Below are positions 1 to 64,000 of a stretch of DNA of 64,000 nucleotides, piece by piece. Each line of letters begins with the position of its first letter. Positions within the stretch are counted from its first letter, which is position 1. The notes beneath the pieces were generated by a model. That model was given only the letters and a program-made list of their open reading frames with translations. It did not search any database and was not told the DNA's origin. Origin of the DNA: Fluviicola taffensis DSM 16823 (lineage in GTDB: Bacteria > Bacteroidota > Bacteroidia > Flavobacteriales_D > Crocinitomicaceae); NCBI RefSeq assembly GCF_000194605.1, contig NC_015321.1:4092001-4156000 (forward strand), in the 5' to 3' direction. Position numbers and translations under genes: made by a program.

Positions 1-624
1 CGTTGAGCACAATTCAAAAGACTGTTGAGTCTCAATGAAGTTGTTGACAATTTTAAAAACAATTCCATCATCTTTAGTAACTACAATACAAGGCGTTCCA
101 TTGCGAACACTTCCCCAATTTTGAATATACTCAGCAACAACGAAAGAACCTTCATCCACTGGAGGCATAGAATCGCCAACTATTGGGAAAGAGCGGTATT
201 TTCTATTTTTAGATAAAAATGGTAAACTAAACGTTGGTAGAACTTTCAAATAATCAGGATCGGCATAACCCGTTGTGTAGCCTGCTCTCGCCTGCTGAGG
301 AATTAATTCAATCATTTCATTATCATCCGCATCAACTAAAGAAGTTAAAACACGTAAATTATTCCCATTGATATCAGCATACAATCCAGAAGAAATCGTT
401 GTCCAATCGCTATCTGTAAACGTAGAAAAATCCTTGGTCAATAAAGCATCAATCGGTACTCCGTAATAACTGCTAAGTGCAATTAAGGTATCAATACCAG
501 GTTCTGCAATTTGATTCTCATAACCCGAATAACTACTTCGTGTTAATCCTAAATCAGCAGCCACTTCTTCCTGCGACTTTTTCTTGCTTTTTCGAACGAG
601 TTTTAGATTGTTCCCTAATTTCAT
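1..624 (-). CDS. XRE/S24 (LexA/CI-type) repressor, C-terminus cut by window edge
   Basis: The minus-strand frame from the ATG at 622-624 stays open for 208 codons to the window edge, so the C-terminus is missing. Residues 1-65 form a Cro/CI-type helix-turn-helix (motifs QEEVAADLGLTRSSYSGYEN and IDTLIALSSYYGVPIDALL). From about residue 125 there is an S24 peptidase-like domain with the nucleophile motif GDSMPP (Ser152) and a candidate general-base lysine in VFKIVN (Lys191). The 39-residue Ser-Lys spacing is close to that of LexA. Proteins of this architecture are DNA-binding repressors, some of which cleave themselves after DNA damage. A TAnnTTTG promoter element and a TGAC-N9-GTCA inverted repeat lie just upstream of the start and suggest autoregulation. 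The target genes are not in view. Confidence 0.85.
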   Translation of the reverse strand, partial: MKLGNNLKLVRKSKKKSQEEVAADLGLTRSSYSGYENQIAEPGIDTLIALSSYYGVPIDALLTKDFSTFTDSDWTTISSGLYADINGNNLRVLTSLVDADDNEMIELIPQQARAGYTTGYADPDYLKVLPTFSLPFLSKNRKYRSFPIVGDSMPPVDEGSFVVAEYIQNWGSVRNGTPCIVVTKDDGIVFKIVNNFIETQQSFELCST

Positions 625-626
625 AC

Positions 627-643
627 TGACCAATTTTTAGTCA
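627..643 (-). promoter_or_regulatory. Candidate autoregulatory operator of the S24 repressor
   Basis: The plus strand reads tgaccaatttttagtca, a TGAC-N9-GTCA inverted repeat. It lies between the -7 element (642-649) and the repressor start codon (624), where a bound repressor would block initiation. The symmetry is seen directly; the operator role is inferred from position. Confidence 0.35.
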
Positions 644-649
644 AATATA
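642..649 (-). promoter_or_regulatory. TAnnTTTG promoter element for the S24 repressor
   Basis: The minus strand reads TATATTTG 17 bases upstream of the ATG, matching the Bacteroidetes -7 consensus TAnnTTTG. No clear -33 TTG was assigned. Confidence 0.4.
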
Positions 650-717
650 TGATTATTTTTTAATCTTTAGGGATTTAAATGAAAATTTTACACTTTCAAA
701 GAGGAACAAAAGTCAAT

Positions 718-1653
718 TCATTCCTTCTTCTTTTGATGCATCTTTTGAAGAAATCGATGCACTTCAAACGTAATTGGCCTGCCGATTACCTCGGAATATA
801 CTTTTACAAATTTCGCTCCTAGGAAGATGATTTGAGAAGAATAATACATCCAAGCCAAGAAAATCAGTAAAGTTCCTGCAATTCCCATTTGACTTCCAAA
901 AAAGTACTTCGTCAAGTAAAATTTCAACCCAATTTGTCCAACATATAGCAGACAAGAAGTTAGTAATCCCCCCGATAAAGCCAATTTCCAAAGCACTTTT
1001 CCGTCATGAAGATATTTATAAACGATTGAAAATAAGATTGTATTAATTCCAATTGCAACCAAATGCTCAATCAAATTCATAATCCACTTTTGCTGTAAAT
1101 GCAATGATTCATACAACTCGCCACTAATCGACATGAAAATAGTTTCCCCTGTATAAAGGAGTACAATCGATATTCCAAATACAGCCAACATAAAAACAGA
1201 TCCCAATTTGATGAGAATGGTATACAAAATCTGAGTTTTTCGATCGTCAATTTTAACATGAATATCATAGAACTCATTGATACTCATTCGGAGGGAAGAA
1301 ATCAAAGCAGAGCTTGAAAACATCAACGCAATGATTCCGACAATATTGAGGATTACGCTGCTTTTTTCGAAATGAACTTCCGATAAAAAGTCGAGAATTC
1401 CAGAACTGTCTTTCATTCCAACTTGTTCTTCCAGCAACGTTTTTATGAGCTTCAGAATAGCTTCTTGTCCCATGATTGAGCCAAAACTAATTACCGCCAA
1501 ATAAATGATTGGAATAATCGCGAAAACTGCATAATAAGCCAATGCAGCCCCATGAAAAAAGGATTTCTCCCCAAAAAACTCTACAAAAGTTGTTTTAAAA
1601 AGTTGCAGAACTTCCTTCCAACTAAGCTTTGGTACTTTTCTTTTTGAGTCCAA
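718..1653 (-). CDS. YihY/BrkB-family inner membrane protein (TTG start)
   Basis: A 311-residue protein with about six hydrophobic segments and the BrkB/YihY hallmark FFGEKSFFHGAALAYYAVF near the N-terminus. The family is integral to the inner membrane; its function is poorly defined (it was once misassigned as RNase BN). The start consistent with the family is a TTG at 1651-1653 inside the end of the upstream ABC ATPase gene, giving a 32-base overlap; the first in-frame ATG would cut into the conserved N-terminal helix. It is the third gene of a minus-strand trio with the genes at 1622-2560 and 2560-2976 and is probably translationally coupled. The C-terminus is basic (KMHQKKKE). Family assignment is secure; substrate is unknown. 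Confidence 0.85.
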   Translation of the reverse strand: MDSKRKVPKLSWKEVLQLFKTTFVEFFGEKSFFHGAALAYYAVFAIIPIIYLAVISFGSIMGQEAILKLIKTLLEEQVGMKDSSGILDFLSEVHFEKSSVILNIVGIIALMFSSSALISSLRMSINEFYDIHVKIDDRKTQILYTILIKLGSVFMLAVFGISIVLLYTGETIFMSISGELYESLHLQQKWIMNLIEHLVAIGINTILFSIVYKYLHDGKVLWKLALSGGLLTSCLLYVGQIGLKFYLTKYFFGSQMGIAGTLLIFLAWMYYSSQIIFLGAKFVKVYSEVIGRPITFEVHRFLQKMHQKKKE

Positions 1654-2560
1654 TTCGTTTTATTTTTTTGAGTGACTTATTTGCATATAAAACCAATGTT
1701 TCTCCATTGTTTGTGCGGAAAAATGATTTCCAATATGCTCCAAAAAAAACAGCATCCATAAATTCAACTTCGATTCCACCCTTTTCTACTGCTTTATATT
1801 CGCAAGGTCGAAATAAAATTTTAGTTTTTCCTTCCTTCACTTCATTTAATTCACCGAAATATGCTCCTTCATTGAAACTTGTTGGATTAAAATAAAATTC
1901 GTGAGGTGAATCTACACGTGTTAATTTTCCTTTATCTAGAAAACCAATCTTCGAACACCACTGCATTACCTCTGCCCCTTCATGAGAAACTAAAATACAA
2001 AGTGTATTACGGATTTCGATGAGTTGTTTGATGTAGGCGCCAATTTTCAAGCGTAAATGAGCATCAAGATGAGAAAACGGTTCGTCTAAAAGTAATACTT
2101 CAGATTCCATAGCCAATGCTCTAGCAATTGCCAATCGTTGTTGTTCGCCACCAGATATAAAACGAGCTTGCTGATCTTCAATATGAGTCAATTCAACCAA
2201 ATCGAGTAATTCATAGCAAAATTGAAGTCGCGCTTTTTCTGGCAAATGCAGTATTTTCAGGAGTACATTCTCTTTCACTGTATGGAATAAATCCAAACTG
2301 AAATTTTGATTCACCAGTTGAATTTCTTCGTGACCAGGAACCAATTTCTGACTGGGACCTTTCACCTGTGTTCCATTCCATGAAACAGAACCTTTCGTTG
2401 CATCTAACAAACCTGCAACTATTTTTAAAAAAGTAGATTTACCCCCTCCACTTGAACCAACAATTCCAAATACTTCACCAGGTTTTAACTCCAATGAAAT
2501 TCCTTTTAATACTTGGTGCTCTTTGCTGTAAGAAAAATAAAGCGTATCGAGTGAAAGCAT
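1622..2560 (-). CDS. ABC transporter ATP-binding protein
   Basis: A 312-residue ATPase. The Walker A motif is GSSGGGKST near residue 37, the Q-loop region is LVNQNFSLDLFHTV, the ABC signature is SGGEQQRLAIARAL, Walker B is VLLLDEP, and the switch histidine is in LVSHE. About 80 residues after the nucleotide-binding domain resemble the regulatory or TOBE-like tail of importer ATPases (ILFRPCEYKAV). Its ATG shares one base with the stop of the upstream gene (TAATG) and its end overlaps the BrkB-like gene, so the three are co-translated. No cognate permease of classical type is adjacent, so the transported substrate cannot be stated; the BrkB-like protein may be a functional partner, but that is only inference. 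Confidence 0.85.
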   Translation of the reverse strand: MLSLDTLYFSYSKEHQVLKGISLELKPGEVFGIVGSSGGGKSTFLKIVAGLLDATKGSVSWNGTQVKGPSQKLVPGHEEIQLVNQNFSLDLFHTVKENVLLKILHLPEKARLQFCYELLDLVELTHIEDQQARFISGGEQQRLAIARALAMESEVLLLDEPFSHLDAHLRLKIGAYIKQLIEIRNTLCILVSHEGAEVMQWCSKIGFLDKGKLTRVDSPHEFYFNPTSFNEGAYFGELNEVKEGKTKILFRPCEYKAVEKGGIEVEFMDAVFFGAYWKSFFRTNNGETLVLYANKSLKKIKRIGLKKKSTKA

Positions 2561-2976
2561 TAACTTCTCAATTCCTTTGGAAAAGAACTTAAAACGATAT
2601 ACACTCCTGGAATTGGATTTTCAACTACTTCATTATCATTCAAGTAAACTTTCAACTTTTGATGATCGTGATCAATTGTGTATTCATCCAAACATTTCTC
2701 CGAGAAAACAATCCGTGTTTCATCTTCTCCATGAAATACAAATTGAATCACATCTTCAATTTCATATTGAAAAGGAACTCCTTCTTCAAATTCACCTGCA
2801 AGAATAAACGATTCTTCACGTACAATTTCCAAGACATCTGTTGAATCCGTTAAACGAAACTCATCTTCCCATTCGTAACGAACATTTTCTAGAGAATCTT
2901 TTCCTTCATGCTTCTCTTGAGCATATTCTTCCGAAAAAGAGTTGTTTTTTAAAAACACTTGAATTGAATAAGACAT
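2560..2976 (-). CDS. Small acidic protein of unknown function
   Basis: A 138-residue, strongly acidic, soluble protein with no signal peptide or membrane segment. It appears rich in beta strands (EEGVPFQYEIEDVIQFVF, QKLKVYLNDNEVVEN). I do not recognise a family. It is the first gene of the operon with the ABC ATPase (TAATG overlap) and the BrkB-like protein. A TAnnTTTG element lies 23 bases upstream of the ATG. Because it is co-translated with the ATPase it could be a small accessory protein of that system, but nothing in the sequence proves this. Confidence 0.7.
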   Translation of the reverse strand: MSYSIQVFLKNNSFSEEYAQEKHEGKDSLENVRYEWEDEFRLTDSTDVLEIVREESFILAGEFEEGVPFQYEIEDVIQFVFHGEDETRIVFSEKCLDEYTIDHDHQKLKVYLNDNEVVENPIPGVYIVLSSFPKELRS

Positions 2977-2999
2977 TTTTCTTTTTATAAGATAGATTA

Positions 3000-3007
3000 C
3001 AAAGATA
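3000..3007 (-). promoter_or_regulatory. TAnnTTTG promoter element for the ABC/BrkB operon
   Basis: The minus strand reads TATCTTTG, an exact match to the Bacteroidetes -7 element, 23 bases before the ATG of the first operon gene. Confidence 0.4.
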
Positions 3008-3088
3008 ATTTAAATTGAATTCTAAATGTCGAATTATATACAGATCCGAATTCCGAACAGTGAGCTTATCAAACACAAACAAACTTTT

Positions 3089-3122
3089 CAATTCGGAATT
3101 CGGAATTCATCATTCGTAATTA
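3089..3122. repeat. Intergenic AT-rich repeat (ATTCGGAATTC / ATTCGTAATTA family)
   Basis: Iterations of attcggaatt, ending in cattcgtaattaa. The same words recur at 9251-9285, 33074-33122 (reversed) and 47665-47700. A partial inverse piece (ccgaattccgaac) lies nearby at about 3047. It looks like a small interspersed repeat confined to intergenic DNA. Confidence 0.5.
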
Positions 3123-3183
3123 ACCAAATCACCTCCGTACTAACGTTTGTCGTGATCTAGTCTTCAAAAGCTGCGCTTTTTCT

Positions 3184-3191
3184 TATCTTTG
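3184..3191 (+). promoter_or_regulatory. TAnnTTTG promoter element for the rRNA methyltransferase gene
   Basis: TATCTTTG lies 16 bases upstream of the ATG at 3208, giving a short predicted leader. Confidence 0.4.
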
Positions 3192-3207
3192 CACAAAATT
3201 TCATCTT

Positions 3208-4377
3208 ATGTACGCCAGCGTTCAATTACTTCCACACAAAACCCAATCTATGGAAAGAAAACATCCGTGGATTTTTTCGGGTGCTTTGAAAGAAATGCCC
3301 AAAACAGTTGAGGACGGAGAAGTTGTGGTTGTATTTGACTCACGCAACAATGAAATTGCGAAGGGTCATTTTCAACATGGATCTATTGCTGTAAGAATCC
3401 TAACCTTTAAAAACGAATTAATCGATCAGGATTTTTTCAATATGCGTATTTCAAATGCTGTTGAGTTGCGAAAAAAGCTACACTTATTCCGAGAAGATAA
3501 TTCGATTTGCAGATTGGTTCACGGTGAAGGAGATGAAATGCCAGGGTTGGTTATCGATTATTACGGTGGCGTAGCAGTTATTCAATGCCACAGTTTGGGT
3601 ATGTATTTGCAAATTGATTTAATCAAAAACGCATTAATTCATGCTTTAGGAGATGATTTAATTGCTGTTTACAATAAATCGAAGGAAACACTTCCAGGAA
3701 GAATTCCAGTTGAAGACGGGTATTTATTTGGAGCGTGTGACACGCCCCACATCGCCTTAGAAAATGGTGTGAAATATCAACTTGATTGGATTACCGGGCA
3801 AAAAACTGGTTTCTTTATTGATCAACGTGAAAACAGAGCCTTATTGGCTAAATATGCGGAAGGAGCGAAAATTTTAAATACGTTTTGTTATTCTGGCGGA
3901 TTCAGTTTAGCAGCTTTGAAAGAAGGTGCGCGAGAAGTTCATTCCTTGGATAGCTCCAAAAAAGCAATCGAACTAACGGATGCAAATATTGAATTGAACA
4001 ACTTCAAAAATCACCAATCCATTGTAGCTGATGCGATGAATTTCATTCGTGAAACAGGTGAAGAATACGATATCGTGATTTTAGATCCGCCTGCTTTTGC
4101 AAAACACCGCGACAAAAGACATCAAGCTGTTCAAGGATACAAGCGTTTGAATGCGATGGCTATCCAGCACATTCGTCCAGGCGGTTTGTTGATGACTTAC
4201 AGTTGTTCGCAAGTTGTCGATAAACAATTATTTACCAATACAATTATTGCTGCAGCTATTGAGTCTGGAAGAACTGTAAAGATTCTAGAACAATTGCACC
4301 AACCAGCAGATCATCCTATTAACGCGTTTCATCCGGAAGGAGAATACTTAAAAGGATTGCTTTTACAGATTATTTAA
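3208..4377 (+). CDS. Class I SAM-dependent rRNA (cytosine-C5) methyltransferase, RlmI family
   Basis: A 389-residue protein with the RlmI-family layout: an N-terminal PUA RNA-binding domain (about 1-75, starting near KTQSMERKHPWIFSGAL), a central EEHEE-like region, and a Rossmann methyltransferase domain. The SAM-binding motif is LNTFCYSGGFSLAAL, followed by the acidic strand end HSLDSS and the catalytic LDPPAFAK loop. E. coli RlmI makes m5C1962 in 23S rRNA; the same reaction is likely here, but the exact position is inference. The next gene starts at its last stop base (TAATG), so the two genes may be coupled although their functions are unrelated. Length is normal for the family. Confidence 0.88.
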   Translation: MYASVQLLPHKTQSMERKHPWIFSGALKEMPKTVEDGEVVVVFDSRNNEIAKGHFQHGSIAVRILTFKNELIDQDFFNMRISNAVELRKKLHLFREDNSICRLVHGEGDEMPGLVIDYYGGVAVIQCHSLGMYLQIDLIKNALIHALGDDLIAVYNKSKETLPGRIPVEDGYLFGACDTPHIALENGVKYQLDWITGQKTGFFIDQRENRALLAKYAEGAKILNTFCYSGGFSLAALKEGAREVHSLDSSKKAIELTDANIELNNFKNHQSIVADAMNFIRETGEEYDIVILDPPAFAKHRDKRHQAVQGYKRLNAMAIQHIRPGGLLMTYSCSQVVDKQLFTNTIIAAAIESGRTVKILEQLHQPADHPINAFHPEGEYLKGLLLQII

Positions 4378-5723
4378 TGTTAGACATACGTTACAGCAGC
4401 ATTCTAAAAATGGCATTGCCTATGATGCTGAGCGGATTCATTCAGTCTGTTATTTCCATTACTGATGCCGCTTTTTTAAGTCGATACAGCACACTTGCTT
4501 ACGATGCTTCAGGAAGCGCGGGACTTTGGTACATCACACTTTACATGGTTTTCATGGGGCTTGGTGATGGTGCTCAAATTGCAATGGCTCAAAAAGTAGG
4601 AGAAAAAAACTCGAAAGGATTCGTTGCCGTTTTTCAATCTAACTTTATCATTTTAGTAATTGCTGCCGCATTATTGACGCTACTCGTTCAGCTATGTATG
4701 CCAACACTCATGGGATACATGGTTACCAATCACGAATTGGCTCATGCAGAACAATCTTTTCTTGAAATACGCAGCTATTCATTCTGGGCAGCCACCATTA
4801 CAATTAGTATTCAAGCATCCTACTTAGCCGTAGGAAAAACATCTTTAGTTCTTGTCGCTTCTTTAATTGCCGCAATCTCAAACATTATTTTGGATTATTT
4901 CTTGATTTTTGGCATTGGTCCATTTCCAAGATTGGGATTAGAAGGCGCTGCAATTGCATCGACAACAGCCGAGTTTTTAGCGATGTTATTTCTGTTATCT
5001 ACTTTGATTGGAGGAAGATTAAAGAACGAATATCCTATTTGGAAAGAGCGTTTAATTAGTAAGTTTCAATTGAAAGAAAATTTAAAAATTGGAGTCCCTC
5101 TCCTATTCCAAGGAATGGTGGCCCTTTCTATCTGGACAATCTTTTTCATTTGGATTGAACAAATGGGTGGAGACAATTTAACTGTTTCACTGAATATTAG
5201 ATATGTCTATTTTCTAGCTTTCATACCCATTTGGGGATTTGCAGCAGCTACAAAAACATACATAGCTCAATATTTTGGCGCAAATCAATTGGATAAACTG
5301 CAACTAATTCAAGGTCGTATTCAATTACTAACCATTGGTTTCCTTCTCTTAACTTTTCACGGAGCAATTCTTTATCCAGAAGCATTGATTCGCTTAGTAT
5401 CTGAAAAACCTGAGCACATAGAAGAAAGTGCACAAATTCTTCGAATTGTTAGTGGTTCCATTTTAATCTATGGATTCGGAAGCGTTTATTTTCAAACTAT
5501 CAGTGGGATTGGACGAACACGCATCACTTTTTTAGTAGAATGTTTATCTACTGCTTTGTACATACTTTCAGCTTACCTTTTCATTAAAGTATGGAAATGG
5601 CAGTTACAATGGGTTTGGTTAGTCGAATATGTTTATTTCATCACCATGGGATTGAGCTCATTGATTTATTTGAAATTATCTAATTGGACAAAAGAAGAAA
5701 AAGCACAGCTTTTGAAAAAATAA
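4377..5723 (+). CDS. MATE family multidrug/cation antiporter
   Basis: A 448-residue membrane protein with about 12 hydrophobic segments in two pseudo-repeats, beginning ILKMALPMMLSGFIQSVISITDAAFLSRY, which is the typical first helix of the MatE fold. The second half repeats the pattern (LKIGVPLLFQGMVALSIWTIFF). These are Na+ or H+ coupled exporters of organic cations and drugs. The start codon overlaps the stop of the methyltransferase gene by one base. There is no adjacent regulator, and the substrate is not predictable. Confidence 0.9.
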   Translation: MLDIRYSSILKMALPMMLSGFIQSVISITDAAFLSRYSTLAYDASGSAGLWYITLYMVFMGLGDGAQIAMAQKVGEKNSKGFVAVFQSNFIILVIAAALLTLLVQLCMPTLMGYMVTNHELAHAEQSFLEIRSYSFWAATITISIQASYLAVGKTSLVLVASLIAAISNIILDYFLIFGIGPFPRLGLEGAAIASTTAEFLAMLFLLSTLIGGRLKNEYPIWKERLISKFQLKENLKIGVPLLFQGMVALSIWTIFFIWIEQMGGDNLTVSLNIRYVYFLAFIPIWGFAAATKTYIAQYFGANQLDKLQLIQGRIQLLTIGFLLLTFHGAILYPEALIRLVSEKPEHIEESAQILRIVSGSILIYGFGSVYFQTISGIGRTRITFLVECLSTALYILSAYLFIKVWKWQLQWVWLVEYVYFITMGLSSLIYLKLSNWTKEEKAQLLKK

Positions 5724-5726
5724 TCA

Positions 5727-5805
5727 AACGTTGCGCCTTCGCTGACCTTGCTCCACCGAAGCTATTACGCAAAGGTGAAGAGCTACTGCGTAAGCGTTAG
5801 TACAG
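5727..5805. repeat. Relatively GC-rich nested palindromic intergenic element
   Basis: Between the MATE gene and fmt lies a stretch of higher GC than its surroundings with nested inverted words: cttcg/cgaag, and ttacgca/tgcgtaa flanking a short spacer. There is also an imperfect direct repeat (agctattacgcaa and agctactgcgtaa). It could be a REP-like element or a structured leader of fmt. No poly-T tract follows, so it is not a standard terminator. Confidence 0.35.
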
Positions 5806-5822
5806 ATTAAAAAAGAGAAGAT

Positions 5823-6782
5823 ATGAGAAATAATTTACGTATTGTTTTTATGGGGACCCCCCATTTTTCAGTTGGAATTTTGGAAGCTATCCAACGTGCC
5901 GAACTGAATTTGGTAGGAATCGTGACAGTTGCAGATAAACCAGCAGGAAGAGGTCAACTCATGCACGAAAGTCCGGTAAAACAATTTGGAGTACAACATA
6001 ACATTCCTGTTCTCCAACCTTTAAAACTGAAGGACGCCGATTTTCAAAAAGAATTGAAAACACTGAATGCGGATGTCTTTGTAGTTGTAGCATTTAGAAT
6101 GCTTCCTGCTGAAGTTTGGAAAATGCCTGCAAAAGGAACATTCAATCTACACGCTTCACTCCTTCCTGATTATAGAGGAGCAGCGCCAATCAACTGGACA
6201 ATCATTAATGGCGATTCTGAAACAGGTTTGAGCACCTTCTTTATTGATGAAGAAATTGATACTGGGAATGTGATTCAGCAAATTCACATGCCTATCTCTG
6301 AAAACGAGTCTGCTGGTCAATTACACGATCGCATGATATTAGAAGGTGGGCGTTTAGTAGTAGAGAGCTTAAACAATATTGCTACTGACTCCGTGAAACC
6401 TATTCCTCAATCAGAATTTACGCATTCATTAAAAAGACCTGCTCCTAAATTATTCAAGGAGAATACAAAAATTGATTGGAAAGCAAATCCAGCAACCATT
6501 CATAATTTAGTAAGAGGATTGAATCCATATCCTGCAGCGTGGACCACTTGGAAAAATGCAAAAGGAGAATCAAAGAATATAAAAGTATTTAGCACATTAA
6601 TAAGCGAAGAACTTGGAGCAGGAACCCTTCAATTTACTTCCACTAAAACACAATTGTTAGTCGATACAACGGGCAAAAAGCTGGAAATTGTCGAATTTCA
6701 GGTCGAAGGGAAGAAAAAAATGACCGCAAAAGAGTGGTTGGTGGGGAACAATTCTGCTGATTGGACGATTGAATTCAACTAA
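5823..6782 (+). CDS. fmt: Methionyl-tRNA formyltransferase
   Basis: A 319-residue cytosolic enzyme that transfers a formyl group from 10-formyl-THF to initiator Met-tRNA. The N-terminal formyltransferase fold begins IVFMGTPHFSVGILEAI. The catalytic region holds the Asn/His of NLHASLLPDYRGAAPINW, and the essential Asp lies in the ETGLSTFFIDEEIDTG segment. The C-terminal OB-like domain follows from about residue 210 (IHNLVRGLNPYPAAWTTW). The length is the family norm. No def or rsmB gene is adjacent. It is monocistronic here, with HU next after a 180-base gap. Confidence 0.95.
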   Translation: MRNNLRIVFMGTPHFSVGILEAIQRAELNLVGIVTVADKPAGRGQLMHESPVKQFGVQHNIPVLQPLKLKDADFQKELKTLNADVFVVVAFRMLPAEVWKMPAKGTFNLHASLLPDYRGAAPINWTIINGDSETGLSTFFIDEEIDTGNVIQQIHMPISENESAGQLHDRMILEGGRLVVESLNNIATDSVKPIPQSEFTHSLKRPAPKLFKENTKIDWKANPATIHNLVRGLNPYPAAWTTWKNAKGESKNIKVFSTLISEELGAGTLQFTSTKTQLLVDTTGKKLEIVEFQVEGKKKMTAKEWLVGNNSADWTIEFN

Positions 6783-6891
6783 TTTTTATCGAAGAAATTT
6801 ACAAATTAGTCGGAAAAGCCCCTAAAAACGGGAGGTTTATCAACAATTACGTTTATTTATCAACAAAATCGGCGCTTTTTAGTGTTTGGCC

Positions 6892-6921
6892 TTGGTAGAG
6901 AAGCATATTCCTATATTTTTG
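6892..6921 (+). promoter_or_regulatory. Bacteroidetes-type promoter of the HU gene
   Basis: A TTG at 6892-6894 is followed after 19 bases by TATTTTTG at 6914-6921, matching the -33 TTG / -7 TAnnTTTG arrangement. A leader of about 35 bases precedes the ATG at 6963. The promoter lies inside a longer open frame that begins at 6882, which argues for the downstream start. Confidence 0.6.
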
Positions 6922-6962
6922 TTGTGTTAATTATTAGAAATCATTCAAAAAAAAACCAAACT

Positions 6963-7235
6963 ATGAACAAAGCAGAATTAATTGATGCGATTGCTTCTGA
7001 AGCAGGATTATCTAAAGCTGATGCGAAAAAAGCATTGGATGCATTTGTAGGTGCTACAGCTGGAGCATTGAAAAAAGGAGACCGTATTTCTTTAGTAGGA
7101 TTCGGTTCTTTCTCAGTATCTAAGCGTGAAGCTAGAACTGGTCGTAACCCGCAAACTGGAAAAGAAATCGCAATCGCAGCTAAAAACGTGGTACGTTTCA
7201 AAGCTGGGGCTGAGTTATCTGGAGCAGTTAACTAA
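6963..7235 (+). CDS. HU family DNA-binding protein
   Basis: A 90-residue histone-like protein starting MNKAELIDAIASEAGLSKAD. The beta-arm region GRNPQTGKEIAIAAKNVVRFK matches the bacterial HU/IHF family (GRNPxTG.. and ..F+AG..L). It acts as a dimer that bends and compacts the nucleoid. The frame is open 81 bases further upstream, but that part overlaps the promoter and does not resemble HU, so the ATG at 6963 is chosen. A strong intrinsic terminator follows. High expression is likely. Confidence 0.95.
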   Translation: MNKAELIDAIASEAGLSKADAKKALDAFVGATAGALKKGDRISLVGFGSFSVSKREARTGRNPQTGKEIAIAAKNVVRFKAGAELSGAVN

Positions 7236-7255
7236 GAACGATATTCTTAAAAAAG

Positions 7256-7293
7256 AAAAATCCTTTCCGTTAGTTCGGAAAGGATTTTTTTTT
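7256..7293 (+). terminator. Intrinsic terminator of the HU gene
   Basis: A perfect 9-bp stem (tcctttccg / cggaaagga at 7261-7269 and 7276-7284) with a 6-base loop, followed by nine T. Confidence 0.9.
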
Positions 7294-7317
7294 GAATTGG
7301 CCATTTTTTTTATATAA

Positions 7318-7947
7318 CTTGTTAAATCAATCATTCTTATTAGATTCACAACACTTAAAACCAAATTATTCACTTATTATGAACCTCTAACTATTTCAGA
7401 TACTTTTAAAATAGAACCGAAAGCCGAAATCGTTTCTTTTAATCCATTTGGTAGTATTACATTAAAAGGGTATTATTATCATTTTATTGGTATATATGAC
7501 CCGCAAATTGGAGTCGGCGGGAGTATAACATCAGAAAATTTTTGGTATCCGATTAATCCATCCATTCAATCACCTAGAATGGCTTTTAGTGTCTATTTAA
7601 AAGATTCGTTGGCTCCTTTTTATACTTTTTCTTGTGATTCATTAAATGCATTGGTCGATACTTTACTTAACTTACAATCTCATTATGTAAATCCAAACAA
7701 TGTGTTTTTGTATCCAAATCCAAGTAATGGGATCCTGAAAATAGGAAGTTCCCTAAAAGAGTTTAATTTGAAATCAATTGAGTTAATTGGAGTGAATGGA
7801 ATGGCGGTAGGGCAAAAAAACAGTTCAGAAGATATAAAAACTTCGCTTTATGAATTTGATTTTTCTAGCTTAGCAAGCGGTCTTTATACTGTTATCCTTA
7901 TAAGTAAGGACAATCAACGTTACATTAAAAAATGGTCCAAATTATGA
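7318..7947 (+). pseudogene. 5'-truncated T9SS-sorted secreted protein
   Basis: The frame is open from 7318, just after a stop at 7315-7317, to 7947 (about 209 codons), but has no ATG until 7579. The translated upstream part (motifs EPKAEIVSFNPFGSITLKGY, DPQIGVGGSITSENFWYP) reads as a normal protein. The C-terminus is a T9SS type A sorting domain (VFLYPNPSNGILKIGSS ... LASGLYTVILISKDNQRYIKKW). No signal peptide can be built from the available 5' sequence, so the protein could not be exported; the 5' part seems lost, possibly by deletion next to the HU terminator. Using the ATG at 7579 would give a 122-residue protein without export signal. The next gene starts in an ATGA overlap with its stop, so the pair was once an operon. 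Confidence 0.7.
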
Positions 7948-9191
7948 AATCACTTCTAATACTATTTTCGATCTCTTTTGTTATGTCTGTTTACTCTCAA
8001 TCTTGGCATACCATTACCAAACAACAATTGGGAATTGTTTCTTCAACGATGTTCGGTGGTTATGCACCAACTGGAACTCGTTACTTTAAAATAAATCCAT
8101 ATAATAATTCTATCTGGTTTGCCTTGAACTTTAAAGCATTTCAGTTGACAAACGATGGGCAATTTCACAAATACGACACTTCCAATACCAGCGTACTACA
8201 AACAAATTCGAAAGTTTTTGATTTTGCATTCACTCCCAATTACACTTTTGTAATGGATGGAACGTATGGATTACAGCAATTTAACGGGACTACTTGGAAT
8301 TTGGCGATTCCTTTCAGCAACGGAATAAATCTTGCTTATGACTCTGATTCAATCTGGTGTATTCGCACCAATCAAAATTACATCAAATGGTTTGGTGGTT
8401 TTAATAGCCAAGGCAATTACGCTGGCTTTAGGAAGGCTATTTCAAAAAATGGAGCATTTTGGGGAGGAGGAGAGACTTCTGGTGTATCAAGTCTAGACAA
8501 CAATGATGTTCATCATTTATACTCTCCCGATACTTGTAAATTAATTGACTGGGGTAACTATGATTTTAAATTCTGCCGAAATACAGATTCTATGTATGTA
8601 AGTTGTACAGGCGGGTTATCCATTGCAGATGGTTATCATTTCATTGACAGTATTTGTCCTGCAAACAGCACCAATATGCCCTCAGGAATTATCATTGAAT
8701 TTGAGTTTGATAAAAACGACAATATTTGGGCACTATTTGGTGATTCCTTTTTCAAATCTTCTTCCATTGCCTTTTTAAATACCACAACCAAAGTATGGTC
8801 AAATTTTTACAACACCAGTAACTCGCCAATTAAATTCAACACTGTTAGAACCAGCATTGAGATAGATACTACCGGAAACCTATGGGTCATTGATCAGGAT
8901 AAATTGAATGTATTGGATTTGGGTACTACACCTGTTTGGTTGGGATTGAAAGATTTTACACAAGACAACTCCATTGAAGTAATCCCTAATCCCACAACAG
9001 AATACGTTCAAATCAATTTTTCAGAGGCACAAGCCCAGCTTCGAATAATGGATTTACAAGGAAAAGAAATAGAATCTCGCTCCATCCAAAATGAAGAAAC
9101 TATTTCTGTAGCTCATCTCAAACAAGGAGTTTATTTATTTGAAGTAACCACCCATCAGGGAAAAAACACCAAACGCATTGTTAAAAATTAA
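7944..9191 (+). CDS. T9SS type A sorting domain-containing secreted protein
   Basis: A 415-residue protein with a signal peptide (MKSLLILFSISFVMSVYSQS) and a C-terminal T9SS sorting domain of about 75 residues (IEVIPNPTTEYVQINF ... LKQGVYLFEVTTHQGKNTKRIVK). The middle, rich in Trp, Asn and aromatic residues, has a repeated pattern (DNIWALFGDSF, GNLWVIDQDKL) that resembles two-component-regulator or beta-propeller repeats. The ATG at 7944 is preferred over the in-frame ATG at 7932 because it begins the signal peptide and makes a classical ATGA overlap with the upstream frame. The protein is predicted to be exported through the Sec and PorSS systems and to be cell-surface or secreted. Its substrate is unknown. 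Confidence 0.85.
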   Translation: MKSLLILFSISFVMSVYSQSWHTITKQQLGIVSSTMFGGYAPTGTRYFKINPYNNSIWFALNFKAFQLTNDGQFHKYDTSNTSVLQTNSKVFDFAFTPNYTFVMDGTYGLQQFNGTTWNLAIPFSNGINLAYDSDSIWCIRTNQNYIKWFGGFNSQGNYAGFRKAISKNGAFWGGGETSGVSSLDNNDVHHLYSPDTCKLIDWGNYDFKFCRNTDSMYVSCTGGLSIADGYHFIDSICPANSTNMPSGIIIEFEFDKNDNIWALFGDSFFKSSSIAFLNTTTKVWSNFYNTSNSPIKFNTVRTSIEIDTTGNLWVIDQDKLNVLDLGTTPVWLGLKDFTQDNSIEVIPNPTTEYVQINFSEAQAQLRIMDLQGKEIESRSIQNEETISVAHLKQGVYLFEVTTHQGKNTKRIVKN

Positions 9192-9250
9192 AGCTACACG
9201 CAATAAGATTAGAATTGTTATCATTTACTAAACAGATGCGACATTCTAAC

Positions 9251-9285
9251 CAATTCGGCATTCGTAATTAGGAATTCGTAATTCG
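9251..9285. repeat. Intergenic ATTCGTAATT-family repeat
   Basis: The sequence carries caattcggcattcgtaatta followed by ggaattcgtaattcg, the same words as at 3089-3122 and 47665-47700. It lies in the 5' region of the TrmH-like gene. Confidence 0.5.
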
Positions 9286-9295
9286 TTTTAATTAG

Positions 9296-9303
9296 TAGCT
9301 TTG
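9296..9303 (+). promoter_or_regulatory. TAnnTTTG element 4 bases before the TrmH-family start
   Basis: TAGCTTTG ends four bases before the ATG at 9308. Transcription normally starts a few bases after this element, so a leaderless or near-leaderless mRNA is predicted. Confidence 0.45.
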
Positions 9304-9307
9304 CCCC

Positions 9308-9985
9308 ATGAAAAACGAATTGCTTCAAGCATTTTATGAATTAATCCCAGAAGTAAAAGGTCAGATGTTTGACGAAGTTGCTTCGATGCGAACCCGCCAT
9401 TTAACGGTTCTATTGGAAGAAATTTTCCAAGAACACAATGCAAGTGCAGTTATTCGAAGCTGCGACTGTTTTGGAATTCAAGAATTACACGTCGTTGAAA
9501 GTAAGAATAAATACAAAGTACAACGAGATATTGCACGAGGTGCAGGAAGATGGGTCGATTTGTTCAATTACAATGAAGGTCCTACTCCACTTTTAGATGC
9601 TGTCAATAAATTAAAATCAAAAGGATACAAAATCGCAGCGCTGACTCCAGATGCAGAACATTCCATTTTCGATTTACCACTGGATCAGCCAGTAGCACTT
9701 TCATTTGGAACAGAATGGGAAGGGATTTCAGATGAAATTCGAGAAATTGCCGATTACAAAGTATCCATTCCCATGGTTGGATTTACGGAAAGTTTCAATG
9801 TTTCAGTTTCCGTGGCATTAACCTTACAAGCTTTGAGGCAACGATTAATCGAATCAGAGATTGATTGGAAGCTCAACGAGACAGATCAAACAGACGTTAA
9901 ACTGAAATGGTGCGAACGTTACATGCGCAATGGCGATGTTGTTCGAAGAGAATTGGAAAAAAGACTTGAGAGTTCAAATGGTTGA
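9308..9985 (+). CDS. TrmH/SpoU family RNA 2'-O-methyltransferase
   Basis: A 225-residue SPOUT-class methyltransferase. Motif 1 is HNASAVIRSCDCFGIQELHVV, with the conserved Asn and Arg. Motif 2 is ALSFGTEWEGISDEI. Motif 3, which forms the SAM-binding trefoil knot, is VSIPMVGFTESFNVSVSVALTL. The layout and C-terminal extension (KWCERYMRNGDVVRRELEKR) match tRNA (guanosine-18 2'-O) methyltransferase TrmH, so Gm18 in tRNA is the likely product, though rRNA-modifying paralogues exist. It stands alone, with a promoter element directly before the ATG. Confidence 0.88.
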   Translation: MKNELLQAFYELIPEVKGQMFDEVASMRTRHLTVLLEEIFQEHNASAVIRSCDCFGIQELHVVESKNKYKVQRDIARGAGRWVDLFNYNEGPTPLLDAVNKLKSKGYKIAALTPDAEHSIFDLPLDQPVALSFGTEWEGISDEIREIADYKVSIPMVGFTESFNVSVSVALTLQALRQRLIESEIDWKLNETDQTDVKLKWCERYMRNGDVVRRELEKRLESSNG

Positions 9986-10059
9986 AAAGTTTAATAGTTC
10001 AATAAAACAGTTGATTTCAACCCTTAAACTTTTTGAACATTTTTAAACCTTTTGAACAT
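9971..10059. repeat. GTTCAA/TTGAAC-rich imperfect inverted repeat
   Basis: The left part contains agttcaaatggttgaaaag and tagttcaat; the right part contains ttttgaacatttttaaacc and ttttgaacatttta. The words are inverse to each other, so a long weak hairpin is possible. The same TTTGAACA word forms a tandem array at 11956-11995, upstream of serA. Confidence 0.45.
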
Positions 10060-10087
10060 TTTATACCTTCTAACTCAAAGAGAACGT

Positions 10088-10095
10088 TATATTTG
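10088..10095 (+). promoter_or_regulatory. TAnnTTTG promoter element of the bTHX gene
   Basis: TATATTTG lies 38 bases before the ATG at 10134 and is an exact consensus match. Confidence 0.45.
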
Positions 10096-10133
10096 TATGA
10101 CTTTTCGAACTAAAAAACAAAAATAAAACTATT

Positions 10134-10385
10134 ATGGGAAAAGGTGATATCAAAACGGCAAAGGGAAAACGCACACGCGGATCCTATGGTAATACCCGTA
10201 AAAGAAAATCAACTACAACAACTGTTGTTAAACCAGCAACAGCTAAAAAAGCAACTGCAGAAGCAGGTGAGAAAAAAGTAGCAGCTAAAAAGCCAGCTAC
10301 AAAAACTGCAACGAAGCCAGCAGCAGAGAAAAAGCCTGCAGCTAAAAAGCCAGCTGCAAAAACGGTGAAAAAAACTGAGGAATAA
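10134..10385 (+). CDS. 30S ribosomal protein bTHX with histone H1-like Ala/Lys/Pro tail
   Basis: An 83-residue, very basic protein. Residues 1-26 (MGKGDIKTAKGKRTRGSYG and onward) match the small ribosomal protein bTHX (Thx), which in Thermus is only 26 residues and sits in the head of the 30S subunit. From residue 27 on there is a low-complexity tail of repeated KKPA, AAKKPA and KTATKPA units, like the C-terminal tail of H1-type bacterial proteins, ending KKTEE. The bTHX assignment is firm; the tail is longer than in the founding member. It is likely disordered and could contact rRNA or mRNA. It is monocistronic, with its own promoter and terminator. Confidence 0.85.
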   Translation: MGKGDIKTAKGKRTRGSYGNTRKRKSTTTTVVKPATAKKATAEAGEKKVAAKKPATKTATKPAAEKKPAAKKPAAKTVKKTEE

Positions 10386-10412
10386 TTCGGATGATTAATC
10401 CTTCAACATATT

Positions 10413-10443
10413 AAAAGCTCTGCCTGTTGGTGGGGCTTTTTTT
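10413..10443 (+). terminator. Intrinsic terminator of the bTHX gene
   Basis: An 8-bp stem, aaaagctc with gggctttt (one G-T pair), is followed by a run of T. Confidence 0.7.
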
Positions 10444-10456
10444 GTGAAATATTTTT

Positions 10457-10718
10457 AACTTGAATGAAGGATCAGAATACCGTCAGAATTCTTAAAGGAC
10501 TTGGTTGTAAGGCGGATTTTTGAGAGATGGTATACTATCGTGAGAAAATTCAACGTAGTAAACGAGGTTTTTAAGAATAGCATTGGGAAATTTCGTTTTT
10601 GAACAGTAATCTACTTCCTCTTGAATCTTTGTAATAACCCGTTATTACTTCAAATTCAAGATTCGTATCTCACTATTCAAAAAGCGATCTGACAAAATTC
10701 TTTTCCTTCATTCAAGTT
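10457..10718. repeat. Large multi-branched imperfect palindrome (MITE-like or structured RNA)
   Basis: The outer ends are a perfect 15-bp inverted repeat: aacttgaatgaagga at 10457-10471 and tccttcattcaagtt at 10704-10718. Pairing then continues with gaps (gtcaga / tctgac). Inside are two further hairpins. Arm 1 is bounded by attcttaaa (10488-10496) and tttaagaat (10570-10578), with the palindromic tip gatggtatactatc. Arm 2 is bounded by tcgtttttgaacagt (10593-10607) and actattcaaaaagcga (10672-10687), with the perfect tip gtaataac-cc-gttattac (10631-10648). The whole would fold as a three-way junction. It could be a non-autonomous mobile element or a structured RNA; neither can be decided here. 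Confidence 0.6.
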
Positions 10719-10829
10719 ATTTAGTAAAACACTTCGCTTTTCGTATAAAATTCTCGAAATTTGTAACACCTCAAGTATATAGCAAAAAATCAATCCTGCG
10801 ATACCATATCAGGATTCAAAAAAGAACAC

Positions 10830-11900
10830 ATGAAAAAACACAATTTTGGCGCAGGGCCATGTATCCTTCCGCAAGACGTATTTAAGAAAGCTTCAGACGC
10901 AGTTCTAGATTTTAATGGATTGTCGATTCTTGAAGTTTCACACAGAAGCAAAGATTACGAAGCCGTGATGCATGAGGCTCGTGAATTAGTAAAAAAAGCA
11001 TTGAATATTTCGGATGACTACGAAGTACTTTATTTACAGGGAGGCGCTACTCTTGGTTTTACAATTGCGGCATTAAACATGATGCGTTCTACAAAGAAAG
11101 CTGGATATATCAATACTGGAACTTGGGCTTCTGGAGCAATCAAAGAGGCTAAAAAAGTAGGTGTTGATGTCAATGTGTTTGGTTCATCGGAAGATAAAAA
11201 CTTTAGTTACATCCCAAAAAACTTAGTTGTTCCAACGGATGCAGATTATATTCACTTCACTTCAAACAACACCATTTTCGGAACTCAGTTCAAAGAATTT
11301 CCTAAAACAGATTTGCCTTTGGTGTGTGATATGTCTTCAGATATTTTCTCCAAAGAAGTAAATGTATCTGATTTTGATTTGATTTATGCAGGTGCTCAGA
11401 AAAACTTAGGACCAGCAGGAGCGACACTATACATTGTAAAGAAAGACGTACTTGGAAAATCAACTTCTGCATTTATGCCAAGCTATTTGGATTTGAAACA
11501 ACATGCGGATAAAGACTCTATGTACAACACACCTCCTGTATTTTCTGTTTATGTAGCGATGTTGAATTTACAGGATTTATTGGCAAATGGTGGAGTTCCT
11601 AAAATGGCATTGAAAAACCAAGCAAAAGCAAAATTGATTTATTCGGAAATTGATTCAAATCCATTATTCAAAGGTTCTGCAGCAGTAGAAGATCGTTCAG
11701 AGATGAATGTAAACTTCCTGTTGACAAATGATGCATTGAAAGATGAATTCGACGCAGCATGGAAAGCAGCTGGAATCATTGGTTTAAATGGACATAGAAG
11801 TGTTGGTGGATACCGTGCTTCCATGTACAATGCACTTGAATTGGATAGCGTTCAAGTATTGGTTGATGTAATGAACGATTTCTCTAAAAAACACGGGTAG
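10830..11900 (+). CDS. serC: 3-phosphoserine/phosphohydroxythreonine aminotransferase
   Basis: A 356-residue PLP enzyme of fold type I, class V, starting MKKHNFGAGPCILPQDVFKKA. The PLP lysine is Lys191 in AGAQKNLGPAG. The phosphate-binding residues are in NGHRSVGGYRASMYNA near the C-terminus. It converts 3-phosphohydroxypyruvate and glutamate to 3-phosphoserine in serine biosynthesis and also serves pyridoxal-phosphate synthesis in some bacteria. It is followed by serA on the same strand after a 156-base gap containing an 8-bp tandem repeat, so co-transcription is possible but not assured. Confidence 0.95.
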   Translation: MKKHNFGAGPCILPQDVFKKASDAVLDFNGLSILEVSHRSKDYEAVMHEARELVKKALNISDDYEVLYLQGGATLGFTIAALNMMRSTKKAGYINTGTWASGAIKEAKKVGVDVNVFGSSEDKNFSYIPKNLVVPTDADYIHFTSNNTIFGTQFKEFPKTDLPLVCDMSSDIFSKEVNVSDFDLIYAGAQKNLGPAGATLYIVKKDVLGKSTSAFMPSYLDLKQHADKDSMYNTPPVFSVYVAMLNLQDLLANGGVPKMALKNQAKAKLIYSEIDSNPLFKGSAAVEDRSEMNVNFLLTNDALKDEFDAAWKAAGIIGLNGHRSVGGYRASMYNALELDSVQVLVDVMNDFSKKHG

Positions 11901-11955
11901 AAATTGTTCAAAACGTTAAAAGAGTTCAATAAGTTCCATGTGTTTAAACTCAAAA

Positions 11956-11995
11956 TTTGAACATTTGAACATTTGAACATTTGAACATTTGAACA
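11956..11995 (+). repeat. Five tandem copies of the 8-mer TTTGAACA
   Basis: Five perfect head-to-tail copies of tttgaaca lie between serC and serA, preceded by inverse words (gttcaaaacg, gagttcaat). Such short tandem arrays can change copy number by slippage. The position 61 bases before the serA start could affect its expression. Confidence 0.85.
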
Positions 11996-12056
11996 AACAA
12001 CGATTTGCGACAAAATCGAATTATTTAGAACATCGAGATAAATTGAAATAAGAATT

Positions 12057-13022
12057 ATGAAAATATTAGCAAACGACGGAATCTCAAACGAAGGGAAAGT
12101 TGCACTTGAAAAAGCGGGTTTTACAGTAATTACAGATAAAGTAGATCAAGCCGATTTAATCAACTATGTGAATGCAAATAACGTAGAGATTATTTTAGTT
12201 AGAAGCGCTACAACCATCAGACAAGTAGTTGTAGATTCTTGTCCGGGATTGAAATTACTAGGACGAGGCGGAGTTGGAATGGACAATATAGACGTGGCTT
12301 ATGCCCGTGAAAAAGGACTTACGGTAATCAATACCCCTGCTTCTTCATCTCAATCCGTTGCGGAATTAGTCATGGGACATTTATTTACAGGAGCGCGTTC
12401 ATTGCACGATTCTTACAAGAAAATGGAAACAGGTGATTTTTCTGCGTTGAAAAAAAAATACGGAAAAGGAATCGAATTACGTGGAAAAACCATCGCTATC
12501 GTTGGATTTGGTCGAATCGGTCAATCTTTGGCGAGTTATGCTTTAGGTTGCGGAATGAAAGTAATCGCAGTAAACAACCACGATATTCATACAGAAGTTA
12601 CCATGGAAATTCATGGCCTTGGACCAATTAAAGTACCTGTTCAGTCAACAAATGATTTACATTTTGCGCTGGCATCCGCAGATTTCGTTTCATTACATAT
12701 CCCAAAACAAGCAGATGGCTCAGCAGTAATCGGAAAGAAAGAATTCGATTTGATGAAAAAAGGAGTTGTCTTAGTGAACGCTGCTCGTGGGGGTGTTGTC
12801 AATGAAGATGCACTTTTGGAAGCAATCGCGGAAGGTAAAGTGGCTTATGCTGGATTAGACGTTTTTGAAAACGAACCAAATCCGAGAGCAGACTTATTGA
12901 ATAACGAAAAAATTGGAACTACTCCACACATTGGAGCTGCAACAAATGAAGCTCAAGATCGAATTGGTTTAGAATTAGCTGATTTAATCGTCCACCAATT
13001 TGGAGTTCAGATTCCTGCTTAG
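12057..13022 (+). CDS. serA: D-3-phosphoglycerate dehydrogenase, short form
   Basis: A 321-residue NAD-dependent 2-hydroxyacid dehydrogenase. The NAD-binding motif is TIAIVGFGRIGQSLASYA. The catalytic Arg is in VNAARGGVVNEDALLEAI, the Glu is near FENEPNPRADL, and the catalytic His is in TTPHIGAATNEAQ. It catalyses the first step of serine synthesis, oxidising 3-phosphoglycerate. It lacks the C-terminal ACT/ASB domains of the long form, so feedback by serine through ACT is not expected. Neighbours serC upstream and DUF1015 downstream (12-base gap) support the assignment over other hydroxyacid dehydrogenases. Confidence 0.92.
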   Translation: MKILANDGISNEGKVALEKAGFTVITDKVDQADLINYVNANNVEIILVRSATTIRQVVVDSCPGLKLLGRGGVGMDNIDVAYAREKGLTVINTPASSSQSVAELVMGHLFTGARSLHDSYKKMETGDFSALKKKYGKGIELRGKTIAIVGFGRIGQSLASYALGCGMKVIAVNNHDIHTEVTMEIHGLGPIKVPVQSTNDLHFALASADFVSLHIPKQADGSAVIGKKEFDLMKKGVVLVNAARGGVVNEDALLEAIAEGKVAYAGLDVFENEPNPRADLLNNEKIGTTPHIGAATNEAQDRIGLELADLIVHQFGVQIPA

Positions 13023-13034
13023 TCTTTCAAAATA

Positions 13035-14270
13035 ATGTCGATCATTCACCCTTTTAAGGCAATTCGTCCAACGAGAGATAAAGCTCAATTGGTTTCAACA
13101 CGACCTTTGGCGGCTTATCGGAAGCATATTTTGCGTGCAAAGTTGGATGAAAATCCGTATACTTTTCTACATATCATTCACCCAGAAGGCGACAAAGAAC
13201 ATCACTCAAAAGCGAACTCAGTAGAACGATTTGAAGCCGTAAAATCAAGATATGATTCGTTTATTGAACAAGGAATTTTGATTCAAGACACCGAAGAGTC
13301 TTTTTACATCTATCGCCAAACGAAAGGGGCACATCAATTTACTGGAGTCATTGCAGGTGTAAGTATTGAAGAATACAAGGACGATTTGATCAAAAAACAT
13401 GAAGCAACGATTACTTCGCGTGAATCCATGTTTACCAATTATTTGAATACCACAGGATTCAATGCTGAACCCGTTTTATTGGCTCACACCCATTTGCCCG
13501 AATTAGATAAATACTTCGATAAAGTAACCAAAGTACGTCCTGAATACGAGTTTTCAACTACCGATAAAATCAAACATGAATTGTGGGTGATTGATGCTCA
13601 AAAAGATTCAAAGTTGATTGCTATTTATGCCAATTTAAACCAATTATACATTGCAGATGGACATCACCGTTCGGCTTCCTCTGCCCGACTAAAAGATACA
13701 ATCATCAAAAACAAGCAGGCTCAATTTCCTAATCAGGATTATTTCTTGGCTTATTTGATTGATGAACAAAAATTAGAGATCCTTGAATTTCAGCGCTTGG
13801 TAAAACATTTGAATGGATTAACTCCCAAGAGTTTTTTGCAAGCATGCGAAGCACATTTCGAAATTGAAGAATTGAAGAAAGCCCGAAAACCACTTCAAAG
13901 ACACGAAATTGTCTGTTTATTAGGTAAATCGGCTTATTCATTCAAAGTAAAGAATACTATTTCAATCGAAAAAAACACCGTTAAACAACTAGATGCTCAA
14001 ATCCTTACCGATTATATCCTGTCTCCTATTTTGGGGATTGAGGACTTAAAAACGAGTAAGGATATTGATTTTGTTCCAGGAACGAAAGATTTGAAAAAAG
14101 TAGTTGATTTAGTAAAGAAAAACGATTTTAAAGTTGGATTCCTTCTCTTTCCTGTGTCAATTAATGAAGTAAAAGAAGTTGCTGATCAAGGTGGAATCAT
14201 GCCTCCAAAATCAACTTGGGTGGAACCTAAAATGCGCAGCGGACTCACAATCTACAATATCAACGAATAA
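13035..14270 (+). CDS. DUF1015 family protein
   Basis: A 411-residue soluble protein starting IHPFKAIRPTRDKAQLVSTRPLAAY. It contains the family hallmark YIADGHHRSASSARL near residue 210, and the C-terminal segment GGIMPPKSTWVEPKMRSGL. DUF1015 proteins are widespread in anaerobes and Bacteroidetes and are frequently beside serA and serC. The IADGHHR motif recalls ParB/Srx-like nucleotide- or phosphate-binding folds, so a kinase-like role has been speculated, but this is inference. It sits 12 bases after serA and 2 bases before the YggS gene, clearly in the same operon. Confidence 0.88.
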   Translation: MSIIHPFKAIRPTRDKAQLVSTRPLAAYRKHILRAKLDENPYTFLHIIHPEGDKEHHSKANSVERFEAVKSRYDSFIEQGILIQDTEESFYIYRQTKGAHQFTGVIAGVSIEEYKDDLIKKHEATITSRESMFTNYLNTTGFNAEPVLLAHTHLPELDKYFDKVTKVRPEYEFSTTDKIKHELWVIDAQKDSKLIAIYANLNQLYIADGHHRSASSARLKDTIIKNKQAQFPNQDYFLAYLIDEQKLEILEFQRLVKHLNGLTPKSFLQACEAHFEIEELKKARKPLQRHEIVCLLGKSAYSFKVKNTISIEKNTVKQLDAQILTDYILSPILGIEDLKTSKDIDFVPGTKDLKKVVDLVKKNDFKVGFLLFPVSINEVKEVADQGGIMPPKSTWVEPKMRSGLTIYNINE

Positions 14271-14272
14271 CC

Positions 14273-14935
14273 ATGTCTTTAGCAGATCGATTAACCCAAT
14301 TAAAACAAGAAATCCCAAAAGATGTTGTTTTAGTAGCTGTTTCAAAAACGAAACCTGCTGCTTTAGTTCAAGAAGCTTACGATGCTGGACAGCGTGTTTT
14401 TGGTGAAAATAAAGTACAGGAATTAGTCGATAAATGGGAAGTTCTTCCAAAAGACATCGAATGGCATTTAATTGGGCATCTACAAACCAATAAAGTGAAA
14501 TTTATCGCTCCTTTTGTTTCATTGATTCATTCTGTGGATAGTTTTAAACTCCTTCAAGAGATCAATAAGCAAGGAGAAAAAAACAACCGAATCATTCCCT
14601 GCTTGCTTCAATTTCACATTGCTCAAGAAGAAACCAAATTTGGCTTTTCGTTTGAAGAAGTGGAAGAATTGCTTCAAAACAAGGAATTTATTGAAATGAA
14701 TCACGTTTCAATTACAGGATTGATGGGAATGGCAAGTTTTGTTGAAAATCAAGAACAAATTCAAGATGAATTTCGAAATCTACATAACTACTTTGCAATC
14801 ATCAAAAGCAATTACTTTAAATACAATCCAGATTTCAAAGTCATTTCTATGGGGATGAGTGGAGATTACAAATTAGCCATTGATGAAGGAAGTACCATGA
14901 TTCGTGTTGGAAGTTCATTATTTGGTAGCAGATGA
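14273..14935 (+). CDS. YggS/PLPBP family PLP-binding homeostasis protein
   Basis: A 220-residue single-domain TIM-barrel protein. The PLP lysine is Lys25 in VAVSKTKPAA. Other signatures are FGENKVQEL, WHLIGHLQTNK, TGLMGMASF and the C-terminal phosphate-binding ISMGMSGDYKLAIDEGSTMIRVGSSLFG. The family binds PLP without known catalysis and keeps PLP and amino-acid pools balanced. Its place in the serine operon with the PLP enzyme SerC makes functional sense. The next gene starts in an ATGA overlap. Confidence 0.93.
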   Translation: MSLADRLTQLKQEIPKDVVLVAVSKTKPAALVQEAYDAGQRVFGENKVQELVDKWEVLPKDIEWHLIGHLQTNKVKFIAPFVSLIHSVDSFKLLQEINKQGEKNNRIIPCLLQFHIAQEETKFGFSFEEVEELLQNKEFIEMNHVSITGLMGMASFVENQEQIQDEFRNLHNYFAIIKSNYFKYNPDFKVISMGMSGDYKLAIDEGSTMIRVGSSLFGSR

Positions 14936-15528
14936 GAATAATCGGACTCGTTTTTATAGGATTGATTTCCATCAGCACTTCATTTGCTCAAAACAAATAC
15001 GCTGACAGTCTTCAACTGGAACGTCAAAAACACGAAAAAGAATTCCTTTCACAGGTTTTGGATGAAGAAGAGCGGAAAATACATCCTGAAATTTGTTTCT
15101 TTCCCATTGATACTTCGTGGATTATTGAAGCAGATTTCACCAAAGAAATAGGTCCCGCTTTTGTAATGCCCATGTCGAAAGAACGAACTGTTTACTACCG
15201 AAAAGTTGGGACTCTTTCTTTCAAAGTAAATGATACATTGTGCAAACTGAATGTATATCAAAATCTCGAACTTACGGGGAAAAAGGAGTACAAGAACTAC
15301 TACTTCGTTCCATTCAAAGATGGTACAACGGCTATTTCAACGTATGGAGCAGGAAAATATTTAGACTGTTACTTCCATAAGAAAGCTAAAAAAGTGACGA
15401 TTGATTTCAATACTTCTTACCATCCTTATTGTGCTTATTCAGATCGTTATTCGTGTCCGATTGTTCCAAAAGAAAATACCATTCCAGTTTCTATTTTGGC
15501 AGGAGAATGTTACATCTCTCACGATTAA
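14932..15528 (+). CDS. DUF1684 secreted protein
   Basis: A 198-residue protein with an N-terminal signal peptide (MRIIGLVFIGLISISTSFAQ). The body matches DUF1684: FFPIDTSWIIEADF, MPMSKERTVYYRKVGTLSF, YFVPFKDGTTAISTYGAGKYLD, FNTSYHPYCAYSDRYSCPIVP. The function of the family is unknown; the conserved HPYCAY...CP region has two cysteines that may bind a ligand or metal. It overlaps the YggS gene by four bases (ATGA), making it the last gene of the serine cluster. A periplasmic location is predicted. Confidence 0.85.
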   Translation: MRIIGLVFIGLISISTSFAQNKYADSLQLERQKHEKEFLSQVLDEEERKIHPEICFFPIDTSWIIEADFTKEIGPAFVMPMSKERTVYYRKVGTLSFKVNDTLCKLNVYQNLELTGKKEYKNYYFVPFKDGTTAISTYGAGKYLDCYFHKKAKKVTIDFNTSYHPYCAYSDRYSCPIVPKENTIPVSILAGECYISHD

Positions 15529-15633
15529 AACCCGTTGTAAATCATTGATTTCACTGGACAAATAGACACATGTCTATCTGTCATTCTGAGCTGGTTTTAA
15601 CTCAGAATACTGATATGCCATCTTAATAATAAA

Positions 15634-15665
15634 TAAAAAAAAGAATCCGCCAAAAAGACGGACTC
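15634..15665 (-). terminator. Intrinsic terminator of the T9SS hydrolase gene
   Basis: Read on the minus strand, a 9-bp stem (gagtccgtc / ggcggattc, two wobble pairs) is followed by a T-rich run, seven bases after the stop codon. Confidence 0.75.
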
Positions 15666-15671
15666 ACTATT

Positions 15672-17051
15672 CTATTGTTTAATAATTCGTTGGACTTGAT
15701 TTGAATCTTTCAATCGAATGAAATAAGTTCCGCTATCCAAATTCTCAAGAGACAATTCTGATTTCAATTGAACTTCAAACTGGTTAATTATTCGTCCTTC
15801 AATATCCGATAATTCCAGAATCTGTTTGTTGGAAGTATTCGTTTGAACAGTAATTATTCCGTTGGTCGGATTCGGATAAATGGAGAAATAAAATGATGTC
15901 TTCTCCTCTAGACCAACAGTCACTCCCTGATCTGCACTTCCGTAACATCCAAAACTATCTGTTAAACGAACTTCAAACATTCCACCACCATATCCTTGTA
16001 CGTCAATGGTTGGTCCAGTTTCACCTTGCAATTCATTCCCATTTAGAAACCAAGATATACTTAGTGAAGTTGAAGGAATACTCAAAACAGATCCATTTTG
16101 TGTGATTGTTGGATTAGTTGGTAAAGAATAAGTACAAGAAGCCTCCTGCTGGATTCGAGTATCTGTATCTCTTTGAGTAATGAAAATTGGCCAACTCGGA
16201 CAATCTTTCATCAGATAAAACTTCAAATAAGGATCAAGTGCATCAAAAGTAATATCGTGTTGAACAGCACGTGTAATTGTTATCGATCCCCCAGAAGCCG
16301 ACTCACCAAAATCACACGTAGTACTTGAATTAGCGAAGTAGCAATGTCCTCCACCAGTGATTGAAATAAAATGCTTGCACACATTGGAAACGCTATCATA
16401 CATAGGCTTATGATTGGTAGCTGGAGCAGTTACAGCATCTGCTGTTCCTGAAAAAATGATGGTTGGAATCTGAATTTCCGAACTTACATTTATTGCGGAT
16501 GGATTTGTTTCTGCAGGAGCTAAACCCACAAGAATATCAAAATTCGCTGTATTTTGAGCTGCTGCTAAAAAGGATGACCCTCCTCCCATTGAATGGCCCA
16601 TAACGGCCTTTTTTCCATTCCATGCCTGATAGAAAAAAGAAGAAGCATCATTCCCTAGTGCCGCCATTTTAGTACCAACAATGGATAAATCCAATGCGAA
16701 ATCTTGGTGAACTGGGGATATTCCTCCTTCTGTTCGCGGAAACACCAAAACATATCCCAGAGGAACATAATGATCAATGATATTTTGGTAAGCATCCCAA
16801 CTCATTACAAAGCCATGACCAAATACAATATAAGGAAATTGTCCTGTGGCAATAGTTACATCTGTTCCAGCAACTGTTGCAGGGTAATAGATTTCACTTT
16901 GAATTTGACGTCCAGCTCCCCCACCTGAACCAAATCCACCAGTCCTCGATGGATCATTAAATGTAATTGTTCTTCGCCCAACTGGAAAGTTCTGTGAAAA
17001 ACTATAGCCCGACATAAAAACTAAAATTAGTAGTAGTAGTTTTGTTTTCAT
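15672..17051 (-). CDS. T9SS-secreted alpha/beta hydrolase resembling polyesterases
   Basis: A 459-residue protein: signal peptide (MKTKLLLLILVFMSGYSFSQ), alpha/beta-hydrolase domain to about residue 305, a short Ig-like stretch, and a C-terminal T9SS sorting domain (YPNPTNGIITVQ ... LDSGTYFIRLKD). The nucleophile elbow is GHSMGGG (Ser154). A candidate Asp is Asp205 in FSGTADAVTAP and the His is His236 in TGGGHCYF. The order and motifs (FGHGF oxyanion region, GHSMGGG, threonine/alanine/proline after the Asp) match the cutinase/PETase/chlorophyllase-like superfamily (dienelactone-hydrolase-like). Several cysteines in the second half could form disulfides. An extracellular esterase on polymeric or lipid esters is likely; true polyester activity is only a hypothesis. 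Confidence 0.8.
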   Translation of the reverse strand: MKTKLLLLILVFMSGYSFSQNFPVGRRTITFNDPSRTGGFGSGGGAGRQIQSEIYYPATVAGTDVTIATGQFPYIVFGHGFVMSWDAYQNIIDHYVPLGYVLVFPRTEGGISPVHQDFALDLSIVGTKMAALGNDASSFFYQAWNGKKAVMGHSMGGGSSFLAAAQNTANFDILVGLAPAETNPSAINVSSEIQIPTIIFSGTADAVTAPATNHKPMYDSVSNVCKHFISITGGGHCYFANSSTTCDFGESASGGSITITRAVQHDITFDALDPYLKFYLMKDCPSWPIFITQRDTDTRIQQEASCTYSLPTNPTITQNGSVLSIPSTSLSISWFLNGNELQGETGPTIDVQGYGGGMFEVRLTDSFGCYGSADQGVTVGLEEKTSFYFSIYPNPTNGIITVQTNTSNKQILELSDIEGRIINQFEVQLKSELSLENLDSGTYFIRLKDSNQVQRIIKQ

Positions 17052-17157
17052 AAAATTCGATTTCGTTAGTTTTATTTTCGCTGTAAATGTGCGAATTTTA
17101 TCAAGTAGTGTAAATTTGATTGTGACGAGCGAACTATTTTGAATTTAAACGGGGATA

Positions 17158-17853
17158 CTATTCGTAATATTTCCTTAAAAATTCCTTCAAATGATTTTTC
17201 CAAATCACATAACCCCAATAGTTCAGATGAATTCCATCCATCGTCAACTCCTTTTTTAGATATGTATTCGAAAGTAACATACCTGGCCTTACATCTAAAA
17301 ATTCAATTTTATTCTCACGACAAATATTTTTTAGCCGATTATTCATTTTCTGAACACGAGCAGCAACAATACCATTTTTAGAAAACCCACCATACAACGT
17401 ATCGTAGTAGTTTGCTGTAGGGATAACCGATTGAATCACTAACTCCACTTTGTGGGCTTGAATGGTATCAATTATCTCGCGAATATTCGAAAGCGTTTCA
17501 GTTAATGGAACCGATTGACTAATGTCATTGATTCCAATCATTAAAAAAATAATATGTGGTTTTTTCTTCAAAGCTACTTGAACTGGCGCAAGCGAATCTG
17601 GATTTTCATGAAGCAACTCCTTAGTTCTACATCCATCAAATCCAAAATTAAAAATATGTTTGTAACCTGTTAGCGTATTCCAATTCGTATCAACTCCCCA
17701 GTAATGATTGATTCGTCGAGTTTCACTATCTCCAAGCATCACAATTCTTAAACGATCAATCGGGATTCTCTTTGGTTTATTGCACGATATAAATACTGCA
17801 AGTAGAAATACTCCAACTATTATCTGATACCCCCATTTTCGTTTATTATTCAA
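17158..17853 (-). CDS. SGNH/GDSL-family hydrolase lipoprotein
   Basis: A 231-residue protein with a lipoprotein signal (FLLAVFISC, lipid-attached Cys near residue 24). The SGNH blocks are visible: block I is RIVMLGDSETRR (Ser nucleophile), Gly is in FNFGFDGCRTKEL, block III is LMIGINDI (Asn), and block V is DGIHLNYWGY (Asp and His). The fold is that of platelet-activating-factor acetylhydrolase-like esterases. It is likely anchored to a membrane and acts on an ester of a glycan or lipid. It lies beside another secreted hydrolase on the same strand, separated by about 100 bases. Confidence 0.87.
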   Translation of the reverse strand: MNNKRKWGYQIIVGVFLLAVFISCNKPKRIPIDRLRIVMLGDSETRRINHYWGVDTNWNTLTGYKHIFNFGFDGCRTKELLHENPDSLAPVQVALKKKPHIIFLMIGINDISQSVPLTETLSNIREIIDTIQAHKVELVIQSVIPTANYYDTLYGGFSKNGIVAARVQKMNNRLKNICRENKIEFLDVRPGMLLSNTYLKKELTMDGIHLNYWGYVIWKNHLKEFLRKYYE

Positions 17854-17973
17854 AACTCTCCATTCATTACTTCTTCAAAGAAAAGAAAAACAAACCAAGT
17901 TTCGATACTCAAATTCAAACAAGATTCCCTATTCCATTTTTTTTAGCTATCTTCAAAACAGATAATAGACCAG

Positions 17974-19992
17974 ATGAAAATACAAAATATACTAGCATTC
18001 TCTTCTCTCGTAGCACTATCTGCTGCATGTGGAGAAAAAAAAGAACCAACAGAAAATGAGCAAATAACACAGTCTCATGAAACAAAAGTAGAACGATTTG
18101 CCGATGTACAAATCCTTCGTTTTGAAGTTCCTAGCTGGGATAAATTGTCGATAAAGCAAAAGGAATTGGTGTATTATCTTTCTCAAGCAGGATTGGCTGG
18201 TAGAGATATCAATTACGATCAAAATAACCGATTCAATCTAGAAATCCGGAGAGCTTTAGAAAGTATTCATGAAAAATATACAGGTGATAAAACTACTTCA
18301 GAATGGGGAAAATTCGACACTTGGAGTAAACAAGTATTCTTTTCAAACGGGATTCACCATCATTACAGCATGGACAAAATCAAACCGAATTTTAGTCAAG
18401 CATACTTTGAAAAGTTAATGAAAGCAGGTGAACACAATCTAAGTCCAGAAGCACTTGCCGCTATTTTTGATCCAGAATTGGAGAAAAAACGAAAAGTAAA
18501 AAATCCAGATGTAGATATGATTGTTGCTTCAGCAAACAATTTCTATGGTGAGGGAGTTACCCAAAAAATGGTGGAAGATTTTTACAAGTCCAAACAAGAT
18601 TTAAATGATCCTGAACCGATTGAATTGGGATTGAACTCTACATTGATTCTTGAAAAGGGAAAATTGGTGGAAGATGTTTGGAAAAGTAAAGGAAAATACG
18701 GATTAGCTATCGATCAGATTATTTTTTGGTTAAAAAAAGCAGTGAAAGTTGCTGAAAATGATCAACAAGCGAAAGCATTAAAAGTGTTAATTGACTTCTA
18801 TAAAACGGGAAGTCTCAAGAAATGGGACGAATACAATATACTTTGGGCCACTTCCACAAAAGGCGATATTGACTGGATTAATGGATTTATTGAAGTATAT
18901 GGTGATGCATTAGGTAAAAGAGCAAATTATGAGTCAATGGTTCAGATCAACGATTTTGAAGCTTCCAAACGTATGTCAGTCGTTGCTAAAAACGCACAAT
19001 GGTTCGAAGACAATTCTCCATTGATGCCCGAGCACAAGAAAAAGAAAGTGGTGGGTGTTTCCTATAAAGTGGTTGAGGTTGCTAACGAATCTGGGGAATC
19101 TGCTCCTTCTACTCCAATTGGTGTGAATTTACCAAATAACAACTGGATTCGTGATGTACATGGCTCAAAATCGGTTTCATTAGGTAATATTATTGATGCT
19201 TATAATAAAGCTGGAGGCCCCGAGGTTGTTGAAGAATTTGCAAACGACCAAGAAGAAATTAACCGAGCGAACAAATATGGATCTTTAGCAGGAAAAATGC
19301 ATACAGCATTGCACGAAGTTCTTGGTCATGCCAGCGGACAACTCAACAAAGGTGTTGGTCAACCGTCCGAAACTTTAGAAAACTATGCTTCTACCTTGGA
19401 AGAAGCACGTGCAGATTTGGTTGGTTTATACTACATCATGGATCAAAAAATGGTTGATTTGGGTTTAATCGAATCATTAGAAGTTGGGAAAGCAGAATAC
19501 GACGGATATATCCGAAATGGACTATTAACGCAATTGCAACGCTTAGAAATGGGGCAAAACCTGGAAGAAGAACACATGCAAAACCGTCAATTGGTGAGTG
19601 CTTGGGTTTTTGAAAAAGGGTTGAAAGACAAAGTGATTGAGAAAATTGTACGCAACGGAAAAACCTATTACGATATCAAAGACTACAAAAAACTACGTGT
19701 TTTATTTGGAGAATTATTGCGTGAAATCCAGAGAATCAAATCTGAAGGTGATTACAAAGCTGGTAAAAACTTGGTGGAAACTTATGGCGTAAAAGTAGAT
19801 TCCAAAATACATGCTGAAGTCTTGAAACGTGTAAAACCATTGAACATCGCTCCTTACAACGGATTTGTTTACCCTGTTTTTGTTCCAATCATGGATCATA
19901 CTGGAAAAATAAAAGACATCAAGTTGGAAAACAAGCAAAACTTTATTGAGCAAATGTTGTATTACGGAAAGAATAACAGTTTTTTGTATTAG
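17974..19992 (+). CDS. Dipeptidyl-peptidase III (M49) lipoprotein
   Basis: A 672-residue zinc metallopeptidase. The M49 signature HEVLGH (family consensus HExxGH) is in MHTALHEVLGHASGQLNKG, and the third zinc ligand is in TLEEARADLVGLYYI. It releases dipeptides from the N-terminus of oligopeptides. The N-terminus is a lipoprotein signal (SSLVALSAAC, Cys at about residue 19), so unlike the cytosolic eukaryotic enzyme this one is predicted to be envelope-anchored, fitting a role in peptide scavenging. Length is normal for bacterial DPP III. It is monocistronic. No signs of disruption. Confidence 0.92.
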   Translation: MKIQNILAFSSLVALSAACGEKKEPTENEQITQSHETKVERFADVQILRFEVPSWDKLSIKQKELVYYLSQAGLAGRDINYDQNNRFNLEIRRALESIHEKYTGDKTTSEWGKFDTWSKQVFFSNGIHHHYSMDKIKPNFSQAYFEKLMKAGEHNLSPEALAAIFDPELEKKRKVKNPDVDMIVASANNFYGEGVTQKMVEDFYKSKQDLNDPEPIELGLNSTLILEKGKLVEDVWKSKGKYGLAIDQIIFWLKKAVKVAENDQQAKALKVLIDFYKTGSLKKWDEYNILWATSTKGDIDWINGFIEVYGDALGKRANYESMVQINDFEASKRMSVVAKNAQWFEDNSPLMPEHKKKKVVGVSYKVVEVANESGESAPSTPIGVNLPNNNWIRDVHGSKSVSLGNIIDAYNKAGGPEVVEEFANDQEEINRANKYGSLAGKMHTALHEVLGHASGQLNKGVGQPSETLENYASTLEEARADLVGLYYIMDQKMVDLGLIESLEVGKAEYDGYIRNGLLTQLQRLEMGQNLEEEHMQNRQLVSAWVFEKGLKDKVIEKIVRNGKTYYDIKDYKKLRVLFGELLREIQRIKSEGDYKAGKNLVETYGVKVDSKIHAEVLKRVKPLNIAPYNGFVYPVFVPIMDHTGKIKDIKLENKQNFIEQMLYYGKNNSFLY

Positions 19993-20010
19993 AATATCAT
20001 GAAAATTATT

Positions 20011-20112
20011 TTCCCACAGATACACAGATTAAATAACGAAGCTAAGGCATTCCTATAAAAAAGGAAGTGCTATCTATTAGAAGCGCAAAAAAAATCTGTA
20101 TATCTGTGGGAA
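20011..20112. repeat. 102-base element with 20-bp terminal inverted repeats (MITE-like)
   Basis: The ends are ttcccacagatacacagatt (20011-20030) and its reverse complement with one mismatch (20093-20112). Between them a second short inverted word, gcattcc / ggaagtgc, flanks an A-rich loop. It lies between the DPP III gene and the GNAT gene and looks like a small non-autonomous inverted-repeat element. It lacks an ORF. Confidence 0.6.
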
Positions 20113-20141
20113 TTGAAAAAACAAAATCTTTTTTTTTGCAG

Positions 20142-20684
20142 ATGGTCTTCAACATCCAACCCATTCTAGAAAATAAACAACTCATCCTCTACCCGCTTCA
20201 GGAAAGTGATTTTGAAGATTTGTATGCCGTTGCATCAGATCCTAAGATCTGGGAACAGCATCCGAATAAGGATCGTTGGAAAAGAGATGTTTTTCAGAAT
20301 TTCTTCAACGGAGCAATCCAAAGCAAAGGCGCTTTCAAAATCGTAGAGAAAATAAGCGGAAAGATTATTGGATGTACACGCTACTACGATTACAATGAGA
20401 TAGAGAATTTTATTCTAATCGGCTATACCTTTTATGCCACTTCCTGCTGGGGAAAAGGATTTAATCCAATGGTAAAGAAATTGATGCTCGATTATATCTT
20501 TCAATTCGTGCGGAAAGTTCACTTTCATGTCGGAGCAAGTAATCTTCGCTCACAAATAGCAATTACCCGCTTGGGAGCAGAAAAGATTGGTGAAGAAGAT
20601 ATTGCTTATTTTGGAGAACCTTCAAAATTGAATTTCATCTATGAAATCAGTAAAGAAAATTGGGAAATGCTCAAAAGTCACTGA
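20142..20684 (+). CDS. GNAT family N-acetyltransferase (RimJ/RimL-like)
   Basis: A 180-residue acetyltransferase starting MVFNIQPILENKQLILYPLQ. It has the GNAT core: LQESDFEDLYAVASDPKIWEQHP, acetyl-CoA-binding region TFYATSCWGKGFNPMVKKLM, and the family's NLRSQIAITRLGAEKIGEE. The layout is that of the RimJ/RimL subgroup, which acetylates protein N-termini or small amines. The frame continues upstream into the 20011-20112 repeat, so the ATG at 20142 is preferred. The next gene starts two bases after its stop. Confidence 0.85.
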   Translation: MVFNIQPILENKQLILYPLQESDFEDLYAVASDPKIWEQHPNKDRWKRDVFQNFFNGAIQSKGAFKIVEKISGKIIGCTRYYDYNEIENFILIGYTFYATSCWGKGFNPMVKKLMLDYIFQFVRKVHFHVGASNLRSQIAITRLGAEKIGEEDIAYFGEPSKLNFIYEISKENWEMLKSH

Positions 20685-20686
20685 CT

Positions 20687-21010
20687 ATGAGAAAGAAACT
20701 TCGTTGGATATACCTAGTTGTAATTGCTCTGGTTTTAGGAATATCTGCATTTTGGCTAATCAGTAAGTTTAATTCCTATATAATCATTAGTATTCTGGTC
20801 GGAATAGGTCTTGGAAGTATTGTTACGTCTCTTGTTCCCTATTTTATTTCGATGGAACTTTTAAAACAGTACGAAACGAAACCAGAAAGAAAAGCTTTCA
20901 AAATCTTCGGGATCATTCTTTACATCTTCTGCTTTCCAATCAAGATTTGGGTGATATTTGCCATAATTTATGAAATACTTTATGGTAACAACCATTGGAA
21001 TTTTGGGTAA
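20687..21010 (+). CDS. Small multi-pass membrane protein of unknown function
   Basis: A 107-residue hydrophobic protein with three to four predicted membrane helices (YLVVIALVLGISAFWLI, YIIISILVGIGLGSIVTSLV, FGIILYIFCFPIKIWVIFAI). No family is recognised. The ATG at 20687 is chosen since it begins the first helix, follows the GNAT stop by two bases and avoids the overlap given by an upstream in-frame ATG at 20660. It is likely co-transcribed with the GNAT gene. Confidence 0.65.
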   Translation: MRKKLRWIYLVVIALVLGISAFWLISKFNSYIIISILVGIGLGSIVTSLVPYFISMELLKQYETKPERKAFKIFGIILYIFCFPIKIWVIFAIIYEILYGNNHWNFG

Positions 21011-21034
21011 AAATCGTGCGTAACAAAAAATAAT

Positions 21035-21595
21035 ATGACTATTTACAGACTATATCTAAAACAAGTGCTGTTTGGTGGAATCATTTTACTGATTTCATCC
21101 TGCAATAATGGACAGACCCCAAAGGAATTCAAACAGAAACCTATTCAAATTCGAGTGGATGAAAAAATCAATATCACCAAAAGTGACACTATCATAAAAT
21201 CAAAAAAGCATCATTTCAAGGACATCATTTGTAATTTAGATGGTGATAAATTACTCGATTCGGTAAAAATCGTCCAAAATACCATCAATAAAAAGTATGG
21301 TTTAAAAATAAGCTACGGCAACAAACGAATCGATTATCTTGGCATGGGAAAAGAAGTCATTCATCAAGGTTTCGACGATTTGGAATGGATTGGGGTATTT
21401 GAAAAAGTAAACAAGGGAGATACCATTTGGAGTAATGTCGACGGCGGCGAAATTATTGCAGATGATTCACAAATAAAGGACGAAGACAAGGTTATTCTTC
21501 AAAATGACGGAATATTCATTCATCAGTTGGAATCATGTGGTGGTGGAATTATTTACAGAGACGGCAAGTACTACAAATGGGTGCAACAGGAATAA
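21035..21595 (+). CDS. Hypothetical lipoprotein
   Basis: A 186-residue protein with a lipoprotein signal (FGGIILLISSC, Cys at about residue 23). The mature part has a calcium-loop-like segment NLDGDKLLDSVKIV, as seen in FG-GAP/VCBS-like or hypothetical Bacteroidetes lipoproteins, and a C-terminal ESCGGGIIYRDGKYYKW. No family is assigned with confidence. It lies 24 bases after the small membrane protein and could be in the same transcript. A periplasm- or outer-membrane-facing lipoprotein is predicted. Confidence 0.65.
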   Translation: MTIYRLYLKQVLFGGIILLISSCNNGQTPKEFKQKPIQIRVDEKINITKSDTIIKSKKHHFKDIICNLDGDKLLDSVKIVQNTINKKYGLKISYGNKRIDYLGMGKEVIHQGFDDLEWIGVFEKVNKGDTIWSNVDGGEIIADDSQIKDEDKVILQNDGIFIHQLESCGGGIIYRDGKYYKWVQQE

Positions 21596-21663
21596 GAGGA
21601 TAATGCGAATCGTTAAATAACCAGTTAATCCCACAAAAATTAAAACTCTTTTAATATTCACTC

Positions 21664-22377
21664 ATGAGTATATTCACTTATCATTTAGTCAAAACATCGT
21701 TCTTTAAAGCACTCCAAATAACATTCTTTCCGCCTAAACTAATGAATATAAAAGGCCTGATTCACATGGAATGCATGACTTTTATGACTTTAGGCTCTCA
21801 AGTTTTCTCTTCGTCTCGCTTTTTTAATAGAAGAGTAATTGTTTTTGCACAATGGGAAAATGAATCTGTTATTGACCGTTTTTTAGAAAATGATCCTCTT
21901 GGTAAAACCCTATCAAAAGGTTGGCATACGCGATTGAGCTATTTGAGACAATGGGGAAAGTTGGATGGATTTATTATCCCAGCAGAAAGCATAGAACAAG
22001 TTCACGATGAAGATTCGGTGGTTGCAGTAACAATTGCTAGAATGAAACTCTTCCAAGTACCACGATTTATTCGCTGGGGTCGACCTGTTGAAAAATTAGT
22101 GCGTGATCATCCAGGAATTACTTTAGCTTTAGCCTCCATTCGACTCCCTCGAACGGTTTCCACATTTTCTATTTGGAAAACCCAGAAAGAAATGACCGAT
22201 ATGGTTAATGGACATAGTAAGGTTCAAGATCCCAAGCGACATTCTAATGCAATGAAAGAAAGAAATCGAAAAGATTTTCATATTCAATTCACAACATTGC
22301 GCTTTAAACCAATATCCGAATATGGAGAATGGGATGGTCGTAAAAACATCATCCCCAATCTTAATAAGACGAAATGA
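21664..22377 (+). CDS. CrtA-like (spheroidene monooxygenase family) protein
   Basis: A 237-residue protein. The segments LGSQVFSSSRFFNRRVIVFAQWENE, DGFIIPAESIEQVHDED, TIARMKLFQVPRFIRWGRPVEKLVRDHPG and FSIWKTQKEMTDMV match the CrtA spheroidene-monooxygenase-like family, related to the dimeric alpha/beta-barrel haem enzymes. CrtA inserts a keto group into carotenoids in purple bacteria; homologues are found in Flavobacteriia. No crtB/crtI genes are within the window, so a carotenoid role here is only inference. The next gene starts in an ATGA overlap, implying a functional pair. Confidence 0.75.
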   Translation: MSIFTYHLVKTSFFKALQITFFPPKLMNIKGLIHMECMTFMTLGSQVFSSSRFFNRRVIVFAQWENESVIDRFLENDPLGKTLSKGWHTRLSYLRQWGKLDGFIIPAESIEQVHDEDSVVAVTIARMKLFQVPRFIRWGRPVEKLVRDHPGITLALASIRLPRTVSTFSIWKTQKEMTDMVNGHSKVQDPKRHSNAMKERNRKDFHIQFTTLRFKPISEYGEWDGRKNIIPNLNKTK

Positions 22378-23246
22378 ATTTAGCATATCCCAAACAAAAT
22401 TTCATAGATTGGTTGACACAGCAATGGGTCATTTTAAGAGGACAGAAAATTGAACCTGAAAATGTGCCTTGGTTAATTGGACCTTTTGGTGAGTTAGGAA
22501 CTATTGGAGATGATTTCGTGATCCAATTAGCTAACACAGAGAATTTAATTATTGAACGAAATACAACTTCACATGGTTTAATTTCTCCATTTACCCAATT
22601 AAATTTTTCGGATAGTCAATTAAATCAACTTTCTGAAAAGGTTATTGACTTCTATGAAAACACTGCGAATTACGACTTAAACCTGATTGTGAAATGGAAT
22701 CCTTTTTTTAAATTCTTTGGAGTAATCGTCAATAAATTATTTAGTCGCAGGATTAATCAACTAAATATTCCTACAAAAAATTTAAAACAGCCAGAAAATA
22801 TAACAAGTGAAATAATCACTCTCACAGATTCAAAAACAAAAAAAGTGAAATACACAATTTGGTTTAGAACGATTGAATCAACTGGTGAAGTCGTTTACTC
22901 TGGTATTTATAGCACTTGTAAATTACCCTCTGGGAAAATGTGTGTAAAAGCAGTGTTCCCGCTACCAAAAGGAAATGCAACAGTAATCATGTCGACAAGT
23001 GTAGGTCACAATGGTGAGCTAATTTTAGATGCCTCTGGAGAAAAATTTGGTGACCCAGGTTTTTATTTCTTGCTCAATGACTCTAAAGGAAACTTTTGGT
23101 CTCAATATATCCGATCTTTTCGTGATCAATTGAAAGTTTATACGGACAACGAAAAAATCGTCGCCGAACAAACATTAACTTTATGGAATCGACAAGTTCT
23201 TCGCTTCAATTACGAAATAAAGCATACAGAAAAAAAGACTAACTAG
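22374..23246 (+). CDS. Protein of unknown function coupled to the CrtA-like gene
   Basis: A 290-residue, mostly soluble protein without signal peptide. No family is recognised. One moderately hydrophobic stretch (FFKFFGVIVNKLF) could be an amphipathic helix. The second half has beta-rich segments (KYTIWFRTIESTGEVVYSG, MCVKAVFPLPKGNATVIMS, EKFGDPGFYFLLNDSKGNFW) that look like a single folded domain. Its ATG overlaps the stop of the CrtA-like gene by four bases, so the two are probably made together. It is followed by another unknown gene after six bases. Confidence 0.75.
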   Translation: MNLAYPKQNFIDWLTQQWVILRGQKIEPENVPWLIGPFGELGTIGDDFVIQLANTENLIIERNTTSHGLISPFTQLNFSDSQLNQLSEKVIDFYENTANYDLNLIVKWNPFFKFFGVIVNKLFSRRINQLNIPTKNLKQPENITSEIITLTDSKTKKVKYTIWFRTIESTGEVVYSGIYSTCKLPSGKMCVKAVFPLPKGNATVIMSTSVGHNGELILDASGEKFGDPGFYFLLNDSKGNFWSQYIRSFRDQLKVYTDNEKIVAEQTLTLWNRQVLRFNYEIKHTEKKTN

Positions 23247-23252
23247 TAGATA

Positions 23253-23990
23253 ATGATCAAATCGAGACAAGAGCTATTTTCAATGAATTCCCATTTCGCC
23301 AAATTCATTTTGAGTTTGCAAAAGAATTATCTACCCGAACTTTATGAAGAAGGGGATCGTCTTTTATTGGATATTGATGACGAAGAAGCAACTGTTCTAA
23401 CCAAAGAATTGACAGAAGAATTAAATGCAGAACAATTAAATGATTTTGAAACCAATAGAGACAAATTCTCATTTTCAGAATCCATTGAATTGAATTTTAT
23501 TGAAACTGGGCTTTTCATTTCTTCCAAAAAAAAGACCTCAGATTATTTTTCGGATGTTTCTGGTTTAATTGATCAAATAAGACAAAAACTCCAAGAAAAA
23601 CATGTTATTATCTTAGGCGATTGGAATACTCCTTGGTTGAGTCAACAAAATGATTATTTACCCGTGAAAAATGCGCTAACTTATTTGTCTACAAAAATAG
23701 ATCATTCTTTTGATGGTGGATTTCTATTGAAAGAGCAAGAAGTAATCGAATTCATGCCGCATCTTTTTTGGCAGATCCGATGTAATACTGCTTTACCCCT
23801 TATTTATCTAACATTTCCGAATTCAAAAACGTTTATTTCAATCTGCCAATATAGCGTTCTTCATTTTCAATTCTACAGTGAGAATGAAAAAACAACGATT
23901 CTTGAAATTTTATCAGAATGGAAGTTCAAAGAAGTTCAAGAATGTAATAGTCCCATTGATTTTAGTGATTACTTACATCAGCCAAAATAA
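23253..23990 (+). CDS. Protein of unknown function
   Basis: A 245-residue acidic soluble protein with no signal peptide and no recognised domain. The middle region (DQIRQKLQEKHVIILGDWNTPWL) has the look of an alpha/beta fold. It lies six bases after the preceding unknown gene and 16 bases before the AcpH-like gene, so all may be one transcript starting at the CrtA-like gene. An alternative start (MNSHFAKFIL, 10 residues in) is possible. Confidence 0.7.
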   Translation: MIKSRQELFSMNSHFAKFILSLQKNYLPELYEEGDRLLLDIDDEEATVLTKELTEELNAEQLNDFETNRDKFSFSESIELNFIETGLFISSKKKTSDYFSDVSGLIDQIRQKLQEKHVIILGDWNTPWLSQQNDYLPVKNALTYLSTKIDHSFDGGFLLKEQEVIEFMPHLFWQIRCNTALPLIYLTFPNSKTFISICQYSVLHFQFYSENEKTTILEILSEWKFKEVQECNSPIDFSDYLHQPK

Positions 23991-24006
23991 TCTTACTTTT
24001 AAATAC

Positions 24007-24585
24007 ATGAATTACCTCGGACACATTTACTTCTCCAACAACAATCCTCAATTAGCCGTTGCAAATCTATTTGGCGATTTCACCAAAGGAAAAAAGTATT
24101 TAGAATATCCGGAATACATTCAAAAAGGAGTTTTACTTCATCGGAAAATTGATAATTACATCGACCATCATCATGCGGTATTGGAACTTATTCACCTTAT
24201 TCGACCTGAGTTACCTAAAGTTGCTCCTATTGCCATTGATATCTACTTCGATCATTTACTGGCCATTCATTGGAAACAATATCATCCTCAAGAATTGCAG
24301 TTTTTTTTAACTGATTTCTATTCAAAAGTCAATTTAAGTAATACTCCTTATCCATCAGATTTTAAGCAATTTATACACTCGCTTATTGAACGAAATTGGT
24401 TAAGTTACTACCCTACCGAAGAAGGTCTGTATAGAATGTGTCAAGGGGTAAGTAATAAACTTTCATTCGATAATGCTTTAAAGCAAGGACACGAGGTGTT
24501 TTACCGATTTCAGAACGAAATTACTAGTTGCTTCCATGAGTATATGCGAGATGCAAATGAATATTTAATGGCTCCCATTCTATAA
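24007..24585 (+). CDS. Acyl carrier protein phosphodiesterase (AcpH, DUF479) homologue
   Basis: A 192-residue protein starting MNYLGHIYFSNNNPQLAVANLFGDFTKG. It has the family's HD-like metal site: RKIDNYIDHH and IDIYFDHLLAIHWKQYH. AcpH removes the 4'-phosphopantetheine arm from holo-ACP. The ATG at 24007 is used because the upstream part of the open frame is only a shadow of the previous gene and lacks family similarity. It sits 16 bases after the unknown gene at 23253-23990. Confidence 0.85.
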   Translation: MNYLGHIYFSNNNPQLAVANLFGDFTKGKKYLEYPEYIQKGVLLHRKIDNYIDHHHAVLELIHLIRPELPKVAPIAIDIYFDHLLAIHWKQYHPQELQFFLTDFYSKVNLSNTPYPSDFKQFIHSLIERNWLSYYPTEEGLYRMCQGVSNKLSFDNALKQGHEVFYRFQNEITSCFHEYMRDANEYLMAPIL

Positions 24586-24605
24586 ATTTTGTCGTAATTT
24601 GTTCG

Positions 24606-24613
24606 TAAGTTTG
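24606..24613 (+). promoter_or_regulatory. TAnnTTTG element 6 bases before the MltF-like start
   Basis: TAAGTTTG ends six bases before the ATG at 24620, which predicts a leaderless or very short-leader mRNA and argues against the upstream TTG at 24599. Confidence 0.45.
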
Positions 24614-24619
24614 ATTATT

Positions 24620-26044
24620 ATGCTGAAAACCAAAAATGGAATTCTTCGTTTATTTATTGTTACAAGTTGCCTCTTTTTAGCAGCCTGTTCCTCCGAAAAA
24701 ATAGATTCTCGTAAGAAACCATTAGACGCACATGATTTTGATCTTCCAGGAATCTACAAACGAGGAAGCTTAGTCGTTTTAGCAGAAAACAGCTCTACTT
24801 CTTTCTTCATTTACAAAGGAAAAAAAATGGGGTTCGAATACGAAATCCTGAAAGAATTTGCAGAAGAATTGGGAGTAACTTTAGAAGTTAAAATAGTCAA
24901 TAACCTCGATGAAATTAATGATATTTTAAATAGAGGCGAAGGCGATATTGTTGCTTGTAATTACACTGTAACACGAGAAAGAAGAGCAGAAATTAACTTC
25001 TCAACTCCTTTCCTACAAACGAATCAGGTTCTAATACAACGGAAATCGTCTCCAGAAACAGCTGACCAAAAAGTTTCATTCATTTCTGACCCAATTCAAC
25101 TAGCTAACAAGAAAGTAGTTGTTTGGGAGAAATCCAGTTATTATACGCGTTTAATACATTTGCAAGATGAAATTGGCGATACAATCCAAATTCGTCCTAC
25201 ACAATCCCAAGAAGGTGTTGAAGAGTTAATCGAACAAGTTTCCAATGGGGTTATCGATTATACGGTTGCTGAAAAAAATATCGCCGAAATCAACGATCGC
25301 TTTTACGACAACCTAGATGTTAGTTTGCCTATTTCCTTCAAACAGAATGTAGCTTTTGGATTGAATAAAAAATCTCCAATCCTCCAAAAACGATTGAATA
25401 TTTGGTTGTCTAAATTCATGAATCGCGAAGCTTTTTCATACATCAAGCGCAAGTATTTCGAGCAAATTCGTGGCTCAATTGCTGGTGATGTCAACTTCAA
25501 ATCACGACGTGGAACCATTTCTCCTTTTGATGCGATATTAAAAGCTGAAGGAATTAAACACAATATTGACTGGCGTTTGGTTGCTGCATTGATTTATCAT
25601 GAAAGTAAATTCAATCCGAATGCAAGAGCATTTGGTGGCGCTTATGGTTTGATGCAATTCATGCCTGGAACAGGTCCAAAATTCGGTGTCTACCCCACTT
25701 CTCCTCCTGAAGTTCAAATTCAAGGAGGCTACAAGTATTTGACTCGAATCACCAAACTTTGGGTTGGAATAAAAGACGAAGAAGAACGCAATAAATTCAT
25801 TTTAGCAAGTTACAATGCGGGTTCTGGACATATTTTAGATGCGCAACGATTAGCCGAAAAACAAGGATTAAATCCACACATTTGGAACGATAACGTAGAG
25901 AAAATGGTCATGAATCTCGGGAAACACGCTTACTACACCGATGAAGTGGTTAAAAGTGGTGCTTTCAGGGGAAACATTTGTATTCGTTATGTGCGCGGAA
26001 TTACTTCTCGATACGAAACGTATAAAACATTGGTTAAACGTTAA
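24620..26044 (+). CDS. MltF-like membrane-bound lytic transglycosylase
   Basis: A 474-residue lipoprotein (lipobox LFLAAC). Residues about 45-265 are a solute-binding (SBP_bac_3) domain (YKRGSLVVLAENSSTSFF, GFEYEILKEFAEELGV, GDIVACNYTVTRERR). Residues about 300-440 are an SLT lytic transglycosylase domain with the catalytic Glu in YHESKFNPNARAFGGAYGLM and the GLMQFMPGT motif. This is the MltF architecture: it cleaves peptidoglycan glycan strands from the periplasmic face of a membrane, with the N-terminal module allosterically sensing muropeptides. The ATG at 24620 starts the lipoprotein signal and fits the promoter element. Gene stands alone. Confidence 0.9.
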   Translation: MLKTKNGILRLFIVTSCLFLAACSSEKIDSRKKPLDAHDFDLPGIYKRGSLVVLAENSSTSFFIYKGKKMGFEYEILKEFAEELGVTLEVKIVNNLDEINDILNRGEGDIVACNYTVTRERRAEINFSTPFLQTNQVLIQRKSSPETADQKVSFISDPIQLANKKVVVWEKSSYYTRLIHLQDEIGDTIQIRPTQSQEGVEELIEQVSNGVIDYTVAEKNIAEINDRFYDNLDVSLPISFKQNVAFGLNKKSPILQKRLNIWLSKFMNREAFSYIKRKYFEQIRGSIAGDVNFKSRRGTISPFDAILKAEGIKHNIDWRLVAALIYHESKFNPNARAFGGAYGLMQFMPGTGPKFGVYPTSPPEVQIQGGYKYLTRITKLWVGIKDEEERNKFILASYNAGSGHILDAQRLAEKQGLNPHIWNDNVEKMVMNLGKHAYYTDEVVKSGAFRGNICIRYVRGITSRYETYKTLVKR

Positions 26045-26060
26045 GTTCAGCGACAAATCG

Positions 26061-26068
26061 TAACTTTG
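26061..26068 (+). promoter_or_regulatory. TAnnTTTG element 3 bases before the miaA start
   Basis: TAACTTTG ends three bases before the ATG at 26072, predicting a leaderless miaA transcript. Confidence 0.45.
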
Positions 26069-26071
26069 CTT

Positions 26072-26971
26072 ATGCAACAACTGATAGTCATTGAAGGTCC
26101 AACTGCAAGTGGAAAAACTGCACTTTCCGTAGCACTGGCAAAAGCGTTAAATACGGTGGTTATTTCAGCAGATTCAAGGCAATTTTACAAAGAATTATCA
26201 ATCGGAACAGCAAAGCCAAAAGTGGAAGAAATGGAAGGTATCCCACATTACTTCATAGATTCTCACTCAATTTCCAATCCTGTTAGCGCCGCTCAGTTTG
26301 AATTTGAAGCAATGAATCTCATTCAAAATGAACTTTTTCACCATTCATCCATTATTCTTGCTGGAGGTTCAGGAATGTTTATTGACGCTTTGTGTATTGG
26401 ACTCGATCTCATTCCTACTGATTCCGAAATCCAAGAAAATCTTCGAGTAGAACTCCAAGAAAAAGGATTGGAATCTCTATTAGAAGAATTGAAAGAAACA
26501 GATTTTGATTTCTACCAAGAAGTCGACAAACAAAATCCAGTGCGAATTTTACGTGCTTTGGAAGTCATTCGTGCAACAAGCAAGCCGTTTTCAGCATGGA
26601 GAAAAAAAGAGCTTCCACAAAGACCTTTTGCCGTAAAGCGTTTTGTGATCAATCATCCAAGAGATATTTTATACGACCGAATCAATCAACGTGTAGATAT
26701 CATGATTGAGGCAGGTTTGATTGATGAAGTGAAAAGTGTTTTGGAATTTCGGAAATTCACCGCCCTTCAAACCGTTGGCTATAAAGAAGTATTCGATTAC
26801 TTAGATGGAACAATTGATTTACTCACTTGTACTGATAAAATCAAGCAACATACTCGAAATTATGCCAAAAGACAATTAACTTGGTTCAAGAAACATCCTG
26901 ATACAATTTGGCTAGAAGCAAAATCAACTTCGGAAATGGTTGCTGAAATTTTGCAATCTATTCAAAAGTAA
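26072..26971 (+). CDS. miaA: tRNA dimethylallyltransferase
   Basis: A 299-residue enzyme that adds a dimethylallyl group to A37 of tRNAs reading UNN codons. The P-loop is EGPTASGKTAL, followed by ISADSRQFYKELSIGTAKP, the tRNA-handling NPVRILRALEVI, and KQHTRNYAKRQLTWFKKH near the C-terminus, all diagnostic. The ATG at 26072 is preferred over the TTG two codons upstream. Not in an operon with hfq or mutL here; the ABC transporter pair starts 51 bases later. Confidence 0.95.
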   Translation: MQQLIVIEGPTASGKTALSVALAKALNTVVISADSRQFYKELSIGTAKPKVEEMEGIPHYFIDSHSISNPVSAAQFEFEAMNLIQNELFHHSSIILAGGSGMFIDALCIGLDLIPTDSEIQENLRVELQEKGLESLLEELKETDFDFYQEVDKQNPVRILRALEVIRATSKPFSAWRKKELPQRPFAVKRFVINHPRDILYDRINQRVDIMIEAGLIDEVKSVLEFRKFTALQTVGYKEVFDYLDGTIDLLTCTDKIKQHTRNYAKRQLTWFKKHPDTIWLEAKSTSEMVAEILQSIQK

Positions 26972-27022
26972 GGAGTTAAAAACTTGGAATGATATTTGAA
27001 ATTGCTTTGAAAAATTACTAAG

Positions 27023-27664
27023 ATGAACATTCAATTTAATCAGGTTATGCCCTTCCCGCTTGCATCCATTTCACATGGGGTCGATAGTATTTGGGGAAAT
27101 GAAGCAAAACTTGAAGCAGGTAAGAAAATTCTACTGAATGCATCTTCTGGAAAAGGAAAGTCCACTTTTTCAATGACTGTATTTGGGATTCGAAAAGATT
27201 ACGATGGTACAATCCTTTACGACGGTCAAGACATCAAAAGCTTTTCTGTAGATGAATGGGTAGAAATTCGTCAACGTAGGATATCAACCGTTTTTCAAGA
27301 TCTACAACTCTTTCATAAATTGACTGTTGCGGAAAATTTGCTGCTCAAAAATCAATTAACTGATTACAAAACAGAACAAGAAATCAAATCCATGCTCAAT
27401 CAACTTGAAATTGGACATAAATGGAATGATCCGTGTGGTTTGTTATCCATGGGGCAGCAACAGCGCGTTGCCATTGTTCGCTCACTTTGTCAACCATTCA
27501 ATTGGCTTGTTCTTGACGAACCTTTTTCTCATTTAGACGAACAAAACAGCATGCGTTGTTTATCCATGATTGATGCAGAATGCAACCGGCAGAATGCAGG
27601 ATTTATTCTCACATCTTTGGATGATGACAATCGCTTTTCTTACGACTACGAATTAAAGCTCTGA
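27023..27664 (+). CDS. ABC transporter ATP-binding protein (LolD/FtsE-like), unusual Walker A
   Basis: A 213-residue ATPase. The Walker A reads NASSGKGKSTF; the usual first glycine is replaced by Ala, but the GKGKST core is kept. The Q-loop is VFQDLQLFHKLTVAENLL, the signature is LSMGQQQRVAIVRSL (usual LSGGQ), and Walker B is WLVLDEPFSHLDE. The usual switch histidine position lies in ILTSLDDDN and appears to lack His. It is followed after three bases by an FtsX/MacB-like permease, so it is the energising subunit of that pair. The altered motifs may mean weak or regulatory ATPase activity; that is inference. Confidence 0.8.
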   Translation: MNIQFNQVMPFPLASISHGVDSIWGNEAKLEAGKKILLNASSGKGKSTFSMTVFGIRKDYDGTILYDGQDIKSFSVDEWVEIRQRRISTVFQDLQLFHKLTVAENLLLKNQLTDYKTEQEIKSMLNQLEIGHKWNDPCGLLSMGQQQRVAIVRSLCQPFNWLVLDEPFSHLDEQNSMRCLSMIDAECNRQNAGFILTSLDDDNRFSYDYELKL

Positions 27665-27667
27665 GCC

Positions 27668-28849
27668 ATGTTACGCAAATTACTCTTTCAACACCAAGAT
27701 AAACGCCAATTGATTATTGCTGTTATCGGAGCATTTCTAGGAATGACTTTCCTAATTACCTCCATTCATTACTTAATTAAAGTCAACGATTTTGGAAAAG
27801 GATCTGAAATATTGGGGCCAAATACCGTAATTGTTCAAAAGAAAGTGTCTAGCTTCAACACGCTGAACATTGCAAAAACTGATTTTTCTATGAACGAAAT
27901 CGAAGAAATGAGGAAAAAAAGCTTCATTTTGGCTGTGAAACCAGTAGAATCGAATAACTTTAATATTACCATACAAACTGCAGATACCATGGTTCCTTAC
28001 TTTAGAGGAGACATCTTCATCCAAACTGTAGATCCAGATTTTCTAGCTATCAAATCAACTAAATGGCATTGGAAAGAAGGAGACACTATCGTTCCAATTC
28101 TAATGCCACGGGATTTATTGGTGATGATGAATATGTTTATGAGTTCGAAAGGAATGCCTCAAATCAGTGATGAATTAGCGATGGATATCCATTTTAAATT
28201 TGCCTTGATGAATGACACCATGAAAGAATACATTTCCTGTCAAATCATTGGTTTTACAAATGAAGTTTCATCTGTGCTTGTTCCCCAAAGTTTTATGAAT
28301 TACGCTAATAACCGTTTTGCACCTGACGCTGAACAAAAAATCACTCAAATTATGATTTCTGGAAAAGAAAATGAATTTGGATTGGTTGAAACAATGTTAA
28401 AAGAACGTCATTTAGAGTCTAAAAATTCTCAAGTTGTTGTTGGACGCTTAAAAAGTATGGTCGGAACTTTAATTCTAATTGTACTTGGCATATCGATTAT
28501 CGCTGTCTTTCTTTCAGGATTAGTATTGATTCAATACCTCCAACTATTATTAAGTAAAAATCTATACGAAGTCCGCACATTGATGCGTTTGGGGCATCAT
28601 CCAAAAACATTGATTCGAACTTTCGCAGTGTATTTCTCTAAAGTTTTTGGAATAATTGGCATATTAGGTTTAGGCTCTTTCATTGGATTTAAGCTAATTT
28701 TAGACTCCATATTTGAATCAGGAGGATTGTACATCGATACCAACATTAGTGGGCTTAGTATTCTTGCATTAATATTCGCTTATACTTTGTTTACCTTAGC
28801 TTCCTATTTGAGTGCTCGAAAAGGAATTTACGAACAGAATAATGGTTAA
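27668..28849 (+). CDS. FtsX/MacB-like ABC transporter permease
   Basis: A 393-residue membrane protein: one N-terminal helix (IIAVIGAFLGMTFLITSIHYL), a large extracytoplasmic domain (about 35-255), then three helices (LILIVLGISIIAVFLSGLVLI, VFGIILGILGLGSFIGFKLI-like region, LSILALIFAYTLFTLASYL). This is the four-helix topology of FtsX/LolC/MacB permeases (Type VII ABC), which drive lipoprotein release, peptide export or cell-wall hydrolase control rather than membrane substrate passage. The ATPase partner is directly upstream. The substrate is unknown; the low conservation of the partner's motifs suggests a divergent Bacteroidetes system. Confidence 0.8.
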   Translation: MLRKLLFQHQDKRQLIIAVIGAFLGMTFLITSIHYLIKVNDFGKGSEILGPNTVIVQKKVSSFNTLNIAKTDFSMNEIEEMRKKSFILAVKPVESNNFNITIQTADTMVPYFRGDIFIQTVDPDFLAIKSTKWHWKEGDTIVPILMPRDLLVMMNMFMSSKGMPQISDELAMDIHFKFALMNDTMKEYISCQIIGFTNEVSSVLVPQSFMNYANNRFAPDAEQKITQIMISGKENEFGLVETMLKERHLESKNSQVVVGRLKSMVGTLILIVLGISIIAVFLSGLVLIQYLQLLLSKNLYEVRTLMRLGHHPKTLIRTFAVYFSKVFGIIGILGLGSFIGFKLILDSIFESGGLYIDTNISGLSILALIFAYTLFTLASYLSARKGIYEQNNG

Positions 28850-28874
28850 ATTTCTGTTAAACCAATGACTTTAT

Positions 28875-28882
28875 TAAATTTG
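28875..28882 (+). promoter_or_regulatory. TAnnTTTG promoter element of the thioredoxin-like gene
   Basis: TAAATTTG is an exact -7 match. Transcription from it would begin near 28889, which supports the second in-frame ATG (28914) as the start. Confidence 0.45.
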
Positions 28883-28913
28883 CTACGTCATGATATTAAA
28901 TAAAAACTCAAAC

Positions 28914-30443
28914 ATGAAACAACTTCTTGTATTTACTTTACTACTTGTGTCCAGCTTTGGATATAGTCAAAAATTGCGATTCAAAGTTGAAGGAGCAAAA
29001 GACACGACTGTTTTCTTGACGAAATACTATGGCTCTAAGCTTTTTTATGCAGATACCGCAATCATGAAAGGTGGCGTTGTGGAATTTACCGCAAAACCTG
29101 ATTTAAAACCAGGGTTTATAGCTCTTTTAATGCCCGGTCAAAAATTCTTTGAGGTGATTTACAACAACGAAGATATCAATATTGAAACAAAAGGTCCAGC
29201 TACCGATTTCGTTTCAAATATGAAAGTGAAAAAATCGGAAGAAAACAAAGTTTTTGTCGCTTACATCAATTACCTACAAGAACAACGAAAAGTTGCTACC
29301 GCATTTTCGGAAGAGCGCAAAAAATTCAAAGAAGGAGATACTCAATACAAACGTTTGGGGGAACAAATGGATTCTGTTTCCAAATTAGTAGCAACCTACC
29401 AAACAGATTTACAAAAAAACAATCCTACAAAATTAGTTTCTAAAATCATCAAAATGTCTATGGATGTTCCTGTTCCTGAAGCTCCAAAAGATGCAACCGG
29501 AAAAGTGATTGATGAAAACTTCAGATACAAATATTACCGTGCCCATTACTGGGACAACATCGATTTGAAAGATGATCGTTTAGTCAATACATCTGTTTTT
29601 GGTTCAAAAATGGAATATTTCTTTGGAAAAAACATGTTGGTTCAACATCCTGATACTGTTTTGGCTTTTGCCTTCCCTTTCTGTGATCAATTCGATAAAA
29701 AATCGGAGTTATTCAAATATTCTGTGGATTACATCACAAATGCATTTGCTAAGTCAAACATTATGGGAATGGACAAAGTATACGTTTACATGGTAAATCG
29801 CTATTACTGTCAGAACGATGCTTCTGGAAATTCGATTGCTTTTTGGATGAAGGACAAAGAAAAATTAAAAGAATTGTGTGAAGACAACAAAGTGAAGATG
29901 AATTTAGTTCAAGGTGTTCGCCCGCCAAACATTAGCTTGCGTGATACAACAGATGTGAACTGGAAAGATTTCTACAGCTTAAAAAGCGAATATACCATTC
30001 TTTACTTCTGGGATCCAGAATGTGGACATTGTAAAAAAACGACTCCAAAATTACAGACTTTGTACGAGAAAAAATTCAAAGCTCGAAACGTAGAAATATT
30101 CTCAGTTGGAAAAGCTACAGGAGAAGATTTTGAAAAATGGAAGAAATTCATCCGCGATAATAAGTTGACATTTATCAATGTTGGATTAACCAAAAAATTA
30201 TTTGAAGAGGCAACAGAAGATCCAAGAAAATTCATTCCCAAGCATACAACCTTGGAGGCTTTAAACTATCATGATACGTATGATATTTATGCTACTCCAC
30301 GAATTTTCGTTTTGGATAAAGACAAAAAGATTATAGCGAAGCAATTAACAATTTCTCAATTAGAAGATTTTATTGATCGCATGCAAAACATCAAAGATGC
30401 TGAAAAGCTTTTCCCTCCTGATCCAGAAGAAGAAGCTCATTAA
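28914..30443 (+). CDS. Secreted thioredoxin-like (TlpA-type) protein with DUF4369/DUF5106-like N-terminus
   Basis: A 509-residue protein with signal peptide (MKQLLVFTLLLVSSFGYSQ). The N-terminal third resembles the DUF4369 beta domain typical of Bacteroidetes thiol-disulfide proteins (VEGAKDTTVFLTKYYGSKLFYAD). A helical DUF5106-like middle follows, and a thioredoxin fold from about residue 350 has the redox motif ECGHC in YFWDPECGHCKKTTPKL and a cis-Pro in YATPRIFVLDKDKKI. It is likely a periplasmic disulfide reductase or isomerase. The ATG at 28914 starts the signal peptide; an upstream in-frame ATG at 28890 falls at the expected transcription start. A perfect terminator follows. Confidence 0.85.
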   Translation: MKQLLVFTLLLVSSFGYSQKLRFKVEGAKDTTVFLTKYYGSKLFYADTAIMKGGVVEFTAKPDLKPGFIALLMPGQKFFEVIYNNEDINIETKGPATDFVSNMKVKKSEENKVFVAYINYLQEQRKVATAFSEERKKFKEGDTQYKRLGEQMDSVSKLVATYQTDLQKNNPTKLVSKIIKMSMDVPVPEAPKDATGKVIDENFRYKYYRAHYWDNIDLKDDRLVNTSVFGSKMEYFFGKNMLVQHPDTVLAFAFPFCDQFDKKSELFKYSVDYITNAFAKSNIMGMDKVYVYMVNRYYCQNDASGNSIAFWMKDKEKLKELCEDNKVKMNLVQGVRPPNISLRDTTDVNWKDFYSLKSEYTILYFWDPECGHCKKTTPKLQTLYEKKFKARNVEIFSVGKATGEDFEKWKKFIRDNKLTFINVGLTKKLFEEATEDPRKFIPKHTTLEALNYHDTYDIYATPRIFVLDKDKKIIAKQLTISQLEDFIDRMQNIKDAEKLFPPDPEEEAH

Positions 30444-30447
30444 ATTG

Positions 30448-30484
30448 AAAGACCAGTCTCCTAATTACGGACTGGTCTTTTTTA
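30448..30484 (+). terminator. Intrinsic terminator of the thioredoxin-like gene
   Basis: An 11-bp stem (aaagaccagtc / gactggtcttt at 30448-30458 and 30470-30480) followed by T residues, five bases after the stop. Confidence 0.9.
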
Positions 30485-30610
30485 TTCTATAACTAATTGT
30501 ACTTCAATAAGATTGTTTTTTTTAGAAAAATAAACTGTTTTGAAAATGTTAAAATTAGATTAAGCATACACATAATTGGTTATTTTTGGAGGATTACTAC
30601 ACACTCTCCT

Positions 30611-33073
30611 ATGAAAATTACTACTGCGTTCTTCATCCTATTTCTATTATCTCCATTTTTTTTAATCGCTCAATGTCCCACTTGTGGAAATGGCATTGCT
30701 GATGCTGGAGAAACAACCTTAAATTGCCCCTCTGATATTTCTCATACTGCAACTTGCACGAGTCCATGTGCACAACCAACTTCTTTTGAGGGAGCTACAG
30801 GAATACGCCAAGCTTTTGATTTTGTTGGAACTACTACTTGGACAACAGCAGGTCTTCCAACTGGCTGGGCCTTTGCAGGTGCACCAACCTCTACAACGGC
30901 TGGTGCATTACCAGCAACAGATACTTATGGTGCGAAAGCAGGGTTGATTCAACCCAACTGTACTGGAGGTTGTACTTCAACAAACGGTTTTTGTATTGGA
31001 AACTTAGCAAATAGTGTTGCTGTTAATGCTAGTAGTGGAGCAAATGGAAAACTGGGAGCAAACTTTGATGGACGAGCAAATGTGGCTCAAAACTTGAGTT
31101 ATGCCGTTCTTAGAGGACAAGGTAGTCCAACACTTGTTTCGCCAACCTTTAATATGTCAGCCGTAGAAGGTTTTAAAGTTCAGTTCTGGTTATTTCCTTC
31201 AGAATCATCTTGCGGACAAACAAACGGATGGGGTTCTTGTACAGGAAACGTTGCATTTTTAGATTTTTCTTCCAATGGAGGAACAAACTGGACACAAATT
31301 ATGCAAATGGATCTCAATTCATCCAACATAGATATGTGTACAAACAACTCTACAAATACTATGTGGCTGACAGGAAGTTCTTGGTCACGCGTTTGTTTGA
31401 CTGTTTTTAAATCAGCTACCTCTCCTGGAAATTTCTACACAGCTGCAACAGGATCAACAGCAGCTTCTGGAATCATGGTTAGCAATACTTACTTTACATC
31501 AAACTTCAAATTTAGAATTAGATATGCTCAATCTGTAAGCTGTAATGTGACTGCTACAGCTACTAATCCTGGGCGCTACTTAGCTATTGATTATCCAGTA
31601 ATTACTTCTGGAAATGAAATGATTCCTTGTGGAATTTCTTTTTCGAATATGTGTGGATACGGCCCAGACAACAACGATGATGGCGTTGGATCAAGTACTG
31701 CAACAACACAGACCACTGCTTTCGGAACAGTGAAGCGAAGTGTGAATCAAGCTGAGCGAGGCGTTGAAATTTTTAATTCTCAGAACAGCACTTTTGGATC
31801 AAACAATGCCTCTGGATCCAATTTTTCGACCAATTATGATTTGTGTAATGCGGAAGGAGGTGATCAACAATGTATTGACTGGCAGGCCAATAATAATTCT
31901 TCAGCAGCAGTTTATGAGTGTATAACTGATTGGGAAACTACTGGAATATCATTAGCTTACTACAAAGAAACAACTCCTCAATCACTTGGTATGACCAAAG
32001 TAACTGCAGCTGGAAAAACAGCAGCTATTGGTTGGAGACATACTGCAACGCTGTATTCAAATTGCGGAGGAAGTCTCGATTTGAATGCTGGATGCAATGG
32101 TTATTCATTCAGATCGGGATCTTTACCTACTCAATTTTCTAGAGGGTTTTACCAATTGGCCACAAATACAATCGGACAATCTTGGACATTCTATGGAGCA
32201 ACTTCGTGTAGTCATTATTTCAATGGACCCACTTTTGCTCCAATTGCTATTCCTACTGCTTTGCCAAGCGCAGCCAACTACGTTATTTGTAGCGGTCCTA
32301 ATTTGGTTTTCACCGCTGATGTTAACTATTGTTCAACAAGTAGCTTTACAGGAGCTTCAACCATTAGTATCACAGGACCTGGAGGGTTTTCAGAAACAAT
32401 CGATGGAGGATCAACTGGTTCTAATCCAATCACAATCGCAGGTGAGTATTTCTTAACTGGCTATACGCCTAGTTCTCCTAATCAATGCTTAGATTGTGGA
32501 AGAACAATCTGCGTAACTGTAGCACAAATCGATATTGATAATTGTAATAGCTCACTCCCAGTTCAACTCATCAATTTAAGAGCACTGTCCAAAGAAACTA
32601 GTGTTGAACTATTTTGGGAAACTGAAAGTGAAAAGAACAGTAATCACTTTAACATTGAGCGCTCAGAAAATGGAAGCGAATTTGAAACGATTGAAATTAT
32701 TCAAGCAGCGGGTAATTCATCCAAAGTTCTCTCGTATCAATTTAATGATTTAATGCCCTTAACAGGAACTTCTTATTACCGCTTAAAAATGGTAGACTTA
32801 GATGGAAGTAATCGCTATTCTTCCATTATTTCGACAATCTCTAAAAGCTCTGATATTCAAATATTTCCAAATCCCAACAACGGAACATTCCAAGTCGTGG
32901 GATTAAATGGACTGAATACCTTAGAATTATCTGATTTACAAGGAAAATCAATCCAACTCAAGGAAACGAATGAAGAATCAATTTCTTTCGATTTAAAACA
33001 GGAATCTGGAGTTTATATGCTTCGCATCAGTAATTCAAAAGGAAGTGAAACATTGAGGGTATTGGTGAAATAA
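30611..33073 (+). CDS. Large T9SS type A sorting domain-containing secreted protein
   Basis: An 820-residue protein with a signal peptide (MKITTAFFILFLLSPFFLIAQ), a Cys-rich N-terminus (CPTCGNGIADAGETTLNCPSD), a long Ser/Thr/Gly/Asn-rich, Cys-containing beta region that may be a MAM- or lectin-like jelly-roll (QFWLFPSESSCGQTNGWG, LDFSSNGGTNWTQIMQMD), a Bacteroidetes-typical linker domain (PVQLINLRALSKETSVELFW), and a C-terminal T9SS sorting domain (IFPNPNNGTFQVVGLNG ... ESGVYMLRISNSKGSETLRVLVK). It is predicted to be secreted or surface-attached; many cysteines point to disulfides. The frame extends 114 bases upstream, but the ATG at 30611 begins the signal peptide. No enzymatic motif was seen; an adhesin is one possibility. 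Confidence 0.85.
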   Translation: MKITTAFFILFLLSPFFLIAQCPTCGNGIADAGETTLNCPSDISHTATCTSPCAQPTSFEGATGIRQAFDFVGTTTWTTAGLPTGWAFAGAPTSTTAGALPATDTYGAKAGLIQPNCTGGCTSTNGFCIGNLANSVAVNASSGANGKLGANFDGRANVAQNLSYAVLRGQGSPTLVSPTFNMSAVEGFKVQFWLFPSESSCGQTNGWGSCTGNVAFLDFSSNGGTNWTQIMQMDLNSSNIDMCTNNSTNTMWLTGSSWSRVCLTVFKSATSPGNFYTAATGSTAASGIMVSNTYFTSNFKFRIRYAQSVSCNVTATATNPGRYLAIDYPVITSGNEMIPCGISFSNMCGYGPDNNDDGVGSSTATTQTTAFGTVKRSVNQAERGVEIFNSQNSTFGSNNASGSNFSTNYDLCNAEGGDQQCIDWQANNNSSAAVYECITDWETTGISLAYYKETTPQSLGMTKVTAAGKTAAIGWRHTATLYSNCGGSLDLNAGCNGYSFRSGSLPTQFSRGFYQLATNTIGQSWTFYGATSCSHYFNGPTFAPIAIPTALPSAANYVICSGPNLVFTADVNYCSTSSFTGASTISITGPGGFSETIDGGSTGSNPITIAGEYFLTGYTPSSPNQCLDCGRTICVTVAQIDIDNCNSSLPVQLINLRALSKETSVELFWETESEKNSNHFNIERSENGSEFETIEIIQAAGNSSKVLSYQFNDLMPLTGTSYYRLKMVDLDGSNRYSSIISTISKSSDIQIFPNPNNGTFQVVGLNGLNTLELSDLQGKSIQLKETNEESISFDLKQESGVYMLRISNSKGSETLRVLVK

Positions 33074-33122
33074 ATTACGAATTACGTCCCGATAGCTATC
33101 GGGATACGAATTACGAATTACT
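33074..33122. repeat. ATTACGAATTACG repeat around an 18-bp perfect palindrome
   Basis: The perfect palindrome tcccgatagctatcggga (33087-33104) is flanked by inverse copies of the word attacgaattacg. It is a compact REP-like unit and the reversed form of the AATTCGTAATT words at 9251-9285 and 47665-47700. It lies between two convergent genes, so it could also act as a bidirectional hairpin, but it has no long poly-T run. Confidence 0.6.
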
Positions 33123-33168
33123 TATAATTAAAATAAAAGAGACGCTTTGGACACACTAAGCATACCCA

Positions 33169-34557
33169 TTAATCATAAACCGCATCTAAACCACTGCGTT
33201 CTTCTTTTGGAATTCGGAATAACAATAATAGTCCAATAATGAAGAAAAAGGCCACCGAAACAACTGAATAACGGATAGATTCGAAACCAATTTCCATCAG
33301 TCCGAAGAAAAGGGTACCTGTTACAATTCCAATTTTCTCTGTTGCATCATAAAACGAAAAATAACTGGCATTATCCTCTGTTTCAGGTAAATATTTCGAA
33401 TACGTTGATCGAGCCAATGCTTGAACTCCACCCATTACAATTCCAACTGCACAAGCTAATCCGTAGAACTGAACTGGTGTTTCAATAACAAATGCTGCAG
33501 CACAAACTCCTAACCAAATAACGATGGAAATTCCGAGCGTTTTAATATTTCCGATTTTACCCGATAAACGAGACATGACAAATGCTCCTGCCGCACCCAA
33601 TAATTGAATCAATAAAATGGCAATAATCAAACCACTATCATCTACTTTACCATCTACAACTGGCCATGAAATTTCCTTCTTAGCAAAGAAAGTAGCCATC
33701 AACATAACCGTTTGAACACCTGTATTGAAAAAGAAAAAAGAAGTTAAATACCTTTTCAATCGCTTTGTTTTACGAAACTCCCCAAAAACAGTTCTCAGTT
33801 CTTTAAACCCTTTCCAGATATACCCTTTTTCTAGAACTCTTGGAGAAGAGGTGTTTGGCAAAACACGATACGTAAATTGAGAGAAACCGACCCACCAAAG
33901 TCCAACAAGTAAAAAACAATATTGAACTGGAAAATCTTGTGTTTTAATTAGAACCAAACAAATTATTAAAAGGATCATTGAACCTAAATAACCCATAGTA
34001 AATCCACGAGCAGAAATTTTATCCAAATCTTTCTTGGGAGCAATTTCGGGAAGATACGAATTGTAAAAAACCAAACTGTTCCAAAAACCGATACTCGCAA
34101 AGAAAAGAGATAACATACCTATTTCCATCCACCCCGAACGCATCAAATCTGTAAAGAAGTAAAGAGACATACAAGAAATAGCACCGAGGTAGCAGAAAAA
34201 TTGCAAGAAGCGTTTTTTATTTCCTCGATAATCTGCAACACCAGATAAAAGCGGAGATGAAAAAGAAACAAGCAAAAAAGACGCGGAAAGTACAAAACTC
34301 ATCAAAGCAGAGTTTGGAATATGCATTCCGAAAAAGTCTACCATGACTTCTTCTCCTTTTGCAAGCTGAGAAGGATCTAAATCTGCCCAGGCTTTTCCTG
34401 CATTTTCTGCTTTCTCTGACAAATATTGTTTAGTAGTAACCGTATCATAGAAAATGGGGAAAATTGCAGAAGAAATAACTAAATTGTAAACTGAGTTTGC
34501 CCAATCATACATGACCCAACCTCTAATTACTTTCTTGTCGCCTTTTTGTATTGTCAT
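33169..34557 (-). CDS. UMF1/Atg22-like MFS transporter
   Basis: A 462-residue membrane protein with about 12 helices. It starts VIRGWVMYDWANSVYNLVISSAIFP, the N-terminal hallmark of the UMF1 (unknown major facilitator 1, Atg22-like) family; other family signatures are VFYNSYLPEIA and ALARSTYSKYLPE. Fungal Atg22 exports amino acids from the vacuole; bacterial substrates are unknown. It is the last gene of a five-gene minus-strand operon (nine-base gap from the dehydrogenase gene). In that context it might export or import a product or substrate of the upstream enzymes. Confidence 0.87.
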   Translation of the reverse strand: MTIQKGDKKVIRGWVMYDWANSVYNLVISSAIFPIFYDTVTTKQYLSEKAENAGKAWADLDPSQLAKGEEVMVDFFGMHIPNSALMSFVLSASFLLVSFSSPLLSGVADYRGNKKRFLQFFCYLGAISCMSLYFFTDLMRSGWMEIGMLSLFFASIGFWNSLVFYNSYLPEIAPKKDLDKISARGFTMGYLGSMILLIICLVLIKTQDFPVQYCFLLVGLWWVGFSQFTYRVLPNTSSPRVLEKGYIWKGFKELRTVFGEFRKTKRLKRYLTSFFFFNTGVQTVMLMATFFAKKEISWPVVDGKVDDSGLIIAILLIQLLGAAGAFVMSRLSGKIGNIKTLGISIVIWLGVCAAAFVIETPVQFYGLACAVGIVMGGVQALARSTYSKYLPETEDNASYFSFYDATEKIGIVTGTLFFGLMEIGFESIRYSVVSVAFFFIIGLLLLFRIPKEERSGLDAVYD

Positions 34558-34566
34558 AGGTGGTTT

Positions 34567-35790
34567 TTAAGCTGTCACTTGATTTACATAATCATTCAGA
34601 TATGCAAAATAAGTTGTAAGGTTTCCATTCAAATCAGTTTCAGATCCTCTTCCAATGATATTGTCTGGATCATCTCCAAACAAATGAGGAAAAACAGATT
34701 TAATTAATTCATTTCCAAAATCCTCCGAAGCATCTTTTGGCAATTCGCAAGGTAAATTATCTACCGCCATCACTGTAATCGATCCAGTTGCTTTCCAATC
34801 ACATTCCTCTCCTGTTTTTGGATCGTATCCATAAAATGGGTCTGCAATTTTAGAAGGGCGTAAAGTTGATGCAATTGGTCCTTGGATATCACAAGAAACA
34901 TCCGCAACTACTTGAATCTTATTTTTAGAAGATTTCAAATCATCTGCTGTTAAAATAAACGGAGATTTATTACTCCAGAAATGACATGCAATGTAGATAT
35001 CTGCCGCTTCAGAATAACGCGTAAAGCTTGATTCATAGATTTCAGGAGTACTGTAGAACTCAGCTTTACTAAATGGTTTCCCATCTTTTCGTCGATAGTA
35101 GTCTTCGATTTCTAAATGTGTAAAAACAGGAGTTTCAAATTTTTCAGCTAGGAATTCATCTGGGCTAACTTCTGTAAATGGCAATAAGTCCATGATTTCT
35201 CGTGCTCCATATCCTACTCTCCCAAAACCTGTCAATACCAATTTCATATCTGAAGGGAAATCTACATGTTGTAATTCTTCCTCCATTTCTTTTCTTCCAG
35301 TACATTCGTGAGCTGGTTTTAACTGGAAGCTACCCGTTTTCTCACCATATGCACGAATCCCATTGTAAGCTCCTACAATACCTGCATAGCGACCAAAACC
35401 AATAATACGCTTGTTCTCTTTTGATTTCAGAACTTCGTAATCAATCAATTGGATTTTCTTTTCTAAGATTGCACGGAGTAAATTTCGATTATACGGTTGC
35501 TTCTTGATGGTATGCGAAAAGAATAGGAACTTTTTCTGTGGAATTAAATCTGAAATATTCACTTCCTTCACTCCCATGATTATATCGCAATCCGACAAAT
35601 CCTTCACCACTTCAATTCCTTCTGCACTGTATTCTTCATCCTTGAAAGCACGAACTTCGCTTTCTTGCACAAAAACTTTAACCTGAGGAAACTTCATCTC
35701 AACCAACTTACACTGCTTTGGCGTGAGTGGAACTCGCTTATCAGGAGGTGTTTTTCCTTCTCTGATGATGCCTAATTTCACTTGATTCAT
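34567..35790 (-). CDS. Alanine dehydrogenase/saccharopine dehydrogenase-like NAD(P) oxidoreductase
   Basis: A 407-residue protein with an AlaDH/PNT N-terminal domain (KLGIIREGKTPPDKRVPLTPKQC) and a C-terminal NAD-binding half containing LVLTGFGRVGYGAREIM. The N-terminal pattern and the mid segment FFSHTIKKQPYNR resemble the LYS1-like saccharopine dehydrogenase (lysine-forming) family rather than true alanine dehydrogenase. A reaction on an amino or imino acid using NAD(P) is probable, but the substrate is not certain. It is the fourth gene of a minus-strand operon, 10 bases after the HAD phosphatase gene and followed by the MFS gene after nine bases. Confidence 0.8.
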   Translation of the reverse strand: MNQVKLGIIREGKTPPDKRVPLTPKQCKLVEMKFPQVKVFVQESEVRAFKDEEYSAEGIEVVKDLSDCDIIMGVKEVNISDLIPQKKFLFFSHTIKKQPYNRNLLRAILEKKIQLIDYEVLKSKENKRIIGFGRYAGIVGAYNGIRAYGEKTGSFQLKPAHECTGRKEMEEELQHVDFPSDMKLVLTGFGRVGYGAREIMDLLPFTEVSPDEFLAEKFETPVFTHLEIEDYYRRKDGKPFSKAEFYSTPEIYESSFTRYSEAADIYIACHFWSNKSPFILTADDLKSSKNKIQVVADVSCDIQGPIASTLRPSKIADPFYGYDPKTGEECDWKATGSITVMAVDNLPCELPKDASEDFGNELIKSVFPHLFGDDPDNIIGRGSETDLNGNLTTYFAYLNDYVNQVTA

Positions 35791-35800
35791 GTTTCTTTAT

Positions 35801-36484
35801 TTAATATTCTTTTAATGGTTCTGAAAGTAGAAAATTATCAATAAATTCTCTTACAACTCCAGCTCCACCATTTTTTGTTAATACAATATCTACTTCCTTT
35901 TTCACTTCTTGAACTGCATCTTTGGGACAAGCGCTCAATCCTATTTCACGCATGATTGATAAGTCATTAATATCGTCGCCAATCATTGCTACTTGGCTCA
36001 AAGAAATGGATAATTCTTCACACCATTGTCTTAGAATCGTTATTTTCTGATCCCGACCAACATAAACATGTTTGATATTTAGGACTTCAGCTCTATTCAA
36101 AACCATTTTATCCGTAAATGCAGATGAAATAATTGCACATAACAATCCTTTTTCCTGAGCTTTCATGATACCCATTCCATCTTTGGCATTGTATTTTTTC
36201 ATCTGATCACCAGATTCTGCAAAATACATCCCAGCATCCGTCATAACACCATCAACATCCAAAATCAATAATTTGATTTTTTCGATTTTCGATTTTAAAT
36301 GATCAAAGACAAACAATGGTTTGAACAACAAAGAATAGAAATCCACTTCATATTCTTCAGCAACAGCCTCCAAATCTAGAATAGACAATTCAGTGACCCC
36401 ATCGACATCAAAATCTTTCAGCATTTCATAAAAATCAACGCCGAACTTGGCACAAAGGCCTTTTATATTTTGCTCTAAAAACAA
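35801..36484 (-). CDS. KdsC-like HAD phosphatase with HTH-like N-terminal extension
   Basis: A 227-residue protein. From about residue 70 on it is a KdsC-type C0-cap HAD phosphatase: motif I LILDVDGVMTDAGMYF (Asp76 and Asp78), motif II AIISS, motif III with Lys in GRDQKITIL, and motif IV MIGDDINDLSIMREIGLSA. KdsC hydrolyses KDO-8-phosphate. The 60-70-residue N-terminal extension (NIKGLCAKFGVDFYEML, ILDLEAVAEEYEVDFYSLLF) is not in normal KdsC (about 170-190 residues) and follows the spacing of an XRE-type helix-turn-helix. It lies in an operon with a DAHP-synthase-family enzyme and an epimerase-CBS protein, which fits a 3-deoxy-ulosonic acid phosphate as substrate. The exact substrate is unproven. 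Confidence 0.8.
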   Translation of the reverse strand: MFLEQNIKGLCAKFGVDFYEMLKDFDVDGVTELSILDLEAVAEEYEVDFYSLLFKPLFVFDHLKSKIEKIKLLILDVDGVMTDAGMYFAESGDQMKKYNAKDGMGIMKAQEKGLLCAIISSAFTDKMVLNRAEVLNIKHVYVGRDQKITILRQWCEELSISLSQVAMIGDDINDLSIMREIGLSACPKDAVQEVKKEVDIVLTKNGGAGVVREFIDNFLLSEPLKEY

Positions 36485-36486
36485 GA

Positions 36487-37485
36487 TTACACCATTTTAT
36501 AGCCAACGCTTGAAGCAATTGGACTGAGAGTTTGTAATAATTGCTTGAATTCTTCGTGATTCAACTGCTGAGAAGCATCAGACTTAGCAACTTTAGGATT
36601 TGGGTGAACTTCCACCAACAATCCATTTACCCCTAAAGCGATACAAGCTCGTGACAATCCAGCCACACCGTAAGCATAACCCATTGCATGGCTTGGATCC
36701 AAAATCACGGGAAGATTCGTGTAATGTTTCAACCATTCTACTCCACACAAATCCAAGGTAAATCGCGTTCCAGTTTCAAACGTTCTGATTCCTCTTTCAC
36801 ATAGAACTACATTTTCATTTCCGCCTGAAAGCACAAATTCAGCCGCCTGAACAAACTCTTGTAAAGTGGATCCAAAACCTCGTTTAATTAAAACGGTTTT
36901 TTGAGTTTTCGAACAAGCACGTAAAATTCCTTGATCGTACATTGCTTTTGCTCCAACCTGGATCACATCTGCGTGTTCAATAATTTCATCAATATGTGTT
37001 GCATCTCTCGCTTCCGTAACCACTGAAAAACCGTATTCTTCACGCATTTTCGAAAGCAATTTTAATCCTTCCAATCCCAATCCTTGGAAACTATACGGAC
37101 TTGTCCTTGGCTTGTAACAACCTCCACGAAGCGATGTCAAGCCTAAAGACTTCAATAATTCAGAAGATTCTCTGATTTGCTCTTCAGATTCAACAGAACA
37201 TGGTCCAGAAATTACAATGGTATTTCCAGATTTTCCACCTACGGTTACATTACCAATCTTTACTTCTCTCGTTTCTGAACGGTAATCCCGAGATGCCAAT
37301 TGCATATCGTTTGGAAATACCCAATGCTCGTCTGTGAAATTCTCAAGTCCAGCAGGAATCTCCTTTACACCTGAACCCGTTACAAGAACATTTACTCCTT
37401 GAGAAACCAAGTGAAACGCTTTGTTTTCCGCCGCTAATTTTGCTGCATCAGTTGAATTGACTGATTTTTTTAAATGAATGATCAT
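36487..37485 (-). CDS. DAHP synthase family protein (type I-beta, FXD-domain)
   Basis: A 332-residue enzyme. Residues 1-70 form a ferredoxin-like (FXD) domain as in Thermotoga/Bacillus DAHP synthase, and residues about 90-332 form a TIM barrel. Key motifs are IVISGPCSVESEEQI, RGGCYKPRTSPYSFQGLGLEGL, TEARDATHIDEIIEHADVIQ, VLIKRGFGSTLQEF, VLCERGIRTFE and PVILDPSHAMGYA. GPCSVES and KPRTSPYSFQG favour DAHP synthase (PEP plus erythrose-4-phosphate) over KDO-8-phosphate synthase. The FXD domain commonly mediates aromatic amino-acid feedback. It sits between an epimerase-CBS gene (four-base overlap) and a KdsC-like phosphatase gene (two-base gap), an unusual context for shikimate entry, so another aldose-phosphate acceptor is possible. 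Confidence 0.85.
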   Translation of the reverse strand: MIIHLKKSVNSTDAAKLAAENKAFHLVSQGVNVLVTGSGVKEIPAGLENFTDEHWVFPNDMQLASRDYRSETREVKIGNVTVGGKSGNTIVISGPCSVESEEQIRESSELLKSLGLTSLRGGCYKPRTSPYSFQGLGLEGLKLLSKMREEYGFSVVTEARDATHIDEIIEHADVIQVGAKAMYDQGILRACSKTQKTVLIKRGFGSTLQEFVQAAEFVLSGGNENVVLCERGIRTFETGTRFTLDLCGVEWLKHYTNLPVILDPSHAMGYAYGVAGLSRACIALGVNGLLVEVHPNPKVAKSDASQQLNHEEFKQLLQTLSPIASSVGYKMV

Positions 37486-38483
37486 ATTTCCCCTTTAATC
37501 AGGTTTACGAATGTTAAAATCCCTTTTGCTTTATTCCCACTATCAACAACTGGCAAATAAAGAATTGGGAACGAATATTTTTTGATTTGTTGTAGTAAGT
37601 CGTTTACGGTTGCTGTTTCTTGAATCACCAATGGTTTCCCGTTCATGATTTCAGAAATACTTTCTTGGTTGAGATTCCCTTTTGTACGGATCAGGCTTTT
37701 GCGAATATCAGCATTGGAAATCAATCCTTTTAAATCAGCTGATTTGTTGATTACCAAGGCAAATCCTAATTTACCATCTTCAACTGCATTTAAAACTTCC
37801 AATACCGAAGAGTTTTCATCAATTACAGGAGATTCTGACAATGGAATCATGAAATCTTTCACCACAAACTGAGAATCTACATTTCGTTTGGTCAAATCCA
37901 TCAACGCATGTCCAACACTTGGAGCATTGAATAAATAGGATCCAGAAACGGAAGTATGAACTCCCATATTTCTCAGAATAAATGAAACTTCTCCATTTAC
38001 TCCGCCATCTACATGAACTGATTTTGAAGGATATTTGTGTTGAAAATCACGAATTTTCTTAAAATTAACCGCATCAAAAACACCTCCACTTTGACCTGGA
38101 ACAGTTGCCATCATCAGAATGAAATCAAAATTGCCGTATTTATCAAATGACTCAACAGAAGTTGGAGTGATAATTCCCAATCCTTTTTTTCCTGTGATAT
38201 CTGAAGGAATAACCAATTCTTCTTCCAAATCTTCTAATTGAAAAGTAACGTATTCAACTGGAACCTCTCTCAATAAATCATAATATTTCGAAGGATTTTT
38301 GGTAATAATATGCAAGTCGATTGGAATATTACACCACGATCGAATTTGGCGTATATCATCAAAAACACTTGGATTGTCATTGCAATCAACATGTAGCAAA
38401 TCGACATGATGTGCAGCTAAATCTTGAATTGTTTCCGACAGGTCCCGTTTCTTATCCGAATAAATCGAAGCAGATATTCTCAT
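37482..38483 (-). CDS. Ribulose-phosphate-3-epimerase-like domain fused to a CBS pair
   Basis: A 333-residue fusion. Residues 1-205 follow the ribulose-phosphate 3-epimerase TIM barrel: LLHVDCND (His31, Asp33), IDLHIITKNP (His58), MMATVPGQSGGVF (the usual M-V-PG-GGQ loop) and HVDGGVNGEV (Asp159), so all four expected metal/catalytic ligands are present. Residues about 215-333 are two CBS motifs (VLEVLNAVEDGKLGFALVI, EIMNGKPLVIQETATVNDLL), which usually bind adenine nucleotides. Normal Rpe is about 220 residues and has no CBS part. It is the first gene of the five-gene operon and has a TAnnTTTG element four bases before its ATG. An epimerase under energy or nucleotide control is inferred. Confidence 0.8.
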   Translation of the reverse strand: MRISASIYSDKKRDLSETIQDLAAHHVDLLHVDCNDNPSVFDDIRQIRSWCNIPIDLHIITKNPSKYYDLLREVPVEYVTFQLEDLEEELVIPSDITGKKGLGIITPTSVESFDKYGNFDFILMMATVPGQSGGVFDAVNFKKIRDFQHKYPSKSVHVDGGVNGEVSFILRNMGVHTSVSGSYLFNAPSVGHALMDLTKRNVDSQFVVKDFMIPLSESPVIDENSSVLEVLNAVEDGKLGFALVINKSADLKGLISNADIRKSLIRTKGNLNQESISEIMNGKPLVIQETATVNDLLQQIKKYSFPILYLPVVDSGNKAKGILTFVNLIKGEI

Positions 38484-38487
38484 GAAA

Positions 38488-38495
38488 CAAAAATA
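38488..38495 (-). promoter_or_regulatory. TAnnTTTG element of the epimerase-CBS operon
   Basis: The minus strand reads TATTTTTG ending four bases before the ATG of the first operon gene, predicting a leaderless operon mRNA. Confidence 0.5.
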
Positions 38496-38613
38496 GCGAA
38501 AGAATTCCCTTTAGAAGACATAATGAAAGAATGATATTAACAGAATCCACCCAAAAGTTGATCAATATTTTAACAACTGGTTTTATTTGCCACGTCTAAA
38601 GTGAAAATAAAAA

Positions 38614-39018
38614 TCAACTCACTTTTTGAGACAAAAAGCGTTTTGCTTGTGAAGGAGTTGGCAAAGCACAAAAACTTGGGGCCAATCGCATTCTTCTTTT
38701 AGCAATCATGCTGTAAATTCCATCCCGAATGAATCGTGGACAAATCCAGCCTACCTTTCCCAAAGTGAATGGAAAACGCAAATAATTCAAAACCTTAAGC
38801 GCTGCTGTGGAGCGTTTATTCAATTTATTTCCGTCCCAAAAATAAAATGTTGACAGATCAATTTCAGTTATTCCTAAGTCCTTGAAAAATACTTTTGCAA
38901 AATCATTTTGAAGTGCACAAAAATGGATTTCAGAATTTTTCTCCTTATTCAGAACAAACTGAACCGTTTTATTGCAAAATCCGCAATCTCCATCATAAAA
39001 AATTATTGGTTTGTCCAT
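38614..39018 (-). CDS. DCC family thiol-disulfide oxidoreductase-like protein (DUF393)
   Basis: A 134-residue protein starting MDKPIIFYDGDCGFCNKTVQF. The DxDCxxCN motif (DGDCGFC) defines the DCC/DUF393 family, with a thioredoxin-like fold; a further family segment is the RFIRDGIYSMIAKRR region. The redox activity is presumed. The frame extends upstream to 39081 with a hydrophobic stretch, but the conserved domain begins at the ATG at 39016-39018, which is preferred. It stands alone between the operon at 33-38.5 kb and the divergently placed elbB gene. Confidence 0.85.
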   Translation of the reverse strand: MDKPIIFYDGDCGFCNKTVQFVLNKEKNSEIHFCALQNDFAKVFFKDLGITEIDLSTFYFWDGNKLNKRSTAALKVLNYLRFPFTLGKVGWICPRFIRDGIYSMIAKRRMRLAPSFCALPTPSQAKRFLSQKVS

Positions 39019-39145
39019 CAGAACAAAGATACTAAATAGAAGGAGAATCGTATTTTTGAGGAAAGAAGATAAAAAAAACAAGAGGAAGAGGAGTTAAGTA
39101 ATCTCTGCAGCCTTCTTTTCTTTGCTGTAAATAGAACAGAAATAT

Positions 39146-39177
39146 TGAACCGCAAAGAGTGAAAGAGCGCAAAGGCT
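39146..39177. repeat. Short repeated CGCAAAG words upstream of elbB
   Basis: The sequence tgaaccgcaaagagtgaaag then agcgcaaagg contains two copies of cgcaaag ten bases apart. It resembles short interspersed repeats common in Flavobacteria. It is in the region between the DCC-family gene and elbB. Confidence 0.3.
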
Positions 39178-39222
39178 TAAAAAATTTCCTCTTATCAACT
39201 AAATTATAAAACAAGTATAAAA

Positions 39223-39909
39223 ATGAATTTTGGAATTTTACTTTCTGGCTGTGGTGTTTATGATGGTGCAGAAATTCAGGAAGCTGTATTGAGTATGTTA
39301 GCCGTATCCGAGTTGGGCGATTCTTATACATGTATTGGTGTAAATGCCGATCAATTTCATGTAATCAATCACCTAACAGGAGAGCCAATGAACGAATCTC
39401 GTAATATGCTTGTGGAAGCTGCAAGAATTGCGCGGGGAAACATTGTTCCCATTCAAGATATTCAACCACGAGATATTGATGCATTAATTATTCCAGGTGG
39501 ATTTGGTAGCGCTAAAAACTTCACCAAATGGGCTTTTGACGGTCCAGATGGAACTATTTTACCCGAAGTGAAGTTATTAATTGTAAACCTTGTAAATATT
39601 GGAAAACCAATTGCAGCTTTATGCGTGAGTCCAGTTGTTGTTGCCAAAGCACTAGAAGGTTCAACTATTCATCCATCTTTGACTTTAGGCACAACTACAG
39701 AATCTTCTCCTTATGATATAGAAGCATTTTCTCAAGGATTGCAAAAAACGGGCGCAGAAACGACTTACAAAACCATACACGAAATCCACGTGGATAAAGT
39801 CAATAAAATCATCACTGCTCCATGTTATATGATGGATGCATCAATCAGCGATGTGTGGAAAAATATCCGAGAAGCAATCACTGAATTGAAAAAATTAGCA
39901 ACTATATGA
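39223..39909 (+). CDS. elbB: ElbB-type glyoxalase (DJ-1/PfpI superfamily)
   Basis: A 228-residue cytosolic protein starting MNFGILLSGCGVYDGAEIQE. It has the family's RNMLVEAARIARG, DALIIPGGFGSAKN and GKPIAALCVSPVV, in which the nucleophilic Cys of the DJ-1 elbow lies. E. coli ElbB is a glyoxalase-like protein first linked with isoprenoid production. The MutS-like gene follows with an ATGA overlap, a pairing that is not obviously explained by function. Confidence 0.92.
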   Translation: MNFGILLSGCGVYDGAEIQEAVLSMLAVSELGDSYTCIGVNADQFHVINHLTGEPMNESRNMLVEAARIARGNIVPIQDIQPRDIDALIIPGGFGSAKNFTKWAFDGPDGTILPEVKLLIVNLVNIGKPIAALCVSPVVVAKALEGSTIHPSLTLGTTTESSPYDIEAFSQGLQKTGAETTYKTIHEIHVDKVNKIITAPCYMMDASISDVWKNIREAITELKKLATI

Positions 39910-41675
39910 TTCCAAATTACAACGAACGTGCTGCAACTTACAAAGTTACTGTAAATCAACTCAATAAAAAACTTCAGCTCATTGGTTGGTCGAGATTAAT
40001 TGTTCTAGTAATTTCAGCAACCTGCTTTTACTTTTCAAGAGATGAAAATGGAATTCCATTTCTAATTGGTGCCATTCTCTCCTTGGGTCTCTTTTCCTAT
40101 TTGATCAATATTCATTTCAAAACAAAACGAAAACGTCAAGTTGCTTTGACTTATTTGTGGTTAAACAATTCTGAACGAGCATTTATCGATGAATCGAAAC
40201 CCTATTACGAAGATGGAAATGAATTTTTAGACACCAAACATCCTTATTCGTTTGATATTGATCTATTCGGGCCTCATTCCTTGTTCCAGCATTTAAACAG
40301 AACATCTACTGTGATCGGAAGCGAAAAACTCGCTCAGTCATTGCTTCAAACTCAAAGTAAAGAATCGTTAAACAAGACGCAAGAAGCAATCCAAGAAATT
40401 TCAGAAGATTTAGAATGGAGACAAGCGTTTCAAGTCTATGCACGATTGGGAAAAGACAGCCAAGAAATCAGAAATTACATCGATCATTGGCAAGATTCCA
40501 AGCAATCTATTTCAATTCTAGCCATTATTCTAGCGTTTATCATTCCTGCTCTCGGATTAACAAGTATGATTCTTCTTTGGCAAACAGGAAAAGTGTATTG
40601 GTTTAACGTTGGAGTATTTCTTTTCACCGCAAACATGCTTCTCTTTGGAGCTATTTCCGGAAAAATTAGGAAAGAAATTGGAAAAACAGAACGCATCGGA
40701 GCCGCTCTTTTAGCTTACAGTGAAATGCTTCAACTCATTGAAAATCGGGTTTGGAAATCTGCTAGACTTCAAGAGATTCATTCGAAAGTTCATTCTAAAA
40801 ATCAAGCGGCAAGTGCTTTATTGAAAGAATCATCTCGGATTTATGAAAATATGGACAGTATCAACAATGGCATGGCTGTTTTTATGTTGAACGGAACCAT
40901 TCAATTTCATGTTCACGTTTTTAGATCATTGGTGAAATGGAAAAAAAATCACCGAGAATCTATCAATCAATGGATTGAGCAGATTGCAGAAATCGAAAGC
41001 TTACTCTCATTCAGTAATTTCAGTGTAAATAATCCAGAGTACACATTTCCCAATTTACAAAATGAATCCATTTTCTTTGAAGAATTAGGCCATCCTTTAC
41101 TTTCGAAATCAATCCGGGTTTCCAATTCTATTGATTTTAGTCAAGAGCGATTTGTGATTTTAACAGGATCCAATATGTCAGGTAAAAGTACCTTTTTGCG
41201 AACCTTGGGAATTGGAATTATCTTATCCAATGCTGGTTCGGTTATTCCTGCAAAAAGTGCAAACTTCTCTCCACTTCCTCTCCTTGTATCCATGCGTTTA
41301 AGCGATTCTTTGGAAGAAAGTACTTCCTACTTTTTCTCGGAAGTAAAACGCTTAAAATTGATTATTGACAATTTAAAAAATGGTCCTGCTTTTGTGCTTC
41401 TAGACGAAATTTTGAGAGGAACGAATTCGGATGACAAGCAAAATGGAACCATCGGAATCGTTGAACAAATGGTTCGTTTGGGTGCCCTTGGAATGATTGC
41501 AACACATGATTTAGAAGTTTGCGAAACCACAAATTTGCATCCGACGTATTTAAAGAACAAATGCTTTGAAGTAGAAATTCGAGACAACGATTTGTTTTTT
41601 GATTACAAACTTCGGAATGGTATTTGTCAGAACAAGAGTGCAACATTTATCATGAAAAAATACCAAGTCATTTGA
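39906..41675 (+). CDS. Membrane-anchored MutS-like ATPase
   Basis: A 589-residue protein. Near the N-terminus are two hydrophobic helices (LIVLVISATCFYFS and IPFLIGAILSLGLFSYLI), and two more are at about 200-250 (ILAIILAFIIPALGLTSMIL, VGVFLFTANMLLFG). The C-terminal part is a MutS domain V ATPase with Walker A LTGSNMSGKSTFLRTLG (near residue 420), Walker B FVLLDEILRGTNSDDK, and ATHDLEV. It lacks the mismatch-recognition domain with the Phe-x-Glu motif and the connector domain of MutS1, so mismatch repair is unlikely. The group occurs across Bacteroidetes with unknown role. Its start overlaps elbB and its end overlaps a secreted esterase gene (TTGA). Confidence 0.85.
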   Translation: MIPNYNERAATYKVTVNQLNKKLQLIGWSRLIVLVISATCFYFSRDENGIPFLIGAILSLGLFSYLINIHFKTKRKRQVALTYLWLNNSERAFIDESKPYYEDGNEFLDTKHPYSFDIDLFGPHSLFQHLNRTSTVIGSEKLAQSLLQTQSKESLNKTQEAIQEISEDLEWRQAFQVYARLGKDSQEIRNYIDHWQDSKQSISILAIILAFIIPALGLTSMILLWQTGKVYWFNVGVFLFTANMLLFGAISGKIRKEIGKTERIGAALLAYSEMLQLIENRVWKSARLQEIHSKVHSKNQAASALLKESSRIYENMDSINNGMAVFMLNGTIQFHVHVFRSLVKWKKNHRESINQWIEQIAEIESLLSFSNFSVNNPEYTFPNLQNESIFFEELGHPLLSKSIRVSNSIDFSQERFVILTGSNMSGKSTFLRTLGIGIILSNAGSVIPAKSANFSPLPLLVSMRLSDSLEESTSYFFSEVKRLKLIIDNLKNGPAFVLLDEILRGTNSDDKQNGTIGIVEQMVRLGALGMIATHDLEVCETTNLHPTYLKNKCFEVEIRDNDLFFDYKLRNGICQNKSATFIMKKYQVI

Positions 41676-42631
41676 AAGCAAGAGCAAACATCGTCATAGC
41701 AATCTTATTCCCGCTGGTTGGGTTTTCACAATTAAGTGATATCACAGAGAAAATAACCGAAAACAAAGGAAATCTGAATGCTTACATTCATGAACCTGCT
41801 AAAAAAACAACGAAGCAAGTTCCTTTAGTATTGGTTCTTCATGGCTGTAATCAAGATGCGGATGAAATAGCGCGAAGTTCAGGTTGGAACGAACTGGCAG
41901 ACAATCTTGGATTCTATGTCCTTTATCCTGAACAACGTGGAGTGAATAATATGATTAAATGCTTTAACTGGTTTTTGGAAAATGATCAAGAAAAAGACAA
42001 GGGAGAGATTGCAAGTATTCATGAAATGGTTCAATACGCCGTTTCGACTTACCAAATAGATGAATCCCGCATTTACATTTACGGAGTGAGTGCTGGCGCT
42101 GCAATGAGCGTGAATTACATGGCTTGCTATCCAAACACCATTAAATCTGGAGCAATTTTGGCTGGAACTGCATATAAACAAGTAGACTCTCCTATGAAAT
42201 CATTTTCAGAGATGCGCGAACCAACCGTTTTTAGTGACGAGAATTTACGTCAAAAGATCTATTCGCAAGATTCCTTGTACAAAGGAGCGTTCCCACAACT
42301 CATCATTATCCATGGAAATGACGACAAAGTGGTGAATTATGGAAACGGCGAAGTTTTGCTCAAACAATGGAAAACTGTCACTAAAGTCGTTTCAGAAAGC
42401 ACTAAAAATGTGAATATCAATGTAAATTCTCCCAAAATAACGCGAACAGATTACAAAGATTCGAAAAACAATTCCGTCATTATTTTCTATACAGCCGATA
42501 AATGGGGACATTATTTAATGATTGATCCAGGACCAAGTCCAAAACAAGGAGGTGAAGTAACCAAATATGCGAAAGATGGCGATTTCTTCAGTACGTATGA
42601 ACTAGCGAAAGATTGGAATTTGGTTCCCTAG
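41672..42631 (+). CDS. Secreted PHB-depolymerase-family esterase (TTG start)
   Basis: A 319-residue protein. The signal peptide (MKARANIVIAILFPLVGFSQ) begins at a TTG at 41672-41674 in a TTGA overlap with the stop of the MutS-like gene; the longer frame from 41624 would place 16 non-signal residues before it. The catalytic triad is visible: oxyanion region LVLHGCNQDADEIA, nucleophile YGVSAGAAMSVNYMA, Asp in IIHGNDDKVV and His in DKWGHYLM. The fold is the LpqC/PHB depolymerase esterase group (also feruloyl and acetylxylan esterases). There is no T9SS tag, so it is likely periplasmic. The substrate is not known. Confidence 0.83.
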   Translation: MKARANIVIAILFPLVGFSQLSDITEKITENKGNLNAYIHEPAKKTTKQVPLVLVLHGCNQDADEIARSSGWNELADNLGFYVLYPEQRGVNNMIKCFNWFLENDQEKDKGEIASIHEMVQYAVSTYQIDESRIYIYGVSAGAAMSVNYMACYPNTIKSGAILAGTAYKQVDSPMKSFSEMREPTVFSDENLRQKIYSQDSLYKGAFPQLIIIHGNDDKVVNYGNGEVLLKQWKTVTKVVSESTKNVNINVNSPKITRTDYKDSKNNSVIIFYTADKWGHYLMIDPGPSPKQGGEVTKYAKDGDFFSTYELAKDWNLVP

Positions 42632-42766
42632 TTATAAGAAGTTATCAACCCCTGATTTAATTCAAAAAGCTGATATTTAAAGCCATAGCCTGAATCAAGC
42701 AAACAATTCGTTCTTATTCTGTTAATATTTATAGCGAAAAAAGACTGGTTTTTTGATGAATCCATG

Positions 42767-42774
42767 TACTTTTG
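42767..42774 (+). promoter_or_regulatory. TAnnTTTG promoter element of pckA
   Basis: TACTTTTG lies 44 bases before the ATG at 42819, leaving a leader of about 38 bases. Confidence 0.45.
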
Positions 42775-42818
42775 CACCAAAATAAGTTAGCCATTAGGCG
42801 AAACAATAAAGACATTTT

Positions 42819-44429
42819 ATGAACGAATTTGGTAAACGAGGAAAAAATGCCGATTTGAAAGCAACAATCGGATTAGAAAATCTCGGTAACGTATTCTGGA
42901 ATTTAACACCAGCTGAGTTAGTAGAGGATACTATTATCGGAGGTCAAGGTGTTTTAACAGACACTGGCGCAATCGCAATTGAAACAGGTGAGTTTACTGG
43001 TAGATCTCCAAAAGATCGCTTTGTTGTTCGCGATGCAAATACTGAAAACAGTGTTTGGTGGGGGGATGTAAATATTGCTGTTTCTACAGAGCAATTTGAT
43101 GCATTATACAACCGCATGAAGTCTTATTTGATTGACAAAGACATGTATGTTCGTGATGCTTATGCGTGTGCTGATGACAAATTCAGAATGAACATCCGTG
43201 TGACAACTGAATTCCCTTGGTCAAATATGTTTGCTTACAATATGTTCTTGCGCCCAACGGATGCTGAAATTGAAGAGTTTGATGCTGAATGGAACATTGT
43301 TTGTGCTCCAGGGTTCAAAGCAGATCCAGCGATTGATGGAACTCGTCAGGCGAACTTCGCTATTTTAAATTTCACACGTAAAATGATCATTATTGGTGGT
43401 ACAGGATATACAGGTGAAATCAAAAAAGGTATTTTCTCTGTATTGAATTACGTATTACCACACGAAAAGAATGTACTTTCTATGCACTGTTCCGCAAACG
43501 TAGGCGAAGCTGGAGATACTGCCATTTTCTTCGGATTATCTGGAACAGGAAAAACAACCTTGTCTTCTGATCCGAATCGCCGTTTAATTGGTGATGATGA
43601 GCATGGTTGGTCAGACAATACAGTATTCAACTTCGAAGGTGGTTGTTACGCAAAAACAATCGATTTATCGAAAGAAAAAGAGCCTCAAATTTATGATGCA
43701 ATTAAATTCGGTGCGATTTTAGAAAATATTGGTTTCCACGAAGGAACTTCTACTCCTGATTATACAGATGGATCAATTACAGAAAACACTCGTGTTTCTT
43801 ACCCAATTGATTTCATTGACAATATCATGACTCCATCTATTGGATCGGGTCCAAAAAACATTTTCTTCTTAACAGCTGATGCATTTGGTGTATTGCCTCC
43901 AATCTCTCGTTTAACGAAAGAGCAAGCAATGTATCATTTCATGTCGGGTTACACAGCAAAAGTTGCTGGAACTGAAGTTGGTATTACTGAGCCAACAACA
44001 ACATTCTCCGCTTGTTTTGGAAAAGCATTTTTACCGCTTCACCCTGCGAAATACGCAAAATTATTGGGTGAAAAATTAGAAGGAACAGATATCAAAGTTT
44101 GGTTAATCAACACTGGTTGGTCAGGTGGATCTTACGGAGTTGGAAGCAGAATGAAATTGTCTTACACACGTGCGATGATTACTGCTGCACTTACTGGAAA
44201 ATTGGATAACGTATCATTTGAAACACTTCCTGTATTTGATTTATCATTCCCTACTTCTTGCCCAGAAGTTCCAAGCGAGATTTTGAACCCTCGTCAAACT
44301 TGGGCTGACAGAGCTGCTTATGATAAAACTGCTTCTAATTTGGCAGATCAATTCGTTAAAAACTTCGAGCAATATGCAACGGAAACTTCGGCTGATATTT
44401 TAGCTGCAGCACCGAAAGTGATTGCATAA
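42819..44429 (+). CDS. pckA: Phosphoenolpyruvate carboxykinase (ATP)
   Basis: A 536-residue cytosolic enzyme that interconverts oxaloacetate and PEP with ATP. The substrate Arg is in GEFTGRSPKDRFVV, the metal/oxaloacetate region is KKGIFSVLNYVLP, and the kinase-1a P-loop is FFGLSGTGKTTLSSDP, followed by the kinase-2 LIGDDEHGW and the adenine-binding NTRVSYPIDFI. Length and motif order are those of the ATP-dependent class. It has its own promoter and terminator, and it is a key gluconeogenic gene. High expression is suggested by its codon use, which resembles that of the HU gene. Confidence 0.97.
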   Translation: MNEFGKRGKNADLKATIGLENLGNVFWNLTPAELVEDTIIGGQGVLTDTGAIAIETGEFTGRSPKDRFVVRDANTENSVWWGDVNIAVSTEQFDALYNRMKSYLIDKDMYVRDAYACADDKFRMNIRVTTEFPWSNMFAYNMFLRPTDAEIEEFDAEWNIVCAPGFKADPAIDGTRQANFAILNFTRKMIIIGGTGYTGEIKKGIFSVLNYVLPHEKNVLSMHCSANVGEAGDTAIFFGLSGTGKTTLSSDPNRRLIGDDEHGWSDNTVFNFEGGCYAKTIDLSKEKEPQIYDAIKFGAILENIGFHEGTSTPDYTDGSITENTRVSYPIDFIDNIMTPSIGSGPKNIFFLTADAFGVLPPISRLTKEQAMYHFMSGYTAKVAGTEVGITEPTTTFSACFGKAFLPLHPAKYAKLLGEKLEGTDIKVWLINTGWSGGSYGVGSRMKLSYTRAMITAALTGKLDNVSFETLPVFDLSFPTSCPEVPSEILNPRQTWADRAAYDKTASNLADQFVKNFEQYATETSADILAAAPKVIA

Positions 44430-44451
44430 TCGGATTTGAATTTTATAGATG

Positions 44452-44480
44452 AAGGCTTCTCAAATTGAGGAGCCTTTTTT
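44452..44480 (+). terminator. Intrinsic terminator of pckA
   Basis: A 10-bp stem (aaggcttctc / gaggagcctt, one G-T pair) with a 5-base loop, followed by T residues. Confidence 0.9.
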
Positions 44481-44515
44481 GTTTATCTATTTCCACATAC
44501 CTTGGTGTGTTTTTA

Positions 44516-44550
44516 TCCCACAGACGAGAACGGAAGTACACGGAAGACAA
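44516..44550. repeat. Possible degenerate copy of the CCCACAGA repeat
   Basis: The sequence tcccacagacgagaacgg followed by aagtacacggaag resembles the ends of the 102-base element at 20011-20112 (ttcccacagatacacag). The similarity is limited to about 10 bases, so this is a weak call. Confidence 0.25.
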
Positions 44551-44653
44551 TTTCTGTTTTTTAGAATTATAGCTTTCCTATTTCTGGAAAAAACTCGAAG
44601 AAAACCACCAAAAAAGGTTGAATAGAAGAAGATAATTGAGTAAGTTTATAATC

Positions 44654-45397
44654 ATGAGAGCATTTCTTTTTTCACTGGCTTGTTTCTTTTCAATAGGTTC
44701 AAATGCCCAGCTCGATTTTAAAAAAATATCGGATAGTTCTTATGTATTTTCAACCTATCATACTTTTGATAGTGTTCGTTATTCGGCGCATGGATTCCTG
44801 AAGATTACAGACCTTGGAGTTGTGATGATTGATACACCTTGGGATTCACTTCAATTTCAACCCCTGCTCGATTCGATTAAAGTCAAGTTTCATCAATCAG
44901 TTATTTTGGTGGTTTCGACTCACTGGCACGAAGATAGAACTGCAGGACTCGATTATTATAATCAAAAAGGAATTTCAACTTACAGCACTTACGCGACTAA
45001 AAATTTGTGTGTCGAAAACCATCTTCCGCAAGCGAAATACACATTTGAAGGAGATACGACCTTTCGAATTGGAAATACGATTTTCGAAACCTATTATCCT
45101 GGCGCTGGACATTCTTCTGACAATATTGTGGTATACTTCCCAAAGGAAAAAATATTGGTTGGTGGTTGTTTCGTGAAATCCATTGAAGCAAAAGACTTGG
45201 GAAATCTCTCCGATGCAAATATTGGAATGTGGCCCATTGCTGCGAAAAATCTGATTAAGAAATATCCCAAAGTAAAAACGGTGATTCCTGGCCATCAAAA
45301 AATAAGTTCAGGTAAAAAAGCACTGAAATATACCTTGAAGCTTACAAAAGCGAAATACAAAGGACGAAAATTGGATAAGAAAAAGGCGAAACATTAA
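44654..45397 (+). CDS. Subclass B1 metallo-beta-lactamase
   Basis: A 247-residue protein with signal peptide (MRAFLFSLACFFSIGSNAQ). All B1 zinc ligands are present and spaced normally: His90, His92 and Asp94 (STHWHEDRTAGL), His153 (PGAGHSSDNIVVYFP), Cys172 (GGCFVKS) and His214 (PGHQ). The substrate-contacting Lys is Lys175, and the following LGNLSDANIGMWP segment carries the Asn-region typical of B1 enzymes. B1 enzymes hydrolyse penicillins, cephalosporins and carbapenems in the periplasm; chromosomal copies are common in Flavobacteriia. The in-frame TTG at 44636 precedes the signal peptide and is not preferred. The Crp-family gene follows after three bases. Confidence 0.88.
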   Translation: MRAFLFSLACFFSIGSNAQLDFKKISDSSYVFSTYHTFDSVRYSAHGFLKITDLGVVMIDTPWDSLQFQPLLDSIKVKFHQSVILVVSTHWHEDRTAGLDYYNQKGISTYSTYATKNLCVENHLPQAKYTFEGDTTFRIGNTIFETYYPGAGHSSDNIVVYFPKEKILVGGCFVKSIEAKDLGNLSDANIGMWPIAAKNLIKKYPKVKTVIPGHQKISSGKKALKYTLKLTKAKYKGRKLDKKKAKH

Positions 45398-45400
45398 GAT

Positions 45401-45988
45401 ATGTCACACATATTCAAGCAACATCTTCAAAAATTCATCTCCGTTTCGGAGGAAGAATTTGAAGCGATATTAAGTTATTTCAAAACGATTCACGTTTCCA
45501 AGAAGGAAATATTACAGCAAGAAGGAAAAATTTGTCGGTGGCAATATTTTGTACTAACAGGATGTCTACGGAAATTCATGACAAATGAAAAGGGAGTTGA
45601 AGTGACTACCGAGTTCGCTATAGAAACTTGGTGGTTATCCGATAACAGATCTTTCGAGCTTCAGGCGGAAGCATTATTTAGTATTCAAGCTGTTGAAAAC
45701 TCAGAAATCCTGACAATTGATTCTCAATCCATGGAGAAATTATACCAGGACTTCCCTATTATGGAAAGGTATTTTCGATTTGTTTATCAGCGTGCCTTTG
45801 CTGCCTACCAAATGCGTATCAAGTACCTATATACTTTTTCCAAAGAAGACTATTTTTTCCATTTTTATGATTCCTATCCTCAGTTTGCACAGCGTATCCC
45901 TCAATATCTACTTGCTTCTTTCTTAGGACTTACTCCAGAGTATTTAAGTGAACTCCGGAAAAAGAGAGTTACAGCGACAGATCGATAA
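45401..45988 (+). CDS. Crp/Fnr family transcriptional regulator
   Basis: A 195-residue regulator with a cyclic-nucleotide-binding-like beta-roll (about 1-110: SYFKTIHVSKKEILQQEGKI, YFVLTGCLRKFMTNEKGVEV, RSFELQAEALFSIQAVENSEIL), a long dimer helix and a C-terminal winged HTH (PQYLLASFLGLTPEYLSELRKKR). The beta-roll has no canonical cAMP Arg/Ser pair, as is usual for Bacteroidetes Crp-like proteins. It lies three bases after the metallo-beta-lactamase gene and 121 bases before the AhpD-like gene. Regulators of this type are often found beside carboxymuconolactone-decarboxylase-like genes, which they may control. Confidence 0.88.
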   Translation: MSHIFKQHLQKFISVSEEEFEAILSYFKTIHVSKKEILQQEGKICRWQYFVLTGCLRKFMTNEKGVEVTTEFAIETWWLSDNRSFELQAEALFSIQAVENSEILTIDSQSMEKLYQDFPIMERYFRFVYQRAFAAYQMRIKYLYTFSKEDYFFHFYDSYPQFAQRIPQYLLASFLGLTPEYLSELRKKRVTATDR

Positions 45989-46109
45989 AATTCCGACTTA
46001 GAGCATTCATCTTAGTAAACTTCAAAAGAGAGAATTGATTTCTTAAACCAGCTTAAGTTTTTTGGACTATTTGTTCCTGACCTTTGTTTCATCATATAAA
46101 AACAAAGAA

Positions 46110-46553
46110 ATGGAAAATAGAATCAACATTTTAGAGACAGAACCAGCAGCTACAAAAGCAATGTACGGTCTGGCGGGTTACATTGAGAAAAGCGCATTGA
46201 CAAAAACACATCAGGAATTAATCAAATTGCGGGCTTCACAAATCAATGGTTGTGCATTTTGCATTGATATGCACACAACAGACGCATTGAAACACGGCGA
46301 AACAACACAACGTATTGTTTTATTGAATGCTTGGAGAGAAGTGAGTGATTTGTACACCAAAGAAGAACGTATCGTTTTGGCATTAACTGATGCTGTAACG
46401 TTAATCCACCAAGAAGGAATTCCAACAGACCTTTACAAAGAAGCAAGTGAGACGTTTGATGATAATTATTTGGCACAGATTATTATGGCGATTGTAACGA
46501 TTAATTCTTGGAATCGCATCGCGATTAGTGGATTGTTTCAACCAGCGAAATAA
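46110..46553 (+). CDS. AhpD-like carboxymuconolactone decarboxylase family protein
   Basis: A 147-residue protein starting MENRINILETEPAATKAMYG. The AhpD-type redox motif is CAFCIDMH (family CxxC plus His) in ASQINGCAFCIDMHTTDAL. Such proteins act as peroxidase or reductant partners in oxidative defence; most of the family is not a true decarboxylase. The frame extends 48 bases upstream but with non-conserved residues, so the ATG at 46110 is used. It is downstream of the Crp-family regulator, which likely controls it. Confidence 0.87.
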   Translation: MENRINILETEPAATKAMYGLAGYIEKSALTKTHQELIKLRASQINGCAFCIDMHTTDALKHGETTQRIVLLNAWREVSDLYTKEERIVLALTDAVTLIHQEGIPTDLYKEASETFDDNYLAQIIMAIVTINSWNRIAISGLFQPAK

Positions 46554-46580
46554 ATAAATTGTAAAAAGTAAAAGCCTCTT

Positions 46581-46718
46581 ATGATTGAAGGTGAATTTTT
46601 CATTGATTCTCTTGGTTATAAATCATCTGATTTTTACCAAAAGGTATAAAATAAAGTCAATAAATCTGATGAAGTCAAAATCAAAAAAGCCAGATTAATA
46701 AAGGATTTTAGTTCTTAG
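46581..46718 (+). pseudogene. Possible decayed small ORF
   Basis: Reading from the ATG at 46581 gives 22 codons (MIEGEFFIDSLGYKSSDFYQ and two more), a TAA at 46647-46649, then 22 more codons in the same frame (NKVNKSDEVKIKKARLIKD and three more) to a TAG at 46716. Both halves look like normal protein, which hints at a nonsense-interrupted fragment. No family is recognised; chance cannot be excluded. Confidence 0.2.
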
Positions 46719-46770
46719 GGATAAGTGCAAGATTATCCACCTGTTACCAGGGTAAGTAATGAAGTCTCAC

Positions 46771-46798
46771 AAAAAAAATCCCGTCTTTCAACGGGATT
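46771..46798 (-). terminator. Intrinsic terminator of the sigma factor gene
   Basis: On the minus strand, an 8-bp perfect stem (aatcccgt / acgggatt, six-base loop) is followed by seven to eight T residues. It lies 28 bases after the stop of the sigma gene. Confidence 0.85.
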
Positions 46799-46825
46799 CT
46801 TCATTTTGTTATGGTAGCTAACAAA

Positions 46826-47425
46826 TCAATCGAGATCTGTCACCAATTGGTGCTTCTCGATTAATTTCCTCAAATTAATCAATGCATAGCGCATTCTTCC
46901 CAATGCTGTATTGATTGAAATATTTTCTGCTTCAGCGATGTCTTTAAATGAAAGATCTTGGAAAATACGTTTCTCGATAATTTCTTTTTGACTTTCAGGC
47001 AAATGCTGAATCAACTGAATCATTTGTGACTCCAATTCGTCTTTGGAAATACTTTGTTCGATATTTAATTCATCCATTTTAAGGATTGAAAAAATATTGA
47101 AGTCATCACTCTTTGCACTACGCTCATTAATCATCTTCATACGTCCTTGTTTGCGGAAATAATCAATAACTAAGTTCTGAGCAATACGCATAGCCCAAGG
47201 TAAAAATTTACCTTCTTCATTGTAATTACCCAATTTCAATGTTTGGATAATCTTTACAAACGTTTCTTGAAAGATATCTTCAGCGATTTCTCGGTCGCGC
47301 AATTTGTGATAAATAGATCTAAATATTTTGTCTTTATGACGCAATAATAAAACTTCGAATGCTTTTTCGTCGCCTTCTAAATAATAATGTATAAGGACTT
47401 GATCGTCTAGAAATTTCATAGCCAT
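46826..47425 (-). CDS. ECF-type sigma-70 family RNA polymerase sigma factor
   Basis: A 199-residue sigma factor. Region 2 is FEVLLLRHKDKIFRSIYHKL...EIAEDIFQETFVKI, and the promoter-melting part is FLPWAMRIAQNLVIDYFRKQ. Region 4 is LPESQKEIIEKRIFQDLSFKDIAE with the HTH SINTALGRMRYALINLRKL. There is no region 1 or 3, so it belongs to the ECF group. No anti-sigma gene is adjacent. Single sigma factors of this form are conserved in Flavobacteriales and may serve stress or general functions. Translation may begin at 47425 or two codons later (47419). Confidence 0.9.
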   Translation of the reverse strand: MAMKFLDDQVLIHYYLEGDEKAFEVLLLRHKDKIFRSIYHKLRDREIAEDIFQETFVKIIQTLKLGNYNEEGKFLPWAMRIAQNLVIDYFRKQGRMKMINERSAKSDDFNIFSILKMDELNIEQSISKDELESQMIQLIQHLPESQKEIIEKRIFQDLSFKDIAEAENISINTALGRMRYALINLRKLIEKHQLVTDLD

Positions 47426-47550
47426 AACTCTACTCTTAAGGTTTAACCAGTTGTTTTATAACAGTTTAAAGTAGAATTCTTTCTATAGGCTCTATGAATT
47501 ATTTTTGGAAAGATAAAACATTATCTAATAAAATCAAAAAAAATCATAAA

Positions 47551-47580
47551 TAATTCCGAATTTCGAATACCTAATTCCAA
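47551..47580. repeat. Inverse-orientation ATTCGAAATTCGG repeat copy
   Basis: The sequence taattccgaatttcgaatacc, read on the other strand, gives ggtattcgaaattcggaatta, the same words as the copy at 47665-47700. The two copies thus face each other around a 84-base spacer. Confidence 0.45.
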
Positions 47581-47664
47581 TTTAAAATTCTTTGTTCAGC
47601 AATAAAATCTCGTTTATTACTTGTTAAATCAGCAGAAGTTAGAGTCAAATCAACTAACACTAAT

Positions 47665-47700
47665 TTAATTCGGTATTCGTAATTCGGCATTCGTAATTAT
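47665..47700. repeat. ATTCGTAATT-family repeat upstream of uvrA
   Basis: Two adjacent units, taattcggtattcgtaatt and cggcattcgtaatta, similar to 9251-9285. It lies directly before the uvrA promoter element. Confidence 0.5.
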
Positions 47701-47704
47701 TTGC

Positions 47705-47712
47705 GAAATTTG
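47705..47712 (+). promoter_or_regulatory. TAnnTTTG-like element 4 bases before the uvrA start
   Basis: GAAATTTG matches the consensus except for the first base and ends four bases before the ATG at 47717, as seen for several other genes in this window. Confidence 0.35.
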
Positions 47713-47716
47713 TACC

Positions 47717-50503
47717 ATGTCTGAAAGATACATTCACATCAAAGGCGCACGCGTCAACAACTTAAAAAATTTAGAGGTTAAAATCGAACATGGAAAGTTT
47801 ACTGTGATTACAGGACTGTCAGGTTCCGGGAAATCATCTTTAGCTTTTGATACGCTTTATGCAGAAGGACAAAGACGTTACATTGAAAGCTTGTCTTCTT
47901 ATGCACGTCAATTTTTAGGAAAATTAGACAAACCTGAAACGGATTTTATCAAAGGAATTGCCCCAGCTATTGCGATTCAACAAAAAGTGATTACAAACAA
48001 TCCAAGATCTACCGTTGGAACAACAACAGAGATATACGATTACCTGAAAATTCTTTTTGCTCGAATTGGAAAAACCTTCTCTCCTATTTCAGGAAACGAG
48101 GTCAAGAAAGATTCTGTGACAGATGTCATTAATTATATCACCACTTTAGAAAACGACATTCGACTGTTAATTGCAGCTCCGTTTCCTTCTTTGGAAAAAT
48201 ACGGCATTGAAAAAACATTGAAATTGCTCAAGGAACAAGGATATGTACGCATTTTACACAATCACGAGCTCAAGCAATTGGAAGATCTCAAAGCGACCGA
48301 TTTAAAATTTTCTGATAATATTCAGATTGTTGTAGACCGAGTTGTTACGCAAGAAATGGATAGCGATTTTTCTGGACGATTGGGAGATTCTATTCAACTT
48401 GCATTCATGGAAGGTCATGGAGATTGTTCCATTATTCATGCTGGAACGATGGAGATTCGAACTTTCTCCAACCGCTTCGAATTAGATAATATGACTTTCG
48501 TAGAGCCATCTCCTCACCTATTTACATTTAATAATCCTTTTGGAGCTTGTAAAACCTGTGAAGGCTACGGTTCTATCATCGGAGTTGATCCTAATTTGGT
48601 GATTCCAGATCCAAGTTTAAGTGTTTTTGAAGGAGCAGTTGTTCCTTGGAAAGGCGATGTAATGAGCGAATATTTACAAGAACTCATACAAAGCGCACGG
48701 AAATTTGATTTCCCGATTCACAGACCCGTAGAAGAATTAACGGAAGAACAATTGCAACTTTTGTGGGATGGAAATAAATACTTCGCAGGAATTAATGGAT
48801 TCTTCAAATTTGTTGAAAGTCAATCCTACAAAATTCAATATCGTGTTTTATTGTCCCGATACCGAGGGAAAACTGGCTGTCCAGAATGTCATGGAACGCG
48901 TTTAAGAGAAGATGCAAACTATGTGAAAGTTGGTGGAATCAGTATTAAAGAGTTGGTTTTGATGCCTGTTGAAAATGCTTTGAACTTTTTTCAAACATTA
49001 GAAGTTGATCCTTTAGAATTAAAAATTACCAATCGAATTTTACCGGAAATTACGCAACGTCTTTCTTTTTTATGTGAAGTTGGATTGGGATATTTAACTT
49101 TAAACAGAGCTGCAAACACCCTTTCAGGAGGAGAATCGCAGCGAATCAACTTAGCAACTTCATTGGGAAGTAGTTTGGTTGGATCAATGTATATTTTAGA
49201 TGAACCAAGTATCGGCTTGCATCCACGAGACACTGAACGATTAATCGGAGTTTTGAAAAAGTTGCGGGATCTCGGTAATACGGTAATCGTTGTTGAGCAC
49301 GAAGAAGATATGATGATTCATGCTGATGAAATCATTGATATTGGTCCCGCAGCTGGGAAATTTGGTGGAGAAGTTGTTTTTCAAGGAAAATTCGACGCAC
49401 TTAAAAAGAACAATACAAGTCTTACCACACAATATTTGACAGGAGTTAGAGAGATTCCTGTTCCAAAGAAACGGAGAATTGGAACCAATAAAATTTCAGT
49501 AGTTGGCGCAAAGGAACACAATCTGAAAAACGTTTCTGTTGACTTTCCACTCAACAGAATTGTTGCTGTTACTGGAGTAAGTGGTTCAGGGAAATCTACG
49601 CTTGTAAAAGAAATTTTGTATCCCGGAATTCGCAAATACTTAGGTCAATATGGAGATCATCAAGGAAATGTGAAGCGCATTGATGGCGATTTATCTACAA
49701 TTGCAGAAATCGAACTAATCGATCAAAATCCAATTGGAAAATCTTCTCGAAGTAACCCAGTAACTTATGTCAAAGCATTTGATGATATTCGTGAATTATT
49801 CTCGCGTCAAAATGCAGCGAAACACAATGGATACAAACCAGGATTCTTTTCATTCAATGTGGAAGGTGGCCGTTGTGAAATGTGTGAAGGTGAAGGTGTT
49901 GTAACTGTCAGCATGCAATTTATGGCGGATGTTCATTTGCTGTGTGAATCATGCGGAGGAAGCCGATACCGACAAGAAGCTTTGGAAGTTCATTACCGCG
50001 ACAAAAATATTTCAGACATCCTAAATATGGATATTTCATCTGCTTTGGCATTCTTCAAAGAAAATACCGACAAGTTAGAAGAGAAAATTATTCAGAAAAT
50101 TCAACCGTTGGAAGACGTTGGATTGGGTTATTTGCAAATGGGACAATCCAGTAGTTCTTTAAGTGGTGGTGAAGCTCAACGCGTAAAATTGGCTTCCTTC
50201 CTCATTAAAGGTGCTCAAAAAAGTAATAAAACACTTTTCATATTTGATGAGCCTACAACTGGACTTCACTTCTTCGATATTGAAAAATTATTGATTGCTT
50301 TCAACCGATTAGTCGACGATGGGCATTCTATCATTGTTATTGAACACAATATGGATGTTATCAAAGCTGCAGACTGGATTATTGATATTGGACCAGAAGG
50401 TGGCAATAAAGGTGGAAACATCGAATTTACAGGCACACCGGAAGAACTAGTTCAAGTAAAAGGAAACTACACAGGAATTCACTTAAAGAATAAGTTGAAG
50501 TAG
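47717..50503 (+). CDS. uvrA: Excinuclease ABC subunit A
   Basis: A 928-residue nucleotide-excision-repair ATPase. Two ABC modules are present: Walker A1 TGLSGSGKSSLAFDT and A2 TGVSGSGKSTLVKEI; signatures NTLSGGESQRINLA and SSLSGGEAQRVKLA. Zinc-finger Cys pairs are CKTCEGYGS and CEMCEGEGV ... CESCGGSRY. It recognises DNA distortions in the UvrA2B complex and loads UvrB. Full length and intact. It is divergent from the sigma gene. LexA-type control by the S24 protein at the left edge cannot be assessed: no SOS-like box was recognised upstream. Confidence 0.97.
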   Translation: MSERYIHIKGARVNNLKNLEVKIEHGKFTVITGLSGSGKSSLAFDTLYAEGQRRYIESLSSYARQFLGKLDKPETDFIKGIAPAIAIQQKVITNNPRSTVGTTTEIYDYLKILFARIGKTFSPISGNEVKKDSVTDVINYITTLENDIRLLIAAPFPSLEKYGIEKTLKLLKEQGYVRILHNHELKQLEDLKATDLKFSDNIQIVVDRVVTQEMDSDFSGRLGDSIQLAFMEGHGDCSIIHAGTMEIRTFSNRFELDNMTFVEPSPHLFTFNNPFGACKTCEGYGSIIGVDPNLVIPDPSLSVFEGAVVPWKGDVMSEYLQELIQSARKFDFPIHRPVEELTEEQLQLLWDGNKYFAGINGFFKFVESQSYKIQYRVLLSRYRGKTGCPECHGTRLREDANYVKVGGISIKELVLMPVENALNFFQTLEVDPLELKITNRILPEITQRLSFLCEVGLGYLTLNRAANTLSGGESQRINLATSLGSSLVGSMYILDEPSIGLHPRDTERLIGVLKKLRDLGNTVIVVEHEEDMMIHADEIIDIGPAAGKFGGEVVFQGKFDALKKNNTSLTTQYLTGVREIPVPKKRRIGTNKISVVGAKEHNLKNVSVDFPLNRIVAVTGVSGSGKSTLVKEILYPGIRKYLGQYGDHQGNVKRIDGDLSTIAEIELIDQNPIGKSSRSNPVTYVKAFDDIRELFSRQNAAKHNGYKPGFFSFNVEGGRCEMCEGEGVVTVSMQFMADVHLLCESCGGSRYRQEALEVHYRDKNISDILNMDISSALAFFKENTDKLEEKIIQKIQPLEDVGLGYLQMGQSSSSLSGGEAQRVKLASFLIKGAQKSNKTLFIFDEPTTGLHFFDIEKLLIAFNRLVDDGHSIIVIEHNMDVIKAADWIIDIGPEGGNKGGNIEFTGTPEELVQVKGNYTGIHLKNKLK

Positions 50504-50600
50504 CATTTAGCAATCGACGAAACTTACATTTCATTCGACGAAAGCAACAAAAAGCATATTATCTATTTTGCAAGAATTGTCTTTAGGGTATCTTCGAATC

Positions 50601-50807
50601 ATGACTCAACGGTTAAAAATATTATCCATTGCACTATTCGTAATAAACGGGATTTATTCCTGCTCAACTGAATCAGAGGTGAAAAAACAGTCATCTTCTC
50701 CGCTTTCCGCTAAGGACTATATCGCCGAAGGAGAAACGGATGATTGCTATGTAACTTCCGCTGAAGAATTAAAAATTCAGTTCCACGGTTGTAAAGCGCA
50801 TCAATAG
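50601..50807 (+). CDS. Small lipoprotein of unknown function
   Basis: A 68-residue protein with a lipoprotein signal (FVINGIYSC, Cys near residue 21) and a short polar mature part (CYVTSAEELKIQFHGCKAHQ) with two further Cys. The start at 50601 is preferred to an in-frame upstream codon at 50568 because it begins the signal. No family is recognised. It is followed by a terminator, so it is likely a real, separate gene. Confidence 0.6.
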   Translation: MTQRLKILSIALFVINGIYSCSTESEVKKQSSSPLSAKDYIAEGETDDCYVTSAEELKIQFHGCKAHQ

Positions 50808-50825
50808 AATCTAACCAAGGATTGA

Positions 50826-50859
50826 AACGACGAGTAATAATATTATTCGTCGTTTTTTT
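50826..50859 (+). terminator. Intrinsic terminator of the small lipoprotein gene
   Basis: A long stem (aacgacga ... tcgtcgtt, extended by taat/atta) followed by seven T. Its right arm lies within the last codons of the minus-strand symporter gene that ends at 50843. Confidence 0.85.
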
Positions 50860-52390
50860 GTACTAATAACTCACCTTCGCTTTTGGCAATTACTGCAGAA
50901 GCAAGACAATTCCCCAAAACATTCACCGAAGTTCGTGCCATATCCATTAATGCATCAATCCCAAGAATAATTCCTGCCTTTTCCACGCTAATTCCCAAGT
51001 GCTTGTAATCCATCAATGTCGTTGTGAGAATTACAAATGAGGCACCTCGAACTCCTGCAACCCCTTTACTAGTAAGCATCAATGTTAAACAAATCATGAT
51101 TTGTTGTCCAATTGATAAATCTACGCCACTCATTTGAGCCACGAATACGGTAGCCATCGACAAATAGAGTGTTGTTCCGTCCAAATTGAAAGAATATCCT
51201 GTTGGAATGACAAATCCAACAATTTTCTTCGAAATCCCAAACCGCTCCATATTTTCAAGAGCTTTTGGCAATGCAGCCTCACTACTCGCCGTTGCAAATG
51301 CAATTGAAACAGGTTCTGTAACCGCTTTCAGAAATGCGCGAATGGGTACTTTTGCAATCAATGCTATTGGAAGGAGAACTACTAAGACAAAAATGATTAA
51401 GGTTACATAAAGAGTTCCTACCAATTTCATAAGATTCCCGAGCACTTCCGTTCCAGAATTCGCTACTGTATATGCGATTGAACCAAAAACAGCGAAAGGA
51501 GCCACATACATCACAATATCCGTAAACTTAAACATGACTTCCGACATGCTTTCCATCCAATTGAGCATTGTTTCCTTGTGTTTTATGTTTTGAACCATGC
51601 TCAAGGCTATTGCAAAAATCAATGAGAAAATCACAATTTGAAGTACTTGATTTTCGACAATCGCTTTGGCAAAATTTTCCGGAAAAATATCTACGAAATG
51701 ATCTTTGGGCTTTTCCAATTGAAGTAATAATTCAGATGATTTCTCTTTCATTTGTTCAGATACCTCCACTTGCTGAACTCCTTTTCCAGCTTGAGAAATA
51801 TTGATTGCCGCCAATCCTAAAAACAATGCGAATGTTGTAACAATTTCAAAGTAAATAATACTCTTCAAGCCAATTCGACCTACTTGTTTCAAGCTACTGT
51901 GTCCAGCAATTCCAACTACTAATGTTGAAAAGATCAAAGGTGCAACCAATGTTTTAATCAAACGCAAGAAAATATCTCCAAAGCGTTTAAATTCGAGTGA
52001 TAATTCAGGAAAATCCAAACCAATAGCAACACCAATAATCATCGATGAAAAGATCCAAATTGACAGTTTCTTCGTCCTGATTGAGAAGCCAATAAGCATT
52101 CCCATCAAAATGAATTTCAAAATATGTCCTATAATATAAAAATCATTTATCCTTTCAACATAAAACATTCCAGCAATTGCTGTATAAATCCCCAGATAAA
52201 AGAGTAAATTTCGATTGTTTCTGAACAAAAACCAAGCTGCAATACTTCCTCCTACAATCGTTCCGAAGAAAGTTCCCATAATCATCAAGCCAACAGGATC
52301 AACATCTTTATTAAACAATCTTATTAGAACCAAGACGGCATAAAATATAGCTATTGTGAGAATTAGAGCAATTTTTTTATTGTTTTTCAT
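50843..52390 (-). CDS. Dicarboxylate/amino acid:cation symporter with extra N-terminal helices
   Basis: A 515-residue membrane protein of the DAACS (GltP/DctA) family. Core motifs are FLRLIKTLVAPLIFSTLVVGI, AFATASSEAALPKALENM (Ser-rich re-entrant loop HP1), PTGYSFNLDGTTLYLSMA (the NMDGT-like sodium/substrate site, here NLDGT) and GVRGASFVILTTTL (HP2). The family normally is about 400-440 residues; here about 105 residues with three to four extra hydrophobic helices (LILTIAIFYAVLVLIRL, IMGTFFGTIVGGSIAAWFLF, LLFYLGIYTAIAGMFYV) precede the core. It takes up glutamate, aspartate or C4-dicarboxylates with Na+ or H+. Single gene. Confidence 0.88.
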   Translation of the reverse strand: MKNNKKIALILTIAIFYAVLVLIRLFNKDVDPVGLMIMGTFFGTIVGGSIAAWFLFRNNRNLLFYLGIYTAIAGMFYVERINDFYIIGHILKFILMGMLIGFSIRTKKLSIWIFSSMIIGVAIGLDFPELSLEFKRFGDIFLRLIKTLVAPLIFSTLVVGIAGHSSLKQVGRIGLKSIIYFEIVTTFALFLGLAAINISQAGKGVQQVEVSEQMKEKSSELLLQLEKPKDHFVDIFPENFAKAIVENQVLQIVIFSLIFAIALSMVQNIKHKETMLNWMESMSEVMFKFTDIVMYVAPFAVFGSIAYTVANSGTEVLGNLMKLVGTLYVTLIIFVLVVLLPIALIAKVPIRAFLKAVTEPVSIAFATASSEAALPKALENMERFGISKKIVGFVIPTGYSFNLDGTTLYLSMATVFVAQMSGVDLSIGQQIMICLTLMLTSKGVAGVRGASFVILTTTLMDYKHLGISVEKAGIILGIDALMDMARTSVNVLGNCLASAVIAKSEGELLVQKNDE

Positions 52391-52424
52391 AGGGACAATT
52401 TTAAACCGATTTCAGCAATGAGCA

Positions 52425-52432
52425 CAAATTTA
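52425..52432 (-). promoter_or_regulatory. TAnnTTTG promoter element of the symporter gene
   Basis: The minus strand reads TAAATTTG, 34 bases before the ATG at 52388-52390. Confidence 0.4.
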
Positions 52433-52592
52433 GCAGGATAAAAATGAAAACAAAACGGTTTTTTTTTGAAAAAAAATCAGAAACTATGTTCATGTCTAAG
52501 GAATATTTGTAATATTGCAACATCATTTTTGAAATCACAAAGCTTTTCGCACGTATTCAATCGAATACAACACAAATAGTCCACAATCTTAT

Positions 52593-54542
52593 ATGAATAA
52601 TAAAGACTTAGAAGGTAAGTTATTACCAGAATTAAGGGAAATTGCTAAATCTCTTGGAGTTAAAAAAGTTGAATCATTCAAAAAAAATGAGTTGATTGAT
52701 CAAATTCAAGCCAATTCAACAAGTACTCCAGAAGTAGAGAAAGTTGCAGCTAAGCCGAAAGCAAAAAAAGAATCTGAGCCGAAAGCTGATCGCATGTCGC
52801 CAACAGCTTCAGCCATGGCACAAGTCCCAACAGCAGATTTATTTACTAATGAAGCTCCAAAAACGGAATCGGTAGATGAAAAACCCGCGGTAAAAACTGA
52901 AAAGCGTAAACGTATTCCTGCGGATAATGCGCCTGCTCCGAAAGTTGCTGATGCTCAGAATGAAGTTTCAAAGCAAGAAACTACTGAAGAAGCAAAACCT
53001 GAAGAAACTCCTGCAGCTGCTTCAGCGACAGAAACAACTTCAAAAGAGGGACAACCGGCACCAATACGCCCATTTGAACGATTAGTGAATAAAAATCGTC
53101 CAAACCCGAACCAAAACAATAACGCAAATAGAAATAACCCAAATCAGAATAAACCAAAAACCAATAATCCAGGAGAGAATCAAACAAATTCAACGCCAGG
53201 AGAAGCTCAAGGAAATTCGAACCAAGGGAATCAAAATCAACCCAATAATCAAAACCAGGAGCGTCAGAATAACAATCAGCGCAATCCGAACCAACAAAAT
53301 CAGAACAACCAACAACGAAATCCGAATCAAAACCCGAATGGGAATCAAAATCCCAATCAGAATCGTCCGCAAAATCAAAATTCTCAACAACAAGAAGAGA
53401 AAATTGATGAGGAAGCTTACAACTTAGTTGGAATTGTTACCGCTGAGGGAGTTTTAGAGGTGATTCAAGATGGTTACGGGTTTTTGCGTTCTTCGGATTA
53501 TAATTACTTACCATCTCCGGATGATGTTTACGTTTCTCAAAGTCAGATTAAATTATTCGGACTTAAAACAGGTGATACTGTCAGAGGAACAATTCGTCCA
53601 CCAAGAGAAGGTGAGAAATTCTTCCCATTAGTAAAAGTAGACTCTATTAACGGTAGAGATCCAAGTTATATTCGTGACCGTGTTCCTTTTGAATACTTGA
53701 CTCCCCTATTTCCGGATGAGAAATTCAAATTAACTGGCCACAAAGAAGAATCTATGTCGACACGTGTCATGGATTTATTCGCTCCAATTGGAAAAGGACA
53801 ACGTGGAATGATTGTAGCACAACCTAAAACAGGTAAAACCATGTTGTTGAAGGATGTTGCAAACGCAATCGCTGCAAATCATCCAGAAGTATACTTAATC
53901 GTATTATTAATTGATGAGCGACCTGAAGAGGTAACGGATATGGCTAGAAGCGTAAAAGCAGAAGTTGTAGCTTCAACCTTTGACGAGCCAGCAGATCGCC
54001 ATGTAAAAGTTGCTAATATCGTTTTGGAGAAAGCAAAACGCATGGTAGAATGTGGACATGATGTTGTTATTCTATTAGATTCCATCACACGTCTAGCCCG
54101 TGCATACAATACTGTTTCTCCTGCTTCTGGAAAAGTACTTTCGGGTGGTGTGGATGCAAATGCATTACACAAACCAAAACGTTTCTTCGGAGCTGCGCGT
54201 AAAATTGAAAACGGAGGGTCTCTTTCCATTCTTGCAACTGCATTAACGGAAACAGGTTCCAAAATGGACGAAGTAATCTTTGAAGAGTTTAAAGGAACTG
54301 GTAACATGGAGCTTCAATTAGATCGTAAGATTTCCAACAGAAGAATTTATCCAGCAATCGATATTATTTCTTCTGGAACAAGACGTGAGGATTTGTTGGT
54401 TGGAAAAGATGTACTTCAAAGAATCTGGTTACTGCGCAAGTTTATTGCAGACATGAACCCTGTAGAAGCAATGGAATTTGTGAAAGGACACATGGAAAAC
54501 ACCCGTTCCAACGAAGAGTTTTTAGTATCAATGAATTCATAA
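52593..54542 (+). CDS. rho: Transcription termination factor Rho with long Asn/Gln-rich insert
   Basis: A 649-residue Rho. A Rho_N/SAP-like start ([20 protein letters not shown]), then a charged Ala/Pro/Glu/Lys region (about 45-165), an Asn/Gln/Pro-rich tract (about 168-267), the cold-shock RNA-binding domain ([20 protein letters not shown]), and the RecA-type motor with Walker [13 protein letters not shown] and [16 protein letters not shown]. coli Rho is 419 residues, so about 230 are added. In Bacteroides a disordered insert in Rho drives condensate formation and changes termination; a similar role is probable here. A terminator follows the gene. Confidence 0.95.
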
Positions 54543-54549
54543 ATAGTTG

Positions 54550-54585
54550 AGTCCTTCCTCCATAACGGCGGAGGGACTTTTTTTT
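54550..54585 (+). terminator. Intrinsic terminator of rho
   Basis: A 12-position stem with one mismatch and one G-T pair (agtccttcctcc / ggcggagggact) around the loop ataac, followed by eight T, seven bases after the stop. Confidence 0.88.
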
Positions 54586-54595
54586 AAGTTTAAAC

Positions 54596-55165
54596 ATGCG
54601 CACATCAACAAAAATTGCTTTATTATTTACAGGCATCTGGTTTTTAGGCAAATACTGCTTTTTTTATTTCCAACTCTTTCAATCAACAGAAAAATATCCC
54701 ATTCAAGTTATGTGGAATATTTTGTGTTTGCTCCTTGCAATGTCTGTTGGAAGTTTAATTGAAAAACGAAAAGAGATTCGAAGCGAAAGTTCTGCTTTAG
54801 GCGATATCAAATCTATTTTAGGAATCGGTATGATTTACACCCTTATTGTTGGGGGATTAATTTATGTTTATTACGCTAAAATAGATCCAGCTTATAATGA
54901 AAATCAAATTGCGGTCATTCAAGAATCAATGGAGAAGCTAGTTGACAATCCTGTTGAGTTGAAGAAATTTAAAGAAGCGCGACCGGAATTTGAAGCCTTG
55001 TCAAAAGAGGAAATTCTTCGAAAATCTGCTGAAAGTATTAAACCTTGGTATCAAGCAAGCACAGTCATGACCATTTCTCTTTTAGGAATGTTGATGCTTT
55101 CGGTAATCAACTCATTGGTACTAACAATCATTTATAGAAGACTCTTATTTAGACAAGCTAAGTAA
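54596..55165 (+). CDS. DUF4199 membrane protein
   Basis: A 189-residue protein with four hydrophobic helices: two near the N-terminus, one at about 80-100 (IGMIYTLIVGGLIYVYYA), and one at the C-terminus (VMTISLLGMLMLSVINSLVLTI). Between the last two is an extracytoplasmic helical domain with ENQIAVIQESMEKLV. The layout is that of DUF4199, a Bacteroidetes-specific membrane family with no known function. It starts just after the rho terminator. Its 3' end overlaps the convergent mpl gene by 21 bases, so transcription here is tail to tail. Confidence 0.82.
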   Translation: MRTSTKIALLFTGIWFLGKYCFFYFQLFQSTEKYPIQVMWNILCLLLAMSVGSLIEKRKEIRSESSALGDIKSILGIGMIYTLIVGGLIYVYYAKIDPAYNENQIAVIQESMEKLVDNPVELKKFKEARPEFEALSKEEILRKSAESIKPWYQASTVMTISLLGMLMLSVINSLVLTIIYRRLLFRQAK

Positions 55166-56512
55166 AAGTTCTTCTCCCAGTCTTTCGTAATCAATCCCAT
55201 CAAAATTTCCTGAAGACATCATTAAAAGCACTGAATTATCCCAGTTATTCGCTTTGATAAATTCGAGCACTTCGCTTGTTTCATTCACTACTTTTACCTT
55301 TCCTCCAAAAGCAGCTTGAACTTGCTCAATCGTTAAAGGTTCTAATTTCTTATGTGCAACCACAGCTGGACTAAAATAAACCAAGGCTTCATCTGCAGCA
55401 TTCATTGCTCCATCATAAAGCGGCAAGAATTCTTTTCTGAGCGATGAAAAAGTATGCAATTCCATGCAAGCAACCACATTTCGAGTTGGATATTGTTCTT
55501 TCACCGCTGAAGTCGTAGCTTTCAATTTAGAAGGCGAATGCGCAAAGTCTTTATACATCGTGAATGAGTTGCAATCCACAACCTTCTGAAGACGTTTTCC
55601 AGCACCTTTAAACGTTTTAATGGCGGTTAGAAAGTCATGATTTGAAATATACATTGATTCTGCTAAATGCATTGCTCCAACTAAATTTTGAAGGTTATGC
55701 GCTCCAAAAATATTTAATTCATATTCTTTTCCATCAAAACTCATCACTGTTCCAGAATCCGTAGTTCGGTATGAAGGCGTTTGATAAGCAATCGTATCTA
55801 ATTTGGCTTCAAATTCTTCTCCAAGCTCTTTCAAAGTCGGATCTTCCATATTATAGATTAAGATCCCCCCTGGTTCAATAACGTCACAAAAGATTCTGAA
55901 TTGCTCCACATAGTTCTCCCAAGTTGGAAAAACATTAATGTGATCCCAAGCAATTCCACTGATTAATGCTGTATTTGGCTTGTACAAATGAAATTTTGGT
56001 CTTCTATCAATGGGTGAACTCAAATACTCATCACCTTCCAGTATCATGAATTTAGCTTCGTCCGTTAACTTCACCATACAATCATAACCTTCCAATTGAG
56101 CCCCAACCATATAATCTACATTCAGGCCAAGAGCATTCACTACATGAAGCAACATCGAAGTAATCGTTGTTTTACCGTGGCTTCCTCCGATTACTATTCT
56201 GTATTTATTTTTACTTTGCTCGTATAAATATTCTGGGTATGAGTATATCGGAATATTTAATTCTTTCGCTTTTAATAATTCCGGATTATCTTCTCTGGCG
56301 TGCATTCCTAAAATCACAGCATCTAAATCACTGGTTATTTTTTCTGGAAACCAGCCTATTGAATCTGGTAAAATTCCTTGCTTCTCCAATCTAGTTCTTG
56401 AAGGTTCAAATATTTCATCGTCAGATCCTGTTACAACAGCACCTTTTCGAGATAAAGCAATTGCTAAATTATGCATGGCACTCCCGCCAATTGCAATAAA
56501 ATGAACATTCAT
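55145..56512 (-). CDS. mpl: UDP-N-acetylmuramate:L-Ala-gamma-D-Glu-meso-DAP ligase
   Basis: A 455-residue Mur ligase. The N-terminal nucleotide-binding domain has HFIAIGGSAMHNLAIALSRKG and TGSDDEIFEPSRTRLE; the ATP P-loop is GGSHGKTTITSMLLHV; the substrate-domain segments are EGDEYLSSPIDRRPKFHLY and KDFAHSPSKLKATTSAVKE. The motif TGSDDEIFEPS and lack of the MurC C-terminal pattern point to Mpl rather than MurC. It reuses murein tripeptide in cell wall recycling. Its 3' end overlaps the DUF4199 gene. Confidence 0.93.
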   Translation of the reverse strand: MNVHFIAIGGSAMHNLAIALSRKGAVVTGSDDEIFEPSRTRLEKQGILPDSIGWFPEKITSDLDAVILGMHAREDNPELLKAKELNIPIYSYPEYLYEQSKNKYRIVIGGSHGKTTITSMLLHVVNALGLNVDYMVGAQLEGYDCMVKLTDEAKFMILEGDEYLSSPIDRRPKFHLYKPNTALISGIAWDHINVFPTWENYVEQFRIFCDVIEPGGILIYNMEDPTLKELGEEFEAKLDTIAYQTPSYRTTDSGTVMSFDGKEYELNIFGAHNLQNLVGAMHLAESMYISNHDFLTAIKTFKGAGKRLQKVVDCNSFTMYKDFAHSPSKLKATTSAVKEQYPTRNVVACMELHTFSSLRKEFLPLYDGAMNAADEALVYFSPAVVAHKKLEPLTIEQVQAAFGGKVKVVNETSEVLEFIKANNWDNSVLLMMSSGNFDGIDYERLGEELLLSLSK

Positions 56513-56614
56513 AAAATTGGAATTTAATTTAAATCGAAATTACAAGATTGAGTCCAAAAAAAAACTGCGAGTAAAAATAGTTACTCACAGTCTTTCTTTC
56601 ATTTCTGTTGAATT

Positions 56615-59600
56615 TTAGTAATTACGTTTCAATTTTGCATCTTGTGTCTCCCGCTGCCAAACTAATTCAGTACATGGAGCTCCATTTTTAGAATAGGTAA
56701 TGACATCAATTGTTTGCGTTCTCAGATAAATATCTGCTTTTCCTTCTTTCACAACAACTCTTCTAGTTACAACTGCAGAAAGCAATCCGTCTGGTCCCAA
56801 TTGATCAAATTGTTCTTGATTAACACCTTCTGGATATTTCGTTAAATCAACATCATAAGTACCTGATGATACTTTCACTGGTTGTTTTGATTCAATATCA
56901 TTGATTTGTTTTTTAGTAGCTTGTGTTTTATCAATATTTTTTTCGTTTTGTATTTGAGTTGTCGTTCCCAATTCTTTCTTTGAATTCTTAATTAAAAGAT
57001 CATTATCTTCAGCCTGCGTATTTTTCCCCGCGTTGTCTTGGATTTCTACTTGGGTTTTAGTTAAAGCAGCTTTGTTCTCAACAATTTTAGAACTATTCAA
57101 AACATTCCTTTCTCCATCAACATTCACGCTATTTGTTTGAATTTGTTTGAATGCATCATTATTTTCAGCTGAGGCAATTGAAGGAAGATTATTCCTTTTC
57201 TCCACTTCAACAACTCCATTATTCAAGGTGTTTTTGTTATCAATATTCTTAAGGTAAGCTTTATTATAATCAGCGCGATCTATCTCCGTTTTCTCATCTC
57301 TTTTATTTTCGATGATATTGGTGTTTTCATCATGTAAAATTACTCGCTTGGAAACCCCATCTGCCACAATAATTTCAGTTTGACTATTTTTCGCTGCGAA
57401 TTTTTGAGAATTTTCAATATGAGCATCATTGCTTTTTACATTGTTTTCCTTATTAACACGATCTATCTCCTTTAATTTATTGTCATTGTTTTCGGATAGT
57501 TTTTTATCCTCTGTTGTTTTAATCGATATATTGTTTTCAACGGTAACCAACACCGCTTTTGTATCAACACCATCTGCAAGTGCACGATCTGCATTCTTTT
57601 TATCTAAATCGACTTGAACAACAAATGCATCTCTAACCTTCTTTTCTTCCGCTAAGCGTTCTTGTAGGTCGTCCTGACTATTTTCCTCGATTTTAATTTT
57701 TATCTCATTGTACTTCACATCATTCTTAATAATCTCGTCATGAGCTTCATTTGATAGAATTACAGTTGTTTCACCCAATTTATTATTGGATACTTTAATC
57801 TTCTCATTATTTTCAACAAATCCGCCATCTAAAGTATTATTCGTTTGAATAACCGCTTCATTTGCTGCTTCCAATTGCTGTTTTTGGTTAACAATATTCA
57901 ATTCCTTGATTGTATTATTCTCTTCGGTGCTTTTTGTTAATGTGGAACTTTTATCCGCCATTACATCTACATTGTTTTGAACTTTTGCATCTGCAGCTGC
58001 AATACGCTTGGTTTCATCCACTCTAATTTCGCCAAAAGTACTATCAGCAGAAAGTGCTGCATTGTTCTGTTTATCAGCTAATTCCTCAGATCTATCAGTT
58101 GTACCACGAAGTTTCTCAATCATTTTACGTGGAGTTCTTCCTTTACGGGTGTTTGATGCTTCTTGTAATTTTTTAGCACCTTCATCTAAGGAGTTATCCG
58201 TCGGCTCACCCAAGTTTTTCAATTCTAGCTCATTGTTTTCAGGTTTGGGTGCTGGCACTTGAGCAACTGGTGGATTCAAAATATTCTGAATCTCTGTCAA
58301 TTTTTGTTTAGGATATGGATCAGAAGGTCTTTGCGTCACAGCACGTTCATACAACTCTTTTGCTTTCTTATAATTGGCATTTGCCAATTTATCGTCTGCC
58401 CCATTAAGTAGGTTTCTGTAAACTCTCTCCTTCTCTTGTTCCCCCTGCTCTCTTAACTTCAACTCAGCCTTCTTAGATTGCTCATAAGCATAGGTATTTG
58501 AAGGATATTTAGTGAGAATTTTATCATACGCAGATTTTGCGTTTGACCACTGTCCTACATTAAATTCTTGATCTGCGTTTGCTATCAATGCTTGTAATTC
58601 CTGATTCGCTGTATTCTCTTTTGCAACATCATCCAAAATCTGACGCATTTCAGCAATTTTGTTTAATGCCACCTGATCTTTTGCTTTATGTTTTAATGCT
58701 TCTTCATACTGAGAAATCGCCCCGTTGTAATCTTTACCAGAAGCAGCATTGTTTCCTCGAGATATCGCAGCGTCATATAATTTTTGTTCTTCTACAGCAG
58801 GATCCACTTTATTTGCAATCAGCGATTGAAGCTCCGCAATCTTTTGATCAGGAACCACATCATCCGGTTTTATTGTTTTCGCAGCTTTGTAAGCTGTAAT
58901 AGCTTCTTCCAATTTATTTGCTTTCGCCAATGCCTCTGCTTCAGACATCTTCTTCACAAACTGATTTTGCTTGTCGAGCGCCAATTTCTCCTCTTTTTCT
59001 AGCTCGTCTATTTTCGTTAACTGTTGTTTTGGATATGGATCTGCTGGTCTAAATCCAATCGCACGATTATACATATCTTTTGCTTTAGAATAGTTTTTTT
59101 CTTCAAAAGCTTTATTCCCTACATCAATTATTTTTTGGTACGCGGCATCGTTATCACTTGGCTCACCTTCTGATAGTTTCTTGGCATTTTCTGCCTTTTC
59201 AACTGGAAGCTTCTCGTACGGTTTCAAAACAAGCGCAGCATTGTACGATTGAATGGCATCCGTATATTTCTTTGCGGCAACTAAATCGTCTCCTTTTTTA
59301 ATTGCTGCTAAATAATCTGCTTCCACTTTTAATTGTTCTGCACTCGCCTCTTTCAAAGCTTTTATTGCTTCAATTCTATTTTTGGGCTCTTGCTCATTTT
59401 TAACAGCTATTGCTTCGGTGTATTTTACAATTGCTTCATCGTATTTTTTTGCTGCTTCTAAATTTTTAGCTTCTGTTAAAACCGTATTGTATTTTTTATT
59501 TAACTCCGCATCTTTTAATTCATCTGCAATTTTCTTATCACACCAAACAATTGCCTTTTCAATATCATCATCCGATTTGATTGCTTTTGCTTCTAAGTAT

Positions 59601-61993
59601 TTTTGTTTCGCTTCAGCATATTTATTTTGATTTTGGAAAGCCATTCCTTCCATCTTCAATTTTTCAAATGTCGCTTGTTTTTGAGATTCACTCGCTTGAT
59701 CATTCTCCAATTTAGCAATCTCTAACATCTTTTCAGAAGCAACTGAATTTGATTGATCGAGTGCAAGAACTTGTTGGTATTTCGCTTTCGCACCAGCTAA
59801 ATCTTTCTTCCCAAATGCTGTAGAGCCTTCAGTCAATAAGGTTGTAATTTGTTTTTCTTTATCTGCTTTTGCTATGAGAGCATCAACTTCTTTGATTTTT
59901 TCTTTTGGAATAATTTGAGAAGGATCTAATGTAGAAGCCTCTTCAAACTTCTTTTTTGCTTCTACTAATTTATTTGAAATCAACAAATCATTTCCAGCTT
60001 TTAGAGTTTGATCGTATTTTTCTTTTTGAGCAAGACTTTGTGCATTATCTGCAATAATTTTCTCAACTTCTGCTAATTTATCTTTCGCTTCTTGTTTTGA
60101 ACCATCGATCGCAATAGCAGCTTTAAATTTATCTCTAGAAGTTGTATAATCTTTCGAAGTAAGAGCAGTTACTGCAGCATTGAAAGTCTCCAAATACTTT
60201 TGATTTTTATCTTTTTCTGCATTTGCTTGTGCTTCTTTTTTTCCAAGCTCGATTAGTTTTTGTTTTGGAACTTGCGATGCGGCGTCCAAGATTTGTGCTT
60301 CTTCGTATTTCTTTTTTGCGACTTCAAAATTAGATGTTGCTAAAGCAGCGTCACCATCCAAAATTGCTTGATCGAATTTAGCTTTCTGTTCTGCTTTATT
60401 TGCTTCTGCTTTCAATTTCAAATCAATCGCATCAATTTTTGCTTGAACAGCTACATCCGGAATTAACCCAATTGATTCTTGATACTTCGCTTTTGCATCT
60501 ACAGGTTTAGCAGCTTTATCCAAAGCATCTCCTTCAAGAACTAATTTCTTTGCGGTTGCAATTTTTTCTGCATTTGCTTTTTCAAACTCGATTTGCTTTT
60601 CAACCTCCACTAACTTTGATTTAGCTTCCGCATTCTCTTTATCAAGTACTAATACTTGTTCAAATTTTGCTTTTGCTGCTGGTAATTGCTTTGAAGTGAA
60701 AGCTGTACTTCCTTCTTCCAATAATTTAGCAATTTGCTCTTTGAGAGCATTTGCTTTCGCAATTTCAGCAAGCTTAGCATCAGCCTCTTTGATTTTTTCT
60801 TTCGGATAGGTTGCTGCCGCTTCAAATGTCAAAGCTTCTGTATACTTTGCTTTTGCATCAGCCCATTTCTCTTCTGCTAATAGTGCATCTCCAGCCGCAA
60901 CGGCATCGTTGTATTTTTTCTTTTGATCTTGTTCTGTTTTCTGAACATTCAATTTCCCATCAATATCTGCCAATTTCGCAGTTGCAGTGGCATCACCTGG
61001 TCTGGCTTTGAGAGCTTCTTTGTATTTGTCCTTTGCAGCCATCCAACTTTTCTGACCATAAAATCCATCACCAGCCTTCATAGCTGCATCGTATTTAGCA
61101 GCACTTTCTGCATCTTTCTTCGCTGCAATTATTGCTAATTCACATGCTTCAATTTGATCTTTTGGATATTGTTCCTGCTTTTTTCCCAAAGCTTCATTAT
61201 AACGAGCAATTGCTTCAGGGTATTTCTTTTGATCTCTCAATCCATCTGCAGAAGTAATCAATGCTTTGTATTCGCTATCCAATTGGGAGTTTGCTAAGTT
61301 TGCCGATTTTGCTGCATTTAAGATACCCTGAATTTCATTTATTCTATCACTTGGATGTTTCTCCATTTCCTTCCCTTTGATAGATAATGCTGATTCATAT
61401 TGAGTCAATGCTTCTTGGTATTTCTTAGCCACAAATAAAGCATCTGCTTGTTTTATAATCGAATTATAATTTGCTTCGCCTTGCTTTTCAGCTCCTTCAG
61501 CATCTTTTAGAATCTTATCGACCTTTTTTTTCATTTTATCGGCAAGAACAGTATCATACTCTAAATTTTGAGAAATTGTAGGGTCAAAATAGTATTCTGT
61601 GGCAGGATTAGAAGTAACATAGCTGTAATCAATGTTTGGAAGTTGATCAAACAAAGACATATCCAATTCCCCTTTCGGAGCATTTGCACCTTGAATCAGT
61701 TCGTCGTCTACATTTTTTAAATCGATAGTCACGTATCGAGTAACCTTGCCAGATTTTGAAAATTCAAGTTTGTATTTTTTCTTTCCGTCCAAGCTCAATT
61801 GAATGATACCTGTACCATCAGATGTAACGGTTTTTAAGACAGTAGAGCCTTCGTATAGTTTTACACTAACACCAGCTTCCTTCTTCCCTGTAGCTTTATC
61901 ATAAACAGTCACTTTAAATGGTACTTTCGTTTGACCAATTGCTAAATTCGTCAAAAAGAAAAAGGATAATAAAATAAGGAGTTTCACTCTCAT
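56615..61993 (-). CDS. 1792-residue secreted protein with about 18 TPR-like repeats and a helical Asn/Lys/Glu-rich tail
   Basis: Signal peptide (MRVKLLILLSFFFLTNLAIGQ) and a carboxypeptidase-regulatory-like beta domain (about 24-100, VYDKATGKKEAGVSVKLYEG). From about 165 to 1240 it has about 18 related units of 45-65 residues with the pattern Y..a...gd.l...k.y..Ak.kY..Al.lkP.....k..i.eid, i.e. TPR-like helix pairs. From about 1245 to 1705 there is an Asn/Lys/Glu/Asp-rich segment (ENNEKIKVSNNKLGETTVIL) predicted helical or disordered. The last 85 residues are a compact domain (YDVDLTKYPEGVNQEQFDQL, RRVVVKEGKADIYLR). No T9SS tag is seen. It is probably a periplasmic or surface-linked scaffold; the function is unknown. 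It precedes mpl on the same strand. Confidence 0.85.
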   Translation of the reverse strand: MRVKLLILLSFFFLTNLAIGQTKVPFKVTVYDKATGKKEAGVSVKLYEGSTVLKTVTSDGTGIIQLSLDGKKKYKLEFSKSGKVTRYVTIDLKNVDDELIQGANAPKGELDMSLFDQLPNIDYSYVTSNPATEYYFDPTISQNLEYDTVLADKMKKKVDKILKDAEGAEKQGEANYNSIIKQADALFVAKKYQEALTQYESALSIKGKEMEKHPSDRINEIQGILNAAKSANLANSQLDSEYKALITSADGLRDQKKYPEAIARYNEALGKKQEQYPKDQIEACELAIIAAKKDAESAAKYDAAMKAGDGFYGQKSWMAAKDKYKEALKARPGDATATAKLADIDGKLNVQKTEQDQKKKYNDAVAAGDALLAEEKWADAKAKYTEALTFEAAATYPKEKIKEADAKLAEIAKANALKEQIAKLLEEGSTAFTSKQLPAAKAKFEQVLVLDKENAEAKSKLVEVEKQIEFEKANAEKIATAKKLVLEGDALDKAAKPVDAKAKYQESIGLIPDVAVQAKIDAIDLKLKAEANKAEQKAKFDQAILDGDAALATSNFEVAKKKYEEAQILDAASQVPKQKLIELGKKEAQANAEKDKNQKYLETFNAAVTALTSKDYTTSRDKFKAAIAIDGSKQEAKDKLAEVEKIIADNAQSLAQKEKYDQTLKAGNDLLISNKLVEAKKKFEEASTLDPSQIIPKEKIKEVDALIAKADKEKQITTLLTEGSTAFGKKDLAGAKAKYQQVLALDQSNSVASEKMLEIAKLENDQASESQKQATFEKLKMEGMAFQNQNKYAEAKQKYLEAKAIKSDDDIEKAIVWCDKKIADELKDAELNKKYNTVLTEAKNLEAAKKYDEAIVKYTEAIAVKNEQEPKNRIEAIKALKEASAEQLKVEADYLAAIKKGDDLVAAKKYTDAIQSYNAALVLKPYEKLPVEKAENAKKLSEGEPSDNDAAYQKIIDVGNKAFEEKNYSKAKDMYNRAIGFRPADPYPKQQLTKIDELEKEEKLALDKQNQFVKKMSEAEALAKANKLEEAITAYKAAKTIKPDDVVPDQKIAELQSLIANKVDPAVEEQKLYDAAISRGNNAASGKDYNGAISQYEEALKHKAKDQVALNKIAEMRQILDDVAKENTANQELQALIANADQEFNVGQWSNAKSAYDKILTKYPSNTYAYEQSKKAELKLREQGEQEKERVYRNLLNGADDKLANANYKKAKELYERAVTQRPSDPYPKQKLTEIQNILNPPVAQVPAPKPENNELELKNLGEPTDNSLDEGAKKLQEASNTRKGRTPRKMIEKLRGTTDRSEELADKQNNAALSADSTFGEIRVDETKRIAAADAKVQNNVDVMADKSSTLTKSTEENNTIKELNIVNQKQQLEAANEAVIQTNNTLDGGFVENNEKIKVSNNKLGETTVILSNEAHDEIIKNDVKYNEIKIKIEENSQDDLQERLAEEKKVRDAFVVQVDLDKKNADRALADGVDTKAVLVTVENNISIKTTEDKKLSENNDNKLKEIDRVNKENNVKSNDAHIENSQKFAAKNSQTEIIVADGVSKRVILHDENTNIIENKRDEKTEIDRADYNKAYLKNIDNKNTLNNGVVEVEKRNNLPSIASAENNDAFKQIQTNSVNVDGERNVLNSSKIVENKAALTKTQVEIQDNAGKNTQAEDNDLLIKNSKKELGTTTQIQNEKNIDKTQATKKQINDIESKQPVKVSSGTYDVDLTKYPEGVNQEQFDQLGPDGLLSAVVTRRVVVKEGKADIYLRTQTIDVITYSKNGAPCTELVWQRETQDAKLKRNY

Positions 61994-62095
61994 GTTTTTA
62001 GTTTATTCTCGTTGTAGTACAACCGAAATTAATTTTGGTTTAAATTAGTTCAATTTATTCATACAAATATCGCAAAAAACTTCATTTTCTGTGCT

Positions 62096-63232
62096 ATGAT
62101 TCAATTTAAACAACTCAGTTTTTGGGAAAAAGTTACTCTTTTAGAAGATATTGATTTTCTGATAGTTGGATGTGGAATAGTTGGTTCCGCATGTGCATTG
62201 GAATTGAGAAGTAAAAATCCAAGTGCAAAAATCGTCATTTTGGAACGAAGTTATTTGCCTCTTGGAGCAAGCACAAAGAATGCAGGTTTTGCTTGTTTTG
62301 GCAGTGTCACCGAGCTACTTGACGACCTTGAGACATCGTCTGAAGAGACCGTTTGGAATACTGTAAATCTTAGATATCAAGGACTAAAAAGGTTGCTCGA
62401 ACGCTACAAGCATTCCGAATTAGATTATCAAAATTGCGGTTCGTATGACTTGCTGAAAAACAAATCAGATAGTGCAATTTATCACCCAAAATTAGAATAC
62501 CTGAATCAGCAAATTGAATTGATTACTGGACAGAAAAATTGCTATTCTTTTGAAGCAGATTTAAAATCAAAATTTGGATTAGAAGGATTCCAAGGAGGTT
62601 ATTTTAATCAACTTGAAGGAGCAATTGATACTGGGAAATTACTATTGGCTACTCAAAAAGATTTAGCAAAAAACGGAATTATTACCTTATTTGGAATTGA
62701 GGTAAAATTGATTGAACCCAGTCAAACAGGCGTTATTCTAGAAACCAATTACGGTGAAATAAAAGCTAAAAAGACGGGAATCACTGTGAATGGATTTGCA
62801 AAAAAACTGCTCCCAAACTTAGCCGTTGAGCCAGCAAGAGCCCAGGTTTTAGTTACTTCAGAAATTCCAAACCTTCCAGTAAAAGGGACGTTTCATCTAG
62901 AAAAGGGATATTACTATTTTAGAAATGTGGGAAATCGCATTCTCTTTGGCGGAGGTAGAAATTTAGATTTCAAAGCAGAAAACACCTTCAATTTAGATCA
63001 AACATCCTTGATTCAGAATAAACTGGAAGAAATTCTCTCCGAAAATATTCTTCCAAAACAATCATTCACTGTTGAATACCGCTGGTCTGGAACGATGGGA
63101 ATTGGTGAAGAAAAATCTCCAATCATAGAAAAAATCAATCAAAATTGTGCTGTTGGAGTAAGACTTGGAGGAATGGGAGTTGCAATAGGTTCATTAGTAG
63201 GCGAAAGTCTAGCTAAGCTTTTGAATGAATGA
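62096..63232 (+). CDS. FAD-dependent oxidoreductase of the DAO (glycine/D-amino acid oxidase) family
   Basis: A 378-residue flavoprotein. The FAD-binding dinucleotide motif is FLIVGCGIVGSACALELRSKNP, followed by VILERSYLPLGASTKNAGFACFG (typical of the DAO family), and the second FAD-binding region is FRNVGNRILFGGGRN ... VGVRLGGMGVAIGSLVGESLA. The fold is that of glycine oxidase, ThiO and D-amino acid oxidase; ThiO needs a neighbouring thi locus, which is absent here. The exact substrate is uncertain. It diverges from the 1792-residue protein gene. Confidence 0.85.
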   Translation: MIQFKQLSFWEKVTLLEDIDFLIVGCGIVGSACALELRSKNPSAKIVILERSYLPLGASTKNAGFACFGSVTELLDDLETSSEETVWNTVNLRYQGLKRLLERYKHSELDYQNCGSYDLLKNKSDSAIYHPKLEYLNQQIELITGQKNCYSFEADLKSKFGLEGFQGGYFNQLEGAIDTGKLLLATQKDLAKNGIITLFGIEVKLIEPSQTGVILETNYGEIKAKKTGITVNGFAKKLLPNLAVEPARAQVLVTSEIPNLPVKGTFHLEKGYYYFRNVGNRILFGGGRNLDFKAENTFNLDQTSLIQNKLEEILSENILPKQSFTVEYRWSGTMGIGEEKSPIIEKINQNCAVGVRLGGMGVAIGSLVGESLAKLLNE

Positions 63233-63308
63233 TTTTTCTAGGGAAATTAATCTCAAAAGTGCTGTAAATCCTGATTATTCTTGTATTTTCGGCACAAACT
63301 AAATTTTT

Positions 63309-63848
63309 ATGAACGCAGCTCATTCGCACTTAATTATTAATCATTTTCCTATTATCGGATTAGTTTTAGGAATCATTGTACTTCTCATCGGAATTCTAGC
63401 AAAGTCATCCGTAACAAGAAGAGTTGGCTTATTGTTATTTATTATAGCAGGAATTACCGCACAAATTTCTGATGCAACAGGCGAAGGAGCAGAACATATT
63501 GTAGAGCATGCTTCGAGCAATACAACGCTCTCAATGGATTGTCCGGATGCCATTCAAGCAACAATTGATCAGGAAGAAGAAACGGAAACATTGATTCATA
63601 TTCATGAAAAACATGCAGAAGAGTTAATGCCTTTTATGTGGGGAATTCTTGCATTATCTGTCATCGCTTTGTTTTTAGAATTTAAGAAAAAATCCATGGC
63701 TATGCCAGCTTCCATTATCGTATTAATTATTGGTGTTATTGGAGCTTATTTCGCCAAAGAAGTTGGAAATTCGGGTGGAGAAATATCTCATCCTGAAATA
63801 CGAAAAGATTTTAAATTGCAAGAAAACACGTATCAAGACGAAGATTAA
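63309..63848 (+). CDS. DUF2231-like membrane protein
   Basis: A 179-residue protein with four hydrophobic helices. The N-terminus (NAAHSHLIINHFPIIGLVLGIIVLLI) resembles the HP..HFPIAL motif of DUF2231, a family of small membrane proteins with conserved histidines suited to haem or metal binding. A His-rich loop (ETLIHIHEKHAEE) lies in the middle, which may add metal ligands. The C-terminus is acidic. Function unknown. It has its own terminator 25 bases after the stop. Confidence 0.65.
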   Translation: MNAAHSHLIINHFPIIGLVLGIIVLLIGILAKSSVTRRVGLLLFIIAGITAQISDATGEGAEHIVEHASSNTTLSMDCPDAIQATIDQEEETETLIHIHEKHAEELMPFMWGILALSVIALFLEFKKKSMAMPASIIVLIIGVIGAYFAKEVGNSGGEISHPEIRKDFKLQENTYQDED

Positions 63849-63872
63849 AAGAATTGAAAATTGATATTAAAA

Positions 63873-63898
63873 AGAAAGCCGTCGAAAGTCGGCTTTTT
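63873..63898 (+). terminator. Intrinsic terminator of the DUF2231-like gene
   Basis: The stem aaagccg / cggcttt with the loop tcgaaagt is followed by T residues. It overlaps the stop codon of the convergent partial gene and may serve both directions. Confidence 0.75.
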
Positions 63899-64000
63899 AT
63901 TTCTCGTCTGTTTCTGATTTAACAGAAACTTCGCTTACTTGCTGATCTAAAGACACTACGGTTTCAGCAACTTCTGATGGTTCAGAAATAACAGGTGTAG
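63897..64000 (-). CDS. C-terminal tail of a minus-strand gene cut by the window edge
   Basis: The minus strand has an open frame of 33 codons before TAA at 63897-63899: TPVISEPSEVAETVVS then LDQQVSEVSVKSETDEK. It is acidic, Val/Ser/Glu-rich and probably disordered. The product cannot be named. The frame, a position right after a bidirectional hairpin, and protein-like composition support a real gene end. Confidence 0.5.
   Translation of the reverse strand, partial: TPVISEPSEVAETVVSLDQQVSEVSVKSETDEK

What the first reader, a model, noticed from the sequence alone, without database searches (positions are those of the whole stretch)
33169..38483. Five-gene operon: epimerase-CBS, DAHP-synthase-like, HTH-HAD phosphatase, AlaDH-like enzyme, UMF1 transporter
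Seen: five minus-strand genes with gaps of -4, +2, +10 and +9 bases, starting with one promoter element. Family knowledge: pentulose-phosphate epimerase, DAHP/KDO8P synthase and KdsC phosphatase normally belong to different pathways; KDO synthesis uses KdsD-KdsA-KdsC. Inference: here an epimerase supplies an aldose/ketose phosphate, a synthase condenses it with PEP and a KdsC-type phosphatase releases a 3-deoxy-ulosonic acid (KDO-like or 3-deoxy-heptulosonate), with an amino-acid-type dehydrogenase and an exporter added. This could be an undescribed sugar-acid or amino-sugar pathway.
Basis: partly seen in the sequence, partly recalled or inferred. Interest (0 to 1): 0.75.

Follow-up and report, generated by a model that had tools for sequence, protein, structure and literature searches.

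The report
Substitute KDO-making operon in Fluviicola
In one family of water bacteria the first two enzymes that normally make KDO, the sugar anchoring the outer-membrane lipopolysaccharide, are missing, and this three-gene operon, built from different enzyme families, appears to do their job.

Summary
The five genes are real; gaps are -4, +2, +10, +9. The conserved unit is genes 1-3 (epimerase-CBS, DAHP-synthase-like, KdsC-like phosphatase): 75 of 80 named relatives keep g1-g2-g3 in order.

In the window's family (f1) KdsA is absent from 36 of 36 genomes and the KdsD isomerase domain from 35 of 36 (one weak match), yet WaaA is in 35 and a KdsB-strength match in 33. Over 239 genomes of the order g1 occurs in 89, KdsA in 136, both in none. 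Two further f1 genomes without g1 carry adjacent kdsD-kdsA; their KdsB still nests in f1, and no functional KdsB position separates g1 from KdsA genomes.

Best reading: an alternative KDO route. g1 supplies arabinose-5-phosphate, g2 condenses it with PEP to KDO-8-phosphate, g3 removes the phosphate. No activity was tested. g2 keeps the DAHP-synthase KPRT motif, and g2-like genes coexist with KdsA in five genomes, so a KDO analogue is the main rival. A transaldolase-CBS fusion occupies the KdsD slot in eight other genomes.

The parts
37482..38483 (-). g1: ribulose-phosphate-3-epimerase-fold domain (about 1-200) fused to a CBS pair (about 205-333); proposed arabinose-5-phosphate-forming enzyme that replaces KdsD
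   Evidence: Pfam/NCBIfam; AF2 model pLDDT 87.7; PDB fold matches to RPE, best CBS match 4o9k, CBS pair of an arabinose-5-P isomerase; never together with KdsA in 239 genomes
36487..37485 (-). g2: DAHP-synthase type I-beta family member with its own active-site signature (GAK..YD); proposed KDO-8-phosphate synthase that replaces KdsA
   Evidence: PRK08673/TIGR01361; 39 of 39 aligned copies share K180, Y183, D184; tree clade 92/97 with g2-like genes of two KdsA genomes
35801..36484 (-). g3: KdsC/KDN-9-phosphatase-type HAD phosphatase with an N-terminal extension; proposed KDO-8-phosphate phosphatase
   Evidence: TIGR01670 142 bits (cut-off 106.95), NF058599 153.7 bits (cut-off 180)
34567..35790 (-). 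g4: lysine-ketoglutarate-reductase/saccharopine-dehydrogenase-like protein; downstream gene in part of the family, not part of the proposed pathway
   Evidence: PDB match to AASS 1.3e-34; in 65 of 80 loci, not seen in 19 loci
33169..34557 (-). g5: ATG22/UMF1-type MFS transporter; downstream gene in part of the family, not part of the proposed pathway
   Evidence: PF11700 1e-68; in 53 of 80 loci, not seen in the same 19 loci

Best explanation
Genes 1-3 are an alternative route to KDO, the 3-deoxy-ulosonic acid that links lipid A to the rest of lipopolysaccharide. g1, an epimerase-fold enzyme with a CBS pair resembling that of arabinose-5-phosphate isomerases, makes D-arabinose-5-phosphate, probably by C2 epimerisation of ribose-5-phosphate or isomerisation of ribulose-5-phosphate. 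g2, a DAHP-synthase relative, condenses it with PEP to KDO-8-phosphate, and g3 removes the phosphate. The ordinary KdsB and WaaA, encoded elsewhere, then activate and transfer KDO. The CBS pair would sense a nucleotide, by analogy CMP-KDO, as feedback. Shown: gene content, synteny, mutual exclusion, KdsB that follows the families. Inferred: every catalytic step and the feedback.
For: Order sample of 239 genomes: g1 in 89, KdsA in 136, overlap 0; among genomes at least 90% complete and at most 5% contaminated, 86 and 81 of 172. In the 59-genome set KdsA is over the cut-off in 0 of 36 f1 genomes and 18 of 23 others. The KpsF/KdsD isomerase domain (E <= 1e-12) is seen in f1 only weakly in G029. 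WaaA is in 57 of 59. g1 appears outside f1 in six genomes of three other families, none with KdsA. Two f1 genomes without g1 (G558, G588) carry adjacent kdsD-kdsA. KdsB follows the families, its g1/KdsA label changes at least 4 times, and only one conservative I/V column separates the groups. g2-like genes also lie beside kdsA or kdsB in 4 of 19 KdsA-gene neighbourhoods read (chosen, not random). All 33 aligned g1 copies keep S9, H31, D33, H58, D159, the RPE metal and acid-base residues as recalled. A separate plain RPE is found in 35 of 37 g1 genomes and a separate DAHP synthase-chorismate mutase in the own genome.
Against: No activity was measured, and my two searches for KDO in this family found no paper. 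g2 keeps KPRTSP, recalled as the erythrose-4-phosphate motif, not the KDO8P-synthase KANRS. Five genomes carry a g2-like gene together with KdsA and KdsD (G044, G055, G458, G510, G484). g1 was never seen with KdsA, though an arabinose-5-phosphate maker could work with either synthase. The CBS likeness to KdsD is modest: hhalign 100 against 85 for IMPDH and only 57 for transaldolase-CBS, and a single-sequence search listed other CBS chains but not 4o9k. G550 (f1, 99% complete) has neither g1 nor KdsA. G028 has g2-g3 with another ORF, not g1, upstream.
Confidence: 0.62

Rival explanations
1. The operon makes a different 3-deoxy-ulosonic acid (for example a seven-carbon one from erythrose-4-phosphate, or an eight-carbon epimer of KDO) that replaced KDO in the lipopolysaccharide of this family; KdsB and WaaA tolerate both.
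For: g2 keeps the DAHP-synthase KPRT motif and has a new active-site signature; g2-like genes coexist with KdsA in five genomes, as if making something else; g1 was not seen with KdsA in 239 genomes.
Against: KdsB shows no group-specific change beyond one I/V column and stays when a lineage has kdsD-kdsA instead; the CBS pair resembles that of arabinose-5-phosphate isomerases; a C7 sugar would leave g1 without a role.
Confidence: 0.22
2. g2 makes KDO-8-phosphate, but arabinose-5-phosphate comes from an unrecognised enzyme and g1 is an ordinary ribulose-phosphate 3-epimerase that is feedback-controlled through its CBS pair.
For: g1 keeps the RPE metal site and its fold matches are RPEs.
Against: 35 of 37 g1 genomes already have a plain RPE. 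g1 lacks the RPE PNISFG loop and scores only 71 bits against a 213-bit cut-off for rpe. g1, the SIS isomerase and transaldolase-CBS exclude one another save for G029, as expected of enzymes that fill one step.
Confidence: 0.1
3. The cluster is only a second shikimate entry beside unrelated genes.
For: NCBIfam names g2 a 3-deoxy-7-phosphoheptulonate synthase over the cut-off.
Against: A separate DAHP synthase-chorismate mutase exists; the trio is conserved and g1 excludes KdsA; g2 differs from five aligned DAHP synthases at K180, Y183, D184.
Confidence: 0.04

Closest known systems
Canonical KDO pathway KdsD-KdsA-KdsC-KdsB-WaaA
   Same: Aldose-phosphate supply, condensation with PEP, HAD phosphatase, KdsB, WaaA; CBS pair on the first enzyme (as in full-length KdsD)
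   Different: The SIS isomerase KdsD and the synthase KdsA are absent; an RPE-fold enzyme and a DAHP-synthase-family enzyme stand in their place
Ribulose-phosphate 3-epimerase (Rpe) and allulose-6-phosphate 3-epimerase (AlsE)
   Same: Fold and metal-site residues
   Different: C-terminal CBS pair, missing PNISFG loop, about 20-25% identity, below the Rpe and AlsE cut-offs
DAHP synthase type I-beta (PRK08673/TIGR01361)
   Same: Barrel and KPRTSP motif; over the family cut-offs
   Different: R, Q, N of the GAR..QN segment replaced by K, Y, D in 39 of 39 copies; tied to KDO genes
Fructose-6-phosphate aldolase/transaldolase as arabinose-5-phosphate source
   Same: A transaldolase-CBS fusion occupies the same genomic slot in eight genomes
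   Different: Not in the window; it pairs with KdsA, not g2

Membership tests
KDO8P synthase (KdsA) | Scores over the TIGR01362 cut-off | tested here: not met
   g2 124.3 bits against 314
KDO8P synthase (KdsA) | KANRS motif (recalled) | tested here: not met
   g2 has KPRTS; the eight KdsA copies aligned have KANRS, KANRT or KDNRS
DAHP synthase type I-beta | Over TIGR01361 cut-off | tested here: met
   316 bits against 267.75
DAHP synthase type I-beta | GAR..QN active-site segment of the five DAHP synthases aligned | tested here: not met
   K180, Y183, D184 in 39 of 39 copies
DAHP synthase type I-beta | Uses erythrose-4-phosphate | not testable with these tools
   needs assay
Arabinose-5-phosphate isomerase KdsD/KpsF | SIS catalytic domain | tested here: not met
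   g1 matches only the CBS part of KpsF (157-267 of 268)
Arabinose-5-phosphate isomerase KdsD/KpsF | C-terminal CBS pair | tested here: met
   best CBS match in PDB by family profile and by fold is 4o9k, CBS pair of an arabinose-5-P isomerase; the single-sequence search did not list it
Ribulose-phosphate 3-epimerase | Over TIGR01163 cut-off | tested here: not met
   70.7 bits against 212.6
Ribulose-phosphate 3-epimerase | Metal and acid-base residues Ser, His, Asp, His, Asp (recalled) | tested here: met
   S9, H31, D33, H58, D159 invariant in 33 of 33
KdsC phosphatase subfamily | Over TIGR01670 cut-off | tested here: met
   142 bits against 106.95; below the KdsC equivalog NF007019 (139 against 208)
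KDO pathway as a system | KDO present in LPS | not testable with these tools
   no chemistry held; paper searches found 0
KDO pathway as a system | CMP-KDO synthetase KdsB and transferase WaaA present | tested here: met
   own KdsB 240.3 bits against TIGR00466 cut-off 155.2; own WaaA N-domain 136.7 bits against 23.9

The most novel reading that the evidence does not exclude
g1 is a new kind of arabinose-5-phosphate-forming enzyme, a metal-dependent epimerase-fold protein acting at C2 of a pentose-5-phosphate, and g2 is an independently evolved KDO8P synthase from the DAHP-synthase family. Together with SIS-CBS and transaldolase-CBS, three unrelated catalytic domains have each been joined to a KdsD-like regulatory CBS pair to feed KDO synthesis.
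Probability: 0.5. Interest if true: 0.88.

Novelty: new variant of a known kind. Interest (0 to 1): 0.76.

Why it matters
KDO is described as an essential component of Gram-negative lipopolysaccharide and KDO8P synthase as an antibiotic target (PMC6650799, abstract start and passages). A published phylogenetic-profile analysis takes it as a rule that kdsA and waaA go with kdsD or gutQ (PMC3402364, passages). Here 83 genomes of one bacterial family carry g1 and none of them has KdsA, while the family members tested nearly all keep waaA (35 of 36). If the reading is right, it gives a new enzyme activity on a known barrel, an independent origin of KDO8P synthase, and a natural experiment in which lineages have swapped two pathway steps as a block several times. 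If the product is instead a KDO analogue, a family of bacteria has a lipopolysaccharide core sugar that I did not find in print. Either outcome can be decided with three purified proteins and one LPS analysis.

Tried and rejected
Rejected: an amino-sugar pathway using g4 (lysine-ketoglutarate-reductase-like, not seen beside the trio in 19 loci). Rejected: g5 as a dedicated exporter (same 19 loci). Rejected: g3 as evidence for KDN (NF058599 is its best model but under the cut-off). Led nowhere: promoter scan (21 sites against 17.7 expected) and TAnnTTTG search. Paper searches returned nothing; others returned no paper in whose listing I saw this replacement.

Not settled: five genomes of the order sample fall outside all four gene classes (union 234 of 239): G500, G533, G549, G550 and G050, which has a partial transaldolase-CBS at a contig end. 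KdsA without a recognised supplier: G474, G528, G547, G615, G617; SIS without KdsA: ten genomes, G029 among them.
Full report
WHAT IS THERE. The window lies in a 4.63-Mb single-contig genome. The named records nearest to it by g1 are Fluviicola, and others bear the names Crocinitomicaceae, Brumimicrobium and Lishizhenia. Five minus-strand ORFs at 33169-38483 have gaps of -4, +2, +10 and +9. g1 is an epimerase domain plus CBS, g2 a DAHP-synthase family protein, g3 a KdsC-type phosphatase, g4 an AlaDH/PNT-like protein nearest to lysine-ketoglutarate reductase among solved structures, g5 an ATG22/UMF1-type transporter.

THE CONSERVED UNIT. Of the five others, L183, L203 and L224 end at or within 300 bases after g1 or g2, L243 has 1.6 kb downstream without g2, and L236 has 6 kb downstream without g2. 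g4 follows in 65 and g5 in 53 of the 80 (some loci are cut by contig ends). In one search, 19 loci carry the trio with no g4 or g5 in reach (L072, L079, L082-L089, L111-L114, L116-L120); two of these looked at have a MiaA-like gene next (label recalled). In G024 g1 lies 11 kb from g2-g3; in G028 and G015 g2-g3 have another ORF upstream (G015's g1 lies at the end of another contig).

WHAT IS MISSING. The genome has two PF00793 matches, g2 and a DAHP synthase-chorismate mutase, so no separate KdsA. In 59 genomes (36 of family f1 with the own one, 23 others) KdsA over the cut-off occurs in 0 of 36 and 18 of 23; one more, G045, is cut by a contig end at 303 bits. The KpsF/KdsD isomerase domain occurs in 18 of 23 others and, in f1, only weakly in G029. 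The five others without it are G037, G039 and G050 (transaldolase-CBS) and G048 and G054 (g1). g1 occurs in 35 of 36 f1 genomes (not in G028, 79% complete) and in G048 and G054. WaaA is in 57 of 59 (not in G034 of f1 and G047). A cytidylyltransferase-family match of E <= 1e-50 is in 33 of 36 f1 genomes (not in G002, G015, G028; the family also holds other enzymes). The own KdsB is over the TIGR00466 cut-off.

MUTUAL EXCLUSION. In 239 genomes of the order: g1 89, KdsA 136, SIS-type KdsD 133, transaldolase-CBS 8. Overlaps: g1 with KdsA 0, g1 with transaldolase-CBS 0, SIS with transaldolase-CBS 0, g1 with SIS 1 (G029, weak). All eight transaldolase-CBS genomes have KdsA; the union of the four classes is 234 (from handle lists typed from those calls). 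The hypergeometric chance of no g1/KdsA overlap is 4e-51, not corrected for shared descent. Among genomes at least 90% complete and at most 5% contaminated, g1 is in 86 and KdsA in 81 of 172. In 395 genomes of the phylum g1 was in two, both f1. Support beyond one family comes from the six g1 genomes in families f3, f8 and f10, none with KdsA, and from G558 and G588, f1 genomes of genus g18 that lack g1 and carry adjacent kdsD-kdsA. The KdsA of G558 groups with KdsA of G055 and G049, from other families (L109 with L105 and L103, 98/100; G588 was not in that tree).

THE NATURAL EXPERIMENT. A KdsB tree of 29 rows follows the families. The g1/KdsA label needs at least 4 changes, and G558/G588 nest with genus g18 (95/97). 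The only column that separates 14 g1 rows from 14 KdsA rows is I against V (G550, with neither, was in the tree but in no group; G054's fragment was left out). So the enzyme that activates the sugar did not visibly change when its supplier did. The simplest reading is that the sugar is the same, KDO. A KdsB indifferent to the sugar is the alternative.

g1. An AF2 model (pLDDT 87.7) matches RPEs and AlsE and, for the C-terminal part, first of all 4o9k, the CBS pair of an arabinose-5-P isomerase (the rest of its title is cut off in the listing; I recall a CMP-KDO complex). A profile search also ranks 4o9k first among CBS chains, but a single-sequence search did not list it. A profile-profile test puts the g1 CBS nearer to KdsD (score 100) than to IMPDH (85), transaldolase-CBS (57) and a nucleotidyltransferase-CBS (51); transaldolase-CBS is clearly nearest to KdsD (141 against 68) (small, unequal alignments of 15, 8, 8 and 1 rows). 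S9, H31, D33, H58 and D159 are invariant in 33 copies; they align with the RPE metal ligands and acid-base residues as I recall them. The PNISFG stretch of the own plain RPE is missing in g1. RPE chemistry, deprotonation next to a carbonyl with a metal-bound enediolate, would serve for C2 epimerisation of ribose-5-P if the substrate sat one carbon further along, as in AlsE, whose reacting carbon is three carbons from the phosphate (inference from recalled mechanisms).

g2. Over the DAHP-synthase cut-offs and with KPRTSP like 1zco and 1vs1. All 39 aligned copies have K180, Y183 and D184 where five DAHP synthases have R, Q and N; they also differ at R160, F217, N257 and (37 of 39) A271. The 15 used in the tree form a clade (92/97) with g2-like genes of G044 and G055, apart from KdsA (100/100). 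g2-like genes stand in kdsD-kdsA-kdsB-g2 order in G055, G458 and G510 and in kdsD-kdsA-g2 order in G484 (there N instead of D184); that is 4 of the 19 KdsA neighbourhoods read (1 of 10, 3 of 9). G044 has a g2-g3 pair on another contig than its kdsD-kdsA. So g2 travels with KDO genes also where g1 is absent; in these five genomes KdsD is present as a possible arabinose-5-P supplier. But it also means that g2 and KdsA can coexist, which counts against plain redundancy.

A THIRD SUPPLIER. G037, G039 and, in part, G050 have a transaldolase/FSA domain fused to a CBS pair, beside kdsA in G039. In the order sample eight genomes have it, all with KdsA and none with SIS. FSA and an engineered transaldolase make a product from glycolaldehyde and glyceraldehyde-3-P that was taken to be arabinose-5-P (PMC8208507, passages), and a route with FsaA, KdsD and Rpe is drawn in PMC11166783 (figure legend). 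This supports the idea that the KDO entry step has been refilled repeatedly.

LITERATURE. Arabinose-5-P isomerases catalyse the first committed step of KDO synthesis; KdsD has one SIS and two CBS domains (PMC10448790, passages). KDO8P synthase condenses arabinose-5-P and PEP (PMC6650799 and PMC3052366, passages). In Aquifex KdsB the metal is held by D95 and D219 (PMC3149649, passages and part 1 of section 7). kdsA iff gutQ or kdsD is used as a model rule (PMC3402364, passages). I saw no report of this replacement in searches, which cover open PubMed Central papers only. Promiscuity of Pyrococcus DAHP synthase towards pentose phosphates is recalled, not found.

VERDICT. A real, conserved operon that most likely makes KDO by replacement enzymes; catalytic steps untested.

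Noticed in passing
L092:2221-3228 (-), L096:2769-3773 (-), L159-L166: Transaldolase/FSA domain fused to a KdsD-like CBS pair in genomes that have KdsA but no SIS isomerase: a probable third arabinose-5-phosphate supplier.
   Followed up: partly
L109, L110 (G558, G588): Two family members without g1 carry adjacent kdsD-kdsA: the pathway apparently swapped back.
   Followed up: partly
L105, L267, L268, L274: g2-like genes lie directly behind kdsD-kdsA(-kdsB), so synthases of both types occur in one gene cluster.
   Followed up: partly
L101:3082-4747: g2-g3 pair without g1 in a genome (G044) that also has kdsD-kdsA; here the N-terminal part of g3 reaches the HTH_3 cut-off.
   Followed up: partly
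L076 (G024): g1 lies about 11 kb from g2-g3 on the same strand; twelve other ORFs stand between.
   Followed up: no
window 34567-35790: g4 resembles the lysine-ketoglutarate reductase part of AASS, so it may be a lysine-catabolism or saccharopine enzyme.
   Followed up: partly
L266 (G000:C1:2510500-2515500): A CBS-nucleotidyltransferase gene close to a second cytidylyltransferase match in the own genome; possibly a separate sugar-acid cluster.
   Followed up: no
L061, L075: g4 (L061) and g5 (L075) are each split over two frames in one relative, by mutation or assembly error.
   Followed up: no
L176, L187, L214, L218 (record titles): Several metagenome-assembled genomes with this operon bear names of other genera (Chryseobacterium, Chitinophaga, Actinomyces) that do not fit g1's distribution; perhaps mislabelled.
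   Followed up: no
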